Part shown: piece by piece, positions 1 to 64,000 of the stretch
Layout of the letters: each line of letters begins with the position of its first letter
Numbering within the stretch: position 1 is the stretch's first letter
Assembly: GCF_003148465.1 (NCBI RefSeq)
Contig: NZ_QGGI01000017.1
Coordinates: 1-64,000 of the forward strand
Length of the DNA stretch: 64,000 bases
From: Oceanotoga teriensis
GTDB lineage: Bacteria; Thermotogota; Thermotogae; Petrotogales; Petrotogaceae
Direction of reading: 5' to 3'
The notes under the pieces: generated by a model
The model's input: only the letters and a program-made list of their open reading frames with translations
Told to the model about the DNA's origin: nothing
Databases searched by the model: none
Made by a program: the position numbers and the translations under genes

Positions 1-118
1 ACAATTTAATTATAACCTATGGAGGTAAATATCCCTTTTAACATCGTTTAAAATTACTTTAAATAAACGTTTTTAGAATTTAGAAAGATACTATAAATTT
101 AATATATTGGAGGTTATT

Positions 119-880
119 ATGAAAGAAATTATTTTAGGTTTAGTTCAAGGATTGACTGAGTTTTTACCGGTATCAAGTTCTGGTCATTTAACAATATTTT
201 CTGAATTTATGAATCTTGGTCAAAATGTTTCTTATTTTGCAATTTTACATTTAGCAACTTTCTTTGCGGTTTTACTTTTTGTTTGGAGAGAAGTTTTTGA
301 TATTATAAAAGGTATTTTCACTTTAAATAAAAATATGTTAAATTTAGCAGGAAAATTAATAGTATCGACTATACCAGCAATTTTTGCAGCTTTTTTATTA
401 GACGATTTTTTTGAAAATATTTTTTCTTCTATATTTGCAGTCGCAACTTTTTTATTTATAACTGGTATTATGATGTTTTTATCTGATAATTTTGATAAAG
501 ATAAAAAAGATATGCAGAATATCTCTTATAAAGATGCTTTAATTATAGGATTAGTACAAGCATTAGCAATTTTACCAGGTATTTCAAGAAGCGGTTCAAC
601 TTTATTTGCAGCTTTACTTTTAGGTATGAAAAGAAAAGAAGCAGTCAAATATTCTTTTTTGATGAGTTTACCAGTTACTTTTGGTGCTGGAATTTTGAAA
701 CTGGAAGGTTTTAATTTTAATATTTATTATTTCTTAGGAACTATAGTTGCTTTTTTAAGCGGTATTTTAGGTCTCTATATTCTCAAGAAGACTGTTTTAA
801 ATGGCAAATTAAAGTTTTTTGCCTATTATTGTTTTTCTATATCCATTTTTACATTTATTTATTTTGGTTTGGTGATCTAA
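119..880 (+). CDS. uppP: Undecaprenyl-diphosphatase UppP (BacA family)
   Basis: Integral membrane phosphatase that converts undecaprenyl pyrophosphate to undecaprenyl phosphate on the outer side of the membrane, so that the carrier lipid can be reused for peptidoglycan. The first signature, QGLTEFLPVSSSGH, sits at residues 10-23, and the second, PGISRSGST, lies past mid-protein; both are family-typical and the protein is a run of hydrophobic segments. I start at ATG 119, because GGAGG at 109-113 serves it; an in-frame TTG at 107 overlaps that ribosome site. The next gene follows directly and acts on the same lipid. Length, about 253 residues, is normal for the family. Confidence 0.95.
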   Translation: MKEIILGLVQGLTEFLPVSSSGHLTIFSEFMNLGQNVSYFAILHLATFFAVLLFVWREVFDIIKGIFTLNKNMLNLAGKLIVSTIPAIFAAFLLDDFFENIFSSIFAVATFLFITGIMMFLSDNFDKDKKDMQNISYKDALIIGLVQALAILPGISRSGSTLFAALLLGMKRKEAVKYSFLMSLPVTFGAGILKLEGFNFNIYYFLGTIVAFLSGILGLYILKKTVLNGKLKFFAYYCFSISIFTFIYFGLVI

Positions 881-1651
881 TTGATAAAAAATTTTATTTT
901 AGGGTTTTTAATTGGAATTTCTAATTTAGTGCCAGGTGTTAGTGGTGGTACTATTGCTGTTATATCTGGTAAATATGATGAAATAATTTCTTCCGTATCA
1001 AATTATTTTTCTTTTAAATTTGATAAAAAATCGAATTCTATATTGATTCCTTTAGCAATAGGGCTTATTTTGGCCGTATTTGGTTTTTCGAAAGTTATAA
1101 TTATTTTATTCGATAAATTTCAATTTTATATGTTAGCTTTATTTGTTGGTATGATTTTTGGAGGCCTTTTTTTCTTATTAAAAAAAATTAATTATAAAAA
1201 TATTAAAAATATTTCTTTTATTCTTTTATTTACTTTTATTTTTATTTTATTGTTTAATCTACCAAAATCTTCAACAAATAATATGAACTTTTTTTATTTA
1301 TTATTTGGAGGTATAATAGGTTCAGCAACAATGGTTTTACCTGGTATAAGTGGTTCTTCTATGTTGTTGATAATGGGTATTTATAAACCCGTTATAGAAG
1401 CAATTGGAGATTTTAATTTTAATATTCTTATTCCTGTTGCTTTAGGAATTATAATTGGTATTATCTTTATAATTAAAATATTAGAAATTTTATTGAAAAA
1501 ATGTCCAGAATTAATGTATTGTTTACTTATTTCATTAACTTTTGCTGGTGGGATTAAAATATTTCCTTTAACTAATAATTTATTTGTATATTTATTTGTT
1601 TTTGTAGGTGTTTACTTAGGTTATTTAATGGATAAATATTTTAATAAATAA
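881..1651 (+). CDS. DUF368 membrane protein, likely undecaprenyl-phosphate translocase (PopT-like)
   Basis: Polytopic membrane protein with two matching family signatures: NLVPGVSGGTIAV near residues 15-27 and MVLPGISGSSMLL near residue 150, each followed by hydrophobic helices. The internal symmetry and motifs identify DUF368. Members of this family have been reported to return undecaprenyl phosphate to the cytoplasmic face; that role is family knowledge, not visible here. The start is TTG directly after the uppP stop, with a weak GGTGATC ribosome site inside the end of uppP, so translation is probably coupled. Pairing with uppP puts dephosphorylation and flipping of the same carrier lipid in one unit. 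Confidence 0.88.
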   Translation: MIKNFILGFLIGISNLVPGVSGGTIAVISGKYDEIISSVSNYFSFKFDKKSNSILIPLAIGLILAVFGFSKVIIILFDKFQFYMLALFVGMIFGGLFFLLKKINYKNIKNISFILLFTFIFILLFNLPKSSTNNMNFFYLLFGGIIGSATMVLPGISGSSMLLIMGIYKPVIEAIGDFNFNILIPVALGIIIGIIFIIKILEILLKKCPELMYCLLISLTFAGGIKIFPLTNNLFVYLFVFVGVYLGYLMDKYFNK

Positions 1652-1656
1652 TTTCA

Positions 1657-1697
1657 AAAAATGCATAACCTTTAATTATAAAAGGTTATGCATTTTT
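1657..1697. terminator. Bidirectional terminator hairpin
   Basis: Perfect inverted repeat: an AAAATGCATAACCTTT arm, a six-base AT loop, then the matching arm running into a T tract; the left flank is A-rich, so it works for both strands. It separates the plus-strand uppP/DUF368 pair from the end of the long minus-strand gene run, whose last stop codon is at 1704. Confidence 0.9.
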
Positions 1698-1703
1698 TAT
1701 TTT

Positions 1704-2180
1704 TTATTTTCTTTCATTTTTTATATAAATAAACATATCTTTTTGTGTAAATTTATCAAATTTATTATATTTTTTAATATTTAAATTTAATAGTTTGTTT
1801 ATTACACTTTCTTGCTCAAATTCATTTAAAATAGTATATTTAGTCAAATAGTAATGTATTATTTCATGCGTCAGTGTTATTTCATATATGTTTTTTTCTT
1901 TTAAAATTCTAAAAGGTTGAGTTATTATTATATTTTTTTCAGGAATAAAAAAAGCTGAATAATATGAATAAGGTTTATCAGTTATTTTTGTAAATTCATC
2001 TAAATTATATGCTTCAACTATCAATATTTTTTCTAAATCATAATTTAATTCTTTTAAAAATAAATTTAATTTATCATATTTAATATTTATATCTTCTCCT
2101 AAGACATACGTTTTAGCAGAAAAAATATTTATGTTTAAAATTATAATCATAATTATAGTTATAATCTTTTTTTTATTCAT
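1704..2180 (-). CDS. Small secreted HExxH protein of unknown function (putative zinc metallopeptidase)
   Basis: A 158-residue protein with an N-terminal signal peptide or anchor (lysines, then an isoleucine-rich stretch to about residue 22). Near residue 105 it has LTHEIIHYYL, an HExxH zinc-binding motif in a hydrophobic helix, followed by acidic residues (NEFEQE) about 15 residues on that could give the third zinc ligand as in gluzincins. I cannot name the family. Its ATG overlaps the last 8 bases of the alpha-2-macroglobulin gene upstream, so the two are translationally coupled. It is the last gene of the run before a terminator. Function as a peptidase is inferred from the motif only. Confidence 0.6.
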   Translation of the reverse strand: MNKKKIITIIMIIILNINIFSAKTYVLGEDINIKYDKLNLFLKELNYDLEKILIVEAYNLDEFTKITDKPYSYYSAFFIPEKNIIITQPFRILKEKNIYEITLTHEIIHYYLTKYTILNEFEQESVINKLLNLNIKKYNKFDKFTQKDMFIYIKNERK

Positions 2181-5100
2181 ATATATTTAACTCTAAATCC
2201 AAAGTAGCCCCATAAGTACCTTGCCAATACATATTATATGAATATGATCCAGGAATTGTTATTTTTCCAGGGTGTGTAAATTTTAAATAATAACTGAAAG
2301 TTCCAGAATTATAATAATCTGAAAAAAAGGCTATTTTATCTTTTCTGTATTCAATAGCTGTATACCAATAATTCCACGGCATATACCAATATGAATAAAA
2401 TTTACTGTTTCCCATATCATTTTTTTCTTGGTAATTTTTTAATATTTGTATATTTCCCGGCAAATAATCTTCTGTAATTAAATAATTTGATATATCACTT
2501 TGAATATTTATTTTAATTTTTATTATATCATTTAAATTTATTTTTTTGTCATTTTTATCATATTCGATATAATATTCTCCACGTCCACCTGTATATGTTT
2601 CATTTCCTTCAAACTTTATATTTCCAAATAATTCTAATTTAACATTTTTATCATTTTTCAATATTTTTTCTGCACTTATATTTTGTATCAGTACAAGATT
2701 AGAATCTTTTAATTGATATAATTTGTTTTTTGTGAATATATAAATATTATTATTTAAAGAATCTATATGAATAGCCTCTTCTTCTGTATTTATTTTTAAA
2801 TATTTTTCATCAATAATAATAAATTGATCTTTTTCTTTATTTAATAGATAAACTGGTTTTTTATTATTTATTGTAAAATCTAATATATCTTTTTTATAAC
2901 TTTTTAATGAATCGAAATCCAAATTTACTTCATATATTTTTTCATATGTTTGAATTATTAAAAGTTTATTTTTAATCATAAATTTAATTGGATTTTTAAA
3001 TTCTAAATTTTTTATTTTTAATTTATTATTATTATAATCATAATATATACTATAATTATCATATTTTATTTCTTCTGATAAATTTGATGGTTCCCAATAA
3101 GTATAATCTCCTTTTTCTATTTTATTTTTATAATTATTATATTTAATTATAAAAGGTTTATAATTATCATTTATATTATAAAATGCATCTATAATATTTT
3201 TTTTATTATCATATTCTGTAAAAATTTCATTTCTTTTATATATTTGTTTGTTTAAAATAATTCCTTTATTAGAAGTATTTTTATTTATTTTTATTTCTTT
3301 TTTTATTTCATAAATACCGTCTTTTAAATATGTTTCTGTATTTGCTTTTTTGAATTCTTCATATTCATTATTAAAATCATATACGTCGATTAGAATTTCT
3401 AATAATTTTGCATTTTCTTTTGTAGAAAACCATACTTTACCATATCTATTCATTAATAAATATTTTAAAAGTTTTGTATTATATTTTTCTATTCCATTTT
3501 TATTTAAAGTTTTATATAAAATTGCATTATAATCTATATCTGAATAATAAAAATCTTTATCTTCTATTTTTATATAAGCAAGTTCTTCAGTTTCTTTGAT
3601 TTCATTTAATATATCTTCTATATAACTACCATCATATAATGAAAGATATAATTTATCAAATGTATTTTTAGGATTATAGTTATTATCTATTCCATACAAT
3701 TTTAAAACATAAGATATATATCCATTTTCTATATTATTTTTTAAATAATTTAATCCATCATTTATCATAGTGTCAGATATATAATAATTATTTTCTTTCA
3801 TAACTTTTAAACCTTCTAATACATATGCAGAAAGATTTGGATAGGAATTTTGAGATGTCCCCCACCATCCCCAACCGCCATCATCTCTTTGATATTTATA
3901 AAGGCGTTGAATTGCTTTTGTAACTTTATTATCTAATTCATTGATTTTTATTCCTTTATTCGAAGCAATTATTAAAGGATATGTTGTCGATATAGTTTGT
4001 TCTGAACATGTATATTCATAATTTTCAACATATTTTATTAGATCTTCTATAGTATTATTAATATTTAATTTTCTATAACTTTCGCCATTTTTAACATTAT
4101 ATCCATTTTTAGTGTCTACTATATCTATTACATCATTTTTTAACTCTGTATTTAATATTTCTACAGGTAATTTTACTATATCTCCATCTTTATCATTATA
4201 CATATATTTAAATACTATGTTTGATTTTCCAATCTTTATAGCTTTAACGTTTAATTCTACATCTAATTGAGAATTTGGCTGTATATTTATTTCACCATCT
4301 TTTTTATCTATTATAAAATATTTTTCATCAAATAAATTTTCATATTTTATATTTTTTTCTTCTTTAGTATTATTATATACAATAATATTAATTTTTATAT
4401 TATCATCATTTATAAAATATTTAGGTAATAAAGGTCTTATATAAAAATCAAGATTAGTTTTATAAGTAGTTTCTAATTTATTAAATTTATTTTCTGAGAA
4501 TAAATAAGCGTTTATTATCCACTGAGTCAAATTATCAGGATTTTTAAATTCAATTATATTTTCTCCACTATTTAATTTTATAGATGGTATCCATAATGCA
4601 GTATCTGGGAAATATTCTCTTGTATTATTTTTCATTTCTGAGCTACCCTTATAAGAAGCAAATTTATGTGTTTGTTCAAGTTTTAATTCGGAATAATAAG
4701 GAATATATATATATTCTGTTCTTGAACTTATATTATACGGTGTTGAATATACACTTTTATATATTTGATCAAATATATTTGTATCATTTTTATATATATC
4801 TAATAAAGCTTTATCAATTGTATTTAAAGTTAAATAACTTTCCGTTTCACTATTAATATATATTTTTATATTTTCTTTTGGTTTATATTCTGATTTTTCT
4901 AATTTTATACTTGATTTTAATTTATAGTCATCAAAATTTTTTATTTGTATCGTATCATTCATTCTATATATTTTTCCATTATAAAAAATATATCCATTAA
5001 TATATATATTTTTATCTATAATATTTTCATCTATTTTCACTTTTAATTTATTATTTTTTATGTTTATTTCTTCTAATTTTATCAATTTTTGACCAGCTAT

Positions 5101-6708
5101 ACTTATTAATCCTTCAGCACCATCTTTTATATTGATATCAAAACTTAAAATATTATTTTTATATGATTTGTTAATTATTTCAAATGGTGAATTATATTTT
5201 GAATCGTAAATATAATAATCATATTTTTTTATTTCATTATTTATTTTATATTGCAATTGATAATATCCTTCATCATTAAAAATTAAATTATATGAAAATA
5301 GTCCTTCTGATGTATTTATTTCTTTTTCTTCAAGAATTTTTTTATCTTTTATAATTTTTATTTTAATTTTTTCGTCTATAAGATTATTATTTTTATCTTT
5401 TAATATACCATTTATTTGATATTCTGTATTTGGTATAAATGTTCTATTATTACTTTTAAATTCTAATCTATATATACCATTAAATACTGTCACTTCATAT
5501 TCTTTTTCCATTTGTCTTTGATTTTGATCCATAGTTATTATTTGTATTCTGTAATATGAATCTTGTTCATCGTCTTTAATTTTAACTGGGATTTTTAATA
5601 TTCCTTTTTCATTTGTATAATTTACTCCATTATATACAAGTCTTTCAGAATAATTATATTTATTTGTAGCATATATATAATAAGCAATTTGAGTATTTTT
5701 TACAGGTGTTCCATTATAATATTTCATTCTAACTAAATAATTTATCATATCACCAGAGTAATACTCATTCTTTTCACTTTCTAAATTTATTTCAAATTCT
5801 GGTTTTATATATTCTTGTACATAAAAGCCTTTATATTGTTTTAATTTAGATTTTTTATCTGTTATTTCAATGGTATAATATCCTATTGGTGCAGATTCTG
5901 ATATATAATATGTGTCATTTATTCCATTATAATCATCTATATTTAAATCTTTATCATAAATTTTATTATTCGCCGGATCTATTATTTTTATATTAAATTC
6001 AGAATTATTATTTAAATGATAACTTCCATCAATCGATTGAAATGAATATATATTAAAATTAATATAATTATCTGGTTTATATAAATTTTTATCTAAAATT
6101 AAAATAAAAGGATCATTTATTATTTTTTCTTCATAAGTATAAACATTATTATAAGAGTATTGATTTCCTTTTTTTATGATAATTTTTTTTAAATTTTTAT
6201 AATTTATATTTAATTTTTCATTATTTTTATATTCTCTGCTAATCCCATTTTTATCGATAAGTATTATATCTGTAATTTCTTTGCTTGAAGTTTTTTGATT
6301 ATAATTATATATTATAAGATTATTTTTTACATATGTGTATAAAAAATTTATATCCGATACTTGTATTATTGAATTGGATATTGTTTTATTATTTGAATTT
6401 TTAAATTCAATTACAAATAATCCATAATCATTAAATTTTTCTTTATCTTCTATATTTCCACTTTGATCTAATTTTATATATCTTGAATATTTAAATTCTT
6501 TTTTCAATTCAATTAATGATTTATTTTCCACATAAAATTCTTCAGGATTTGTTATTTGATATACATTCATCATTACATTTTTTTCATCATATCCATAAAT
6601 ACTTATAGAATCTCCTTTGGAAATAACATTATTTCCAGAAGTATAAACATAAGAAAATGATATCAATGATAATAATATTAATAATATTGATAATATCTTT
6701 TTTTTCAT
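2173..6708 (-). CDS. Bacterial alpha-2-macroglobulin family protein with intact thioester
   Basis: Large secreted protein of 1511 residues with an N-terminal signal peptide (hydrophobic to about residue 22, no lipobox cysteine). The thioester motif CSEQ is at residues 901-904, followed by the family's DDGGWGWWG stretch in the thioester domain. The C-terminal domain (about 1362-1511) shows the typical LPG, IEYRKDKIAFF and PGKITIPG pattern. By family knowledge it traps attacking proteases: cleavage of a bait region exposes the thioester. Before the C-terminal domain lies an unusual stretch of about 160 residues (about 1200-1361) with repeated short beta strands. Unlike the enterobacterial homologue it is not beside pbpC; it overlaps a small HExxH protein instead. 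Start at ATG 6708 behind AGGTGG. Confidence 0.9.
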   Translation of the reverse strand: MKKKILSILLILLSLISFSYVYTSGNNVISKGDSISIYGYDEKNVMMNVYQITNPEEFYVENKSLIELKKEFKYSRYIKLDQSGNIEDKEKFNDYGLFVIEFKNSNNKTISNSIIQVSDINFLYTYVKNNLIIYNYNQKTSSKEITDIILIDKNGISREYKNNEKLNINYKNLKKIIIKKGNQYSYNNVYTYEEKIINDPFILILDKNLYKPDNYINFNIYSFQSIDGSYHLNNNSEFNIKIIDPANNKIYDKDLNIDDYNGINDTYYISESAPIGYYTIEITDKKSKLKQYKGFYVQEYIKPEFEINLESEKNEYYSGDMINYLVRMKYYNGTPVKNTQIAYYIYATNKYNYSERLVYNGVNYTNEKGILKIPVKIKDDEQDSYYRIQIITMDQNQRQMEKEYEVTVFNGIYRLEFKSNNRTFIPNTEYQINGILKDKNNNLIDEKIKIKIIKDKKILEEKEINTSEGLFSYNLIFNDEGYYQLQYKINNEIKKYDYYIYDSKYNSPFEIINKSYKNNILSFDINIKDGAEGLISIAGQKLIKLEEINIKNNKLKVKIDENIIDKNIYINGYIFYNGKIYRMNDTIQIKNFDDYKLKSSIKLEKSEYKPKENIKIYINSETESYLTLNTIDKALLDIYKNDTNIFDQIYKSVYSTPYNISSRTEYIYIPYYSELKLEQTHKFASYKGSSEMKNNTREYFPDTALWIPSIKLNSGENIIEFKNPDNLTQWIINAYLFSENKFNKLETTYKTNLDFYIRPLLPKYFINDDNIKINIIVYNNTKEEKNIKYENLFDEKYFIIDKKDGEINIQPNSQLDVELNVKAIKIGKSNIVFKYMYNDKDGDIVKLPVEILNTELKNDVIDIVDTKNGYNVKNGESYRKLNINNTIEDLIKYVENYEYTCSEQTISTTYPLIIASNKGIKINELDNKVTKAIQRLYKYQRDDGGWGWWGTSQNSYPNLSAYVLEGLKVMKENNYYISDTMINDGLNYLKNNIENGYISYVLKLYGIDNNYNPKNTFDKLYLSLYDGSYIEDILNEIKETEELAYIKIEDKDFYYSDIDYNAILYKTLNKNGIEKYNTKLLKYLLMNRYGKVWFSTKENAKLLEILIDVYDFNNEYEEFKKANTETYLKDGIYEIKKEIKINKNTSNKGIILNKQIYKRNEIFTEYDNKKNIIDAFYNINDNYKPFIIKYNNYKNKIEKGDYTYWEPSNLSEEIKYDNYSIYYDYNNNKLKIKNLEFKNPIKFMIKNKLLIIQTYEKIYEVNLDFDSLKSYKKDILDFTINNKKPVYLLNKEKDQFIIIDEKYLKINTEEEAIHIDSLNNNIYIFTKNKLYQLKDSNLVLIQNISAEKILKNDKNVKLELFGNIKFEGNETYTGGRGEYYIEYDKNDKKINLNDIIKIKINIQSDISNYLITEDYLPGNIQILKNYQEKNDMGNSKFYSYWYMPWNYWYTAIEYRKDKIAFFSDYYNSGTFSYYLKFTHPGKITIPGSYSYNMYWQGTYGATLDLELNIYE

Positions 6709-6715
6709 AAGCCAC

Positions 6716-7723
6716 CTACCTAATATAAATTTTATTTTTAAAATTACATAAAAATAAATAATGTTGTATTTTTTTTATCATTTCTTCTTTATCTTTTTTA
6801 TCATATGTTTTTTCATTTTTTTCATTTATATACGGATAATATATTATATCTGAATCTGAAAATTTTCTGATTTTTTTTAAAAAATCTTTTGGCATTCTAA
6901 ATACTCCTAAACTTATATCAGATATTTTATTCAAGTCTAAATTTTCAGAAACTTGTTTTATAAAATTTTTATATATTTCTTCGAAATTATCGACTTTTAA
7001 AATAGGATCTATTGATATTCTTATATCATATCCTTTTGTTTGAAGTGTTTTTATAGCATTTAATCTATTTTGTAAATTAGGAGTCTTTTTTTCATATTTT
7101 TTTATAATTTCTTCTGGTGAAAGTGTCCAGCCTATTATTATTCTATTATTTGGAATTATATTTATTAAATTTTTTATATTTATGCTTTTAGTTCTTATTT
7201 CTATTTTGATTTTATCATTATCTTGTACATATTTTATCCATTTATCTACAAATGGATAAATGTTTTCAAAACTCATTAAATCTGTATCATAAGAAATTGA
7301 TAAATATATTTTTTTATCTTTTGTTATTTCATCTAATTTTTTAAAATAATCTTCTAAATTAACAAACATAACTATATTTGCTGAATCATACATTCCTTGA
7401 AGATAACAGTATTTACAATCAAATAAGCAATTATATATTGAATTCGTATAATAAAAATTTTCATTATCAAAATTTTGACAATAATCAGAGCCTTTATATA
7501 TTAAATTTTCATTTTTAACTGCTAAAATTAAATTTTGAGATAGTTTTTGTTTGTTAAAACTTTGATTTTTTAAAGAAAATATTTCTTTATAATTATTTAT
7601 TCTTATTATTTTAGATTGTTTGAATTTTTTTAATATTTCATTTGTTGATTTATAATTAAAAGCCTTTTCTTCAATATATATATGTGAAAATGTATTTTTA
7701 TATAATTTCTTTTTTGATTTCAT
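6716..7723 (-). CDS. Spore photoproduct lyase-like radical SAM protein
   Basis: Protein of 335 residues with a radical SAM cluster motif of the SPL type, Cx3Cx2C at Cys99, Cys103 and Cys106, followed by YLQG and the family-like stretch IVMFVNLEDYF. Spore photoproduct lyases repair a thymine dimer using a 5'-deoxyadenosyl radical and a later cysteine as hydrogen donor. Here the matching position (SYDTD, about 144-148) has no cysteine, and the only other cysteines are at about 82 and near the C-terminus. It is therefore probably not a true photoproduct lyase of the known mechanism. The ATG overlaps the nucleosidase-like gene upstream by 26 bases. The neighbours show no sporulation genes. Confidence 0.78.
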   Translation of the reverse strand: MKSKKKLYKNTFSHIYIEEKAFNYKSTNEILKKFKQSKIIRINNYKEIFSLKNQSFNKQKLSQNLILAVKNENLIYKGSDYCQNFDNENFYYTNSIYNCLFDCKYCYLQGMYDSANIVMFVNLEDYFKKLDEITKDKKIYLSISYDTDLMSFENIYPFVDKWIKYVQDNDKIKIEIRTKSINIKNLINIIPNNRIIIGWTLSPEEIIKKYEKKTPNLQNRLNAIKTLQTKGYDIRISIDPILKVDNFEEIYKNFIKQVSENLDLNKISDISLGVFRMPKDFLKKIRKFSDSDIIYYPYINEKNEKTYDKKDKEEMIKKIQHYLFLCNFKNKIYIR

Positions 7724-8480
7724 AAAAAAGTTTATTCCTTTCTCTTTTTTCAGATATTTCTGAAGATTTCAATTGTGGTATATTTTTATATTTTAAATAA
7801 TGATATGTTAAAAGATTTTTTAATTCTAATTTTTGATATTTTGTAAATGATGTTTTTTCTACTATTTGTTTTATTTTATCTTTTATATTCTCTATATCTT
7901 CTATTTTTTCATCATTTTTTATAAGAATTTCTATAATTTTTATTATTTTTTCAAAATTATTTATATAATTTTTTTTGATTACTTCATAATCAATTGTTTC
8001 TTCAAGTATGTCAGATATATATTTTATAATAAAAATATTTTCACTTTTATAAAACTTTTTCGCCGATTGATAAAATCCTGAACTTTCCATATCTATCATA
8101 ATAGGATATTTTATTTTTTCTTTCTGAATTCTAGATTTTGTAACTATTTTTCCTTCTAATTCATTTATTTCATAAAATATTTCTGGATAATAATTTTTTT
8201 GAATTTCTTCATCGTATATTTCATTTATTAAATATATTTCATCTTTTTTATATATTTTTGAATTTGAAGTAGCCGCAATTCCAATATTTAATATTTTGTC
8301 ATTTTTATTGTTCTTTAAATAAGCTACTGAAATAGCAGAGTTGATTTTACCAATTCCAGATATTATTAGAGTTATATTTTCATTTTTATATATTTTCATT
8401 TTATCTTCTGTTTTTTTTAAATTATATTTTTTTATTATCGGTAAAGCTTCAAATTTTAAAGCTGTAACTATATATAACAT
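7698..8480 (-). CDS. MTA/SAH nucleosidase-like protein with helical C-terminal extension
   Basis: The first 170 residues or so resemble the phosphorylase/nucleosidase superfamily: an N-terminal TALKFEALPI, the glycine-rich SGIGKINSAIS, and DMESSGFY and ISD segments that match the catalytic Glu, Glu and Asp of MTA/SAH nucleosidase (Pfs). A charged, helical tail of about 90 residues is unlike that enzyme. The likely reaction is cleavage of the glycosidic bond of a 5'-modified adenosine, but substrate choice cannot be read. It overlaps the downstream radical SAM gene by 26 bases, so both proteins are probably made together; see findings. Start at ATG with AGGGA upstream. Confidence 0.65.
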   Translation of the reverse strand: MLYIVTALKFEALPIIKKYNLKKTEDKMKIYKNENITLIISGIGKINSAISVAYLKNNKNDKILNIGIAATSNSKIYKKDEIYLINEIYDEEIQKNYYPEIFYEINELEGKIVTKSRIQKEKIKYPIMIDMESSGFYQSAKKFYKSENIFIIKYISDILEETIDYEVIKKNYINNFEKIIKIIEILIKNDEKIEDIENIKDKIKQIVEKTSFTKYQKLELKNLLTYHYLKYKNIPQLKSSEISEKRERNKLFYEIKKEII

Positions 8481-8493
8481 TTATTTTCCCTAC

Positions 8494-9864
8494 TTAAAAT
8501 AATGAATTTTTTATATCTTCTTCACTTTTTTCTATTTTATTTAAATATTGTATATCAATTTCTAAATTATTTTTTGTTATAGAACTAATATTTATTTTTA
8601 AATCTTGTAAATATTTTTTTATAAATTGATATTCTAAATTTTGTGTCTCATTAAATTTAAATATTATTTTATTATTTTGTATTATTTTTTCAGAATTTTT
8701 TATACTATAATATAAAGCCAAATTAGTTTTCTTATTGTTTTCCGTATAAAAATCCATAATATTTTTTATTATGTCTTCTTCGTCTGTTTCCGATTGACCA
8801 TAAAAATCTTTCTCAAGATTTTCTAAAATTTTTTTATCTTGTGTATCTTTTGAATTTATATAAGATAGTATCGTTGTTTTGATATTAAATACCATTTTTT
8901 TATCTTCATTATTTTTTAGTTCTTTTAATATTTCATTCAATTCATTTAATGTAAATATGTATTTATTTTGAAATCCTTCTTTTTTTATTTTATCAAATAA
9001 ACTTTCTATTCCTTCTTCTATAAGAATTTCAGGTTCTTTTCCCATATCATATATTTCTTTATTATATTTTAATATTTTTTCTGTATTCCCATTTATTAAA
9101 TCATAAATATAAGTCTCTATATATTTTTCATCATATATTCCAAGTACATCATATAATTCTTCTTTTTTTAATATATTATCTGATGAAAACTTTATAACTT
9201 GTTCTAAAAGAGATATAGCATCTCTCATTCCACCTTTAGCTTTTTTTGCAATTATTTGTAAAACTGAATCTTCTGTTTCTATATTTTCCATTTTACATAT
9301 ATATTTTAATCTTTCTTCTATATCTATATTTGAAATATTTTTAAAATTTATGACTTGTGATCTGGATATTATTGTTTCAGGGACTTTTTCCATATTAGTA
9401 GTCGCAAGTATAAATATAACATGTTTTGGTGGTTCTTCTAAAGTTTTTAAAAGTGCATTAAATGCTTCTCTCGTTAACATATGAAATTCATCTATTATAT
9501 ATATTTTATATTTGCCAGCTACAGGTCTATAATTTGCAGAATCTCTTATCTGTCTTATTTCATCAATTCCTCTATTTGATGCAGCATCTAATTCCATAAC
9601 ATCCATAAAAGCATTTTGATTTATAGATTTACAATTTTCACAAGTATTACAAGGATTATTATTTATTGGATTTTTACAATTCATTAGTTTAGATATTATT
9701 CTTGCTATAGTTGTTTTTCCAGTACCTCTCGGTCCATTAAATATATATGCATGAGATATATTATTTTTCTTAGATGCATTTTTAAAATATTTTTTTATAT
9801 GATTTTGACCTGCAATATCTTCAAAAGTCATAGGCCTATATTTTCTATACAAACTCTCATTCAT
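8494..9864 (-). CDS. dnaX: DNA polymerase III subunit gamma/tau
   Basis: Clamp-loader ATPase of the replisome. It begins with LYRKYRP, then Walker A GPRGTGKTT at 44-52, a zinc-binding cysteine set (CKNPINNNPCNTCENC, 63-78), and the Walker B region IIDEFHML with TLEEPP and sensor SRSQ motifs. At 456 residues it is short, with only a small C-terminal region after domain III. The ribosome site is GGGGGAT. Its start overlaps the end of yigZ by 8 bases. An A7 run lies at codons 293-295, but a -1 shift there would stop within domain III, so I do not call a programmed short form. Confidence 0.95.
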   Translation of the reverse strand: MNESLYRKYRPMTFEDIAGQNHIKKYFKNASKKNNISHAYIFNGPRGTGKTTIARIISKLMNCKNPINNNPCNTCENCKSINQNAFMDVMELDAASNRGIDEIRQIRDSANYRPVAGKYKIYIIDEFHMLTREAFNALLKTLEEPPKHVIFILATTNMEKVPETIISRSQVINFKNISNIDIEERLKYICKMENIETEDSVLQIIAKKAKGGMRDAISLLEQVIKFSSDNILKKEELYDVLGIYDEKYIETYIYDLINGNTEKILKYNKEIYDMGKEPEILIEEGIESLFDKIKKEGFQNKYIFTLNELNEILKELKNNEDKKMVFNIKTTILSYINSKDTQDKKILENLEKDFYGQSETDEEDIIKNIMDFYTENNKKTNLALYYSIKNSEKIIQNNKIIFKFNETQNLEYQFIKKYLQDLKINISSITKNNLEIDIQYLNKIEKSEEDIKNSLF

Positions 9865-10492
9865 TTTTATCCCCCATTTTTAAAGCTATTTCAACAAATC
9901 CATTTTCATGAATTTTATTTGTTTTTTCTTTTAATATATTAATTATTTCTTCTGATTTATTTTCTATTATATTTATTTGAAATTCTACTTTATCTGTAAA
10001 ATTTTTTTCTGTTATTTTCCATCCTTTTTCTCTTTTTAAGAGTTTTTCTATTTCATTAAATTTTGAATAGTCAGTTTCACAAATTAGCTTAATAGAATTA
10101 TTCATTTCAACTATATCACAATTTTTTATTGAATTTTCCGCAGAATTTGAATAAGCATCTATTAATCCTCTTACTCCTAATTTTATTCCACCATAATATC
10201 TAGTAACAACTATTGCAACATTTTTTAGATTATATTTTTCTATTTGACCAAATATTGGTTTTCCAGCAGTACCAGAAGGTTCTCCATTATCTGAATAATT
10301 ATACTTTTCTATTTCTTCTATAACATAATATGCCCAACAATTATGAGTCGCATTTTTATATTTTTCAGAAATTTTTTTTATATAATTTTTTGCCGCTTCT
10401 TCATTTTTTACTTTTTTTATATTAGTTATAAATTCAGATCTTTTTATATTTAATTTTGTTTCTTTTTCATTTATTATCGAATAATATGACAC
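9857..10492 (-). CDS. yigZ: YigZ/IMPACT family protein
   Basis: A 211-residue member of the UPF0029/IMPACT family, recognised by the block GEPSGTAGKPIFGQI followed by VVTRYYGGIKLGVRGLI in the N-terminal half; the C-terminal half has the ferredoxin-like YigZ tail. Its molecular function is not settled in bacteria; eukaryotic IMPACT is a translation regulator. The start is GTG at 10492 behind GAGGTG. The stop overlaps dnaX by 8 bases, so this gene and dnaX are coupled. Confidence 0.9.
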   Translation of the reverse strand: MSYYSIINEKETKLNIKRSEFITNIKKVKNEEAAKNYIKKISEKYKNATHNCWAYYVIEEIEKYNYSDNGEPSGTAGKPIFGQIEKYNLKNVAIVVTRYYGGIKLGVRGLIDAYSNSAENSIKNCDIVEMNNSIKLICETDYSKFNEIEKLLKREKGWKITEKNFTDKVEFQINIIENKSEEIINILKEKTNKIHENGFVEIALKMGDKNE

Positions 10493-10504
10493 ATTTCACA
10501 CCTC

Positions 10505-11680
10505 TTACTTTTTTTGATTTATAGTTGTCAATATAATACTTCCAACTGAAAATATTATTATAAATGAAATTAGAATTAGTAAATTCCAAGGTATTTGATT
10601 TAAATGATATCCTAATATCGAAATTTTTCTCCACGATTCAACGGCATATTTAACCGGAAATATATAAGATATGAATTTTATTTTTGAATCTGAAGGTATT
10701 GGAATTATGATATCTCCAAATAATATCATAGTACCCGTTATAGCTGTAAGCATGAATGATGCTGATTTTGTAGTTTTAGTAAATGATGATATAAATATCC
10801 CCATAGTTGTAAAAGATAAAACACTTAATATTATTATTATAATTACTTCTAATTCATTTCCAATAGATTTTGTACCAAACAATCTATATAAATACCAAGT
10901 CATTAGACTTGATATTAAACCTATAAAAAAATAGGCTATAAATTTAAAAGAAATAAATTGTTTTATTTCTAATCCATTAGCTCTATATATATCTAATAGA
11001 CCACTTTCTTTAGTGTGAGCTATAGAATTTCCTACTCCAATCATAGAAAATAATATTATCATTATTACAGCTATACTTGGTGTAAATATATCTTTAAATC
11101 CAAGATTATTTTGATTTGTTGTTTTTATATTCCCAGTATTCAAATCCGGAACCATTAATTCTAAATTAGGAGCTTTTCTATTTTCATCTACTCCAATTCC
11201 ACCTTTTAATAAAAATTCAGTTGTAGAACCATTTTTTATATCAGGTATACCCGATAATTCTTTAAAAAGAGTTTTTAAAAGTGTATATACTGTCATTGAT
11301 TCTTGTATTCTATCTGGATTTGGTATTAAAAATAATTTAGTTTCTTCATAATCCTTTAAATTTTGTAAAAATCCTTTTGGAATTATTAATACAGAATCAA
11401 AATCTTTTGATTTTAAATAGTCTTGAAGTTCTTCTTGACTTTTTAATTCTACTGCATTATCCCATTTTAAAAATTGTCTTAAAAAAACAAATCCAAATCT
11501 TCCAAGAAATGAATTGTCTTCATTATAAACCCCTATTTTATAATTGCCTAATAAATTTTCTGGATAAAATGATGTTCCTAAATAGGCTATTATAACAGGT
11601 AAAATTATCATCAAAAGAAATAAACCTGGGTTTCTAAATATTTTTTTTAATTCAAAAAAACTTATTTTAAATGATTTCAA
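10505..11680 (-). CDS. ABC-2 type transporter permease, orphan
   Basis: A 391-residue membrane protein of the ABC-2 permease type: one N-terminal helix (FLLMIILPVIIAYLG), a soluble extracytoplasmic domain of about 170 residues, then five or more helices in the C-terminal half. This is the architecture of drug, lipid or protein exporters such as YhgE/YadH relatives. No ATP-binding partner is encoded nearby, so the substrate cannot be guessed. The start is TTG behind GGAGGG and overlaps the upstream helicase gene by 14 bases, which suggests coupled translation even though the two roles look unrelated. Confidence 0.8.
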   Translation of the reverse strand: MKSFKISFFELKKIFRNPGLFLLMIILPVIIAYLGTSFYPENLLGNYKIGVYNEDNSFLGRFGFVFLRQFLKWDNAVELKSQEELQDYLKSKDFDSVLIIPKGFLQNLKDYEETKLFLIPNPDRIQESMTVYTLLKTLFKELSGIPDIKNGSTTEFLLKGGIGVDENRKAPNLELMVPDLNTGNIKTTNQNNLGFKDIFTPSIAVIMIILFSMIGVGNSIAHTKESGLLDIYRANGLEIKQFISFKFIAYFFIGLISSLMTWYLYRLFGTKSIGNELEVIIIIILSVLSFTTMGIFISSFTKTTKSASFMLTAITGTMILFGDIIIPIPSDSKIKFISYIFPVKYAVESWRKISILGYHLNQIPWNLLILISFIIIFSVGSIILTTINQKK

Positions 11681-13619
11681 GGTAATCCCTCCAGCTATCT
11701 ATGTATACACCTTTATTTTTTATATGATTTATTAAATTATTATATATTTCATCATTTTTTAATGTACTTGTATCTCCGATTATTATTAATTTCTTTCTCG
11801 ATCTTGTTAATGATACATTTAATCTTCTATGATCTTTTAAAAATCCTATTTGATTATCTTTATTACTTCTAACCATAGATATTATTATTATATTTTTTTC
11901 TCTACCTTGAAAACCATCTACCGTATTTATTTCTAAATTTGAATTTTCATATTTTTCACTTAAAATATCAACTTGATCATAATAAGGAGTTATTATTCCT
12001 ATTTCTTTTTCATCATGATATTTTAATAATTCATTTATTATTTCATTTATAATATTTATTTCATAAATATTATATTTTGAATTAGATCCAAATTTTTGTT
12101 TTTCTGTTTCTTCATTTTCTGAATTTATAAAAATTAAAACATTTTCAGGCATCGATATTATATTGTTAGAATTATTTTTCACCTTTATATTTTTTATAAG
12201 TTCAGAAGTTTTTAATTTTCCATTATAAAAATTTTCATTTGAAAATTCTATTATTTTTTTATTCATTCTATACTGTATTCTTAATATAGATGAATAATCT
12301 GGATACTTTTTTATAAGTCTTTCAAAAAGTGTCTTTTCAAGTATATCTTTTGCCTCTTTTGATATTATTGTAGGTGGAAGTTGTTTATGATCACCAGTAA
12401 GTATTACTTTTTCTGATTTTATAAGAGGTATTAAACATGAAGGTTCTTTTGCTTGAGAAGCTTCATCTATTACATTAACATCAAATTTTATTTTTTCAAG
12501 ATATTCACTTCCAGCTCCAGAATTTGTTGTTACAATTATATCTGCTTCTTCTATAATATTTTTCATAGCAAATTCTTCCATATATTTAATATTTTTATAT
12601 AAATCTTCAATTAACTCATTTTCTTTTATCCAATTTGACATAGATTTTAAAACTTTAGAAGATATTCCCCTAAAATTTTTATTATTTTTTGCATGTTTTA
12701 TTATATCCTCATCATGCATTCCTCTTCTTAAAGAAGGAGTTGGTTTTTTATATTTATTTCTTATTTGTATATAATATTCCATTTCTTCTCTCATTTTTTT
12801 TGCATTTTTATAAGTTTCCGACATTTCTAATTGATTATATATTGTTTTTTCTTTAATTTTTTTACTGGTTCTGGCTGGATGTCCTAATCTTGTTATTTTA
12901 AATTGATCATTCAATCTTTCAGCTATATTATCAGCAGCAATATTTGATTCAGCTGTTGCTAATACTTTTTTACCTTTTTTTGCTTCTTGTTTTATTATTT
13001 CTATAATAGTTCTTGTTTTACCAGTACCAGGTGGTCCATGTAATATATATAAGGTTTCATGAGATAAAGCTTTTTCCACACATAATTTTTGATATTCATT
13101 CAATTGTTTATCAAAAAAATCTATTTGATTTATGTTTATTTTTTGTTCAATTTTTTCGTTTAACATTTTTGTAATTTTTTTATCAGAAAGTTTTTTTAAT
13201 TTTTCAAGAGCCTTATTCATTCTCTTATATATCACATCATTAAAATATAAATCTATTCTAACTTTTCTAAAAATCCAATCTGGTACGTTTGTTCCAAATG
13301 CTATTGTTATATATTTTTTCCCTATTTCTACAACAGTTCCTTGATGATTTTTTTTCAATGGGTTATTTGTACTCACAATTATTTCATCACCTACAGAAAT
13401 ATTTGTTTTTATTTCTTTTTTTCTACCATATTTTATTAATGTAAATCCACCTACTTCATAACCATCTATTTTCCCATCTAAATTTAAAATAGTCTTACCA
13501 ATTAATTCTCTTTTTTCTGGGCTTAATTGTTTTATTTCTTCTAGTGTTCTTTCTATTTCGGCTTTTCTTTCGAGTTCTATAGATTTTTTATAAATTTTTA
13601 TATAATCTTCTAAATTCAA
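11667..13619 (-). CDS. IGHMBP2-family superfamily 1 helicase
   Basis: A 650-residue SF1B-type DNA/RNA helicase. An N-terminal barrel-like region (about 40-130) precedes Walker A GPPGTGKT at 195-202; motif II is DEASQAKEPS, followed by GDHKQLPPT, QYRMN, TVDGFQGREKN and a motif VI region (VSLTRSRKKLII). These match the IGHMBP2/SMUBP2 and bacterial RecD2-like group, thought to act on DNA or RNA ends in repair or RNA turnover. The start is TTG in a TTGA overlap with the upstream membrane-protein gene, with GGATGAT as ribosome site. The specific role in bacteria is not established. Confidence 0.88.
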   Translation of the reverse strand: MNLEDYIKIYKKSIELERKAEIERTLEEIKQLSPEKRELIGKTILNLDGKIDGYEVGGFTLIKYGRKKEIKTNISVGDEIIVSTNNPLKKNHQGTVVEIGKKYITIAFGTNVPDWIFRKVRIDLYFNDVIYKRMNKALEKLKKLSDKKITKMLNEKIEQKININQIDFFDKQLNEYQKLCVEKALSHETLYILHGPPGTGKTRTIIEIIKQEAKKGKKVLATAESNIAADNIAERLNDQFKITRLGHPARTSKKIKEKTIYNQLEMSETYKNAKKMREEMEYYIQIRNKYKKPTPSLRRGMHDEDIIKHAKNNKNFRGISSKVLKSMSNWIKENELIEDLYKNIKYMEEFAMKNIIEEADIIVTTNSGAGSEYLEKIKFDVNVIDEASQAKEPSCLIPLIKSEKVILTGDHKQLPPTIISKEAKDILEKTLFERLIKKYPDYSSILRIQYRMNKKIIEFSNENFYNGKLKTSELIKNIKVKNNSNNIISMPENVLIFINSENEETEKQKFGSNSKYNIYEINIINEIINELLKYHDEKEIGIITPYYDQVDILSEKYENSNLEINTVDGFQGREKNIIIISMVRSNKDNQIGFLKDHRRLNVSLTRSRKKLIIIGDTSTLKNDEIYNNLINHIKNKGVYIDSWRDYLEII

Positions 13620-14320
13620 TTTTTATCATCCAATTCCTTCGTTATTTTATATAATATTTTTGGCTCTTCATAAAAAGTTATTCTTTCGTCTTTTAATTGT
13701 ATAGCTAATATAAATGTCTCTAAATAAGGTTTATGTAATGTTCTAAGTCTTGGAGAAGGCCATACCATTTCCCAAAGTTTTGGATAATAGGGTTCTTGAG
13801 ATTTTTTTACCCTTATTAAACCATAATCTTCTATTTCTTTTTTTGATATGATTCTACTATATTCTCCAGTTATTAATTTAACATTATAAGCAATTTTGTC
13901 TTTATTATAAGCCAATACAGCTTGAGAAAGATTTTTCATATTTTCAAGATTGTCTATTTCTCCCATTCCAAAAAAACATAAATCATATTTAAATTTTTTT
14001 GGATCTTCAGAATTTTCTTTTAAATATTTTTTTAAAATATCTACTTTCTTTTCATCTGATGCAGCAACAAAAAATATTAAAGCCGATATTATTATAAAAA
14101 TAAATTCTAATAAACTCGAAGTTTTTAATATATACATTATCACTTGATTTATAAGTATAAGAGCAGAAAACAAAGTAAAATATATGGAACCTTTTTTCTT
14201 ATTTAAATTATAAAATATTATCATAGATAAAATACTTATGCCTATAAAAGGCCATCCACGTATTAAAAATTGTAAGTATATGATTAAAGAAAATATTATA
14301 CTTATTAAATAATTTTTCAT
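13616..14320 (-). CDS. Unknown membrane protein with cytoplasmic C-terminal domain
   Basis: I do not recognise this protein. Four closely packed hydrophobic segments fill roughly residues 4-95, then a soluble domain of about 140 residues contains FFGMGEID, VKLITGEYSRIIS and a proline/tryptophan-rich stretch, KLWEMVWPSPRLRTLHKPY. The start is ATG 14320, served by AAGGAGGA; a TTG eight codons earlier lies before that site. It sits between mnmE and the helicase gene, overlapping the latter by 4 bases. Its place in the run suggests constitutive expression but gives no function. Confidence 0.7.
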   Translation of the reverse strand: MKNYLISIIFSLIIYLQFLIRGWPFIGISILSMIIFYNLNKKKGSIYFTLFSALILINQVIMYILKTSSLLEFIFIIISALIFFVAASDEKKVDILKKYLKENSEDPKKFKYDLCFFGMGEIDNLENMKNLSQAVLAYNKDKIAYNVKLITGEYSRIISKKEIEDYGLIRVKKSQEPYYPKLWEMVWPSPRLRTLHKPYLETFILAIQLKDERITFYEEPKILYKITKELDDKN

Positions 14321-14330
14321 TATGTCCTCC

Positions 14331-15662
14331 TTATTTTCCAACACAAAAATTTGAAAACATTTTTTCTAAAAGTTCATCCGTATAATTCTCACCAGTTAAT
14401 TTATATATGTTTTCTAATGAATTTCTTAAATCATACATTATAAAGTCATTAGTTAAATTATTTTTTGAAGCTTCTAAAGCTGATTTTACATCTTTTAAAA
14501 CTTTTTCAAGTATATTTTTATGAGATTCATTCGTCAAGGTTGGTTCTTTTATATATAATTTTTCAGAATATCTTTCATATATTTCTTTTTCAAGATCTTC
14601 TATTTGTTTGTTTTTTGCTGATATTTTTATAATTTTTTCTTTTTCTATTTTAATATCTTTATATTCTTTATCTATTTTGTTTAATGCTATAATTTTTTCT
14701 TTTTTCTTTTCATTTAAAAATTGCAATATATCTGTATCTTCTGAATCAAATTTTTTATTTCCATCTATTATAAATATTACTAAATCTGATTCTTCAATTG
14801 CTTTTTTTGATCTTTCTATACCAATTTTTTCTATTTGATCTTCTGTATTTCTTATTCCAGCTGTATCTATCAATTTTATTAATATTCCTTTTATATTTAA
14901 CATTTCTTCTATAGTATCTCTCGTTGTTCCAGGCACATCTGTAACTATAGCTCTTTCTTTTCTTAAAAGTGCATTTAATAGAGTACTTTTACCAGAATTA
15001 GGTTTCCCAACTATAGTTGTTTTTATTCCATTAAATGCAATTATCCCATTTTCAGAGTTTTTTAATATATTTTCTATTTTACTTTTTATATTTTCTATTT
15101 CTTTTCTTATTTCAAATGTGTCTTCCTCTATATCTTCTGGATAATCCATTTCTACTTCAAGTCTTGCTGAAATATTTAATATATCTTCTTTTATTTCAAT
15201 TATTTTTTTTGATATACCACCTGTAAACATTTTTTGTGAAGCATTTAAAGAGTATTCTGTTTTAGAGTTTATTATATCATTTATAGCTTGAGCCTTTATA
15301 AGATTCATTTTTTTATTCAATACTGCTCTTTTAGAAAATTCTCCTGGTAATGCTTCTCTTATATTTTCTTTTAGAATTCTTCTAAATACACTTTTAGTTA
15401 TTAAATCTCCACCATGTCCAAATATTTCTATCATATCTTCTCCAGTATATGAATTGGGATTTTCATGATATACAAAAGTTATTTCATCTATTTTTTCTTG
15501 TTCTTCATATATCCATCCATAATACATATATTTTGGTTTTATCTTTTCTTTTTTTGTCAATTTTTTTAATATTTCTAATAAATTATAACCACTTATTCTT
15601 ATAACAGATATAGCTCCAATTCCTCTTGGAGAAGATATTGCTGCTATATTATCATATATCAT
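14331..15662 (-). CDS. mnmE: tRNA modification GTPase MnmE
   Basis: GTPase that works with MnmG to place the carboxymethylaminomethyl group on wobble uridine 34. It has the N-terminal folate-binding domain (IAAISSPRGIGAISVIRISG, GEDMIEIFGHGG), a helical domain, and the inserted G domain with GKPNSGKST, DTAG and NKID. It ends in the obligatory FCVGK, whose cysteine is the essential C-terminal residue. I favour ATG 15662, eight bases after GGAGA; a GTG at 15671 overlapping the mfd stop is the alternative. The preceding gene is mfd. Confidence 0.95.
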   Translation of the reverse strand: MIYDNIAAISSPRGIGAISVIRISGYNLLEILKKLTKKEKIKPKYMYYGWIYEEQEKIDEITFVYHENPNSYTGEDMIEIFGHGGDLITKSVFRRILKENIREALPGEFSKRAVLNKKMNLIKAQAINDIINSKTEYSLNASQKMFTGGISKKIIEIKEDILNISARLEVEMDYPEDIEEDTFEIRKEIENIKSKIENILKNSENGIIAFNGIKTTIVGKPNSGKSTLLNALLRKERAIVTDVPGTTRDTIEEMLNIKGILIKLIDTAGIRNTEDQIEKIGIERSKKAIEESDLVIFIIDGNKKFDSEDTDILQFLNEKKKEKIIALNKIDKEYKDIKIEKEKIIKISAKNKQIEDLEKEIYERYSEKLYIKEPTLTNESHKNILEKVLKDVKSALEASKNNLTNDFIMYDLRNSLENIYKLTGENYTDELLEKMFSNFCVGK

Positions 15663-15667
15663 ATCTT

Positions 15668-18550
15668 TCACTCTCCAATTTCTAATATTTTATATAAATA
15701 TTTTATAGGATCTTTTATTCCATAACTTATTAATTCATTTACATTATTTTCATATATAACTTTTTTTGAATATTTTTTATATATATTTAAATTTGGAGTA
15801 ATTTCTTCTGAAAACTTAAATCTTATATATTTTTCATCTATTTCAATTTCTTTTATATTTTGATTACTTGCTTTTACTCTTATCTTAGCATATTCAAATA
15901 GTTCTTTTACTTCTATTGGGATTTTACCATATCTATCATTTATTTCGTTTTTTAATTCTTCAACTTCATCAATATTCTTACTAACAGAAATTCTCCTATA
16001 TATTCTCATTCTATCTATAGAATTTGATATATATTTTTCTGGTATCAATAAATTTCCCCTTATTCCTATAATTTCTGTATATTCAATATTTTTTATAATT
16101 TCTTTTTCTTTTTCATTTAATAATTCATTCGTAACTTTTTCAAGTATATTTTTATATAAATGTAGCCCTACTGAATTAATATGACCTTTTTGATCTAACC
16201 CTAATAAATCTCCATAGCCTCTTATTTCTAAGTCTCTAAGCGCTAATTTTAATCCTGAACCAGGTTCATTAAATTTTTTAATGGCTTCAAGTCTTTTTTG
16301 ACTTTCTTCTTTTAATTTTTCATCTTTGTATAAAAAATATGCGAATGCTCTTTTATTAGATCTACCAACTCTACCTTTTATTTGATATAATTGAGAAATT
16401 CCATATCTTTGAGAATCGTCTATTATTAAAGTGTTAACATTAGGAATATCTATTCCATTTTCAACTATTGATGTTGATATCAATAAATCTATTTCACCTT
16501 CATAATATTGTTTTATTTTTTTGTTTATTTCACTTTTATTCATTCTTCCATGTATATATTCTATTTTTAATTCTGGAATTACATCTTTTAATTTTTTATA
16601 TACTTTTTCTATAGTATTTATTCTATTGTGCACATAAAGTATTTGACCACCTCTTCCTTTTTCTCTAAGAGCAGCAGTTCTAACAATTCTTTCAGAGTAT
16701 TTACCTATAAATGATTGTATAGGTATTCTTCCAATGGGTGGAGTTGATATAGTTGATATTTCTCTTAATCCACTTATTGACATATATAATGTTCTTGGAA
16801 TTGGAGTTGCACTCATCATTAAAAAATTTACACCTTTTGAAAGATTTTTAAATTTTTCTTTTTGTAATACTCCAAACCTTTGTTCTTCATCTATTATTAC
16901 AAGTCCTAACTTTTTCGGATTTATTTTTTCACTTAAAAGAGAATGTGTTCCTATTAATATATCTATAATTCCATTTTTTAAATTATTTATTATTTTTTCT
17001 CTATTTTTAGGTGTTGTATTTCTATTTAAAAGCTCTATATTTATTCCAAAAGGTTCATACCTTTCTTTTAAAGTTTCATAATGTTGAGAAGATAATATTG
17101 TAGTAGGAGCTAAAAATAACACTTGATAATTCGAAATTATTGTTTTGAAAGCTGCTCTTATAGCGACTTCAGTTTTGCCAAATCCAGCATCTCCTACCAA
17201 TAATCTATCCATAGGTTTTAAATTTTCTAAATCTGAATTTATTTCTTCAATACATTTAATTTGATCTAATGTTTCTATATATGGAAATGTCTTTTTTAAC
17301 TGATCTTCAAGTTCTTCATCACCTTTTATTATTATTCCTTTTTGATTTTCTCTTAAAGCATATATTTTTATTAATTGTTTTACTTTTTGCTTTATTTTTT
17401 CTTCTACCTTTTTTTTGGTATTTTTCCATTTCTTTCCATTTAAATTAGATATATTTATAGTATCTTTATCTCCAAGGTACTTTGAAAGTTTATCTAATCT
17501 TTCTACTGGCACAAAAACTCTTGATTTAGAAGCATATTCTAATGTTATATATTCTCTTTCGCCTAAAGCATTTTTCATTTTTCTTATGCCTTTATATAAA
17601 GCTATTCCATAATCTTCATGCACAACTAAATCATCTTCTTTTAGATCTTCCCAATCTATCAATGGCAATGATTCTAAAGTATTATTTTCTTTTTTTAATT
17701 TATAAGTATTATTTTTTAAGTTTAAGGTATATTCTTTATATTTTATAGTATTTATTATTTCTAAAGGTAATCCAGAAAATTCTTTGTATATAAGTTTTTT
17801 ATTTTCATCATCACACATCTCAAAATTTTCTTTTTCTTTTTCTGAAAATGTTTTTATTATTTCATCTTTATTTATAAAAATTATTTCATAATCATTTTTT
17901 ATATAACTAAACAATGTTTTTTTATTTTTATAAAACAGTGCCGGAAAAGTATTTAATTGATTTATATCAATGGTATCTCTTATTCTTTCTTTCATTTTAT
18001 TTATATTTTCTTTAAATTTTAATATTTCAGATCCAGGGATTATTTCTATACTCTCAATATTTTTTATAGATTTCTGATTATTATAATCAAAATAAGTTAT
18101 TCTATCTATTTCTTTATCAAATAATTCTATTCTATTTGGTAAAACCTCTCCTGGTATATATAAATCTCTTATGAATCCTCTTTTGGAATATTCAGAGTTA
18201 TTTCGTACTTCTGAAACATTTTGATATCCCATTTCAAATAAATTTTCATCATAATTTTCATTTATTTTATATTTTATATTTTTAAAGTCTTCTGGAGGTA
18301 TTGTATATCTCGTTAAAGAATGAAATGTAGTTATAATATTTATATTCTGATTTTTTTTGATTTTATTTAATACATTTATTCTTTGATTTTTTATATTTGA
18401 GGAAACATCTATATTTTCAAATGGAAATATATCAAAGTCAGGATAATAATAAGTATTCTTTATATCTATATTTATATTAAAGTATTCAGGTAATACATAT
18501 ATTTTTATTTTGTCTTCTTTGTTTTCTTCTATAAATTTTTTTAAACTCAT
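15668..18550 (-). CDS. mfd: Transcription-repair coupling factor Mfd
   Basis: A 960-residue SF2 translocase that removes stalled RNA polymerase and recruits UvrA. It has a UvrB-like N-terminal region, the RNA polymerase interaction domain (DLVVHEDYGIALYKG), Walker A GDAGFGKTE at 453-461, DEEQRFG, the RecG-like translocation block (LRDLEIRGYGDLLG) and a C-terminal TRCF domain. It is somewhat shorter than the enterobacterial protein, as in other Thermotogota. Start ATG with GGAGGATG upstream. It follows an unknown gene by 4 bases and precedes mnmE. Confidence 0.96.
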   Translation of the reverse strand: MSLKKFIEENKEDKIKIYVLPEYFNINIDIKNTYYYPDFDIFPFENIDVSSNIKNQRINVLNKIKKNQNINIITTFHSLTRYTIPPEDFKNIKYKINENYDENLFEMGYQNVSEVRNNSEYSKRGFIRDLYIPGEVLPNRIELFDKEIDRITYFDYNNQKSIKNIESIEIIPGSEILKFKENINKMKERIRDTIDINQLNTFPALFYKNKKTLFSYIKNDYEIIFINKDEIIKTFSEKEKENFEMCDDENKKLIYKEFSGLPLEIINTIKYKEYTLNLKNNTYKLKKENNTLESLPLIDWEDLKEDDLVVHEDYGIALYKGIRKMKNALGEREYITLEYASKSRVFVPVERLDKLSKYLGDKDTINISNLNGKKWKNTKKKVEEKIKQKVKQLIKIYALRENQKGIIIKGDEELEDQLKKTFPYIETLDQIKCIEEINSDLENLKPMDRLLVGDAGFGKTEVAIRAAFKTIISNYQVLFLAPTTILSSQHYETLKERYEPFGINIELLNRNTTPKNREKIINNLKNGIIDILIGTHSLLSEKINPKKLGLVIIDEEQRFGVLQKEKFKNLSKGVNFLMMSATPIPRTLYMSISGLREISTISTPPIGRIPIQSFIGKYSERIVRTAALREKGRGGQILYVHNRINTIEKVYKKLKDVIPELKIEYIHGRMNKSEINKKIKQYYEGEIDLLISTSIVENGIDIPNVNTLIIDDSQRYGISQLYQIKGRVGRSNKRAFAYFLYKDEKLKEESQKRLEAIKKFNEPGSGLKLALRDLEIRGYGDLLGLDQKGHINSVGLHLYKNILEKVTNELLNEKEKEIIKNIEYTEIIGIRGNLLIPEKYISNSIDRMRIYRRISVSKNIDEVEELKNEINDRYGKIPIEVKELFEYAKIRVKASNQNIKEIEIDEKYIRFKFSEEITPNLNIYKKYSKKVIYENNVNELISYGIKDPIKYLYKILEIGE

Positions 18551-18554
18551 CGGT

Positions 18555-19238
18555 TCATCCTCCGATTAATTTTAAATATTTTTCATTATTTTTAGAGTCG
18601 TAAAATCCAATTGCTTCTGAATAATATTTAACTTTAGAATCTATTAAAACAGCTAATTGATTTTTTATCCAATAGTATTTTATATTTGTTCCTACGGGCA
18701 CATCTATATAAAATCCTATAAATTTTAAATTTTTTGGATTTAAATTTTCTTCTTTTATTAATTCTAATAATGTTTTTTTTATTATTTCTTTATTAAATTT
18801 ATTTTCTATATTTTTTAAAGGATTTTTTATTATTTGATTATTTATTTTTCCAGTTTTTATTTTAACGTTTATATTCATATTTATGGTTTTAGAATGTTTT
18901 TTTATGGTTTCCATTTTTTTTATATTTAGTTTTTCTTTTAATTTTATTTTTTTCATTTCAAAATTTAAAATTAAATTTGTTTTTATTAATTTTGCTTCTT
19001 TTATTGCATCATCAAAAAGTTTAGTATTTTTGTAATTTTCCATGCTTTTTAAATTTAAATCAATATTTTCATCAATTTTTTTAATATTATAGTAATTTTT
19101 TATATCTATATTATTAAAAATAATTTGCGGACTTTTATTTTGTATGTCCGCAAATTTTATTTTATTTTTATTTATATTTTTTATTTTTATATCATATTCC
19201 AAATCTCTTTCTATTATGTCTAATCTTCTGAATAACAT
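18555..19238 (-). CDS. Unknown Lys/Asn/Ile-rich protein
   Basis: I do not recognise this 227-residue protein. It is dominated by lysine, asparagine and isoleucine, looks helical in the middle (about 60-120), and ends in a more ordered region, IGFYIDVPVGTNIKYYWI, that resembles a folded beta domain. It lies between the sigma-28 region and mfd and overlaps the gene upstream by 19 bases. The ribosome site is poor (GAGG about 14 bases upstream), so expression probably depends on coupling. A flagellar role is possible from location only. Confidence 0.6.
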   Translation of the reverse strand: MLFRRLDIIERDLEYDIKIKNINKNKIKFADIQNKSPQIIFNNIDIKNYYNIKKIDENIDLNLKSMENYKNTKLFDDAIKEAKLIKTNLILNFEMKKIKLKEKLNIKKMETIKKHSKTINMNINVKIKTGKINNQIIKNPLKNIENKFNKEIIKKTLLELIKEENLNPKNLKFIGFYIDVPVGTNIKYYWIKNQLAVLIDSKVKYYSEAIGFYDSKNNEKYLKLIGG

Positions 19239-19714
19239 ATATGATTTAATGCCTCACTTAATCTTTGAAATGGTTCATATATATCAAAAATTTCCGAAAT
19301 TTTTATAATTTCCTGAAATAAATCGGAACCTATTTCTTTTATGAATTGTAGTTTTAAAGATTTATTATCTGAAATCGATACATAGGCTTCTTTTTGATTT
19401 AATTTTGTTTCATTATTTGAAAAAACTTCATTAATAAAACATATATTTTTTTCAGTATCAATCATATCTTTTATTTCAGGATCATTTATAAATATTATTT
19501 CTAAATTTTCAACATTTTCTAATACTTTTTGTCCTATAATCTCATTTGCAAGATAAGATTTTAAGTTTTTACCATATATTATTTTTTGTATTTTTCCGGG
19601 TTTTATAGGTTCTGTATATTTAAAAGATACTGGTAATCCTTTATTATTCAATATCAATATTCCACCCGTAAATTTCTCATCTTCGGATTTGTATATCTTA
19701 AAATATCCAATCAT
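19220..19714 (-). CDS. Conserved protein of unknown function, downstream of fliA
   Basis: A 164-residue soluble protein. The block GGILILNNKGLPVSFKYTEP followed by IYGKNLKSYLANEIIGQ resembles a conserved unnamed bacterial family I know only by pattern; no catalytic motif is evident. It has a good ribosome site (AAAGGTGG) before ATG 19714. It overlaps the next unknown gene by 19 bases and follows the small protein after fliA. Nothing more specific can be supported. Confidence 0.62.
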   Translation of the reverse strand: MIGYFKIYKSEDEKFTGGILILNNKGLPVSFKYTEPIKPGKIQKIIYGKNLKSYLANEIIGQKVLENVENLEIIFINDPEIKDMIDTEKNICFINEVFSNNETKLNQKEAYVSISDNKSLKLQFIKEIGSDLFQEIIKISEIFDIYEPFQRLSEALNHICYSED

Positions 19715-19727
19715 AAATATTCCACCT

Positions 19728-20030
19728 TTATAATCTTATATCTAAATTTTTTCCTCTATATTCATCAAAAAGATATTTTTTGTTTTTTATTTTGTTTTTT
19801 ATGTTTTTATTTTCTTTTTCTATATTTTGTTCTTTTTCATCTATATTTATATTCTTTTTTTCAATATTTTCATTTTTCTTTATTTTTTGTTTTTCTCTTT
19901 GATATTCTTGTATTTGATTTATTAAATTAATATTTTTTGATGCACTAAAACTCGTATCTATTGCAGATACATTTTTTGCAACATCTGTATTATTATTCAT
20001 TATTATTTGTAAATTATGAAGTTCATTCAT
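19728..20030 (-). CDS. Small unknown coiled-coil protein after fliA
   Basis: A short, highly charged protein of about 100 residues. It has a serine/asparagine-rich start, then a continuous Lys/Glu/Asn helix likely to form a coiled coil, and a conserved-looking C-terminal GKNLDIRL. I start at ATG 20030, placed behind AGAGGGTGA; a GTG at 20039 that overlaps the fliA stop is possible. Position directly after fliA suggests a flagellar accessory role, but that is inference from order. Confidence 0.6.
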   Translation of the reverse strand: MNELHNLQIIMNNNTDVAKNVSAIDTSFSASKNINLINQIQEYQREKQKIKKNENIEKKNINIDEKEQNIEKENKNIKNKIKNKKYLFDEYRGKNLDIRL

Positions 20031-20035
20031 ATTAA

Positions 20036-20725
20036 TCACCCTCTTTTTATTGAGGTTTTTAATTTAATTATTATAGATGAATGTATTTGTGATATTCTTG
20101 ATTCGCTAACTCCAATTATTTCACCAATTTCTTTAAAAGTAAGCCCTTTTTCGTAGTATAATGACAAAATTAATTGTTCTTTTTCTTTTAATTTTTTTAT
20201 ATTTTCTTCTAATTCATCTTTAAGTATTTCTTTATAAGCTATTATTTCCGGATCATTTTCATCATTCTTTTCTAAGTCTATAGATTCTTCTCCATGATTT
20301 AATATATACATATCAAGATCTAATATTTGGCTTTTTTTTATTGAAAATTTTATTTTATTCAATTCTTCTTTGCTTATATTAAGTTTTTCTTGTATTTCTT
20401 CATCACTATAAAAAGAATCAGAATTATTAACTAAAAATTCTTCATATTTTTTTACTAAATGCCTTACTTCTTTTGGTAGCCAATCTATTTTTCTCAGATA
20501 ATCCAACATAGCCCCTCTAATTCTTGTCATAGCATAAGTATAAAAAGTTGCACCATGTTTAGGGTCATATCTTTCATATGATTGCAATAAACCAATTACT
20601 CCTTCTTGAATTAAATCATCTAATTCAACACTTTTTGGAAGATTTGTCATTAAATTTAAGGCTATAACTTTTATTTTCGGTAAGAAATTTTTTACAACTT
20701 GGTCTTTATCCAATCTATAATTCAT
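20036..20725 (-). CDS. fliA: Flagellar sigma factor FliA (sigma-28)
   Basis: RNA polymerase sigma factor for late flagellar genes. It has region 2 with LDDLIQEGVIGLLQSYERYDP and FYTYAMTRIRGAMLDYLR, a region 3 helix, and a region 4 helix-turn-helix (LTFKEIGEIIGVSESRISQIHS). At 229 residues with this region 2 it fits FliA rather than a housekeeping sigma. The ribosome site AAGGGTGA precedes the ATG. It follows cheD by 11 bases and overlaps a small coiled-coil gene. No anti-sigma factor FlgM is seen in this window. Confidence 0.94.
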   Translation of the reverse strand: MNYRLDKDQVVKNFLPKIKVIALNLMTNLPKSVELDDLIQEGVIGLLQSYERYDPKHGATFYTYAMTRIRGAMLDYLRKIDWLPKEVRHLVKKYEEFLVNNSDSFYSDEEIQEKLNISKEELNKIKFSIKKSQILDLDMYILNHGEESIDLEKNDENDPEIIAYKEILKDELEENIKKLKEKEQLILSLYYEKGLTFKEIGEIIGVSESRISQIHSSIIIKLKTSIKRG

Positions 20726-20736
20726 AATATCACCCT

Positions 20737-21222
20737 TTAAATTGTAAATATTTCAACCTTTTCTCCTCCACCAACTTTCTTAATTTGTAAATCACCATTT
20801 TCAATATTATATTCTATACTTCTTGCTCTACTACCACCTGTATCTTCTGCAATTATTTTAATACCATTATTTTTTAGAATTTTTTTTATCGCCTCTACAT
20901 TTCTATTTCCTATATCCATTGCTTTTGAAGAATTTCCAAACATAGCAGCTCCTCCAGCAATTTTTGCTTCCATCGAAGTAGAACTGCTACCATTTTTTTT
21001 CATTTCATTTATTATTATATCTAATCCAGTATCGGCATACTTACCTGGTTTTTTAATATCTTTACCATTACTCTCTGGTAACATTATATGTATCATAGAA
21101 CCAATTTTTTTTCTTTTATCTCTTATACATACACCAACACAAGAACCAAGACCTAATGTTACTAAGAGATCTTCATTTTGAGAAGTTACATATTCTCCTA
21201 TACCGATTATCTTCTTACCCAT
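20737..21222 (-). CDS. cheD: Chemoreceptor glutamine deamidase CheD
   Basis: Enzyme that deamidates receptor glutamines and binds CheC for adaptation in chemotaxis. The active cysteine lies in GLGSCVGVC (Cys28) and the histidine in SMIHIMLPES (His45), both intact; the glycine-rich MEAKIAGGAAMFG block is family-typical. I start at ATG 21222, three bases inside a TTG. It overlaps cheC by 8 bases, so both partners are co-translated, which fits their known complex. Confidence 0.95.
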   Translation of the reverse strand: MGKKIIGIGEYVTSQNEDLLVTLGLGSCVGVCIRDKRKKIGSMIHIMLPESNGKDIKKPGKYADTGLDIIINEMKKNGSSSTSMEAKIAGGAAMFGNSSKAMDIGNRNVEAIKKILKNNGIKIIAEDTGGSRARSIEYNIENGDLQIKKVGGGEKVEIFTI

Positions 21223-21844
21223 CAATCCCCAACCCCATTGTTTTTAAGATTTTTGCAAGGCTTTCTTGATCAGGTATATATATTATGTATCCTGATATCT
21301 TTTTATTATAATTTTCTACTTTCATATTCGTCTCTATTTGAATTATATAATCATCACCATCTGTTGTTATCAGAGATACTTCAGAAACAATGGCTGCAAG
21401 CATATCAACTACGACTTTTGGAGGCAATGAATGTATATTTAATCCCGTAAAATTAGATAATGACACAACATAAGAACTACACATTATATTTCCGAGTTCT
21501 CCTATAGCCGAAGTTGTTATTTCATCCATATTAGTTAAATCTTCAGGTTTAGGTAACATCATCATTTCCAATAAATTTTTTATATCTTCAGTTCCCATCA
21601 AAAATAATATTGCACCATCAAGATCTCCACCAACACCTATCATTGCACCAGCAGTTATTTCTTCTGGATTATCGAATATTTTCCATAAATCAGATAAAGA
21701 TATTATTTTTACATCGGGAACATTTATGTCTACTTTTCTATCTAACATCATAGAAACTGATGTTGCAGAATTTCCAGCACCTATATTACCAAGTTCTTTC
21801 AATGCATCAAGTCTTATCTTATCTATATGATCATATAAAGACAT
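21215..21844 (-). CDS. cheC: CheY-P phosphatase CheC
   Basis: Phosphatase of the CheC/CheX/FliY family that dephosphorylates CheY and is stimulated by CheD. Both active-site pairs are present: Glu17/Asn20 in LKELGNIGAG and Glu116/Asn119 in AIGELGNIM. At 209 residues it has no FliN-like C-terminal domain, so it is CheC rather than FliY. A strong ribosome site (TGGAGGAG) precedes the ATG. It sits between a PilZ gene and cheD. Confidence 0.95.
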   Translation of the reverse strand: MSLYDHIDKIRLDALKELGNIGAGNSATSVSMMLDRKVDINVPDVKIISLSDLWKIFDNPEEITAGAMIGVGGDLDGAILFLMGTEDIKNLLEMMMLPKPEDLTNMDEITTSAIGELGNIMCSSYVVSLSNFTGLNIHSLPPKVVVDMLAAIVSEVSLITTDGDDYIIQIETNMKVENYNKKISGYIIYIPDQESLAKILKTMGLGIDG

Positions 21845-21858
21845 TTAAACTCCTCCAT

Positions 21859-22551
21859 TCATATTCTTTTATTTTTTTTCATAGAATTGATTTGATATCT
21901 GAATACAAATTTTACATATTCCGATTCTGTTTTATTGTCTAAATTCATAAACTCAACGCCATATATATATTCATTTAAGTCCGTTTTACCTATTAATCTT
22001 ATTACTTGAGATAATTGATTTTCTATCTTTAAATCGTCTTTTAAATCAATATTTATATATAATCTATCTTTTTCATTTAAGGTTTGTGAGCTTATCATAG
22101 ATATTCCACCTGCGGAAAAATCTTTTGTGAGAAATCTATTTTTTTTAGGTTTTTTTTCTTTTTCATATTCTTCGAATAAATAATAATAACCAGATTCTAC
22201 CAATGGAACTCTAACATATTTTCTTCTTTGAATTTTAAATATTATATCTGGAACAAATATCGTTAAGTATCTAATATTACCTTCTTTTCCCATTTTAAAA
22301 ATTTTACTTTTAAATAGAAAAACAGATGTATTTGAGTAAACTCTAACTTTTATATTAATACCTATTGGTAATTTTATTAAACCGCCTTTATATATTGGAA
22401 TTCCTATATTTGCAAGATTTTTTTCTGTTGAATAATCATGTAATATACTTTTATAAGTACCTTTATAATACTCTTCATCTACTTCTATTTCAATTGCAAG
22501 ATTGGGTTCTAAGGATTTTTTGGCAAAGACTTTTTCAATAAATTCAGACAT
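21859..22551 (-). CDS. PilZ-domain flagellar brake protein (YcgR-like)
   Basis: A 230-residue protein with an N-terminal YcgR-type domain and a PilZ domain that binds cyclic di-GMP. The binding motif is complete: RRKYVRV supplies RxxxR, and KDFSAGGISM supplies DxSxxG. By family knowledge, ligand-bound YcgR slows the flagellar motor or biases its direction. Location among flhG, cheC and cheD supports a motility role. The ribosome site is GGAGGA. The gene upstream encodes a second protein of the same general layout whose motif is worn. Confidence 0.88.
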   Translation of the reverse strand: MSEFIEKVFAKKSLEPNLAIEIEVDEEYYKGTYKSILHDYSTEKNLANIGIPIYKGGLIKLPIGINIKVRVYSNTSVFLFKSKIFKMGKEGNIRYLTIFVPDIIFKIQRRKYVRVPLVESGYYYLFEEYEKEKKPKKNRFLTKDFSAGGISMISSQTLNEKDRLYINIDLKDDLKIENQLSQVIRLIGKTDLNEYIYGVEFMNLDNKTESEYVKFVFRYQINSMKKNKRI

Positions 22552-22564
22552 TTTGTCCTCCTCT

Positions 22565-23143
22565 TTAAATATAATTACTTATAATTTTATTGAAAAAATT
22601 AATAGCATCTGTATTTTCAGAATCTTCAAATTTTATTATATATCTTTTAAAATTAAAAATTTCGTCTCTTATTTTTTCAATTTTCCCTTTTATAATTATA
22701 TCATTAACAGATATAAGTTTTATTTTAATTTCATCTTCTATATTAAAATTATTTTCCGTAGATGTAATTGCTATATAATTATTTTTGTTGAAATCTAATA
22801 TTATTCCTTTATATTCATCATTTATTATAATAGGATAAAATAGAGGAAGCCTAAAACTCTGTCTTTTTGTTATATATTGAAAATCTTTTTTTAATTCTAT
22901 TGTTATATTAGTTTCTTTTATTTCTGTAACTTTTCCCAACATTTTAAATGTTCCATTATATTCTATCTCTATGTTTATTATATCATTAATTTGCATATCA
23001 GATTCTGGATTTATTATAAGTATTTTATTGTTTATATACTTTATTATTTTTGTAGAATATCTTTTCATTTTATGTTGTATACTTAAAGAATTCCCTTTAC
23101 TTAAAGCTAATTTTAATATTATATATATGAATTCTTTTTTCAT
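22565..23143 (-). CDS. Degenerate PilZ-like protein
   Basis: About 192 residues with the same two-part layout as its neighbour: an N-terminal beta domain (NDIINIEIEYNGTFKMLGKV) and a PilZ-like C-terminal domain with TKRQSFRLPLF. RxxxR is present, but the following motif reads LDFNKNNYIAIT instead of DxSxxG, so serine and glycine are lost. It probably binds cyclic di-GMP weakly or not at all. I start at ATG 23143, one base after the flhG stop; a longer form from TTG 23161 would overlap flhG. Confidence 0.65.
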   Translation of the reverse strand: MKKEFIYIILKLALSKGNSLSIQHKMKRYSTKIIKYINNKILIINPESDMQINDIINIEIEYNGTFKMLGKVTEIKETNITIELKKDFQYITKRQSFRLPLFYPIIINDEYKGIILDFNKNNYIAITSTENNFNIEDEIKIKLISVNDIIIKGKIEKIRDEIFNFKRYIIKFEDSENTDAINFFNKIISNYI

Positions 23144-23144
23144 A

Positions 23145-23999
23145 TCATACACCCAAACCAAATAATTTTTTAAATTTATTTATAAAAGGTTCTTTTTGTT
23201 GATAATCTTCTTCCATTATATCCATAGATATTTCTTTTATAATCTTCGAAAATCTTATATTTTCTTTAAATTCTACAATAGGAATTTGTCTTTTTATTGA
23301 GTCATGTACTAATTTTTCATAGTATACATCATAAAATTTTTCGATTTTTTTATTTAGAAATTTGCTAACAGTTCTATTCAACACTTCTTTGACAGGTTCT
23401 ATTTCATTTTTATCTCTTATCATATTTAAAATTATATTTAATTCTGCATTAACTCCTATCATTGATAATGCCTTTATAAGAGTATATGCATTAACAATAG
23501 CAGTAGGTTCGGGTATTGTTACCAAAAGTATTTTATCAGCTGATATATAAAATGAGTTTAACTTTTCAGAATATCCAGCGCCTATATCTACTATTAGATA
23601 ATCATGTTTTGAAGCCACTTTTAAAAATTCATCTGCCATTTTATTTGTAAAATTATTTTGAAATATTTTCCAATCTTTAAAATCAAAGCCTGTACTTATT
23701 ACATTTACACCATATTTTGTTTTTTGAACACATTTTTCTATATTAGCTTTTCCATCTATATAGTCACTAAGTGTAAAATTCACATTCTTTCCTAATAATA
23801 TTGAAGCATTTGCAAATCCTGCATCAGAATCAAACAAAAGAACTGATTTTCCAGTTTTAGCAATTTCTGTACCAAGATTAACTGAAAATACAGATTTACC
23901 TACTCCACCTTTTCCACCAGAAATACATATTATTTTAGTTTCAACATTGTTGAATTGTTCTCTTAAACTCTGAGCCTGATCTTGATATTGGGGGGTCAT
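23145..23999 (-). CDS. flhG: Flagellar number regulator FlhG (MinD-like ATPase)
   Basis: ParA/MinD-family ATPase of 284 residues with the deviant Walker A GGKGGVGKS at about 29-37, the DSDAGFANAS switch and the DYLIVDIGAG Walker B. The N-terminal QAQSLRE stretch is a typical FlhF-interacting segment. With FlhF it controls flagellar number and place. A C-terminal amphipathic tail (FINKFKKLFGLGV) fits a MinD-like membrane-targeting helix. It overlaps flhF by 4 bases; the ribosome site is GGAGGT. Confidence 0.94.
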   Translation of the reverse strand: MTPQYQDQAQSLREQFNNVETKIICISGGKGGVGKSVFSVNLGTEIAKTGKSVLLFDSDAGFANASILLGKNVNFTLSDYIDGKANIEKCVQKTKYGVNVISTGFDFKDWKIFQNNFTNKMADEFLKVASKHDYLIVDIGAGYSEKLNSFYISADKILLVTIPEPTAIVNAYTLIKALSMIGVNAELNIILNMIRDKNEIEPVKEVLNRTVSKFLNKKIEKFYDVYYEKLVHDSIKRQIPIVEFKENIRFSKIIKEISMDIMEEDYQQKEPFINKFKKLFGLGV

Positions 24000-25342
24000 T
24001 TTTTTACCTCCTCTAAAACTTCTTGAATTAATTCACTTATATTAGGTTTTTTTATATCATCTGGAACTTTTTGTCCATTTGTTATATACAATAAAGGTAA
24101 TTTAGAATAATTTATCAATGAAAAATATTGGCCAATAGTTGATGTTTCATCTTTTTTAGTAAAAATTAATGCATTTGGAGATGCTATACTAAATTTTTCA
24201 TATATATTTATTGCATCTATAGTTTTTATATTAGATGAAATAGCCAAAATTTTAAAATCTGGTTTTACTGTATCTATAAATACTTTTAATTCTCCTAATT
24301 GAATATCATTTTTATGAGATCTTCCAGCTGTATCTATTAAAATTGTATCATAGTCTACTAAACTTTCTAAAGTAGTTTTTAAATCCATTGGTGTATAACA
24401 TACATGAGCCGGTATACCCATTATATCAGCATAAATTTTTAATTGATCTGCTGCAGCTATTCTATATGTATCAATAGTAACTATTGCAACTTTTTTATTA
24501 TTTTTTTTAGCAATAGCAGCTAATTTAGCCAATGTTGTAGTTTTTCCTATACCTGTAGGACCTATAAGCATTACTTTTCCTTCTAAATCTTTTTCAGATA
24601 TTATTATATTTTTCATAAGAATATTTTTAATTTTTAAAATAAAATTATTATCTTCACGCCAATTTTCATTTATTTCTAAATCTTGTATTTCATCATATAT
24701 CATTTCTACAATTTTATCAGAAAAATCATTTTTTATAAGTATATCTCTTACTTCTTGAAAAAAATTATTATTTTTATTCATATTTTTATTTAATTGTGAT
24801 ATCATTTTTTTTATTTCTTCTAAATCATTATCTTTTGAATTTATATGTAAATCATTATTTGGATTATTATTTTCTGATTTTAATATTTTTTCTTGTTTTT
24901 TTAGTTGATCATCAAAATTATTGTTTTGTTTATTTTTGTAAAATAATTCAGCATCTTTATCTATTGTTCTTGATACTTCTCTCTGTGAATCTATTAATTC
25001 AAGTAATTCTTGAGCTAATGTTGGTTCTTCAGTATCTTGAACTTGTTTATTTTTTTCTTTTTCTATTCTTTGATTTAATCTTTTATTTCTTTCAACCATA
25101 TTATTTAAAGAATAAATTTCATTTGCATTATTTGTAATATATTCATTTTGAAAGTTTTTATTTTTTTCTTCTGCTTTTTCGCTTAATACGGTAACTTCAA
25201 CATATTTTTTGCTTCCTATACCTAAAAAACCACCTTTTTTTATTTTTTTAGTATCCAATATATATGCATCATCACCAAAATCTCCTCTTATTTGCTCCAT
25301 AGCTTCAGATATATTTTTTACCATATATTTTTTTACTTTCAT
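23996..25342 (-). CDS. flhF: Flagellar biosynthesis GTPase FlhF
   Basis: SRP-type GTPase of 448 residues that sets where flagella form. The N-terminal B domain (MKVKKYMVKNISEAMEQI, KYVEVTVL) is followed by a low-complexity, charged linker (about 80-190), an N domain and a G domain with GPTGIGKTTTLAKLAA, TIDTYRIAAADQL, DTAGRSHKN and TKKDE. It is flanked by flhA and flhG, the usual neighbours. Ribosome site AAGGGGG. Confidence 0.95.
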   Translation of the reverse strand: MKVKKYMVKNISEAMEQIRGDFGDDAYILDTKKIKKGGFLGIGSKKYVEVTVLSEKAEEKNKNFQNEYITNNANEIYSLNNMVERNKRLNQRIEKEKNKQVQDTEEPTLAQELLELIDSQREVSRTIDKDAELFYKNKQNNNFDDQLKKQEKILKSENNNPNNDLHINSKDNDLEEIKKMISQLNKNMNKNNNFFQEVRDILIKNDFSDKIVEMIYDEIQDLEINENWREDNNFILKIKNILMKNIIISEKDLEGKVMLIGPTGIGKTTTLAKLAAIAKKNNKKVAIVTIDTYRIAAADQLKIYADIMGIPAHVCYTPMDLKTTLESLVDYDTILIDTAGRSHKNDIQLGELKVFIDTVKPDFKILAISSNIKTIDAINIYEKFSIASPNALIFTKKDETSTIGQYFSLINYSKLPLLYITNGQKVPDDIKKPNISELIQEVLEEVKK

Positions 25343-25354
25343 AAATGAGCCCCC

Positions 25355-27451
25355 TTAAATAGCTATTACCTGATCAACATTAAGTGAGGTGTCAGCAGGT
25401 ACTTCTTCATAAGCTATTATATTTATATTTTGTACAAAATTTAATAATACAGTTGATAATGGATATCTTATACTTTTAGAACATATTAATACTGGATTAA
25501 AACCTTTCATCATTAAATTTTCTAAATTTTTTGATAGTCTTTCTATTAGTATGTTTGTATATTCAGGTTCTATAGCTAAATATCTTCCTTCTTCTCCTTC
25601 AGCAATAGAATCTAATATCTTTTTTTCTACCATTGAATCTAAAGCAACTACATGTAATTGACCATCTGAAGATTTTAGTTGTTCACAAATTTGTCTACCA
25701 AGACCTATTCTTACATGTTCTAATAATTTTTCATGATCATTTCCATATTTATCAGATGATTCTATTAAATATTCAAAAATTAAAGGTAAATTTCTTATAG
25801 ATAATTTTTCATATAATAGTCCCTGTATTATATTTTTTAGCTCATGCATTTTTAGCATCGAAGGGATTAATGTATCTACTAATGTAGAATTTTTTACTCT
25901 TAACCCTTCTACAAGAATTTCTAATTCTTTTATACCAACAATTTCATGAGAATATTTTTTTATTAATTCTGATAAATGTGTAGCAAAAACACTTGGAGCA
26001 TCAACCACAGTATATCCATTACTTATAGCATTATCTTTTTCACTTTCATCTATCCAATAAGCAGATAATCCAAAAGATGGTTCTTGAGATTGAATTCCAG
26101 CTAATTCTTCAGATGCCATTCCAGAATTTATTGCTAAAAGTCTGTCAGGTAATAGTTCATATCTTCCTATTTCTACACCTTTTAATTTTATTATATATTC
26201 ATTTGAACTCAATAAAACAGAATCTCTTATTCTCACAGGCGATATAACTATTCCAAGTTCATATGCAATTTGTTTTCTTACTATTGTTATTCTATCTAAA
26301 AGATCTCCCCCTTGGCTTGGGTCTGCAAGAGGTATTAAACCATAACCTATGTCTACTTCAATAGTATCATTTTGTATTACTTCAGATACTTCATCCGGAC
26401 TTGTTAATGGAGGAGAAATATTTCTTGGCATTTGATTTTCTGATTGATTTAAAGAATTTTGTGGTGTAAAAGAGTCTACTTTTCCAGCACTCTCTAATAA
26501 ATACTCTTCTGAATTTTTATTATTCATAATTGCAATTAATATTAGGAAAAAACCTAAAATTATTGCTGGTAATGCCGGTAATGGAGAAAATAAACCTATA
26601 CTTATTATCATTATCCCTGTTATATATAACACTTTTTTTTCTGATGCTAATTCTTTTATAACATCTGTACCAAAATTTTCTTTTGAAGCGGCTCTTGAAA
26701 CTATCATACCAGAAGCTGTTGATATTAATAATGCTGGAATTTGTGCAACCAATCCATCTCCAACAGTGAATAAAGTATATAATTCTGCTGCTTCTCCTAT
26801 ACTCAAACCCTGCTGTAAAACTCCTATTAATAATCCTCCAAGAATATTTATAAGAGTTATTATTAATCCAGCAATTGCATCTCCCCTCACAAATTTACTG
26901 GCTCCATCCATGGCGCCATAAAAATCTGCTTCTCTTCTTATTTCTTCTCTTCTGTTTCTTGCTTGTTCCTCAGTTATCAATCCAGAAGATAAATCAGCAT
27001 CTATTGACATTTGTTTTCCCGGCATAGCATCAAGTGTAAATCTTGCAGTAACTTCAGATATACGTTCAGAACCTTTTGTTATTACTAAAAATTGAATTAT
27101 TATTAAAATTAAAAATATTACTATACCTACTATAAAATTACCTCCAACTACAAAATCTCCAAACGCTCTTATTACTTTTCCTTCAAAAGCTTGACCTTGA
27201 AGTAATATTAATCTTGTAGATGAAACATTTAATGATAATCTTAATAGAGTTGTTATAAGTAATAATGAAGGAAAAGAAGATATATCCAACGCTTTTTTTA
27301 CATATAATGAAGATAATAATATTATTATAGATAATCCTATATTAAATAACTGTAAAAAGTCTAGTAAGAATGGCGGTATTGGCAAAACCATCAATAGTAC
27401 CATTCCAACTATTAAAACAGCTACTATTACATCCATACCCTTAAATTTCAT
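25355..27451 (-). CDS. flhA: Flagellar export gate protein FlhA
   Basis: A 698-residue export-gate subunit. About eight helices fill the N-terminal half, including the highly conserved FHIPEP-family stretch after ITKGSERISEVTARF and DAMPGKQMSIDADL; the C-terminal cytoplasmic part (about 340-698) forms the docking ring for chaperone-substrate complexes. It assembles with FliP, FliQ, FliR and FlhB, all encoded immediately upstream. Ribosome site GAGGGGTG; gap to flhB 10 bases. Confidence 0.97.
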   Translation of the reverse strand: MKFKGMDVIVAVLIVGMVLLMVLPIPPFLLDFLQLFNIGLSIIILLSSLYVKKALDISSFPSLLLITTLLRLSLNVSSTRLILLQGQAFEGKVIRAFGDFVVGGNFIVGIVIFLILIIIQFLVITKGSERISEVTARFTLDAMPGKQMSIDADLSSGLITEEQARNRREEIRREADFYGAMDGASKFVRGDAIAGLIITLINILGGLLIGVLQQGLSIGEAAELYTLFTVGDGLVAQIPALLISTASGMIVSRAASKENFGTDVIKELASEKKVLYITGIMIISIGLFSPLPALPAIILGFFLILIAIMNNKNSEEYLLESAGKVDSFTPQNSLNQSENQMPRNISPPLTSPDEVSEVIQNDTIEVDIGYGLIPLADPSQGGDLLDRITIVRKQIAYELGIVISPVRIRDSVLLSSNEYIIKLKGVEIGRYELLPDRLLAINSGMASEELAGIQSQEPSFGLSAYWIDESEKDNAISNGYTVVDAPSVFATHLSELIKKYSHEIVGIKELEILVEGLRVKNSTLVDTLIPSMLKMHELKNIIQGLLYEKLSIRNLPLIFEYLIESSDKYGNDHEKLLEHVRIGLGRQICEQLKSSDGQLHVVALDSMVEKKILDSIAEGEEGRYLAIEPEYTNILIERLSKNLENLMMKGFNPVLICSKSIRYPLSTVLLNFVQNINIIAYEEVPADTSLNVDQVIAI

Positions 27452-27461
27452 TCTACACCCC

Positions 27462-28601
27462 TCATTTTTTATTAGATAATTTATAAATATAAGCTAAAAC
27501 TTCTGCAACAGGTTTATAAAGTTCTTCTGTAACTTCTTCATTTATATCAACTTCTTTATATAAAGCTCTTGCCAAAGGTGGTTTTTCTATTATGGGAACA
27601 TTATTTTTTCTTGCTACTTCTTTTATCTTATTTGCAATTTCATTTGCACCTTTAGCAATAACTTTTGGAGCATTCATCGTATTTGATTCATACTTTATTG
27701 CAACAGCATAATGTGTTGGGTTAGTAACAATTACATCTGCTGTTGGAACCTGTTGTATCATTCGGCTAAAAACAATTTTTTGCATAAATTCTCTCTGTTT
27801 TCTTTTTATTTGCGGATTTCCTTCTGTATCTTTCATTTCTTCTTTAATTTCATGTTTACTCATTCTTAAATTCTTTTTATATTCATATCTTTGATACCAA
27901 TAATCTATTAAACTGAGAACTAAAAGTGCTAATCCAAGTTTAAACATTATTTCAACTGATATTGAACCTATAAAGTATAATGAATAAATTAACTCTTCAG
28001 AAGATAATTTTTGAACTTCTGATATTCTTTTTGCAATTATAGAATATGAAATATAACCTATAACAGCTAATTTTACTATATTCTTAATGAGTTCAACTAA
28101 TTTTTTTAAAGAAAATAAGTTTTTTAATCCTTTTACTGGATTGATTTTACTGAAATCAAGTTTTATGGCATTTTTTGCAACTAAAAACCTTGTTTGTAAT
28201 AATCCAAAAAGTAAAGACATTAAAGCACCAGCAATAAATAATATCATTATTTTAATATAAATTCCAGAATGATATTTATATCCATATTGAAAAACATTTA
28301 CTCCAACTATATCAGTATCAAGTAAAAAATAATCTTGAAAAATTTTATTTAAGTCCTCAATTATTCCTCCAGCAAAAAAATACAATAATCCTGAAAGAGT
28401 TAAAAAAGACATTGCCATGTTAAATTCTTTTGATTGAGCTACATTACCTTCTTCTCTTGCTTTTTCGATTCTTCTTTGTGTTGGTTCTTCAGTTTTATCT
28501 GGATCGGCAAAAAGTAGTATATCTATTTCGATAATAGAATCATCGTATTTTCTATCCAATGATATATTTCGAAAAAAAGTTTTGTGAATTGTTCGTTCCA
28601 T
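27462..28601 (-). CDS. flhB: Flagellar export switch protein FlhB, with extended start overlapping fliR
   Basis: Export-apparatus switch protein. After a conserved N-terminal block, LLFADPDKTEEPTQRR, come four helices and the cytoplasmic domain with the self-cleaving NPTH motif (TNPTHYAVAIKY), intact here. Family members normally begin just before the LQLFA-like segment, but this frame extends about 28 residues further to ATG 28601, which has a GGTGGTGAT ribosome site. The extension overlaps fliR by 79 bases. An internal TTG or ATT start is possible but has no better ribosome site. A T7 run in the overlap is discussed in findings. Confidence 0.92.
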   Translation of the reverse strand: MERTIHKTFFRNISLDRKYDDSIIEIDILLFADPDKTEEPTQRRIEKAREEGNVAQSKEFNMAMSFLTLSGLLYFFAGGIIEDLNKIFQDYFLLDTDIVGVNVFQYGYKYHSGIYIKIMILFIAGALMSLLFGLLQTRFLVAKNAIKLDFSKINPVKGLKNLFSLKKLVELIKNIVKLAVIGYISYSIIAKRISEVQKLSSEELIYSLYFIGSISVEIMFKLGLALLVLSLIDYWYQRYEYKKNLRMSKHEIKEEMKDTEGNPQIKRKQREFMQKIVFSRMIQQVPTADVIVTNPTHYAVAIKYESNTMNAPKVIAKGANEIANKIKEVARKNNVPIIEKPPLARALYKEVDINEEVTEELYKPVAEVLAYIYKLSNKK

Positions 28602-29290
28602 GAAACTATCACCACCATATAAATTATAAATCCTACAAGCACATTTAAAGGTAATCCAACCATAAAAACATTCATCTGAGGCATTAATCTTGATATTATA
28701 CCTAAAGCTATTTTAATAAATATCATAAATGCTATTATTGGCATAGAAAATTGTAACCCTATTAAAAGTATATCTGATATTTTACTTGCTATTATCAAAT
28801 AATTTTCTCCATTTAATTTAAATAAAACTGGAACTTTATTAAAACTTTCTATAAACAAATTATAAATCAATATGTGACCTTTAAATATGAAAAAAGAAAA
28901 GGTTACAAAAATATAAGAAAATTGAGATAATATAGAGACTTCTTCATTAAGTGTTGGATCAAGAACATTTGCCATTGCAAAACCCAATTGAACTCCTATA
29001 AATTCTCCAGCAAATTGAACCGCATAAAATATAAGATTTGTAACTATTCCTATAGTTATTCCAATAATAAAGTTTACTATTAGATAATAGACTATCAACA
29101 TCGCACTTGAATCAATTGGAAAGTTTGAATTGTCATTTAATAATATTAAATAAGATAAAAAAATAGCTATAAAAATTTTTACATTCCTTGGTACCATATT
29201 AGAGTTTATAAATGGAATATAAAAAAAAGTTCCTATTAATCTTGTTAATATAAAAAAATAAATCCAAAGTTTATAGCTTAAAAGCTCCAA
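28523..29290 (-). CDS. fliR: Flagellar export gate protein FliR
   Basis: A 255-residue membrane protein with six or so helices, containing GEFIGVQLGFAMANVLDP, the family's most conserved segment. FliR joins FliP and FliQ to form the export channel. The start is TTG one base before the fliQ stop region, behind GGGA. Its last 79 bases overlap flhB in another frame; fused FliR-FlhB proteins are known in some clostridia. Confidence 0.95.
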   Translation of the reverse strand: MELLSYKLWIYFFILTRLIGTFFYIPFINSNMVPRNVKIFIAIFLSYLILLNDNSNFPIDSSAMLIVYYLIVNFIIGITIGIVTNLIFYAVQFAGEFIGVQLGFAMANVLDPTLNEEVSILSQFSYIFVTFSFFIFKGHILIYNLFIESFNKVPVLFKLNGENYLIIASKISDILLIGLQFSMPIIAFMIFIKIALGIISRLMPQMNVFMVGLPLNVLVGFIIYMVVIVSWNEQFTKLFFEIYHWIENTMILLSK

Positions 29291-29291
29291 T

Positions 29292-29558
29292 TTAAATCAT
29301 TCCCATATAAGTTGTTAATATTATATTTGTATAATCTGCTATTTCTTGTATCATCCAACCAAATAAAAAAGCTAATGCTAAAAAAGTTATTATTATTTTT
29401 GGAGCAAATGTAAGTGTTTGTTCTTGAATTTGAGTTACCGCTTGAAATATACTAATTATTAAACCAACAGCTATACTTATCAATAATATAGGAGTTATAG
29501 TAGTCAAAAAAACATTTATACCATTAACAAAAACTTCTATCATGACTTCTTCTGTCAT
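29292..29558 (-). CDS. fliQ: Flagellar export gate protein FliQ
   Basis: An 88-residue protein with two helices and the family pattern SIFQAVTQIQEQTLTFAPKI between them. It is part of the FliPQR channel. Normal length; one base separates it from fliR. Ribosome site GGGGG. Confidence 0.95.
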   Translation of the reverse strand: MTEEVMIEVFVNGINVFLTTITPILLISIAVGLIISIFQAVTQIQEQTLTFAPKIIITFLALAFLFGWMIQEIADYTNIILTTYMGMI

Positions 29559-29562
29559 ATGA

Positions 29563-30330
29563 TCAGCCCCCTCCGAAACTTCTTACTAAACTTCCTATTA
29601 CTAAATCCCAACCATTTACTATAATAAATAGCATTATTTTAAAAGGTAGAGAAATCAGTACAGGAGGAATCATTATCATTCCCATAGATAATAATATACT
29701 TGCTACAACCATATCTACCAGAATAAATGGAATATATAATAACAAACCCATTTTAAATGATATTTCTAATTCACTTAAAGCAAATGCAGGTATTAATATT
29801 TGAAAAGGGGTGTCTTCAATATTTTGTATTTGTGTATTTGTAGAATTAGCAAGAAGTATTATATTATCTTGATTTTTATGATCTATTATTTCTCTAAGCA
29901 TAAAATCTTTAAAAGGATTATAAGCTTTTTCAATAACTTCTTCATATCCAATTTCTTGATTATTATAAGGTATAATAGCTTCATTATAAACCCTATCAAA
30001 GGTTGGATACATTATCATTATAGTTAAAAAGAGTGCCAATGCAACAAGAACTTGATTTGGTGGTGCTTGTCTTGTTCCTAATGCTTGCCTTAAGAAACCC
30101 ATAGTAACTACCAATCTGGTAAACGAAGTTAATAGCATCAATAAACCAGGAGCAATCGAAATTACTGTTATTATTAATACTATTTCTAAAACTGGATTTA
30201 AAGTATTAGGTTGTGTTTGTTGTATATCGATACTTATATCTGGTAAACCTATATTTTCTGAAAAACTCAAAATATTAATAAAAATAATAAACAATATAAT
30301 AAAAATTTTTTTGTTTAAAATAGATTTCAT
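29563..30330 (-). CDS. fliP: Flagellar export gate protein FliP
   Basis: A 255-residue protein with an N-terminal signal peptide and four helices. Family signatures are LLTSFTRLVVTMGFLRQALG, TRQAPPNQVLVALALFLT and MGMIMIPPVLISLPFKIMLF. FliP makes the core pore with FliR and FliQ. It follows fliO after 19 bases. Confidence 0.96.
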   Translation of the reverse strand: MKSILNKKIFIILFIIFINILSFSENIGLPDISIDIQQTQPNTLNPVLEIVLIITVISIAPGLLMLLTSFTRLVVTMGFLRQALGTRQAPPNQVLVALALFLTIMIMYPTFDRVYNEAIIPYNNQEIGYEEVIEKAYNPFKDFMLREIIDHKNQDNIILLANSTNTQIQNIEDTPFQILIPAFALSELEISFKMGLLLYIPFILVDMVVASILLSMGMIMIPPVLISLPFKIMLFIIVNGWDLVIGSLVRSFGGG

Positions 30331-30349
30331 TTATAGAACCCCTCTAATT

Positions 30350-30724
30350 TCATTTTTCATTTTTTTTCATGAAGCCTCTTAAAGTATCTTTAAAATTTAT
30401 GTTATTTATTTGAATATTTTCAATTTCTGATTGAGTTAATTTTCTTATAATTTCTGTTGAATTATTTCCTATTAAAGTATAATAATAATCTTCATTTAAT
30501 TTTAAAACTCCTATATATATATTTTTTTCTATATAGTACTTTTTTAAAATTTTTATTTCGGAATTTATTACACCATTTTTACTATATTTTATAATTATTC
30601 TATATAGTATATACATTATTATTATTAATGCAATCATACTTAAAAACCATAAAAATATAGAAAGTCCTCCACTGCTTTTTAGCAATGTGGAGGAAGCATT
30701 TATTGTTTCATATTCTAAGTTCAT
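30350..30724 (-). CDS. fliO: FliO-like flagellar protein
   Basis: A 124-residue protein with one membrane helix (residues about 22-45) and a short cytoplasmic domain whose pattern, KKYYIEKNIYIGVLKLNEDYYYTLIG, fits FliO, the assembly chaperone for FliP. Identity rests on that pattern and on the place directly before fliP. ATG 30724 shares one base with the cheY stop; GGAG lies 8 bases upstream. Confidence 0.8.
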   Translation of the reverse strand: MNLEYETINASSTLLKSSGGLSIFLWFLSMIALIIIMYILYRIIIKYSKNGVINSEIKILKKYYIEKNIYIGVLKLNEDYYYTLIGNNSTEIIRKLTQSEIENIQINNINFKDTLRGFMKKNEK

Positions 30725-31089
30725 CAACCTTGCTCCAATTTTTGTATAGCCTCAATTACTCTATTTGATTGGAAAGGTTTAACTATAAAGTCTTTTGCAC
30801 CAGCCTGTATAGCTTCAATTACCATTGCCTGTTGTCCCATAGCCGAACATACAATTATTTTAGCCTCACTATCTCCAGCTTTTATTTCTTTTATGGCTTG
30901 AATACCATCCATTACCGGCATAGTTATATCCATAGTTACAAAATCTGGTTGAAGTTCCTTATATTTGTCTACAGCTTCTTGACCGTTAGCAGCTTCTCCA
31001 ACTACTTCATAACCGGCTTTTGTAACTATATCTTTTAATATCATTCTCATAAAAGCGGCATCATCAGTTATCAATATTTTTTTGCCCAT
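30724..31089 (-). CDS. cheY: Chemotaxis response regulator CheY
   Basis: Single-domain receiver of 121 residues that carries the signal from CheA to the flagellar switch. The acidic pair is Asp9/Asp10, the phosphorylation site Asp54 (FVTMDITMP) and the conserved Lys104 (FIVKPF). I start at ATG 31089, 11 bases after GGAGG, rather than the GTG that abuts the ribosome site. It lies between cheW and fliO. Confidence 0.96.
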   Translation of the reverse strand: MGKKILITDDAAFMRMILKDIVTKAGYEVVGEAANGQEAVDKYKELQPDFVTMDITMPVMDGIQAIKEIKAGDSEAKIIVCSAMGQQAMVIEAIQAGAKDFIVKPFQSNRVIEAIQKLEQG

Positions 31090-31115
31090 TAAGAAGTGCA
31101 CCTCCCAAATATTCC

Positions 31116-31541
31116 TTAATTATTTTTATTAAAATTTAAGACTTCTTTTATATCAAGGTATACTATAAGACGATTATTAACCTTTATAATCCCCTTAACT
31201 TTTCCTGCATAAATTTCATTGTTTGATTGAAAATTTTCCAATTTTTCTGGATCAATATTCAATACATTTTTAACTTCATCTACAAAAACCCCTATTTCTT
31301 CTTCATCAATCTTTAAAATTAATATATTTTCGAATTTATAATCTTCTGGAAGACTCAAATTTAAAATTGCTGTTAAGTCTATTACTGGAACTATTCTACC
31401 CCTTAAATTAATAACACCATTGATGAATTTTTTAGAGTTAGGTACAGGAGTTATTTCTTGCATATCTACAACACTTTCAATGTTATCAACTTCTAAAGCA
31501 AATTCTTGATTATATATTTGAAATGATAAGACATCTCTCAT
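31116..31541 (-). CDS. cheW: Chemotaxis coupling protein CheW
   Basis: A 141-residue single CheW domain: YNQEFALEVDNIESVVD, then ITPVPNSKKFINGVINLRGRIVPVIDL. It links receptors to CheA. Ribosome site AAGGAGGG; follows cheA. Confidence 0.96.
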   Translation of the reverse strand: MRDVLSFQIYNQEFALEVDNIESVVDMQEITPVPNSKKFINGVINLRGRIVPVIDLTAILNLSLPEDYKFENILILKIDEEEIGVFVDEVKNVLNIDPEKLENFQSNNEIYAGKVKGIIKVNNRLIVYLDIKEVLNFNKNN

Positions 31542-31559
31542 TTATTTTATCCCTCCTTT

Positions 31560-33632
31560 TTAAATTAAGGAACCTACATCTAATATCAATGCTATGCTAC
31601 CATCTCCAAGAATAGCTCCACCAGAAAACTCTTTAACATCATTTAATAAGGATCCAAGAGATTTTATTACTATATCATCTTGACCTAATAATTTGTCTAC
31701 TATTATACCATATTTTTTATTACCTATCTTTATTATAACTATGTTTTCTTGTGTATTTTTCTTTTCCTCAATTTCAAACATTTCTCTTAATCTTACTATT
31801 GGGATGACTTCTCCTCTTAATAAGAACACTTCTCTATCTTGTACTTCTTTTATTTCCCCATCACTCAATTTTTGAGTTGTATCAATATTTGCTATAGGTA
31901 TAGCATAAACATGTTCATTAACAGTTATTAATAATGCTTCTATTATAGCTAATGTTAAAGGCAATCTTATTGTTACAACAGTACCTTTTCCTGGTTCAGA
32001 GTCCACAGAAACATTACCTTTTAAAGATTCAACAGCAGATTTTACAACGTCCATTCCAACTCCTCTACCAGAAAGTTCTGTTGCTTTTTCTTTAGTAGAA
32101 AGACCTGGCAAAAATATCAAATTATATATTTCATCATCAGCCATAGATTGAGCTTTTACTGAATCTACAACTCCATTATTAACAGCTTTTTTTAATATTT
32201 TATCTCTATCTAAACCTTTACCATCATCTGATATTTCTATAACAACTTCATTTCCTTCATGTCTTGCACTTAATTTTATAGTTCCTATTTTCGGTTTTCC
32301 TCTAGAAATCCTCACTTCTGGTGATTCTATTCCATGATCTAAAGAATTTCTAATTAAGTGAACCAAAGGATCTCCTATTTCATCTATAACAGTTCTATCA
32401 AGCTCTGTTTCTTCTCCTTCGATAATAAGATTTATATCTTTTCCAAGATCTTTAGCTATATCTCTTACTAATCTAGGAAATCTATTAAATACAAATGATA
32501 CAGGAACCATTCTAACTTTCATTACAATTTCTTGAAGATCTAAAGTAATTCTTGATAATTGAGATAAACTTTCATCAACTTCTTTTATATTATATTTTCT
32601 CAAAGTTTCAACAATTCTACTCCTTGAAATAACTAATTCAGCCATCAAATTCATAAGTTCATCAAGTTTTTTAATATCTACTCTTATAGATTGTGATGTT
32701 TTAATTTTTTTCTTTGTATTATTGTTTTTATCTTCTTTTTCTTTTTTTATCTCTGATTCAGATTCTATTTCTTCTGTTTTATTCTCAATTAAATCTTTAT
32801 TAAAAACATCTATATAAACATTTTCAATTTCTGATACACTTTTTATAGCTTCAACAATTTTTCTTTTATCAGCTTTTGTGACAATACCAAATAAAAGTTC
32901 ATTATCAAATTTTTCTTCTTCTATATCTTCTGTAGAAGGATTTGAATAAACTATTTCTGATTTATATTCTTCAAATTTATGATATATCATATAAGCCCTT
33001 GCAAGTTTTAATTGTATATCACTTTTTAATATTATTTTGACAAAATAGAAATTTAATTCCTCTTCATCAGCTTTTTCTTTTATTTTCGAAAGTGTTGATT
33101 TTGTAATATCATCTATTTCAAAATTTATTTTAATATTATTTGAAATATCTTCCAAATCAACTTCATTTTTATTTTCTACAGTTTTAACAGATTTAGTAAT
33201 TTCTTTTTTCTCTAATTTAATAGGTTTTTCATCGCTTTCTTTTTTTCCGCCAGAAAGCAATTCATTGAATTTTTTTGTTAAACTTTCAACATTTGTAGTA
33301 TGTCCATTACCACCTTCAGATATATCATTCAAAGATTCATCAAGTGTATCTAATCCTTTAAACAATAAATCTATGAGTGTTTCATCTGCATTTATTATAT
33401 TATTTCTAACTTTATCCAATGTATTTTCCATAGTATGACAAAGCTTAGCAAGTTCATCAAAACCTAATGTACCTGCCATTCCTTTAAGTGTATGCATAAT
33501 TCTAAAAATTTCATTTATTAAGTCTTTGTTTTCATTGTCGTTTTCTAAATTGAGAAGTGCGTCATTTAAATTTTGTACATTTTCTCTTGCTTCTTCAAGG
33601 AAAACACTCAAGTATACATCCATTTCTCCCAT
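31560..33632 (-). CDS. cheA: Chemotaxis histidine kinase CheA
   Basis: About 690 residues with all five domains: Hpt with phosphorylated His47 ([11 protein letters not shown]); a P2 CheY-binding domain after a charged linker; the P3 dimer helices ([15 protein letters not shown]); the ATPase domain with [18 protein letters not shown] and GRGVGMDVV; and a CheW-like P5 domain. I start at ATG 33632 behind GAGGAGGG; the TTG five codons earlier is part of that site. It is the first chemotaxis gene after the cinA-like gene. Confidence 0.97.
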
Positions 33633-33633
33633 A

Positions 33634-34593
33634 TTATCCCTCCTCAATGGACATTAGATGTTGGGTCAAAAAATATATTGCATAGTTTTTAGATTTTTCT
33701 CTAATTTCTTCTCTATTTCCTGAAAATAGTTTATTTTTAACAATAATTTGTTTTTTTATTTTAAATGCAAAGTAAACAGTTCCAACTGGTTTTAGAAATG
33801 TTCCACCACCAGGACCAGCTATTCCACTAACTGATATACATACATCTGTATGCATTATTTTATATAAACCATCAACCATTTCTTTTACACATTCAGAGCT
33901 AACAGCGCCATATTTTTCTAAAGTAATCTTTTTTACTCCAAGTACTTGTTTTTTTATTTTATTAGAATAACTTATAATACTTCCTAAAAAAATATCTGAT
34001 ACGCCTGGATAATCAACTAATTGAGAAGATATCATTCCACCAGTACATGATTCTGCAGTAGATATAGTATAATTTACTTGTTTTAATTTATTTATCAATA
34101 TTTGAGTCATAGTATTCTCATAAAAAATTATATTATGGTACTTGTAATATAAATCAAAAATAAATTGAATATTTAAATTTGTTTTTAATTTTATATTTAG
34201 TTGATTGTTTTTGAATTTTAAATCTATTAATTCTACAATTTCATTTTTCAATATAAAATCTTCAATTAAAATATTATCTTCACAGTATCCAAAAATAGTA
34301 TATTCTTTATATTGTTTACAATTTATTTTATCATATATAATTAAAAAATTATCTAATTTAAAATTTAAATATCCGAAATTGTCTAAAATTTTACATTTAT
34401 CAGGAATCATTATATTTTCAATATCTATTTTATCATATATTTTATTTATTGGTATCATTTTTTCGTTATAATTAGATGATATATGTAAAAAAAATTCTTT
34501 TAATATTTCTATTGAATCAATATATAGTATTTGATTTTGATTAAATTTAATATTATCAATTTGTTTTTTATTAACAATATTTATTATTTTCAA
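33634..34593 (-). CDS. cinA: CinA-type nicotinamide-nucleotide amidase with truncated N-terminal domain
   Basis: The C-terminal half is a clear PncC/CinA amidase domain ([35 protein letters not shown]), which deamidates nicotinamide mononucleotide. Before it lies a KH-like linker ([17 protein letters not shown]). Further upstream only about 100 residues remain of the MoaB-like COG1058 domain: the part matching its end ([17 protein letters not shown]) is recognisable, but the usual GDELL start and GGLGPT catalytic motif are absent. I favour TTG 34593 with GAGGTG just upstream; ATG 34623 is the longer option. It heads the long minus-strand run. Confidence 0.85.
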
Positions 34594-34656
34594 AATATCA
34601 CCTCTATTATTTAATTTTACCATATATTTACTTTAATAATTATTTACTAGTGTTTA

Positions 34657-34686
34657 TTTTTAAATTAATTTTTAAATTAATTTTTA
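34657..34686. repeat. Short tandem repeat in divergent intergenic region
   Basis: A 12-base unit, TTTTTAAATTAA, occurs twice in tandem and then partly a third time, between the divergent cinA-like gene and nth. Both promoters must lie in this roughly 110-base AT-only region; I could not choose convincing -35 and -10 boxes. The repeat may act as an UP-element-like or curved segment, or may be chance in such AT-rich DNA. Confidence 0.6.
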
Positions 34687-34703
34687 TAAAAAAGGAGGAT
34701 ATA

Positions 34704-35330
34704 ATGAGAAATTTTAATAAAGAAGCAAAGATAATAATAGAAAATTATCCTTATTATCACGAAAATACCGATCCTTATGTAGTTTTAGTATCTACAGTTC
34801 TATCTCAAAGAACTAAGGATGAAAATACTGATAAAGCAACTAAACAATTATTTTCAGTTTTTAAGGATGTCTTTGAAATATCAAAAGTAAATCCCGAAAG
34901 TTTATATGATTTAATAAAACCAGCTGGAATGTTTAAACAAAAATCTGAAAGAATTGTTAAATTATCTAAAATTCTTGTTAATAAGTATAATGGAAATGTC
35001 CCTAATGATCTAGAAAAATTATTAGAATTACCGGGTGTTGGAAGAAAAACAGCGAATATAGTTTTGTATGTAAGCTTTGGTTTAAATGCAATGGCTGTAG
35101 ATACACATGTACATAGAATTTCTAATAGATTGGGTTGGATAAGTACAAAAAAGCCTGAAGATTCCGAATTTGCTCTGATGAAAATTATTAATAAAGATTT
35201 ATGGGGACCATTAAATGGATCTATGGTTGCATTTGGTCAAAAAACTTGTAGACCTAAAAAACCCCTTTGTAGTAAATGTCCTTTGAATTTTATATGCCCT
35301 TTTTTAAAATTAAATAAAAATCCGGAATAA
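34704..35330 (+). CDS. nth: Endonuclease III
   Basis: Base-excision DNA glycosylase/AP lyase for oxidised pyrimidines. It has the helix-hairpin-helix LPGVGRKTAN with the catalytic lysine, VDTHVHRISNRLGW with the catalytic aspartate, and a C-terminal 4Fe-4S set (Cx6Cx2Cx5C). I start at ATG 34704, preceded by AAAGGAGGA; an upstream in-frame ATG at 34650 would only add residues coded by the tandem repeat. It is a single-gene unit between two minus-strand blocks. Confidence 0.96.
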   Translation: MRNFNKEAKIIIENYPYYHENTDPYVVLVSTVLSQRTKDENTDKATKQLFSVFKDVFEISKVNPESLYDLIKPAGMFKQKSERIVKLSKILVNKYNGNVPNDLEKLLELPGVGRKTANIVLYVSFGLNAMAVDTHVHRISNRLGWISTKKPEDSEFALMKIINKDLWGPLNGSMVAFGQKTCRPKKPLCSKCPLNFICPFLKLNKNPE

Positions 35331-35341
35331 TCCGGATTTTT
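35316..35341. terminator. Bidirectional terminator after nth
   Basis: Hairpin with AAAAATCCGGA and TCCGGATTTTT arms and a four-base ATAA loop, which contains the nth stop codon. The A-rich and T-rich flanks let it serve nth and the minus-strand gene ending at 35343. Confidence 0.88.
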
Positions 35342-35342
35342 A

Positions 35343-35777
35343 TTAAGGCATTATTATATTGCCACTTTTACCTTTTTTATTATTATTATTCATACTATCT
35401 AATCTATTTAATAAATCTGCTGGTGCAACACTTATATTATTTTTTTCTTCTTCATCCATCATTTTTTTCATCTTATCTTGATAATCTTTTATTTTATTCT
35501 TCATTTCTTCTAAATCATTGTCTACCCAATTTAGTATTCCTTTTGATATCTCTTCAATTTTTTCTTCTTCTATTTCTTGATCATTGTCTTCAAGTATATT
35601 ATTAGCTTCAAATTCATCTTTTATAGCTTTATTTATTCTATCTTGAGTTAATAGTCCTTCTTCCCTTAATATTCTTAATGCTACATTTGTTCTAAATTTC
35701 ATATCTTCCATTGATAATTCAATATTATCTAATTTTGCCATTATTATTTGAATTATTTGTTCTAAACTTATTTGCAT
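35343..35777 (-). CDS. Unknown acidic coiled-coil protein
   Basis: A 144-residue soluble protein that I do not recognise. It is acidic and mostly helical, with a long Glu/Lys stretch (about 65-115) likely to be a coiled coil and a Pro/Gly/Asn tail ending NIIMP. The N-terminal part (MEDMKFRTNVALRILREEGLLT) looks like a compact helical domain. Good ribosome site, TAGGAGGA. It is the last gene after gpsA; function unknown. Confidence 0.65.
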   Translation of the reverse strand: MQISLEQIIQIIMAKLDNIELSMEDMKFRTNVALRILREEGLLTQDRINKAIKDEFEANNILEDNDQEIEEEKIEEISKGILNWVDNDLEEMKNKIKDYQDKMKKMMDEEEKNNISVAPADLLNRLDSMNNNNKKGKSGNIIMP

Positions 35778-35790
35778 ATTTTTCCTCCTA

Positions 35791-36771
35791 TTATTCTGAT
35801 TTTAATTCTCTATTCATCAATTCATTAATAGCTAATTTTGGATCTGTATTATTATAAAGCACATCATATATTTTTGAGGCTATTGGCATATCTAATTTAT
35901 TATTTTCTATAATTAAATTTAATGCTTGAATTGTGTATATCCCTTCAGCTACCATATGCATTGATGAAAGAATTGATTTTAAATTTTTTCCTTTTCCAAT
36001 TAATTCTCCAACATGTCTATTTCTTGAATGTAATGAATTGCAAGTTACCATTAAATCACCTATACCAGCTAATCCATATATTGTGTCTTCTTTTGCATTA
36101 TTTAAGCTCATATATCTTTTCATTTCTACCATAGCTCTGGTGATTAAAGCTGCTTTAGTATTATCCCAACCACCTATTCCGTCTATTACTCCCGCAGCTA
36201 TTGCATAAACATTTTTTAATGCCCCAGATATTTCTACACCTTTTACATCAATATTTGTATATATTCTAAGTGATATATTTGAAAAATTTTGTTGAACTAT
36301 TTCTGCAATTTTTAAATCTTTACTTGCAGCTACTATACCAGTTGGGACATCTTTTGCCACTTCTTCTGCATGAGAAGGTCCACTTAAACAAACATATTTA
36401 TTAGTATTTAGAATTTCATAAACTATTTCTGATATTCTTTTTCCAGTTTTTATTTCTATACCCTTTGATAAATTAACTATTATTTGATTATTATAATTTT
36501 GTTTTATATTTTCTAATACTTCTCTAACAGCTTGTGAGGGTATAGCTATTACTATTATTTCAGATTGTTTTATACATTTATTTATTTCACTAAAAGTTTT
36601 TATATTTCTTGGAATATTTATACCTGGTAAATAATAAGGGTTTTGACCATTGTTTATATATTGCAAAACTTCTTTTTCCCTATTCCAAATACTTATTTCA
36701 TGACCATTGATGGATAACAGTCTTGCCATTGCAGTACCCCAACTTCCAGCACCGATGACAGCTATTTTCAT
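35791..36771 (-). CDS. gpsA: Glycerol-3-phosphate dehydrogenase [NAD(P)+]
   Basis: Makes sn-glycerol 3-phosphate from dihydroxyacetone phosphate for phospholipids. The N-terminal nucleotide-binding motif is GAGSWGTAMA (7-16); SGPSHAEEV, the catalytic lysine in SGALKNVYAIAAG, and GLAGIGDLMVTC follow. At 326 residues it is of normal length. It lies 5 bases after trmB. Confidence 0.97.
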   Translation of the reverse strand: MKIAVIGAGSWGTAMARLLSINGHEISIWNREKEVLQYINNGQNPYYLPGINIPRNIKTFSEINKCIKQSEIIVIAIPSQAVREVLENIKQNYNNQIIVNLSKGIEIKTGKRISEIVYEILNTNKYVCLSGPSHAEEVAKDVPTGIVAASKDLKIAEIVQQNFSNISLRIYTNIDVKGVEISGALKNVYAIAAGVIDGIGGWDNTKAALITRAMVEMKRYMSLNNAKEDTIYGLAGIGDLMVTCNSLHSRNRHVGELIGKGKNLKSILSSMHMVAEGIYTIQALNLIIENNKLDMPIASKIYDVLYNNTDPKLAINELMNRELKSE

Positions 36772-36776
36772 TTAGA

Positions 36777-37715
36777 TCACTCTCCTAAATATTTTGCTAT
36801 TGTTTCAATAGCATATTTTACAGATGGTGTTCTATATGGTGATGTCATACTATCTAATTTTATCAGCCATTCATCTTCTCTTTTTGTAACAGTTACAAAA
36901 AATTCTTGAGTATAATTATTATCTGAAGCTAATGTTTTTATTAAATATTTATTATTTTTATTATCGTAATAACTTTCCCTTATTATAACTTTTTTCATAT
37001 CTTCTTCAAAAATATTATCCGATATTTCTTCTATTTTTTTTATATTTATTTTTTTTATTTTTTTATGTGGCATATTATCCTCTCCAATAAAATATCTTTC
37101 AATTGGTGAATAATTTACTTTTTTTATTTTAAGTAAATATTTATTTCTACCTTCATCATCCCATTTTTTTTCATATCTAGTTTTAAATTCTCTATCAAAA
37201 TTTTTTATTATTTCTTCAACTTCAAATCTCTCATCTTTTTTAAAATTTTCATAAACTTCTTCAGCATACCAATCAACATCTGTTGCTAAATGCATTTCAG
37301 AATTATCTTTTAAAATAGCTGATAACGTATCTCTAAAATTTTTTACAAATATTCTTCTATTTTCATGTCTCTTTTTAGGCCATGGACAAGGGAAATTAAC
37401 ATAAACCCTACTTACAGATTTATCTTTAAATAATTCTGGTATTAAAACTCTTGCATCACCTCTTATAATTCTAACATTAATTAAGTTTTTTTCAAAAAAT
37501 TTTTTTTGGGCTCTTTCACATGATAATAAAGAAGTTTCAAAGCCAATATAATTTTCTTCTGGATTTTTAGAGGCTAAATAAGCTAAGAATTCGCCACCAC
37601 CAAACCCAATTTCTATATTTAACTTTCTTTTATTTCCAAATTCTTTTTCCCAATTAAAAGGATAAGTAATTATATTTTGTGAAAAAATTTCATATTTCAA
37701 ACTTGCTACGTTCAT
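36777..37715 (-). CDS. trmB: tRNA (guanine-N7-)-methyltransferase TrmB, long form
   Basis: Methylates G46 of tRNA. The SAM-binding motif is IEIGFGGGEF (35-44), and the family's proline-tryptophan motif is present as NFPCPWPKKRHENRR. At 312 residues it has a C-terminal extension of about 100 residues, a feature of thermophile-type TrmB. One oddity: the motif normally reads FPDPW, and the aspartate, which has been linked to catalysis, is cysteine here (Cys110, codon TGT). The N-terminal domain is otherwise complete. It lies downstream of the rpsT terminator. Confidence 0.9.
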   Translation of the reverse strand: MNVASLKYEIFSQNIITYPFNWEKEFGNKRKLNIEIGFGGGEFLAYLASKNPEENYIGFETSLLSCERAQKKFFEKNLINVRIIRGDARVLIPELFKDKSVSRVYVNFPCPWPKKRHENRRIFVKNFRDTLSAILKDNSEMHLATDVDWYAEEVYENFKKDERFEVEEIIKNFDREFKTRYEKKWDDEGRNKYLLKIKKVNYSPIERYFIGEDNMPHKKIKKINIKKIEEISDNIFEEDMKKVIIRESYYDNKNNKYLIKTLASDNNYTQEFFVTVTKREDEWLIKLDSMTSPYRTPSVKYAIETIAKYLGE

Positions 37716-37733
37716 TTTTAACCTCCTGTTCTC

Positions 37734-37760
37734 AAAAAAAATCCCCGGTTTTACCGGGGT
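37734..37760 (-). terminator. Terminator after rpsT
   Basis: GC-rich hairpin ACCCCGGT / ACCGGGGAT with a three-base loop, followed on the minus strand by seven or more T. It lies right after the rpsT stop codon and before trmB, and is the clearest intrinsic terminator inside this minus-strand block. Confidence 0.93.
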
Positions 37761-37768
37761 AATTTTTA

Positions 37769-38053
37769 TTATTCAGGAGCAACTTCTCCTAAAAATTTCT
37801 TTACTTTAATATGTAATCTTGATTTTTTTCTTGCTGCAGTATTTTTATGAATAACTCCTTTTGATTCAGCTTTGTCAATAGCTTTAAAAGCAACTGATAA
37901 AGATTCAAGAAGTTCTTCTCTGTTCTTATTTAACTTTATATTAGTGAGAACAGTTTTTGTTGTATTCTTTATCCTTGTTTTGTAAGATTTGTTAATAACT
38001 CTTCTTTTTTCACTCTGTAATACTCTTTTTTTTGCTGACTTGATGTTAGGCAT
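37769..38053 (-). CDS. rpsT: 30S ribosomal protein S20
   Basis: A 94-residue lysine-rich helical protein that starts MPNIKSAKKRVLQSEKRR and carries KGVIHKNTAARKKSRL, typical of S20, which binds 16S rRNA. I start at ATG 38053, seven bases after AAGGAGG; the TTG just before is not needed. It follows metK by 20 bases. Confidence 0.97.
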   Translation of the reverse strand: MPNIKSAKKRVLQSEKRRVINKSYKTRIKNTTKTVLTNIKLNKNREELLESLSVAFKAIDKAESKGVIHKNTAARKKSRLHIKVKKFLGEVAPE

Positions 38054-38072
38054 CAATAAACCTCCTTAAATT

Positions 38073-39281
38073 TTATATTCCTAAGGCAGTTTTTATTTCA
38101 GAAACTTTGTCTAACTTCTCCCATGGGAACTCTATATCTGTTCTACCAAAGTGCCCATAAGCTGCTGTTTGCCTATATATAGGTTGAAGAAGATTTAAAT
38201 TTTTTATTATTTGACCTGGTCTAAAATCAAATAATTCTTTAACAGTTTTTAATATTTTTTCTTCATCAACTTTAGCAGTTCCCTTCGTATCAATGAGTAA
38301 TGAAACTGGTTCAGCAACGCCAATCGCATAACCTAGCTGAATCATTACTTCATCTGCTACTCCAGCAGCAACTAAGTTTTTTGCAACATATCTTGCCATA
38401 TAATGTGCAGATCTGTCAACTTTTGTAGGATCTTTTCCTGAAAAAGCACCACCACCATGTGCTATCCAACCGCCATATGTATCAACTATTATTTTTCTTC
38501 CTGTTAATCCTGTATCTGCTTGAGGGCCTCCTAAAACAAATCTACCAGTTGGATTTACCAAAATTTTAGTTTCATCATTTATTAAACTCTCAGGTACTAT
38601 AGGATTTATAACATATTTTATTAAATCTTTTTCTATTTGATCTCTTGTAACATCCGCACTATGTTGTGTAGATATTAAAACTGTATTAACAGCTATTGGT
38701 TTATTATTTTCATCATATTCTACTGTAACTTGGGTTTTTCCATCTGGTCTTAAATATTTTAAAGTTCCATCTTTTCTTACTTTTGCCAATTGATACGCCA
38801 ATTGATGAGATAAAACTATTGGTGTTGGCATATATTCAGGTGTTTCATTAGTTGCATATCCAAACATTATTCCCTGATCTCCTGCACCTATTTTAGCATA
38901 TGGATCAAAATCTTCTTTTCCAGATTTTGTTTCTAAATTTTTATCTACACCCATTGCTATATCTGCAGATTGTTCATCTATACTAACCATAACTGCACAT
39001 GTTTCACCATCAAATCCATATTTTGCTCTATCATATCCAATTTCAACTATAGTTTCTCTAACTATTTTTGCAATATCTACATAAGATGTTGTTCTTATTT
39101 CACCTGCAACTACAGCAACACCAGTTGTAACAAGTGTTTCTACAGCCGCTCTCGCATTTATTCTATTTTCTTCTGGTTCCTTTTCTAATATTGCATCGAG
39201 AATTGCGTCTGATATTTGATCAGCGACTTTATCAGGATGACCTTCAGTTACACTTTCACTTGTAAATAACCTTTTATTCAT
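38073..39281 (-). CDS. metK: S-adenosylmethionine synthetase
   Basis: Makes SAM from methionine and ATP. Signatures are [29 protein letters not shown] and [16 protein letters not shown], all intact; 402 residues is normal. The ribosome site is GGGGAGGA. The 108-base upstream gap is the only plausible promoter region; I see no SAM riboswitch there. Confidence 0.98.
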
Positions 39282-39317
39282 GAATTGTCCTCCCCGTTTG
39301 TTATTTTTTCCTTAATT

Positions 39318-39343
39318 ATTATAACATTTTTTATAATATGTAA
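39318..39343 (-). promoter_or_regulatory. Possible metK-rpsT promoter
   Basis: On the minus strand a perfect -10 hexamer, TATAAT (39318-39323), lies about 40 bases before metK. A TTACAT at 39338-39343 could be the -35 box, but the 14-base spacing is short. The call rests mainly on the -10 and on being the only open gap here. Confidence 0.4.
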
Positions 39344-39389
39344 TTATTAATTATAATTGATTTGTGTAAAATTTATGTATCTCTTTTAT

Positions 39390-40370
39390 TTAATATAATT
39401 TATTAAACCTTATATTATAAATTTCTTTATTTCCCCAAAAATCTTCTAATTCTATTTTACCAACAGAATTATTTAAATTTTTACCAATAAATTGACCCCA
39501 ATTATCTATTTCAATAGGAGTTAAGGCTTCTTTAGAATAAAGTTTTAACCAATACACAGTAGCAGTAGATCCATAACCAAAAACGCTTGGATTATATGCC
39601 TCTTCTTCTTTTATTTGTGCAAAATTCAATTTATAAACAATCCTATTATCTATGTATAAAGACATTTTTTTAGGTAATATAGTTGTATTATTACCAATTT
39701 TTTCTCTAACTCTTATTTCTAAGTTTGGGTAATCTCCACTATATTCAATAGTTGATATTTCATCTTTTTTTATATCAAAATATTTATTATTAGATCTTAT
39801 ACTTAAAAGTTCCAGATTCTTTTCTCTTGTTTCTTTGTATTCAATATATTCCAAAGCATCTCTTATTATATTACCATTTTCTTTCATTTCCCAAACTTCA
39901 AAATGTAAATGTGGAGCCATAGCTTCTCCTGTAGAACCCGAATAAGCAATAACTTCGCCTTTATTAATTTTTAATTCTTCTTCTGGAAATATTATTTCTA
40001 TTCTTTTTGTAGAAAATTCTTCATTTATCTGTTCTGTAAATCCTGTTATTTTCTTTGAAAAAGAATTCAAATGTGCATATACAGTAGTTAACCCAAGATC
40101 TGGATGTTTTATGAATATAGTATTTCCATAAACTGGATCATTTATCCAAACTTTTTCTAAATAACCTTCTGCTGCTGTAAGTACATCTATATTTTCTCTA
40201 TTAAAAGTAGAAAAGTCAATACCCATATGAAAATGAGGATTATTTCCAGTATTTCTATACTCTCCAAATGATGAAGTTATATAGGAATCTTTTATAGGCA
40301 AATTAAATACAGATGCAAAAATATTTATAAGAAATAAAAAATTTATTATTAAAATAAATATCTTTCTCAT
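39390..40370 (-). CDS. Secreted M23 (LytM) family peptidoglycan endopeptidase
   Basis: About 326 residues with a signal peptide (hydrophobic to about residue 18) and an M23 domain. HFHMGIDFS gives the first zinc His and Asp, and HLHFEVW gives the HxH pair, so the active site is complete. The remaining C-terminal 170 residues are beta-rich and unassigned. The role is probably cleavage of peptide cross-links in wall growth or separation. I start at ATG 40370 behind GGAGGTGA. It is just downstream of hflX. Confidence 0.88.
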   Translation of the reverse strand: MRKIFILIINFLFLINIFASVFNLPIKDSYITSSFGEYRNTGNNPHFHMGIDFSTFNRENIDVLTAAEGYLEKVWINDPVYGNTIFIKHPDLGLTTVYAHLNSFSKKITGFTEQINEEFSTKRIEIIFPEEELKINKGEVIAYSGSTGEAMAPHLHFEVWEMKENGNIIRDALEYIEYKETREKNLELLSIRSNNKYFDIKKDEISTIEYSGDYPNLEIRVREKIGNNTTILPKKMSLYIDNRIVYKLNFAQIKEEEAYNPSVFGYGSTATVYWLKLYSKEALTPIEIDNWGQFIGKNLNNSVGKIELEDFWGNKEIYNIRFNKLY

Positions 40371-40388
40371 AAAGCTCACCTCCAAAAA

Positions 40389-41636
40389 TTAAAACTCTTT
40401 TATAGATTGATTTTTTATAATTTCCATTTCATATCCTTTTTCATTTTCAGATTTAGAAAGAATTCCTATAATTCCATTCATTTTTTCAATTTTCCAATAT
40501 TCATTATAATTTATTTGTATTTTTTTAAATTCATATTCATTTAATAATTTAAGTTCTAAAATTAATTTATTCAAAAAATTGTTTATAGAATTAATATCTA
40601 AACAATTTATAAAATAAGACTCTGGATATAAAATTTTTAAATCTTCATACTTTTCATCATTTAATAAATCTATTTTTGTAAATACTTTTATAATCAATTT
40701 CCTTTTAAACTCTATTTGTTCTATCATAGAATTTACAACAGATATTTTTTTACTCAAATTTTTATCTGTACTATCTATTAAATGAAGTATTATGTCAGAA
40801 TTATTTATTTCTTCTAATGTAGATTTAAAAGATTCAACTAATTCAATTGGAAGATTTTCAATAAACCCTACTGTATCAGAAAAAAAACTATTTAATCCAC
40901 AAGGAAATTGAATTTTTCTATTAGTTGGACTTAATGTCGAAAAATATTTTTCTGAAACTATTAAATTTTTATCTTCAGTTAAAGTTTTTAATAAAGTAGA
41001 TTTTCCAGCACTAGTATACCCAACTAAAGAAAATTTTGGATATGGAAGTTTATCTCTATTTTTAGAGGTCAAATCTCTTTTTTGAGTAGCTTCTTTTAAT
41101 TTTTCTTTTAATTGATTTATTCTTTTATTTATAGTTCTTCTATCATACTCTAACTGTGTTTCTCCAGGTCCAATTGTTCCAATTCCACCACCAGTTCTTG
41201 ACATCTCATTTCCTTGACCTTTTAATGAAGAATATTCAAACTTCAAACTGGCCAACTCAACTTGTATTTTACTTATTTTAGTTTTAGCATTTTTCCTAAA
41301 GATTTCTAATATTACTTGTGTTCTATCTATTATTTCAAAATTATTTGTAATTATTTTTTGAATATTTTTTCTCTGTATATTAGTTATTCTATCATTTACT
41401 ATTAAATACTTTATATTTGTATCTTTTAAAGCTTTCATATATTCTTTTATTTCTAATAATTTACCTTTTCCACAATAATATTTTAAATCATATTTATTTC
41501 TTTTTTGCTGAAAAACTTTTTCAACATTTATATCAATATTAGAACAAAGAGAGATAAGTTCTTCTATTTGTGAAGACTTATCTTCTCTTTGTTGTACTGA
41601 TAATAATACACCATTATTTATTTCTATCACCTTCAC
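40389..41636 (-). CDS. hflX: Ribosome-associated GTPase HflX
   Basis: A 415-residue Obg-class GTPase that splits stalled ribosomes. The N-terminal domain ends in GGIGTIGPGETQLEYDRR, the family hallmark, followed by the G domain with GYTSAGKSTLL, DTVGFIENLP and a TKID motif. The start is GTG in a GTGA overlap with hfq, with little ribosome site, so it is probably coupled. The order miaA-hfq-hflX is a classic arrangement. Confidence 0.95.
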   Translation of the reverse strand: MKVIEINNGVLLSVQQREDKSSQIEELISLCSNIDINVEKVFQQKRNKYDLKYYCGKGKLLEIKEYMKALKDTNIKYLIVNDRITNIQRKNIQKIITNNFEIIDRTQVILEIFRKNAKTKISKIQVELASLKFEYSSLKGQGNEMSRTGGGIGTIGPGETQLEYDRRTINKRINQLKEKLKEATQKRDLTSKNRDKLPYPKFSLVGYTSAGKSTLLKTLTEDKNLIVSEKYFSTLSPTNRKIQFPCGLNSFFSDTVGFIENLPIELVESFKSTLEEINNSDIILHLIDSTDKNLSKKISVVNSMIEQIEFKRKLIIKVFTKIDLLNDEKYEDLKILYPESYFINCLDINSINNFLNKLILELKLLNEYEFKKIQINYNEYWKIEKMNGIIGILSKSENEKGYEMEIIKNQSIKEF

Positions 41637-41869
41637 TGATTTTCATTAGGTTGAAATAGTTTTATAAACTTTGAAGGAACCATCATTTTAACTGCATGTT
41701 TATAAACTAATGATTGTTCACCATTTTTTTCTAAAAGTATAGTATAATTATCAAATGATTTAACTATGCCACTTGTTTGAAAATCACCTTCAAAATATAT
41801 CTTTACTTCTACCTTACTAATTCTTAAAATATTCAAAAATCTGTCCTGTAAGTTAAATTTCTCTGACAT
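41633..41869 (-). CDS. hfq: RNA chaperone Hfq
   Basis: A 78-residue Sm-like protein: LQDRFLN, the Sm1 segment GIVKSFDNYTILL, and the Sm2 motif VYKHAVKMMVPS. Hfq pairs small RNAs with mRNAs. ATG 41869 shares a base with the miaA stop. The C-terminal tail is short. Confidence 0.96.
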   Translation of the reverse strand: MSEKFNLQDRFLNILRISKVEVKIYFEGDFQTSGIVKSFDNYTILLEKNGEQSLVYKHAVKMMVPSKFIKLFQPNENQ

Positions 41870-42777
41870 CAAAAACCCCCCTTAATAATTTGGATTAATT
41901 TATTTTTATTTTCTTCATTATTTGAACTTAATTCTACCCATATAGCTTCTTTTATATGTCTAAAATATATAATTTGTCTTCTTGCATATCTTCTTGTATT
42001 AGTTTTTATATTTTCTACCGTATCTTTTAAATCACAATTATAATCCAAATACTTAAAAACTTCTTTATAGCCTATTGTATTTAAAGCATTTAAATTTGGA
42101 TCATACCCTTTTTCTTTTAAAGATTTAACCTCTTCAATTAAACCATTTTCTATCATTTTGTCAACTCTTTTATTGATTCTATCATGTAAATTTTTTCTAT
42201 CTCTATTTAAAACTATAATTTGAAAATCGTAATTAGATTTATTTAAAATACTTTTTTTCATATGATATGTCATTGTTTTTCCAGTGTTTAAAAATATTTC
42301 TAAAGCCCTTATTATTCTTTTTTTGTCGTTTTTATGTATTCTATTATATGAATCAATATCAATTTGTTTTAAAATTTGATATAAATTTTTTTCTAAAGAA
42401 ATATTTTCAAGATATTTTCTTATAGAATAATTATTTTCCACATTAAAAAAGCCTTTTGTTAAAGCATCAATATAAAAACCTGTTCCTCCTGTCAATATAG
42501 GAATTTTATTTCTCAAAATAATATTTTTTATAGTTTTATCGACAAGTTTAACATATTCATATGCATTGAAGCTTTCTTTTAAATCAATTATATCAAATAA
42601 ATGATGTTTTATTTTTTGCATTTCATAAATATTTGGTTTTGCAGTTCCAATATTTATTTCTTTGTATATTTGTCTTGAATCCATACATATTATTTCAGCA
42701 TTTAAATCTTCTGCCAATTTTAAAACTATATCACTTTTTCCGCTAGCTGTTGGTCCAGTTATTATCGGAATTTTCAT
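41869..42777 (-). CDS. miaA: tRNA dimethylallyltransferase MiaA
   Basis: Adds the isopentenyl group to A37 of tRNAs reading UNN codons. It has GPTASGKSD (8-16), the DSRQIYKEINIGTAKP block and GGTGFYIDAL; 302 residues is normal. ATGA overlap with the methyltransferase gene upstream, and a one-base overlap with hfq downstream. Confidence 0.97.
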   Translation of the reverse strand: MKIPIITGPTASGKSDIVLKLAEDLNAEIICMDSRQIYKEINIGTAKPNIYEMQKIKHHLFDIIDLKESFNAYEYVKLVDKTIKNIILRNKIPILTGGTGFYIDALTKGFFNVENNYSIRKYLENISLEKNLYQILKQIDIDSYNRIHKNDKKRIIRALEIFLNTGKTMTYHMKKSILNKSNYDFQIIVLNRDRKNLHDRINKRVDKMIENGLIEEVKSLKEKGYDPNLNALNTIGYKEVFKYLDYNCDLKDTVENIKTNTRRYARRQIIYFRHIKEAIWVELSSNNEENKNKLIQIIKGGF

Positions 42778-43550
42778 TTTTTATTTATCACTCCATAATA
42801 TACTCCACTATGACTACTACCCATTTTTTCATCTACTTTCAACCAATTCCATATACTATCTTTGTCTCTAGCTTTTATAACAACTTTCTTTTTGCATATT
42901 TTATACATTTGTTCTATATCCTTTTCATCTAATTGATCATAAACAGCAAATCTTCTCAAAGGATTTAAACTGGCAGATTTCATTTGTGGGTTTTCAAACA
43001 TTGGATCACAATAGACAAGATCAAAGGAATTTTCTTTTTGTTTATAAATATATTTTTTATAATTAAAATTTTTAATTTTTATGTTTTTAGAGGCTTTTCT
43101 CATCCAATTATCTGGGAAATTATAATTTTTTAAACCTTCTTTTACAATTATATATATTGGATATGATCCTTCAAGTCCTATCACATTATCAGAAAAAGCT
43201 GCCAATAATAATGCTTCACTACCAAGACCATATGTTAAATCCAAAATAGAATCTTCTTTACAAGGAGTTAATGATTTTATTAAATAATCATCTTTAGTAT
43301 GCTCATAATTATTATACCTAATCTTAGCAATGGAAGGATGGTAAAAAAACTTACCATTCTTCCAGATTATCTCTAAATTATTATTTTTATCAATTGAAAA
43401 ATAAAAATCTTCATCATTTATATATTTATATATATGTCTTCTATTTTTATAGACACCATCATAAGCTTTAGCATATTCGTAAGCTTTTTCAATTTGTTCT
43501 TTCTTTGGTTTGTGGGATGTTGTAAATATCATTTTGGAGTATTGTTCCAT
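42774..43550 (-). CDS. RsmJ-like class I methyltransferase
   Basis: A 258-residue SAM-dependent methyltransferase. Motif I is LDLTYGLGSEALLLA and motif IV is YCDPMFENPQMKSASLNP, which resembles the DPMFP...KSA block of RsmJ (16S rRNA m2G1516) and relatives. The N-terminal TTSHKPKKEQIEKAYEYAK is a family feature, so the start must lie at ATG 43550 or ATG 43532. Either way it overlaps the FtsB-like gene by 44-62 bases, an unusually long overlap. The target is probably rRNA but is not proven. Confidence 0.75.
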   Translation of the reverse strand: MEQYSKMIFTTSHKPKKEQIEKAYEYAKAYDGVYKNRRHIYKYINDEDFYFSIDKNNNLEIIWKNGKFFYHPSIAKIRYNNYEHTKDDYLIKSLTPCKEDSILDLTYGLGSEALLLAAFSDNVIGLEGSYPIYIIVKEGLKNYNFPDNWMRKASKNIKIKNFNYKKYIYKQKENSFDLVYCDPMFENPQMKSASLNPLRRFAVYDQLDEKDIEQMYKICKKKVVIKARDKDSIWNWLKVDEKMGSSHSGVYYGVINKK

Positions 43551-43818
43551 TATTTAATAAAACTCCTCTCTCTTCCAATTTTATTTTTAAAAGACTATAT
43601 TTTTCATATTTGTTTTTATATATTTCTTCTAACTTTATTTGTTCTGCTTTTATGCCATTGTATTGATTTTCAAGATCTTTATAATAAAACACTATTCTAA
43701 AAATTTGAAATCCAAAAAAAGTCATTAGTACAAATAAAAATACTATTGAAACTTTTTTGCTTTTTTTTACTTTTTTATGATTTTTTTTATTGACCTCTTT
43801 TATCGTTACAAATGGCAT
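43489..43818 (-). CDS. FtsB/DivIC-like septum protein
   Basis: A 109-residue small bitopic membrane protein: a basic N-terminus, one helix (about 23-46), then a coiled coil (YYKDLENQYNGIKAEQIKLEEIYKNKYEKY). This is the FtsB/DivIC/FtsL layout, proteins that link the divisome to septal wall synthesis. The assignment is from architecture only. Ribosome site AAGGAGGA. It lies downstream of the ABC permease genes. Confidence 0.65.
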   Translation of the reverse strand: MPFVTIKEVNKKNHKKVKKSKKVSIVFLFVLMTFFGFQIFRIVFYYKDLENQYNGIKAEQIKLEEIYKNKYEKYSLLKIKLEERGVLLNNGTILQNDIYNIPQTKERTN

Positions 43819-43829
43819 AAAATTCCTCC

Positions 43830-46061
43830 TTAACCTTTTAAACCACTTTTTGCTATACCTTCAACAAAGTAGTTTTGTAGAAGTATAAATAATAATATTA
43901 CCGGAATTAATGAGAATGTAGATGCTGACATCAATAAATTGTATATTTCTCCAGATTCACTTCTAAATGTTTGCAATCCAACAGCTAATGTTCTCATTTC
44001 TGGACTCTTTGTAACTATAAGAACCCATAAAAATGCATTCCAACTTCCTACAAACTTTAATAAAGCTCCAGTTAATATTGAAGGTTTGCTTAATGGAACC
44101 ATAACAGTCCACAAGAACCTCCAACTTGAAGAACCATCTATTTTTGCTGCATCCCATAATTCATTAGGTACAGTAAGGAATTGTTGTCTTAACAAGAAAA
44201 TAGCAAAAACACTTACAACCCAAGGTACAATTAATGCATAATATGAGTCTATCCATTGAAATCTACTTATTGTAATATAATTTGGTACAAGCATAACTTC
44301 TCCAGGTACCATCATAGTAGCCAAAAATAAAGTAAAAATAAAATTTTTACCAAAAAAATTCAATTTTGCAAAAGCAAAAGCTGCCATTGATCCAATTATT
44401 ATTTCTAAAACAGTTGTTGCTGTAGCCATTAAAACGGTGTTCATATAATATTTAGAAAATGGCGCAGCATTCCATGCATCTACATAATTTTGAAATATGT
44501 TTTTAAATTTTTCACCAAATGTAAAATTTGCTTTTGCGATAGGCATTTCATCTATTAACCAACTCGAATATATTTTTTTTGTATATATTTCTATATTTGA
44601 ATTCTCTTTATAAAGTATTTTATCTATAATTTCTGAAGTTTCTAATAATTCTACTCTTGATATACTATTTGAATAAAATTTTGTAAATTTATTCAATTCA
44701 TTATCTGTAGAAATCCTTAAATTTAACAGTGACTCAAATTCATTTTGTTTATCTGATATCTTTGAATTTATAAATTCAAACTCACTATTAGTTATATATT
44801 CTGCATAATTATTTATATTAGCATTATTTTTTGAAAGAGTTCTTAATACACTTATAAATCTTGATAAATCTTTTGGTTCATTTATAAAATCAGATTTTAT
44901 ATTTTCAATTATTTTTGTTTCAAAATGTTGTATAACTAATTCTTTTAATTCTAAAATATTTTTTTTATTTGATAATTTTAAAACTTCTGTTTTGAATTCT
45001 TCTGAAAAATCAGATTTTTTTATATCTTCTACAAAATTATTATACATATCTTCCTTTAAAGGAACTTTAAAAGTTATTTTTAAATTATCAAGTTTTTTAT
45101 TTTGAATATTTTCATAATTACTAATAAAATAAGAGTACATATTCAATGTATTTATATTTTGTATATTAGGTTCATATATATTTTTAGATATTAACATATT
45201 AGATTTCGATAGTATTGAATCTTGAAAAGTTTTTATATTTGTGTTAAAGTCCATCAATAAATTCAATATTTTTTCATTTTCTTCAATAGATATCAAACCT
45301 AAACCTTTTGAATATATTTCAATTTCATTTATAGTTTTATTTATTTCTGTTCTAAGAACTTTTAAATAATTTTCAAATTCTTGTTTTTTATCATTTATTT
45401 CATTTATTCTATTTTGATCATAAGAATCATTTATTCTAAAGTACGGCAAACGATTTATATTTTTTTCTAAAGTAAGATCTATAAATTTTGACATTTTATT
45501 CAGATCTAATATTATATTTTTTACCATATTAGTTTTTTTATAGTAGCCCGTTTCTGGAGAAAATAATCCAAAATATAATTTTTCAAAATTTTCTGGCGTA
45601 GCCTCCCTATCTATAAAAAATAAATTAATATCTTTTCTTACATCACTATTATCAAAATATTTATAAAATTCTTCTAATAAAACATTTAAATCTTCAGAAT
45701 CAGCAAAATTTATTTTATCATAATTTAAAGTTATTTCACCTCTTCTAACCTTATCATCATTAACATAATAAACAAGTTTATTAGGATTATAAATACTATT
45801 TGAAGTTAACGATTTAAATTCGGTTAATGATAAAACAGATTTATTTGAAATAGTAGAAGATCCTTTTGCCAAATTAATATCTCTAGTTGAACCAAAATTT
45901 TTAGATGTCCATGTAGGTGGCCAATTATTAACTTCTCCATCTGTTTTTAATGATGTCATTATCATCCAAGCAAAAGGAAGAATCATAACAACAGCTCCAC
46001 CTGCGACCAATAAATATATTATTACATTTATAAGCGTTTTCCAAAACTTAGTATAATTCAT
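43830..46061 (-). CDS. MalG-family sugar ABC permease with giant extracytoplasmic insertion
   Basis: About 743 residues, against roughly 280 for usual MalG. It begins normally: one helix, then SLKTDGEVNNWPPTWTSKNF (about 39-58). About 470 residues follow that are charged, helical and rich in Asn, Lys and Glu. The usual permease then resumes at YVDAWNAAPFSKYYMNTV with five helices and the EAA loop ELWDAAKIDGSSSWRFLW that contacts the ATPase. The insertion sits in the first extracytoplasmic loop. I start at the second ATG, seven bases after GGAGG. No ATPase or binding protein is nearby. Confidence 0.9.
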   Translation of the reverse strand: MNYTKFWKTLINVIIYLLVAGGAVVMILPFAWMIMTSLKTDGEVNNWPPTWTSKNFGSTRDINLAKGSSTISNKSVLSLTEFKSLTSNSIYNPNKLVYYVNDDKVRRGEITLNYDKINFADSEDLNVLLEEFYKYFDNSDVRKDINLFFIDREATPENFEKLYFGLFSPETGYYKKTNMVKNIILDLNKMSKFIDLTLEKNINRLPYFRINDSYDQNRINEINDKKQEFENYLKVLRTEINKTINEIEIYSKGLGLISIEENEKILNLLMDFNTNIKTFQDSILSKSNMLISKNIYEPNIQNINTLNMYSYFISNYENIQNKKLDNLKITFKVPLKEDMYNNFVEDIKKSDFSEEFKTEVLKLSNKKNILELKELVIQHFETKIIENIKSDFINEPKDLSRFISVLRTLSKNNANINNYAEYITNSEFEFINSKISDKQNEFESLLNLRISTDNELNKFTKFYSNSISRVELLETSEIIDKILYKENSNIEIYTKKIYSSWLIDEMPIAKANFTFGEKFKNIFQNYVDAWNAAPFSKYYMNTVLMATATTVLEIIIGSMAAFAFAKLNFFGKNFIFTLFLATMMVPGEVMLVPNYITISRFQWIDSYYALIVPWVVSVFAIFLLRQQFLTVPNELWDAAKIDGSSSWRFLWTVMVPLSKPSILTGALLKFVGSWNAFLWVLIVTKSPEMRTLAVGLQTFRSESGEIYNLLMSASTFSLIPVILLFILLQNYFVEGIAKSGLKG

Positions 46062-46073
46062 CTTCATTCCTCC

Positions 46074-47438
46074 TTAAGAATCATAATGAACTCTTTTTTT
46101 ACCGGCTTTTATTTGTATGAAAGTGAACAAAAGAATAATTCCAAAAAGCACATAAGCTGCAGCACTTGCTTCTCCCATTCTTTGTTGTGTATAGAACTTA
46201 TCATATATAAAATATACAACCGTTAAACCAGAGTTATTGTATGGTCCAGGCATACCTGAATAAAGAACGAAAATTTCCGAAAACACCTTAAATGCACCTA
46301 TCATAGAAACAATCAAAATAAAAAATGTTGTAGGAGATAATAATGGCCAAGTAATAAATTTAAATTTTTGCCATGGATTAGCTCCATCTACTTCTGCTGC
46401 TTCATAATATGTTCTACTTATATTTTGTAATCCTGAAAGGAATATTACAGAATAATAACCTATCAATTTCCAAATAGATATTATAGCAACCGTTGGTATT
46501 GTAAACTTTTCATCTTTAAGCCACAAAACCTTTTCAAATCCCATTTGTTGTAAAAAATAGTTCAAAAGACCATTATCATTAAAAATCCATTGCCATACCA
46601 ATGAAACCGCAACTACACTGGTTACAAAAGGTATAAAATAAATAGTTCTAAAAAAAGTTTTTCCAAATAATTTTCTATTCATTAAAAGTGCTATTAAAAG
46701 CGCCAAAAATATTGTTATAGGCGTTGATAATAATACATAATATGTAGTATTCCAAATAGCTTTTATAAAATCTGCTTCTTGCTTCGCTATAGAAACATAT
46801 TTTATTATATCTAAAATCCCTATCTTAGAAGTTAAAAATATGAAGACAAAAAATAATATAAGTCTTCCCATTAATTTATCATTTGTATTATAAGCAAATT
46901 TTTTAGCAGCCAATATTGTATAAGCAATAACCAAAATTAAAGAACTAATTATTCCAATAACATTGAAAAAAACAGTCAAAATTATACCAGCAATCCCCAA
47001 AATACTCATTATTTTAACTATATTTTTATGTTTTTTATTTTGAATTTTTTTAATATCAAAAATCCAATGCATTAAAAATATAAATGTCAAAAGAATTAAT
47101 AGAGAATTAAAAAAGGCTTGATTAAAACTGACATCTATAGGATTTTTTAATTGAAATAATTTTTTATAGTTTTCTAAACCTATAAATGCTGGATTTGCCT
47201 GATTCTGGAAATCCCATTTAAAAAAACTTAAAATAAAAGAGTATATTACAGGCCAAAAAACAAATATTGAAAGTACCACAAAAGATGGTAGTAAGTACAA
47301 ATAAGCTGTTATACTTTCATTTGCTTTCCTGTAATTTACAGGAGTTAAAGTTTTTTTAAAAAGAAATTTTAAAAGCAATAAGAATAATACTATTGCAAAA
47401 GAAATGACTAAAATCAAATACTCTGCAGGAATACCCAT
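46074..47438 (-). CDS. MalF-family sugar ABC permease with extra membrane segments
   Basis: A 454-residue partner permease. An extra N-terminal helix (about 7-28) precedes the usual first helix (LYLLPSFVVLSIFVFWPVIYSFILSFFKW). After FIGLENYKKLF an insert of about 120 residues carries some four additional hydrophobic segments. The standard permease core then follows from WNTTYYVLLSTPITIFLALL, with the EAA loop YYEAAEVDGANPWQKFKFITWPLL. It should pair with the MalG-type protein encoded next. The sugar cannot be named. Confidence 0.9.
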   Translation of the reverse strand: MGIPAEYLILVISFAIVLFLLLLKFLFKKTLTPVNYRKANESITAYLYLLPSFVVLSIFVFWPVIYSFILSFFKWDFQNQANPAFIGLENYKKLFQLKNPIDVSFNQAFFNSLLILLTFIFLMHWIFDIKKIQNKKHKNIVKIMSILGIAGIILTVFFNVIGIISSLILVIAYTILAAKKFAYNTNDKLMGRLILFFVFIFLTSKIGILDIIKYVSIAKQEADFIKAIWNTTYYVLLSTPITIFLALLIALLMNRKLFGKTFFRTIYFIPFVTSVVAVSLVWQWIFNDNGLLNYFLQQMGFEKVLWLKDEKFTIPTVAIISIWKLIGYYSVIFLSGLQNISRTYYEAAEVDGANPWQKFKFITWPLLSPTTFFILIVSMIGAFKVFSEIFVLYSGMPGPYNNSGLTVVYFIYDKFYTQQRMGEASAAAYVLFGIILLFTFIQIKAGKKRVHYDS

Positions 47439-47453
47439 TTAAAATACCTCCAT

Positions 47454-48785
47454 TTAATTATTGGCCATATTCGATATTTCTAACATTTTTTGAACTATAT
47501 CCTCAATAAGAAAACTTTCTGAAACATCTTGTGTTAGAAATAAATTAATATCATTTATTAACTCTATGGATTTGTCTATCTTTTGATTCATTCCTTTTTT
47601 ATAAGCCCCTACTTCAATTAAATCTTTTGCATCTTTATAAGTAGAATATAAATCTTTAATAAGTCTAGAAGAAATTAAATGTTCTTTACTGATGACATTA
47701 TTCATAACCCTTGAAACACTTGATAATATATCAATTGCAGGATAATGTCCTGAATCAGCTAATTTTCTGGATAATACTATATGACCATCAACAATACCTC
47801 TAACTGTATCACCAATTGGATCATTCATATCATCTGCTTCAACAAGAACTGTATAAACTCCTGTCATAGTACCTTTATCTGAATTACCAGCCCTTTCTAA
47901 TATTTTTGGGAGATCTGAAAAAACACTTGGAGTATATCCTCTAGTTGCCGGTGGTTCACCTGTTGAAAGACCTATTTCTCTTTTAGCCATAGCCCATCTT
48001 GTTAGCGAATCAACCATTAAAAGAACATTTTTCCCCTTATCTCTAAAGTATTCAGCTATAGAAGTTGCTGTATATAAAGCTTTTACCCTCATAAGAGCTG
48101 GTTGATCAGAGGTAGAAACAATTACTACTGATTTTTTTAATCCCTTTTCACCAAGATCCCTTTCTAAAAATTCTCTTACTTCTCTTCCTCTTTCACCAAT
48201 TAAGGCTATTATATTTATATCAGCTTCTGTGTTTCTCGCAATCATTCCTAATAATGTACTTTTTCCAACTCCACTACCAGCCATTATACTTATACGTTGT
48301 CCTCTTCCAATAGTTAACATTCCATCAATAGCTTTAATTCCAACAGAAAGAGGATTTTCAATATTTTTTCTTTTTAAAGGGTTTGGAGGAGAATTATATA
48401 TACTTATACTATCTTTAAGTTTTAAATCTTTTTCATCTATTGGTCTACAAAGCCCATCAACTACTCTTCCTAAAAGTTCATCTCCAACATTTATTGAAAC
48501 TTTTTTATTTAATTTTTTTACAGAAGCCCCAACATATAACCCTTCTACATCTTCATAAGGCATGAGTAATAAATTATTATCTTTGAATCCTACTGTTTCA
48601 GCAAGAGAAGTGTTTTTATTTTTTAATTTTATTTTACATAAATCGCCTATAGCAGCATCTGGTCCTGTTGATTCTATAGTAACTCCAACAATTCTGTTAA
48701 CTTTTCCTTCTAATATTAAATTGGATTTGCTTTTTAAATTATTTTTAAAATTATAGAGTATATTTTCAAAATCAATTTTCCTCAT
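47454..48785 (-). CDS. fliI: Flagellum-specific ATPase FliI
   Basis: Export ATPase of 443 residues, related to the F1 beta subunit. Walker A is GSGVGKSTLLG (about 164-174), with RGREVREFLE and LMVDSLTRWAMAKREIGLS conserved. The ribosome site GGAGGAAT lies within fliH, with a 14-base overlap. The next gene is a sugar permease, not fliJ. Confidence 0.97.
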   Translation of the reverse strand: MRKIDFENILYNFKNNLKSKSNLILEGKVNRIVGVTIESTGPDAAIGDLCKIKLKNKNTSLAETVGFKDNNLLLMPYEDVEGLYVGASVKKLNKKVSINVGDELLGRVVDGLCRPIDEKDLKLKDSISIYNSPPNPLKRKNIENPLSVGIKAIDGMLTIGRGQRISIMAGSGVGKSTLLGMIARNTEADINIIALIGERGREVREFLERDLGEKGLKKSVVIVSTSDQPALMRVKALYTATSIAEYFRDKGKNVLLMVDSLTRWAMAKREIGLSTGEPPATRGYTPSVFSDLPKILERAGNSDKGTMTGVYTVLVEADDMNDPIGDTVRGIVDGHIVLSRKLADSGHYPAIDILSSVSRVMNNVISKEHLISSRLIKDLYSTYKDAKDLIEVGAYKKGMNQKIDKSIELINDINLFLTQDVSESFLIEDIVQKMLEISNMANN

Positions 48786-49482
48786 TTATGGATTCCTCCA
48801 AAGAGTTCATTATTTCTTCTATATACATTTCAGGATTTATATCAAAAATGCCTGATTCAGTGTCTGCAATTATTTGATTATCTTCTAATGAGTTATCTTC
48901 TTTTATAGTGAATGAATCAGATAAAAGTTCTTTAAAAATTTCATAATATTTTTCATTCATATTAGAATTCATTCTTATCTTTACTTTACTATAAGTTGTA
49001 AGACGATTTTTTAATCTTGATATTGCCTCATTTAACCATATTGGTTTATTAAAAATTTCTTCATTTAAATATTTTTTTGTAACCGTTTTTATGACTTCAA
49101 AAATAAAGTAATTAGATGATGAAATTAGATCATCATAATAATGATCTAATTCATCTAAATTTTTTTGAAGTTTTTCTTTAAAATTATCAACTTCTTTTAA
49201 CTTAAGATTTTCTATTTCTTTTAATGATTCTTCATGAATTTTTTTGGATTCATTTTCAGCTTTTATTCTTGCTTCTTCTAATATTTTTTTAGATTTTGAA
49301 ATTGCTTCTTCTATTAATGTCTCAGATTTTTTTTCAGCATCTTTCAATTTGATTTCTATTTCTTTCTCTAAAATCAAACTTTTATTATTTTCGTTTATTT
49401 TATTAATTTTATCTTTATCTTCTATATTTATTGGGGTATCAAGAACTACGTACTTATTATCTATTATTTTTTTATTATACAA
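48772..49482 (-). CDS. fliH: FliH-like flagellar export protein
   Basis: A 236-residue protein with a long central coiled coil rich in Glu, Lys and Ala (about 35-120) and a C-terminal domain like FliH/YscL and the V-ATPase E subunit. Sequence similarity is weak, but position between fliG and fliI and the architecture make it FliH, the regulator of FliI. The start is TTG 49482 within the fliG end, with GGAGGTG upstream. Confidence 0.85.
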   Translation of the reverse strand: MYNKKIIDNKYVVLDTPINIEDKDKINKINENNKSLILEKEIEIKLKDAEKKSETLIEEAISKSKKILEEARIKAENESKKIHEESLKEIENLKLKEVDNFKEKLQKNLDELDHYYDDLISSSNYFIFEVIKTVTKKYLNEEIFNKPIWLNEAISRLKNRLTTYSKVKIRMNSNMNEKYYEIFKELLSDSFTIKEDNSLEDNQIIADTESGIFDINPEMYIEEIMNSLEESINEEN

Positions 49483-50482
49483 TTAGTTCTTCACCTCCAC
49501 CACCACCAATTATTATTTCACCTGATTCTTCTAACTTTCTTATTATATTGACTATTCTTTGTTGAGCCTCATCAACATCTTTAACTCTAACAGGACCCAT
49601 AAATTCTAATTCTTCTTTTATTATCTGACCAGCTCTTTTTGAAATATTTGAAAACATTTTTTCTTTTACTTCTTCAGAAGCTCCTTTTAAAGACAAAGTA
49701 AGATCTTTTGTTTCGATTTCTCTTGCAATTCTTTGAACTGCTCTATCATCAAGTTTAACAATATCTTCAAAAACAAACATTCTTTTTCTAATTTCTTCTG
49801 AAAGTTTAGGATCTCTTTCAGAAAGTCTGTCAAAAATATTTTTACTTACAACTCTATCTATACTATTCATTATTTCAGCTGAAACTTCTATTCCTCCAAC
49901 CTGAGAAAAAGTTTGAACCGTAAATGTTGAAAGTCTATCTTTCATCTTTGACTCTATTTCTTTTACCACATCAGGAGTTGCTGAATTCATTACAGATATT
50001 CTCTTTATTACATCTACTTGCAATGATTCTGGCAAATTTGCAATTACTTGAGATGAAGTAACAGGAGGTAAATAACATAAAACCAAAGCTACTGTTTGAG
50101 GATGTTCATTTTGTAAAACATTTACCATTTGTGCAACATCTATTTTTCTCAGAAAATCAAAAGGTTTAACCTGTAAATTAGATACCAATTTTTCTATTAT
50201 TTCTATTGCTTTATCAGGACCAAATGCATTTTCAAGAAGTTGTTTTGCATATTCTACTCCACCTTTATTGATAAACTCTTTAACCTTAGCAAATTCAAAA
50301 AATTCAGCTAAAATATTTTCTTTTATAGGTTCCTCTATTTTTTCTAAATTAGCTATTTCAAGCGTTAATTGCTCTACATCCGTATCATTTAATTTTTTCA
50401 AAACTTTCCCCGCTCTATCAGAACCCATAAGAACTAATAAAATTGCTGATTTTTTAATTCCATTCAATTCATTTTTTTCCAT
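49475..50482 (-). CDS. fliG: Flagellar motor switch protein FliG
   Basis: A 335-residue rotor protein: N-terminal FliF-binding domain, a middle domain with EHPQTVALVLCYLPP, and the C-terminal stator-facing domain with EEIRKRMFVFEDI and LKGASEEVKEKMFSNISKRA. It ends with a glycine-rich IIGGGGGEELIV tail. Ribosome site AAGGGAGGG; follows fliF. Confidence 0.97.
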   Translation of the reverse strand: MEKNELNGIKKSAILLVLMGSDRAGKVLKKLNDTDVEQLTLEIANLEKIEEPIKENILAEFFEFAKVKEFINKGGVEYAKQLLENAFGPDKAIEIIEKLVSNLQVKPFDFLRKIDVAQMVNVLQNEHPQTVALVLCYLPPVTSSQVIANLPESLQVDVIKRISVMNSATPDVVKEIESKMKDRLSTFTVQTFSQVGGIEVSAEIMNSIDRVVSKNIFDRLSERDPKLSEEIRKRMFVFEDIVKLDDRAVQRIAREIETKDLTLSLKGASEEVKEKMFSNISKRAGQIIKEELEFMGPVRVKDVDEAQQRIVNIIRKLEESGEIIIGGGGGEELIV

Positions 50483-50495
50483 ATAAATCCCTCCC

Positions 50496-52049
50496 TTATT
50501 GCGAATTTATCCAGATTTTTATGATTTCGGCAACATCTTCTGGTCTCGCATCAACAATTTCTTCTAATTTCTTTTGAGCTTCTTGAGCAGGTGTATATTC
50601 TTCTATAGTTTCTTCTTCTAATTCACTAACAACTTCTTTAACTCTACTTTCAAGTTTTCTTTTTCTTTCTTCAATTATTTTTCTTGTTTTTCTTCTCTTC
50701 ATCAATTTCATAACTACAAACATTAATAATGTTAATAAACTAACACTTATTATCAATGTAAGAATTAAAATAATTTTATCATTTTTTTCTTTAATATTTT
50801 GTTCAAGTTCAGCTCTAATAGTTTCATATTCTCTATTAAATGCCATAGACATAACAGTTATATTTTCTTGTGAAGTACCTACCGCATTAGAAATTGCTTG
50901 TGTAAATTGTTGTTTGATTTCATCATTTTCAGGTATATTAGCTTTTTGAAAATCAACAAAAACTGTGAATGATTTTGAAGATATTTCTCCATTTTTATCT
51001 TCAACAGTTTTTTTATAAATTTCCCCAACATCATAATTAGTAATTGTTTTTGAATTCTTATAAAGTATTCCATCTGCATTCTCAGGAGATTGATATGTAA
51101 AAGGCGGAACATTCGAATCAGTTCCAACTACTCCTTGAGTAGAATTGTTATCATACGACTCTTGACTTTCATTTTGTTGGCTTAATATTATTCCTTTATC
51201 TTTAGTGGAAGGTTTTAACTCTCTTTCTTCACTTTCTATTTTTTCCCAGTTTAAATTTATTTCTGGTATAACAACGACATTCCCCAAACCAAATATAGTT
51301 TGAAGATTTTGTTCAACTTTTTCAGAATAATAGTCTTCAAGTTGTTTTTTTAATTGAAATTTAGTATTTGCATTTCCAACTCCATAATCAGTTACACTAG
51401 CTGTTAAGTCATTAGAATAATTATCAACTACTTTAACATTTTCTCTTTCAAGTCCCTGTACAGAACCAGTTATGAAATTTACTATTCCCATAACTTGATC
51501 ATTTTTCAAAGTATAACCTGCATCTAATATTAAAAGGACTGATGCTCTCGGTTTAGCAGTTTCACCGACTTGATAATATGTTCTTGGCGGAATAACTAAA
51601 TGTACTCTTGAATACTTAACGCCTTGTATTGTAGATATACTCTTAGATAATTCTCCTTCTAAAGCTATTTGATAATTAACTTGTTTATCATATGATGTAG
51701 CTCCAAAACCTTGATTACTAAGCAAATCATATCCTCTATTAGTTCCTCCAAGAGTTCCTTGCGCAGCCATTTTCATTCTTAATTCATTTACATTAACATC
51801 AGCAACATATATAGATCCACCTGGTGTAACTTTATACTTTATGTTCATCTCTTCAAGCTTAGAAATTATATTTCCAGCTTCTGATTGTTCAACACCAGAA
51901 AGAAAAAAACTATAAGTAACTTTGTTTAAAAGAATAACAGACACTATAACCACGAGTATTAACCCTGCAAGTAAAGAGGAATAAATAACTTTTTGTCTTT
52001 TTTCAAGACTTAACCACCATTCACGAATTTTCGCTAAGTATTTACCCAT
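50496..52049 (-). CDS. fliF: Flagellar MS-ring protein FliF
   Basis: A 517-residue protein with a helix near residues 22-43, the YscJ-type ring domains (KVTPGGSIYVADVNVNELRMKMAAQG, RVHLVIPP) and a second helix near 430-450, then a C-terminal FliG-binding tail (ARPEDVAEIIKIWI). Ribosome site GAGGGG. It is the first flagellar gene of this block; fliE, flgB and flgC are not here. Confidence 0.97.
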   Translation of the reverse strand: MGKYLAKIREWWLSLEKRQKVIYSSLLAGLILVVIVSVILLNKVTYSFFLSGVEQSEAGNIISKLEEMNIKYKVTPGGSIYVADVNVNELRMKMAAQGTLGGTNRGYDLLSNQGFGATSYDKQVNYQIALEGELSKSISTIQGVKYSRVHLVIPPRTYYQVGETAKPRASVLLILDAGYTLKNDQVMGIVNFITGSVQGLERENVKVVDNYSNDLTASVTDYGVGNANTKFQLKKQLEDYYSEKVEQNLQTIFGLGNVVVIPEINLNWEKIESEERELKPSTKDKGIILSQQNESQESYDNNSTQGVVGTDSNVPPFTYQSPENADGILYKNSKTITNYDVGEIYKKTVEDKNGEISSKSFTVFVDFQKANIPENDEIKQQFTQAISNAVGTSQENITVMSMAFNREYETIRAELEQNIKEKNDKIILILTLIISVSLLTLLMFVVMKLMKRRKTRKIIEERKRKLESRVKEVVSELEEETIEEYTPAQEAQKKLEEIVDARPEDVAEIIKIWINSQ

Positions 52050-52062
52050 TTACAAACCCCTC

Positions 52063-53064
52063 TCAAAATAGTTTAATTTCAAAAATAAATGAATTTGAAA
52101 ATATCTCATAATATAAATCACTTTGTATATTTTTATATTTAAAACCAAAACCTAATTTGGAGTAATTGTTTCTCAAAATTGCTTTAAAATCAACTATATC
52201 ATTGATTTTTTTAAAATAAGAAAATTCAGGATCATTATAAAATTTTAATATAAAATGTTCCCAGGGTAACCCTATTCTTATTACTCCAGATAAATTTTCT
52301 ATTCCAAAAGCAAATACCGTCGAAGGATAATATAAAACAGAAATTTCAAAATTAAAATCACTTTTTATTATATCACTTTTCTTAGATAAATTGATATATA
52401 AATCTGAATAAAACTCGATTTTTCTGTAAGCCGCAGACAAATATATCGATGTATTTATTTTTTCAACATCGAGATTTAAGCCATCATATCCAAAACTTAA
52501 GCCATAAATAAAAGGTGAATATATTTTTCTATTCTGATATTTTTTTTGTTGCTCTTTAACTTTTAAATAATATAATTCGCCTGATGATGTCATTCCATTC
52601 TTTAGTATTTTTGAAGGACCATCATGATAAGCTGCTATTTGCTTTTTTTCATCATCAAATAATAATCTAAGATAACCATGATATTCCAAAGCTCCTTTTA
52701 AATTATCATAAGGATCGAATAAATTATATACATATAAATCTTGTCCAGTTAAATATTTCATTTGTAAAAGTCCCATTGCATTTGATGAAGATATTGCATG
52801 TGTATAATTTGAAGATTCTACCATAATTTGTCCACCAATCAAACTTCTTTGTTGAGACCAAGCTTTAGAAAGGATTTCATTACTATCCAATACAGGGAAT
52901 TTTGAAATATTGAACAAATTAAAATTGACCTGTTTATTATTGCTAATATTATATTCAAAATAATATCCAGGTTTTAGAAATAACCTTTCATATTTATTAA
53001 AAAAAGAAAATAAATGTATAAAAATAAAAGTTACATATACAAATAAAATAATATTTTTTTTCAT
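52063..53064 (-). CDS. Lytic transglycosylase domain protein with beta-rich C-terminal region
   Basis: A 333-residue protein with an N-terminal anchor or signal (about 4-22) and an SLT goose-lysozyme-like domain: catalytic Glu83 in IMVESSNYTHA, then SSNAMGLLQM and AAYHDGPSKI. It should cleave the glycan strand. Residues from about 181 to the end alternate hydrophobic and polar residues in many short strands and finish in phenylalanine, as outer-membrane barrel proteins do. Position directly before fliF suggests it could open the wall for the basal body. Domain call sure; barrel and role inferred. Confidence 0.8.
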   Translation of the reverse strand: MKKNIILFVYVTFIFIHLFSFFNKYERLFLKPGYYFEYNISNNKQVNFNLFNISKFPVLDSNEILSKAWSQQRSLIGGQIMVESSNYTHAISSSNAMGLLQMKYLTGQDLYVYNLFDPYDNLKGALEYHGYLRLLFDDEKKQIAAYHDGPSKILKNGMTSSGELYYLKVKEQQKKYQNRKIYSPFIYGLSFGYDGLNLDVEKINTSIYLSAAYRKIEFYSDLYINLSKKSDIIKSDFNFEISVLYYPSTVFAFGIENLSGVIRIGLPWEHFILKFYNDPEFSYFKKINDIVDFKAILRNNYSKLGFGFKYKNIQSDLYYEIFSNSFIFEIKLF

Positions 53065-53083
53065 TAAAATGCCCCCAAGATAG

Positions 53084-53117
53084 TAAAAAAAGTATCCGGA
53101 TTGGGAAAATCCGGATC
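53084..53117 (-). terminator. Terminator after punA
   Basis: Two ATCCGGAT arms separated by seven bases form a hairpin, followed on the minus strand by a run of T. The first arm overlaps the punA stop codon. It ends the birA-hpt-punA unit before the transglycosylase gene. Confidence 0.85.
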
Positions 53118-53949
53118 ACATATTGTTTATTAAATCCATAATTATTTTAGAGATTTTTCTACCAGCATTCTTAGCAACTTCTAAAACATCATCAGATGTA
53201 ACTTTTTCAAGTCCTTCAGCAATTGCCATATCAGTTATAGCTGAGATACCTAAAACTTCCATTCCTGCATGATTCGCAACTATTACTTCTGGAACTGTAG
53301 ACATTCCAACTAAATCTGCTCCAAAATTTCTCATCATTCTCAATTCAGCAGGTGTTTCAAAAGTTGGACCTGTAATTCCAAGATATACTCCCGTAAATAC
53401 TTTTTCTTCTACATTCTTAGCAGATTTTAAAGCAGCTTCAATCATTTTTTTTGAAAAAGGTTCTGACATATCTGGGAATCTTGGACCCCAATTGTCATTA
53501 TTCTCTCCAAGTAATGGATTATCTCCAAAGAAATTTATGAAGTCTGTTAATATACAAGGTATACCCTTTTCAAAATTTGGATTCATTCCACCAGCTGCAT
53601 TGGTAACTATTAGTTTATTTATTCCAATTTCATTCATAACTCTAATAGGAAAAGTTACTTCTTTCATAGTATATCCCTCATAATAATGGAACCTACCATT
53701 CATGAGCAATACTTTTTTAGAACCTATATTTCCAATTATTAATTCCCCTTTATGACCAGGGGCTGTAGACTTAGGAAAATTTGGTATATTTTCATAAGAT
53801 ATATTGATAGGACTTTCTACACTTTCTAAAACTGTTTCGAGTCCAGAACCTAAAACAATAGCTAAATCAATATTATCTTTTATTTGTTCCTTTATATATT
53901 TTGATGCTTCTTCTACTTTTTTAACATATTCATCGATATTTTTAATCAT
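53116..53949 (-). CDS. punA: Purine nucleoside phosphorylase
   Basis: A 277-residue trimeric-type purine nucleoside phosphorylase, which releases the base from inosine or guanosine with phosphate. Signatures are LAIVLGSGLE, the HYYEGY block, VTNAAGGMNP, and GPTFETPAELRMMRNFGADLVGMST. It is followed by hpt and birA on the same transcript, forming a purine salvage pair with hpt. Ribosome site AAGGAGGG. Confidence 0.95.
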   Translation of the reverse strand: MIKNIDEYVKKVEEASKYIKEQIKDNIDLAIVLGSGLETVLESVESPINISYENIPNFPKSTAPGHKGELIIGNIGSKKVLLMNGRFHYYEGYTMKEVTFPIRVMNEIGINKLIVTNAAGGMNPNFEKGIPCILTDFINFFGDNPLLGENNDNWGPRFPDMSEPFSKKMIEAALKSAKNVEEKVFTGVYLGITGPTFETPAELRMMRNFGADLVGMSTVPEVIVANHAGMEVLGISAITDMAIAEGLEKVTSDDVLEVAKNAGRKISKIIMDLINNM

Positions 53950-53964
53950 AAAAACCCTCCTTAT

Positions 53965-54477
53965 TTATTCAACATAACCAATATATGGCAAATTTCTATA
54001 CTTTTGATCATAATCAAGGCCATAGCCAAGAATAAAATAGTCTCCAAGATCAAATCCAGGAAATTTAACATTAACTCCATGTTGATAGACATTCTTAACA
54101 ACTGCTGATGCTATCTCTATAGAAGCTGGTTTTTGTCTTTCTAAATATTTTATAATATATTTTAATGTATTACCAGTATCTACAACATCTTCAACTATTA
54201 AAACATGTTTTCCTTCTAAAGACTCTTCAACCCAACTCTTAACTTTAATTCTACCAGTAGTATTTTTACCAGAATAACTTGACACTTGAATGAAGTTATA
54301 TAAAACATTCATATCTATTCTTTTAACCAGATCACTATAAAAATTTATTGACCCTTTTAATACACAGACAGCAACTAATTCATCTGTTTTCTCTTTATAA
54401 TAATCTGTGATTTCTTTTCCCATTTCTTTCACTCTTTCTTCTATTTGTTCCTCACTTATTAATTCTTTGATATTCAT
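53965..54477 (-). CDS. hpt: Hypoxanthine phosphoribosyltransferase
   Basis: A 170-residue salvage enzyme converting hypoxanthine or guanine to the nucleotide. The PRPP motif is VLIVEDVVDTGNTL and the N-terminal LKGS loop (VCVLKGSINF) is present. I start at the second of two adjacent ATGs, six bases after GGGAGG. With punA next to it, nucleoside-derived purines are recycled. It overlaps the birA stop. Confidence 0.95.
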   Translation of the reverse strand: MNIKELISEEQIEERVKEMGKEITDYYKEKTDELVAVCVLKGSINFYSDLVKRIDMNVLYNFIQVSSYSGKNTTGRIKVKSWVEESLEGKHVLIVEDVVDTGNTLKYIIKYLERQKPASIEIASAVVKNVYQHGVNVKFPGFDLGDYFILGYGLDYDQKYRNLPYIGYVE

Positions 54478-55223
54478 CATTTACCTCCCGATTTTCGAAC
54501 GCTTATTTCACCTGCATATATTTTTTTTATATTGCCATCTATATCAATAACCTCCAAATAATCTGGTGTTATTTTTTCAATAAAAACATTTTCTTTTTTT
54601 TCATTCAAATTGATCAAAGTAACTTCATCATTAATCTTTATATTTAAAACTTTGAGCCATTTTTTTGTAATAACAGAAACAGATTTTTCCTTTAAATACC
54701 TTAAATAATAAGAATTATAAGCTTTATGATTTATTTCATTCATAATCTTTTCAACACTTACTTCTTTATCTATCAAAGATTTTAAATTTACAGCATAATT
54801 TTTCAAATGATACGGAATATCATTATTTACATTTATACCAATTCCAACAATTATGGCATTGGGAACTTTTCCAGTTATTATGCTTTCACCGACAATACCA
54901 CAAATTTTTTTATCATTAACTAATAAATCATTAGGCCATTTTATTTTTGCATTTATACTATATTTAGCTAAAGTGTCGTATATAGCCAAAGAAAAAACTC
55001 TAACATAATGCCAAGGATTCAAAGGTCTACTCTTAGGTTTAAACAAAACAGAATACCATAAACCACCCAACTCAGATGACCAATGATTTCCTTTTCTACC
55101 ATAACCAGAATTTTGTACACTGGCCCTCACAACTGTCTCCGATGGCAAATTTCTCCAATTATTTTTTAAATAGTTATTAGTAGAATCTATATCATAAAAA
55201 TGTATATAATTTTCTCCTATCAT
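54477..55223 (-). CDS. birA: Biotin--protein ligase, no DNA-binding domain
   Basis: A 248-residue class I-type biotin ligase: DSTNNYLK, the biotinyl-AMP loop as SGYGRKGNHWSS, IKWPNDLLVNDKKICGIVGE, and a C-terminal SH3-like domain. It lacks the N-terminal helix-turn-helix, so it does not act as a repressor. The ATG has GGTGG seven bases upstream. The first gene of a three-gene unit; a strong promoter lies upstream. Confidence 0.94.
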   Translation of the reverse strand: MIGENYIHFYDIDSTNNYLKNNWRNLPSETVVRASVQNSGYGRKGNHWSSELGGLWYSVLFKPKSRPLNPWHYVRVFSLAIYDTLAKYSINAKIKWPNDLLVNDKKICGIVGESIITGKVPNAIIVGIGINVNNDIPYHLKNYAVNLKSLIDKEVSVEKIMNEINHKAYNSYYLRYLKEKSVSVITKKWLKVLNIKINDEVTLINLNEKKENVFIEKITPDYLEVIDIDGNIKKIYAGEISVRKSGGK

Positions 55224-55257
55224 CTCAAACCACCATTCAATATTTTATTATATATTT

Positions 55258-55286
55258 ATTATAACATAAGTAATACACCGTGTCAT
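55258..55286 (-). promoter_or_regulatory. Promoter for birA-hpt-punA
   Basis: On the minus strand the -35 box ATGACA (55281-55286) and a perfect -10 TATAAT (55258-55263) are separated by exactly 17 bases, the best promoter match I found here. A nine-base palindrome, ACACGGTGT, overlaps the -35 end of the spacer and could be an operator, though it may be chance. Confidence 0.72.
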
Positions 55287-55366
55287 CTTTTAAATGGTCT
55301 TTTTTAACTCTTTTTTAAACTTTTAAATGTTATAATTACTTTATAAAATAATAATGAGGTGAAATG

Positions 55367-56470
55367 ATGAACTTGTTAAAAAAATTCAATGATAAAAATG
55401 AAAGATTTGTAAGATTTGAATATATTTTATTTTTTTCTTATATTATTTTGGCTATAATAGGTTATTTCGCAATAAAAAGTTCTGTATTAAATACCTATAG
55501 AGAATCTGTATCAGAAAAACAAATTTTATTTATAATAGTTGGATTTATAATTTATAATTTTATTTTAATAATTCCAGACAGAACCTTTAAGAAATCTATT
55601 CCAATTTTTTTCATACTTTCATTTTTATCATTAATAGCTGTTTTATTTTTAGGAACAACTACTTATGGGGCAAAGAGATGGATAAGACTTGGACCTCTCG
55701 GAGGATTTCAACCTTCTGAATTTTTTAAATTATTTTTAATTCTTTACCTAAGTTATATATTGTCTTATAAATCAAAAAAACATTTTTATTTTTCATCTAT
55801 ATTGGTTATATTTTCCGCAATTTTAATATATAAAGAACCAGATTTAGGAACTACTTTTATAGTATTATTAATATGGTTTATTTTTATATTTTTATCTGGA
55901 AAATTTGAATTCTTGTGGAAATTTTTATTTTTTTCTGGAATGGCTGCTGCACCAGTTTTATTTTTCTTTATGAAAGATTATCAAAAAGCAAGAATAATAG
56001 GATTTTTATCTCCAGAAGCTTATTCTTCAGGAATAAGTTATAATGTAATACAATCTACAAGAGCTATAGGTTCTGGCGGAATATTGGGAAGAGGTTATAT
56101 GAATGGATATATGAATTTGGGAAATTTTGTACCTGAAAATCATAGTGATTTTATCATTTCGGTAATAGGGGAAGAATTTGGATTTATTGGTATTTCTTTA
56201 GTACTATTTCTCTATCTTTTAATCTTATTAAGATTGTATAAACTTTATAAAATAAGTTATGATATATTTTGGAAGTACTTTTATATCGTTTCTGCATTTT
56301 TATTATTCTTTCATATTTTTGAAAATATTGGTATGAATATGGGAATAATGCCTGTTACTGGAATTGCATTACCTTTTTTGTCTGCTGGAGGAACTTCTAC
56401 AATATCATTTTCAATACTTTTAGGAATAGCCACTAAGGGAGCTATGACTAATAAAAATATAAAGAGGTGA
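55367..56470 (+). CDS. RodA/FtsW-type SEDS peptidoglycan polymerase
   Basis: A 367-residue protein with ten or so helices, the glycosyltransferase of the SEDS family. Signatures are RWIRLGPLGGFQPSEFFKL, KEPDLGTT and ENHSDFIISVIGEEFGF, with LPFLSAGGTS near the C-terminus. I cannot decide between rodA and ftsW; no PBP2 or mreB lies beside it. I prefer the second of two adjacent ATGs, seven bases after GAGG. A -10-like TATAAT is at 55331-55336 with no clear -35. Confidence 0.93.
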   Translation: MNLLKKFNDKNERFVRFEYILFFSYIILAIIGYFAIKSSVLNTYRESVSEKQILFIIVGFIIYNFILIIPDRTFKKSIPIFFILSFLSLIAVLFLGTTTYGAKRWIRLGPLGGFQPSEFFKLFLILYLSYILSYKSKKHFYFSSILVIFSAILIYKEPDLGTTFIVLLIWFIFIFLSGKFEFLWKFLFFSGMAAAPVLFFFMKDYQKARIIGFLSPEAYSSGISYNVIQSTRAIGSGGILGRGYMNGYMNLGNFVPENHSDFIISVIGEEFGFIGISLVLFLYLLILLRLYKLYKISYDIFWKYFYIVSAFLLFFHIFENIGMNMGIMPVTGIALPFLSAGGTSTISFSILLGIATKGAMTNKNIKR

Positions 56471-56478
56471 ATTTAATT

Positions 56479-57363
56479 ATGAAATTATTGGGGGCTGTCC
56501 CAAATATTAGCGAAGGAAAAGATGAAAAATTAATAAAAAAAATAATTGACATGGCAAATGAATATGAAAAAATGTGGGTTATATCCTATAAAATGGATGA
56601 ATATTATAATAGAACATTATTAACTGTTATAGGTAAACCAGAATGTGTTATGAATTATTTATTTAAAATGACAGAGATATGCATAAATGAAATTGATATG
56701 AAAAATCACTCTGGTGCACATCCAGCAATAGGTTCTGTGGATGTTATACCTATAATTCCCATAACAGAAATAACAAATGATGAAGCTCAAAAAATGGCTC
56801 TCGATCTTTCTGAAAAAATTTCTTCTAAATTTAATATTCCAATTTTCTCATATGAAAATTCTACTGATATTTCAAACAAAAAACATATAAATTATATAAG
56901 AAAAGATGGTTTTGAATCATTGAAATGGAGAATGAAAACAGGAAAGCTTACATCTGATTTTGGACCAAATGAGCCAAATGAAAATGCTGGAGGATGTATA
57001 ATTGGAGTTAGGAGTTATTTAATAACATTAGATTTTTATATAAATTCAAAAAACAGATGGCTTGCTGAACAAATAAAAAGAGAATTATTAGTTGAAATCC
57101 CAGGAAGTATATTTATAGATAAAAAAAGTGATAATAATTTCATTTTAACTTTAAACGCAAAAGTATCAGATATTTCTTTATTAGATATATATTATACATC
57201 GAGAAAAGTAATTGAACATTTTGACTGTGAAATAGAAAAAATAAATATTCCAACACCATTAACTTCTTCAATATTAATAGATTCATTTAAAAAAATTGCT
57301 GATAATAATATTGAAGGAAATTTACAAACAATAGAAGAATTTATTCTCTCTAAACTTTCATGA
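56479..57363 (+). CDS. Glutamate formimidoyltransferase (FtcD-like)
   Basis: About 294 residues with the family signatures AVPNISEGKDEK at the start, NHSGAHPAIGSVDVIP with the catalytic histidine, and the AGGCIIGVRSYLI region. It transfers a formimino group from formiminoglutamate to tetrahydrofolate, as in histidine breakdown or folate one-carbon supply. No other histidine-use gene is in the window, and it is sandwiched between rodA/ftsW and rlmH. I start at ATG 56479 behind GAGGTGA. Confidence 0.9.
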   Translation: MKLLGAVPNISEGKDEKLIKKIIDMANEYEKMWVISYKMDEYYNRTLLTVIGKPECVMNYLFKMTEICINEIDMKNHSGAHPAIGSVDVIPIIPITEITNDEAQKMALDLSEKISSKFNIPIFSYENSTDISNKKHINYIRKDGFESLKWRMKTGKLTSDFGPNEPNENAGGCIIGVRSYLITLDFYINSKNRWLAEQIKRELLVEIPGSIFIDKKSDNNFILTLNAKVSDISLLDIYYTSRKVIEHFDCEIEKINIPTPLTSSILIDSFKKIADNNIEGNLQTIEEFILSKLS

Positions 57364-57827
57364 AATATAGAATAATATTAATTGGACCAATAAAAACTTC
57401 TTATATAAAAAAGGGAATTTCACAGTATTTAAAATGGATATCAAAATTTCAAAAAATAGAATTTATAGAAATCCCATTATCGGGAGATTTAAATAAAATA
57501 TCTCCTGAACAATATAAATTAAACGATTATAATAAAATAGAAAAATATATGGAAAACTCAATAAATATAGTTTTAGATGAAAGAGGTGAAAACTTTAATT
57601 CTATAGAATTTGCTAAAAAATTAGACAAATTTCAATGTTACGGAAAAAAATATATAACTTTTTTTATAGGAGGTCCTCTTGGACATCATCAAAAAATATA
57701 TCAATCAGCAGATCTTATCATGGGACTTTCTAAAATGACTTTTACACATGAAATGGTCTCATTATTCATAGCAGAACAAATATTTAGATCTTTTAAAATA
57801 AATAACAATGAAAAATATCATTATTAG
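57360..57827 (+). CDS. rlmH: 23S rRNA pseudouridine-1915 N3-methyltransferase
   Basis: A 155-residue SPOUT methyltransferase. The knot region FFIGGPLGHH and the C-terminal TFTHEMVSLFIAEQIFRSF with a terminal YHY are typical. It methylates pseudouridine 1915 in helix 69 of 23S rRNA. ATGA overlap with the upstream gene, no clear ribosome site, so translation is probably coupled. A terminator follows. Confidence 0.93.
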   Translation: MKYRIILIGPIKTSYIKKGISQYLKWISKFQKIEFIEIPLSGDLNKISPEQYKLNDYNKIEKYMENSINIVLDERGENFNSIEFAKKLDKFQCYGKKYITFFIGGPLGHHQKIYQSADLIMGLSKMTFTHEMVSLFIAEQIFRSFKINNNEKYHY

Positions 57828-57850
57828 GACAGCTAAGCTGTCCTTTTTAT
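57826..57850 (+). terminator. Terminator after rlmH
   Basis: Eight-base stem AGGACAGC / GCTGTCCT with a TAA loop, followed by TTTTT. It begins in the rlmH stop codon and closes the rodA/ftsW-rlmH unit. Confidence 0.93.
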
Positions 57851-57888
57851 TATTTTAATAAAAAAATATATATTTTTTTATTAAAAAT

Positions 57889-57917
57889 TTGTATAATCAT
57901 ATAAGTTAGAGTATAAT
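57889..57917 (+). promoter_or_regulatory. Promoter for the alr-yhaM-topA-ddl unit
   Basis: TTGTAT at 57889-57894 and TATAAT at 57912-57917 are 17 bases apart. They lie after the rlmH terminator and before the next gene at 57960. The region around them is otherwise empty AT-rich DNA. Confidence 0.65.
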
Positions 57918-57959
57918 AAATTTGAATAATTTAATTAATATTTAGGAGAATAATATATT

Positions 57960-58352
57960 ATGAGATATAATTTTAGATACTTAAAAATTTTTCATATATT
58001 ACCAATAATTTTAGCTTTTATAATATTTTATATTGGAAATTATTTAATTTCTAAAACTCAAAATAATTTTTTGGGATTTTTATTTTTAATCTGTTTTTCA
58101 TCCATTTTAATTTTTTTTATAAGAAAATATATGAAGTTCCCAATAATAGTAGATAGTCAAAAAAAGCTTTTTTATATAAACTTTGGTTTTTTCAATCCAA
58201 GATATGTTGAATATCAAATAAAGGATGTAAAAGATACAGTTTTAACCTCAAAAAATCTAATAATAAAACTTCAAAATAATGAAATAATAATATCAAATAA
58301 AATAGAAAATATAAATCTTTTATTGAATCTTCTTAAGGGGGAACTAAATTGA
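57960..58352 (+). CDS. Small membrane protein, possible bacterial PH-like domain
   Basis: A 130-residue protein with two helices (about 10-28 and 36-56) followed by a short beta-rich region, IIVDSQKKLFYINFGFFNPRYVEYQIKDVKD, that resembles bacterial PH-like domains. No enzyme motif is present. AGGAGA lies ten bases before the ATG. It overlaps alr by 4 bases. Function unknown. Confidence 0.65.
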   Translation: MRYNFRYLKIFHILPIILAFIIFYIGNYLISKTQNNFLGFLFLICFSSILIFFIRKYMKFPIIVDSQKKLFYINFGFFNPRYVEYQIKDVKDTVLTSKNLIIKLQNNEIIISNKIENINLLLNLLKGELN

Positions 58353-59467
58353 TATTTGATAATCGTGGAACTTTTGCATTAATTGATATAGATAATTATC
58401 TACAAAATCTTGAATATATAAACAAAAAAACAAATACAAAAATAATGCCAGTTTTAAAAGCAGATGCATATGGACATGGAAGCAAAGTCTTAGCAAAACA
58501 TGCTTTAAAAGAAGGATATGAAAGATTTGCAGTCGCATTTTTAGATGAAGCAGTAGAATTAATAAAAAATGGAATTAAAAAACCAATATTAGTTTTTAAC
58601 TACTTTAATCCCGAAATGATGAAATATATAGATGATTATTCTGAATATATAATACCTACAATTTCATCTTTAGAATTTTTAGAAAAAATATTGTATTATT
58701 CTGGAAAAAATATTCAAAAATTTAAATTTCATTTAAATTATAATACAGGCATAAATAGAATAGGCTTAAACGATTATGAAATAGATGAAATTTTAAGAAA
58801 AATAAAAGAAAAAAATATTAAAATAGAAGGTATTTATTCACATTTTGCTACTGCTGATGAAGATGATGAATTTATAATTGAACAATTTAAAGAATTTAAA
58901 AATTTTGAAAATTATTTAAATTCAAAACATATTAACTTTTCAATTAGACATATTTCAAATTCTGCAGCGAGTTTATTTCATCCTGAAATGTCTTTAGATT
59001 TTGTTAGGCCTGGAATTGCAACTTATGGACTTCAACCAAGTTCAAAAAAACAATTTAAAGAATTAAAACCAGTTATGACTCTTATAAGTACCATATCAAA
59101 AATAAATAATGTAAAAAAAGGGGATACAATTGGATATGGTAGAACTTATAAAACAAATAAAGATATAAATACAGCTATAATACCAATAGGCTATGCTGAT
59201 GGTATATTTAGAAATCTTTCTAATAAAACTTTTATAAATATAAAAGGAAAAAAATGTGAAATAATAGGAAATATTTCAATGGATCAAATGGTTGTAAATC
59301 TAAATGATTTAAATGCTAAAACTGGTGATAAAGTTATAATATTTGGAGAGTATCCAACAGCAAATGAACATGCTGAAAAAGCCAACACAATTAACTATGA
59401 AATAACTTCAAAAATTACTAAGAGAATCAAAAGAATCTACAAAAAGGGAGGAAAATATATTGAATGA
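58349..59467 (+). CDS. alr: Alanine racemase
   Basis: PLP enzyme that makes D-alanine for peptidoglycan. The PLP lysine is Lys37 in VLKADAYGHG, and the second catalytic residue Tyr263 is in GYGRTY; RPGIATYGL is also conserved. The usual carbamylated lysine of the HLKxDTGM motif is replaced: this protein reads HLNYNTGINRIG, Asn130. The start is TTG in a TTGA overlap, served by AAGGGGGA. Ddl, the next user of D-alanine, is in the same unit. Confidence 0.94.
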   Translation: MIFDNRGTFALIDIDNYLQNLEYINKKTNTKIMPVLKADAYGHGSKVLAKHALKEGYERFAVAFLDEAVELIKNGIKKPILVFNYFNPEMMKYIDDYSEYIIPTISSLEFLEKILYYSGKNIQKFKFHLNYNTGINRIGLNDYEIDEILRKIKEKNIKIEGIYSHFATADEDDEFIIEQFKEFKNFENYLNSKHINFSIRHISNSAASLFHPEMSLDFVRPGIATYGLQPSSKKQFKELKPVMTLISTISKINNVKKGDTIGYGRTYKTNKDINTAIIPIGYADGIFRNLSNKTFINIKGKKCEIIGNISMDQMVVNLNDLNAKTGDKVIIFGEYPTANEHAEKANTINYEITSKITKRIKRIYKKGGKYIE

Positions 59468-60503
59468 ACAATACAGTATAGGCCAAATGATAGACAAATC
59501 TATTTTTAAAGATGAGTTTAATTATTATGAGTTTATAAAAGATATAGAAATTGGAAAATTAATAGAAGTTGAAGGAAAAGTCGTATCTAAAAAATTACAA
59601 AATACAAAAGATGGTAAAGTCTTTCTTTTAATCACTATAAAAGATAAAACTGAATCTTTGAGAATAATAGATTGGTTCAAAGCTGAAGACCATGATAAGA
59701 TCATAAACATTGAAGATATAATAAAAGTTAGAGGTAAATCTGTTATATTTGAAAATAGACCTCAAATAAATTTAGATAAAAATTATACTATAGAAATAAT
59801 AAAAGATGTAAAAAACCAAGATAAGTATATAAAAACTTCTAATAAAAATATAAATACTTTAATAAACGATTTAAACTTAAATATTGAAAAAATTAAAGAC
59901 CCATTTTTAAAAAAATTAACTTCAGAAATACTTTTAAAAGATAAAAAAATACATGATCTTTTCATTGAATCACCAGCAGCTATAACAGTTCATCATGCCT
60001 ATAAAAATGGCTTATTAGAGCATACATTAAAAGTATTAATGATGGCAGAAAATATTGCAAATAATTATGAAATAAAAGTTGATAAAGATCTTATAATATC
60101 TGGAGCTTTATTACATGATTTGGGAAAAATATATGAATATAAAATAACAAATACGGGGATAGAAAAAACTGAAAATGGTGAATTATTAGGTCATATAGCT
60201 ATTGGTTTAAACATTATAAATTCTAAATTAAGATTTATAGAGAAAATTGATTTTATAAAATTAAATCAATTAAACCATATAATTCTATCCCATCACGGAG
60301 AAATAGAATATGGTAGTCCTATACTTCCAAAAACAATAGAAGCATTTATTATTCACTATGCTGATAATATTGACTCAAAAATAGCTCAAATATCAGAAAT
60401 AATAGAAAATAATAATGATATTAATAACAACAACTCAAATTGGAGCTTCTTTGACAAAAGACTCGGAAGAAAATTAATGATAAAGACTCAGGAGGATTTG
60501 TAA
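59460..60503 (+). CDS. YhaM-like 3'-5' exoribonuclease (OB-fold plus HD domain)
   Basis: A 347-residue protein with an N-terminal OB-fold (about 15-110) and an HD domain: HHAYKNGLLEHTLKV, then SGALLHDLGKIYEY, then LSHHGEIEYGSP. This is the YhaM/CbfA layout, a 3'-5' exonuclease acting on RNA and DNA. The start is TTG behind GGGAGG at eight bases, overlapping the end of alr. It directly precedes topA. Confidence 0.87.
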   Translation: MNEQYSIGQMIDKSIFKDEFNYYEFIKDIEIGKLIEVEGKVVSKKLQNTKDGKVFLLITIKDKTESLRIIDWFKAEDHDKIINIEDIIKVRGKSVIFENRPQINLDKNYTIEIIKDVKNQDKYIKTSNKNINTLINDLNLNIEKIKDPFLKKLTSEILLKDKKIHDLFIESPAAITVHHAYKNGLLEHTLKVLMMAENIANNYEIKVDKDLIISGALLHDLGKIYEYKITNTGIEKTENGELLGHIAIGLNIINSKLRFIEKIDFIKLNQLNHIILSHHGEIEYGSPILPKTIEAFIIHYADNIDSKIAQISEIIENNNDINNNNSNWSFFDKRLGRKLMIKTQEDL

Positions 60504-62752
60504 TGTCAAAAAATTCAAAATATATTGTAATAGTTGAATCACCTGCAAAAGCTAAAACAATAGAAAGATATTTGGGAAAAGATTTTGAAGTTATAGCTTC
60601 AAAAGGGCATATAAGAGATTTACCAAAGAAAAAATTTGGTGTAAACATAGAAAATAATTTTGAACCTGAATTTGAAACAATGAGCGGAAAAGAAAAGGTT
60701 ATAAAAGAGATAAAATCTAAAGTCAAAAACAAAAAAATTTTACTTGCTTCAGATATGGATAGAGAAGGTGAAGCAATTGCTTGGCATTTATCTCAAATAT
60801 TAGGATTAGATCCTAAAGAAAAAAACAGAATTATATTTACTGAAATAACAAAAAATTCTATAAATGATTCCATAAAAAAACCTCTACAAATATCTTTAAA
60901 CAAGGTTGATGCTCAAATTGCAAGAAGAATCTTAGATAGAATAGTAGGTTACAAAGTTAGTCCATTAGTATGGAAAGTATTTAAAAATTATAAAACAAGT
61001 GCTGGTAGAGTTCAATCAGCTGCTTTAAAACTTATAGTAGATAAAGAAAGAAAAATTTTTCAATTTAAATCAAAAAAATATTTTAAAATATATTTAGAAA
61101 AAGATAATATAAAAATTCCTTTAGTGAAAGAAAATGGGAAAAAAATTAAAAATGAAAAAATAGATCAAGAAAAAAAAGATTTAATATTAGATTATCTAAA
61201 AGATAAAGATATAAAATTATTTAATAAAAAAACTAAAGATAGTCTTAGAAAATCACCTGATCCTTTTATAACTTCAACTTTACAACAATCTGCAGTTTCA
61301 ATTTTAGGTTGGTCATCAAAAAAAACTATGCAAATAGCTCAAAAACTTTATGAAGGAATAGAAACAAATGATGGTAATTTGGCTTTTATAACTTATATGA
61401 GAACAGATTCAAAAAGAGTTTCTGATATCGCACAAAATGCAGCTAAAAAATTCATTGAAGAAAATTATGGTAAAGAATATACAAGCAAATATAAAGAAAA
61501 AAAATCAAAAAATAAAACACAAGATGCTCATGAAGCTATAAGACCTACTGATATAAATATGACTCCAGAAAAAGCAAAAAAAATATTATCTGGAGATACT
61601 ATAAAATTATATAAAATGATTTGGGAAAGATTCATGGCCTCTCAAACATCAAATGCAAAATATATAGAAACAAAATATGAGTTATCAGATCAAGAAAAAA
61701 AATATACATTTGAATTGATATCAAAAGAAAAAATATTTGAAGGATTTGAAGTATTTTGGAGTCATAATAATAAAGAAATTATATATAAGTTAAAAGATGA
61801 TATTGTTTTTAAAGGTAAAGATGTAAAAAACGAAGAAAAAGAAACCATGCCACCTCCAAGATATTCCGAAGCTTCTATAGTAAAAGAATTAGAATCTAAT
61901 GGAATTGGAAGACCTTCAACATACTCAACTATAATTTCGACATTAATAACAAGAAAATATATAAACAAAATTGAAAAAAATATCTTAAGGCCTACTGTCG
62001 CTGGATTCATAGTTACAGATTTTTTAGAAAACAATTTTCCAGATATTATCAATACAAATTTTACAGCAAACATGGAAGAAGATTTAGATAAAATAGAAGA
62101 AGGTTTAAATAATTCAAAAATAGTATTAAAAACTTTTTATTCATCTTTTGAAAATTTTTTAAATGATGCAAGTGAAAAAATAAAAAATTTTGAATTAAAA
62201 CTAAATTATGAATCAGATGTAAAATGTGAAGACTGTAATGAAAATATGAAATTACAGTTTGGAAGATACGGCATGTACCTTCAATGTGAAAAATGCGAAA
62301 AAACTCAAAAAGTTCCATTTTATATGTATGGAATTACTTTAAAAGAAAAATTATATATAAAGGATTATATTGAAGATATTTCATCAGAAAATAATGAAAT
62401 TGGAGAAAAATGTCCTAATTGTGGTTCAGAACTTGTACTTAAAAGAGGTAGATTTGGAGAATTTATTGCATGTTCAAATTATCCAGAATGTAAATATACA
62501 AAAAGTGTTCCAGCAAGAGGAAAATGTCCAAAATGTAACTCAGAAGTTTCAAAATTAAAAAGTAAAAAAGGTAAATTATACTTTAAATGTACTAATAAAG
62601 ACTGTGGAGAAATGTTTTGGAATGAGCCTTCAAATTATAAAGATCCAGAAACAAATCAAACTTTATTTTATTATTATAAAAACAAAGAAGAAAAATTATA
62701 TAACCCAGAAACAAAAACATTTTATGATATTGAGGAGATAAAGAAAAAATGA
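60503..62752 (+). CDS. topA: DNA topoisomerase I
   Basis: Type IA topoisomerase of 749 residues that relaxes negative supercoils. The Toprim domain has IVIVESPAKAKTIERYLG and DMDREGEAIAWHL; the active tyrosine is in FITYMRTDSKRV. At the C-terminus come three zinc-finger-like cysteine sets: CEDC/CEKC (the final pair CEKC), CPNC/CSNYPEC and CPKC/CTNKDC. It shares one base with the upstream stop and has GGAGG seven bases before ATG. Confidence 0.97.
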   Translation: MSKNSKYIVIVESPAKAKTIERYLGKDFEVIASKGHIRDLPKKKFGVNIENNFEPEFETMSGKEKVIKEIKSKVKNKKILLASDMDREGEAIAWHLSQILGLDPKEKNRIIFTEITKNSINDSIKKPLQISLNKVDAQIARRILDRIVGYKVSPLVWKVFKNYKTSAGRVQSAALKLIVDKERKIFQFKSKKYFKIYLEKDNIKIPLVKENGKKIKNEKIDQEKKDLILDYLKDKDIKLFNKKTKDSLRKSPDPFITSTLQQSAVSILGWSSKKTMQIAQKLYEGIETNDGNLAFITYMRTDSKRVSDIAQNAAKKFIEENYGKEYTSKYKEKKSKNKTQDAHEAIRPTDINMTPEKAKKILSGDTIKLYKMIWERFMASQTSNAKYIETKYELSDQEKKYTFELISKEKIFEGFEVFWSHNNKEIIYKLKDDIVFKGKDVKNEEKETMPPPRYSEASIVKELESNGIGRPSTYSTIISTLITRKYINKIEKNILRPTVAGFIVTDFLENNFPDIINTNFTANMEEDLDKIEEGLNNSKIVLKTFYSSFENFLNDASEKIKNFELKLNYESDVKCEDCNENMKLQFGRYGMYLQCEKCEKTQKVPFYMYGITLKEKLYIKDYIEDISSENNEIGEKCPNCGSELVLKRGRFGEFIACSNYPECKYTKSVPARGKCPKCNSEVSKLKSKKGKLYFKCTNKDCGEMFWNEPSNYKDPETNQTLFYYYKNKEEKLYNPETKTFYDIEEIKKK

Positions 62753-63633
62753 ACATAGGACTCATAGTTGGTGGAAAAAGTGAAGAAAGAGAAATTTCTT
62801 TAAAAAGTGCTTATAATGTAAAAAAAAGTCTTGAAAAACTAAATTATGATTTTATCATATTTGAACCTACAGATAAAGACTTTTTTAAAAAAATACAAGA
62901 AATAGATATTGTTTTTAATTGTATACATGGTGATTATGGAGAAGATGGAAAAATACAAGGATTTCTTGAAACCTTAAACAAAAAATATACTTGTTCTGAT
63001 TCAGATGCATGTTATATAACTTATGACAAATATGCTTTTTATGAATTTTTTAAAGACAAATTAAATCTTCCAAAAACCCATATAACGAAGGAATATATAA
63101 AAAATCCTTTTGAAAACTATCCAGTTATAATAAAACAAAGAAAAGGTGGATCAAGTAACGGTGTATTTATTGCACATGATGAAAAAGAATATTCAGAATA
63201 TTTAAAATACAATTTAAAAAAATATAATCAAACAATGATACAAGAATATATAAAAGGTGAAGAATATACAATATCAGTTTTAGAAAATTCACAAAACTTT
63301 ATAACTTTACCATATTTAAAAATAAAACCAAAAAAAGAATTCTATGATTATCAATCTAAATATACAGAAGGATTTACTAACTTAATAATAGACAACATAG
63401 AAGATCCTAAAATAAAGAATGAAATTGAAAAAACAAAAAATACACTCTTAAAATATTTTAATTTCAAAGATATATTTAGAATAGATATAATAATAAAAGA
63501 TAATAACCCTTATATACTAGAAATAAATACAGTTCCGGGTCTCACTAATTTAAGCGATTTACCTACATCAGCAAATGCTGCTGGAATAGATTTCACAAAA
63601 CTTGTTGAAATTATTATTAATAACCATATATGA
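62749..63633 (+). CDS. ddl: D-alanine--D-alanine ligase
   Basis: ATP-grasp enzyme of 294 residues that joins two D-alanines for the peptidoglycan precursor. It has [15 protein letters not shown] at the start, [28 protein letters not shown], and [10 protein letters not shown] with EINTVPGLT near the end. ATGA overlap with topA. With alr in the same unit the operon holds both D-alanine steps. Length is slightly short but complete. Confidence 0.96.
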
Positions 63634-63647
63634 TTGGAGGAATAAAA

Positions 63648-64000
63648 ATGGAATTTAAAGGAACTACTATAATAGGTGTTAAAAAAAATAATAAAACTGT
63701 AATAGCTGGTGATGGTCAAGTTACTATGGGAAATACTGTTTTTAAAGGTACAGCTGTAAAAGTAAAAAGATTAGGAAATGGAAATGTAATATCTGGATTT
63801 GCCGGATCAGTTGCTGATGCTTTAGCATTATACGAAAGATTTGAATCTAAATATAAAGAATCTAATGGTAATTTATTAAAAGCAGCTGTAAATTTAACAA
63901 AAGAATGGAGAACAGATAAAGCTTTAAGAAAATTAGAAGCTTTACTGATGGTAGCAGATAAAAATCATTTATTATTAATATCTGGAAATGGAGAAGTAAT
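63648..64000 (+). CDS. hslV: ATP-dependent protease subunit HslV (5' part)
   Basis: First 117 codons of the proteasome-like peptidase, cut by the window end. [24 protein letters not shown] contains the catalytic threonine after a short propeptide, Thr6, and the GDGQ motif. TGGAGG lies seven bases before ATG. It should pair with HslU just beyond the window. Confidence 0.93.

Follow-up and report, generated by a model that had tools for sequence, protein, structure and literature searches.

What does a protein with the fold of spore photoproduct lyase (SPL) do beside a nucleosidase that appears to be its own? In the 64,000-nucleotide stretch of Oceanotoga teriensis DNA analyzed here (the window), a radical SAM (rSAM) protein of the SPL type is encoded next to a protein resembling MTA/SAH nucleosidase (MTAN) (Table 1). 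The original prediction, made from the letters of the sequence, was that the rSAM protein lacks the hydrogen-donor cysteine of SPL and that the pair may be a SAM-consuming radical enzyme with its own by-product remover. rSAM enzymes produce 5'-deoxyadenosine, which inhibits them and which nucleosidases cleave (PMC6079011).

Table 1. Features of the rSAM/nucleosidase cassette in the window.
Feature	Position	Strand	Basis
SPL-fold rSAM protein, 335 aa	6716..7723	(-)	PF20903 E=4.4e-21; AlphaFold model
MTAN-like nucleosidase, 260 aa, with helical C-terminal extension	7698..8480	(-)	AlphaFold model; PF01048 in family members
Overlap of the rSAM and nucleosidase genes, 26 bases	7698..7723	(-)	ORF coordinates
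CLFDCKYC, Cx3Cx2C cluster motif C99/C103/C106, including Tyr105 (SPL Gt Y96)	7406..7429	(-)	Sequence
SYDTD, Tyr145 at the SPL C140/C141 slot	7280..7294	(-)	phmmer alignment
Cys82, candidate substitute H donor	7478..7480	(-)	Alignment to the donor cysteine of clostridial SPLs (C. acetobutylicum C74)
Glu11 (E. coli MTAN Glu12 position)	8448..8450	(-)	87/88 in family
Glu132 in DMES (E. coli MTAN Glu174 position)	8085..8087	(-)	87/88 in family
Asp157 (E. coli MTAN Asp197 position)	8010..8012	(-)	83/88 in family

The gene overlap had been predicted correctly, both in its coordinates and in its frames. The longest open reading frames of the two genes also overlap in 76 of the 77 related loci measured. 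The 26-base overlap suggests translational coupling. Directly downstream of the rSAM gene lies a gene for a 1511-aa alpha-2-macroglobulin-like protein (window 2173-6708, minus strand), which is present in one relative (G004, locus L040) and absent from the other relatives examined.

The rSAM protein matches the Pfam SPL family (PF20903) above its cut-off and Radical_SAM at 5.7e-8, and phmmer aligns it with solved SPLs at 2e-12. The six top PDB matches of its AlphaFold model (pLDDT 92.9) are all SPLs, with TM-scores of 0.80-0.84, and the following protein scores 0.51. The model resembles MqnE in generic fold only (TM 0.46). C99, C103, C106 and Y105 are found in 90 of 90 homologues. The intact Cx3Cx2C motif and the SPL type of the protein, both part of the original prediction, are thereby confirmed. 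Tyr107 (SPL Gt Y98), just after CLFDCKYC, is kept in 82/90 homologues and is Phe in 8/90, including two Petrotogales. The SAM-site lysine is conserved as well (K179, Gt K174). Plain SPL membership is nonetheless rejected, since the protein scores 93.6 bits against the TIGR04070 SPL equivalog, which has a cut-off of 400.

Has the hydrogen donor been lost? At the SPL C140 slot, the 90 cassette rSAM homologues carry Tyr in 88 cases, Phe in two and Cys in none, and so the absence read from the window is constant in the family. The claim that no cysteine is near holds for the linear sequence but not for the alignment with clostridial SPLs. In C. acetobutylicum SPL, the conserved cysteine C74 projects from the opposite side of the pocket to that of B. 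subtilis (PMC5368176). Global alignment places Cys82 of the window protein on this clostridial donor cysteine. Independently of it, phmmer places Cys82 opposite C76 of 4rh0, described as a C140A/S76C mutant. One quick alignment shifts Cys82 a few columns off, and the match to the SPL donor is good, not exact by every method. Cys82 is kept in 86/90 homologues; the four exceptions form one clade, in which the nucleosidase is still present. Another residue thus probably stands in for the missing Bacillus-type cysteine, with Cys82 the candidate, and outright loss of the donor is rejected given Cys82 and the C74 precedent. A donor-aligned cysteine elsewhere is what the original prediction had named as evidence against itself. 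One is found in part, by alignment rather than by structure.

The missing C141-type cysteine had also been read as pointing to a SAM-consuming, non-SPL reaction. This reading fails. At the C140 slot, the 17 clostridial SPLs retrieved (scores of about 400-500 bits) carry Ala or Ser without exception. Each of them retains the 'C[KR]PSA' cysteine, and C74 is the one employed by the C. acetobutylicum enzyme. Because clostridial SPLs also lack the Bacillus-type cysteine and Cys82 aligns with theirs, its absence is not evidence for SAM consumption. The relay tyrosine bears on some members. A B. subtilis SPL mutant with this tyrosine changed to Phe does not regenerate SAM (PMC3742179). Since Tyr107 corresponds to it, SPL-like regeneration of SAM is not expected in at least the 8/90 members with Phe at 107.

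The cassette is a system separate from ordinary SPL, because most Clostridia checked hold an ordinary SPL too. A second full-length PF20903 protein above the cut-off is present in 19 of 27 cassette genomes, 17 times at about 400-500 bits and twice at 223-241. In the Petrotogales and two Fusobacterium genomes searched, the cassette rSAM is the sole PF20903 protein. A quick tree without bootstrap groups the cassette rSAMs as one clade against the SPLs (SH-aLRT 100) on a long stem, with the Petrotogales proteins as one clade (96) next to Clostridia. E175, R177 and D/E239 are fixed in cassette rSAMs, where SPLs mostly have R/K, V and A. The C-terminal segment of the window protein is 7 residues shorter than in SPL by global alignment; we tentatively take this segment to be the DNA-probing hairpin of the SPL structure. 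From the charged residues, the shorter segment, the separate clade and the other SPL in 19/27 genomes, we infer that the substrate probably differs from that of SPL. In seven Fusobacteriaceae there is a sister rSAM, distant at about 175-183 bits, and no nucleosidase. The sister proteins of L200, L201, L202 and L206 lack Cys82 and Tyr145, keep the E175/R177 pair, and adjoin a DNA polymerase III delta-like gene (named from its sequence).

Comparative genomics shows the rSAM protein and the nucleosidase to be one functional unit with near-obligate linkage. From 295 rSAM relatives found across 84,980 species genomes, the best 80 loci were picked by rSAM similarity alone. The nucleosidase gene is immediately upstream of the rSAM gene in 80/80 of these. 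Across 203 genomes of Clostridiales, the order of C. tetanomorphum, an identical set of 45 carries both genes and 158 carry neither (log10 p about -45 for identical sets by chance, with related genomes not independent). Among 61 genomes, a close rSAM relative is present in 14, all Petrotogales, and each of the 14 carries the adjacent nucleosidase, and both genes are absent from seven genomes of a genus of the same family (g6). Fusobacteriaceae have a cassette-type rSAM in 19/61 genomes, with a nucleosidase in 17 of the 19 and a remnant in the other two. No nucleosidase neighbors an ordinary SPL gene (0/19 loci, within a flank of about 1.5 kb). Two loci, L136 (662 aa) and L193 of Fusobacterium vincentii (624 aa), have the genes fused into a single open reading frame, and a third, L098, has a partial fusion. 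As the unfused genes overlap, an error of one base could look like a fusion; the presence of linker sequence beyond both domains speaks against such an error. The L193 contig, NZ_CP084075.1 of F. vincentii SB055, is labelled plasmid pSB055A; it is 2.1 Mb long and so probably the chromosome. In three Fusobacteriaceae (L203, L205 and L207), a 218-aa gene is inserted between nucleosidase and rSAM. The coupling of the two genes in the original prediction is thus borne out, and the contrary outcome, no co-occurrence in related genomes, was not seen. Its remark on a lineage not known to sporulate fits the window and not the system, since most carriers found are Clostridia.

The partner was predicted to hold the Glu/Glu/Asp set of MTA/SAH nucleosidase, and Glu11, Glu132 and Asp157 do occupy the MTAN catalytic positions and are conserved. 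Lys153 stands where E. coli MTAN has Arg193. The window protein scores 22.3 bits against PF01048, under the cut-off of 25.1, and a match is seen in 51 of the 57 family members. The window protein also stays below the curated MTAN cut-offs (TIGR01704, 20.7 against 73.8 bits; NF004079, 25.1 against 169). The top PDB matches of its AlphaFold model (pLDDT 92.5) are MTANs (E=1.2e-11), among 556 PDB matches at E<=0.001. Judged by this model, the partner is a diverged version of the MTAN fold, since its query-normalised TM against MTANs is about 0.55-0.6. The L109 nucleosidase scores futalosine hydrolase (9e-10) as well as MTAN (1.8e-7).

Some partners have decayed in place. In L112 the catalytic residues are lost and the gene is still beside rSAM, in L113 the nucleosidase gene is split, and in the Fusobacteriaceae G364 (L198) and G365 (L199) an N-terminally truncated remnant, its N-terminal half gone, adjoins the rSAM gene. 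The catalytically dead partners that stay adjacent in L112, G364 and G365 suggest a physical association of the two proteins, or a structural role beyond catalysis.

Is the partner a housekeeping enzyme? Petrotogaceae, including the window genome, yielded no MTAN above the TIGR01704 cut-off, and the cassette nucleosidase may therefore matter more in the window genome. Ordinary MTAN over the cut-off is encoded elsewhere in 14 of 16 Clostridia/Fusobacteria carriers checked. A housekeeping MTAN moved beside the rSAM gene is possible in Petrotogaceae and generally unlikely given these 14/16. That most Clostridia checked own an ordinary MTAN favors a dedicated role of the partner over a general one.

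The third gene of many loci encodes a short-chain dehydrogenase (SDR) whose YxxxK motif is conserved. It is immediately downstream in 46/80 loci and comes next in most clostridial and fusobacterial cassettes; among the Petrotogales examined, a single one has it beside the cassette. Most loci end at two or three genes, and no additional pathway genes recur in the cassette neighborhoods. The cassette sits after dnaX in most Petrotogales, a neighborhood not found in Clostridia. A SAM hydroxide adenosyltransferase gene (L043:2966-3772; PF01887/PF20257 tested in L043) lies upstream of yigZ-dnaX-nucleosidase-rSAM in the same gene run, as it does in the runs of L040, L041, L045, L047 and L048, all from Petrotogales relatives. 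It was rejected as part of the cassette, being missing at the window position and not beside the cassette in Clostridia. A role of the SDR in EF-P modification was also rejected (YmfI-like score 94-105 bits against a cut-off of 238), as was anti-phage defence, for which PADLOC gave no convincing match.

How might the pair work? The explanation we favor, at a probability of roughly 50%, is that the SPL-fold rSAM protein acts on a substrate that is polar and probably not DNA, and that its own MTAN-like nucleosidase cleaves 5'-deoxyadenosine or a nucleoside product. The rSAM protein would cleave SAM reductively and apply the 5'-deoxyadenosyl radical to a substrate that is probably polar rather than a thymine photoproduct in DNA (step 1). 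Cys82 and/or Tyr145, judging from their positions in the alignment, may relay or return hydrogen (step 2). The nucleosidase would hydrolyse the released 5'-deoxyadenosine, or possibly a nucleoside product, to adenine and sugar, which would pull the reaction forward and remove an inhibitor (step 3). Where present, the SDR could reduce or oxidise the sugar or product (step 4). The predicted by-product remover thus keeps the MTAN catalytic residues, and cleavage of 5'-deoxyadenosine is chemically sensible; by-product removal itself stays an inference. Three observations weigh against this explanation: the ordinary MTAN of 14/16 carriers could already clear 5'-deoxyadenosine, partners that have lost their catalytic residues persist beside the rSAM gene in L112, G364 and G365, and nearly all Petrotogales examined (all but one) lack an adjoining SDR.

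The same linkage can be read as a biosynthetic or salvage step, in which the rSAM protein attaches an adenosyl group to a small molecule or rearranges it, adenine is then taken off the product by the nucleosidase, and the SDR completes the conversion. MqnB acts after MqnE in this order in the futalosine pathway. Such strict one-to-one linkage in hosts with a general MTAN would be expected of a pathway step more than of a housekeeping function, and the SDR as third gene, the futalosine hydrolase score of the L109 nucleosidase and the charged residues new to the cassette rSAM family all agree with it. We consider it possible but rather doubtful, because no further pathway genes recur in loci of mostly two or three genes, the SDR is not adjacent in most Petrotogales, and the likeness to MqnE is that of a generic fold. 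A further reading, offered only tentatively, is that the SPL-derived rSAM protein and the nucleosidase work together as a single machine whose substrate is not DNA (for example adenosylation, then adenine removal, with the SDR completing). This would make the cassette an undescribed two- to three-gene system, in which the SPL fold had moved from repairing DNA into metabolism.

Repair of a photoproduct or other DNA lesion would instead use Cys82 as donor and recycle SAM, with the nucleosidase cleaning up after abortive turnover. The full-length SPL fold of the model, the apparent alignment of Cys82 with the clostridial donor, the mostly kept relay residues Tyr105/Tyr107 and the location after dnaX in most Petrotogales would suit such an enzyme. 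Repair is improbable, however, in view of the other SPL in 19/27 cassette genomes, the shortened C-terminal segment and the residues altered to E175/R177/D239; the dnaX neighborhood is not common to Clostridia, and one clade without Cys82 keeps the gene pair. Lastly, the nucleosidase-like protein could chiefly bind or scaffold the rSAM protein, for substrate recognition or stability, with hydrolase activity secondary. The partners retained without catalytic residues (L112) or without an N-terminal half (G364, G365), the fused genes and the distinctive C-terminal extension are compatible with this role, which we regard as very unlikely given that Glu/Glu/Asp is conserved in about 95% of members.

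What appears to be new is the combination of an SPL-fold rSAM enzyme with an MTAN-like nucleosidase of its own. No NCBIfam equivalog covers the rSAM protein, the nucleosidase or the SDR at its cut-off, and we found no description of the rSAM/nucleosidase pair in the open-licence papers searched. Cells are thought to depend on general nucleosidases for clearing 5'-deoxyadenosine. An rSAM family that is nearly always accompanied by a nucleosidase of its own, with the two occasionally fused, would clearly exemplify dedicated pairing. The pairing would also give a tractable handle on an SPL-like family present in hundreds of anaerobe genomes, where a second enzyme, independent of sporulation, is concealed under the label 'spore photoproduct lyase family'.

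Compared with known systems, the rSAM protein shares with B. subtilis and G. thermodenitrificans SPL (PF20903, TIGR04070) the whole-chain fold, Cx3Cx2C, relay tyrosines and conserved lysine. It differs in the Tyr at the donor slot, the TIGR04070 score, the charged E175/R177/D239, the shorter C-terminal segment and the nucleosidase-like gene partner. Clostridial SPL of the C. acetobutylicum C74 type is alike in lacking the C141-type cysteine and in a donor with which Cys82 aligns, whereas the cassette rSAM forms a separate clade, can share a genome with it and, unlike it, has a nucleosidase neighbor. The partner has the fold and catalytic Glu/Glu/Asp of MTAN/Pfs (TIGR01704) and futalosine hydrolase (TIGR03664), but falls below all curated NCBIfam cut-offs and has a shortened central region and a helical C-terminal extension. 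Clusters for 5-deoxyribose salvage (kinase/isomerase/aldolase; PMC6079011) would clear this by-product of rSAM enzymes as well. The cassette, in contrast, has no kinase, isomerase or aldolase, and its nucleosidase is tied to one specific rSAM protein.
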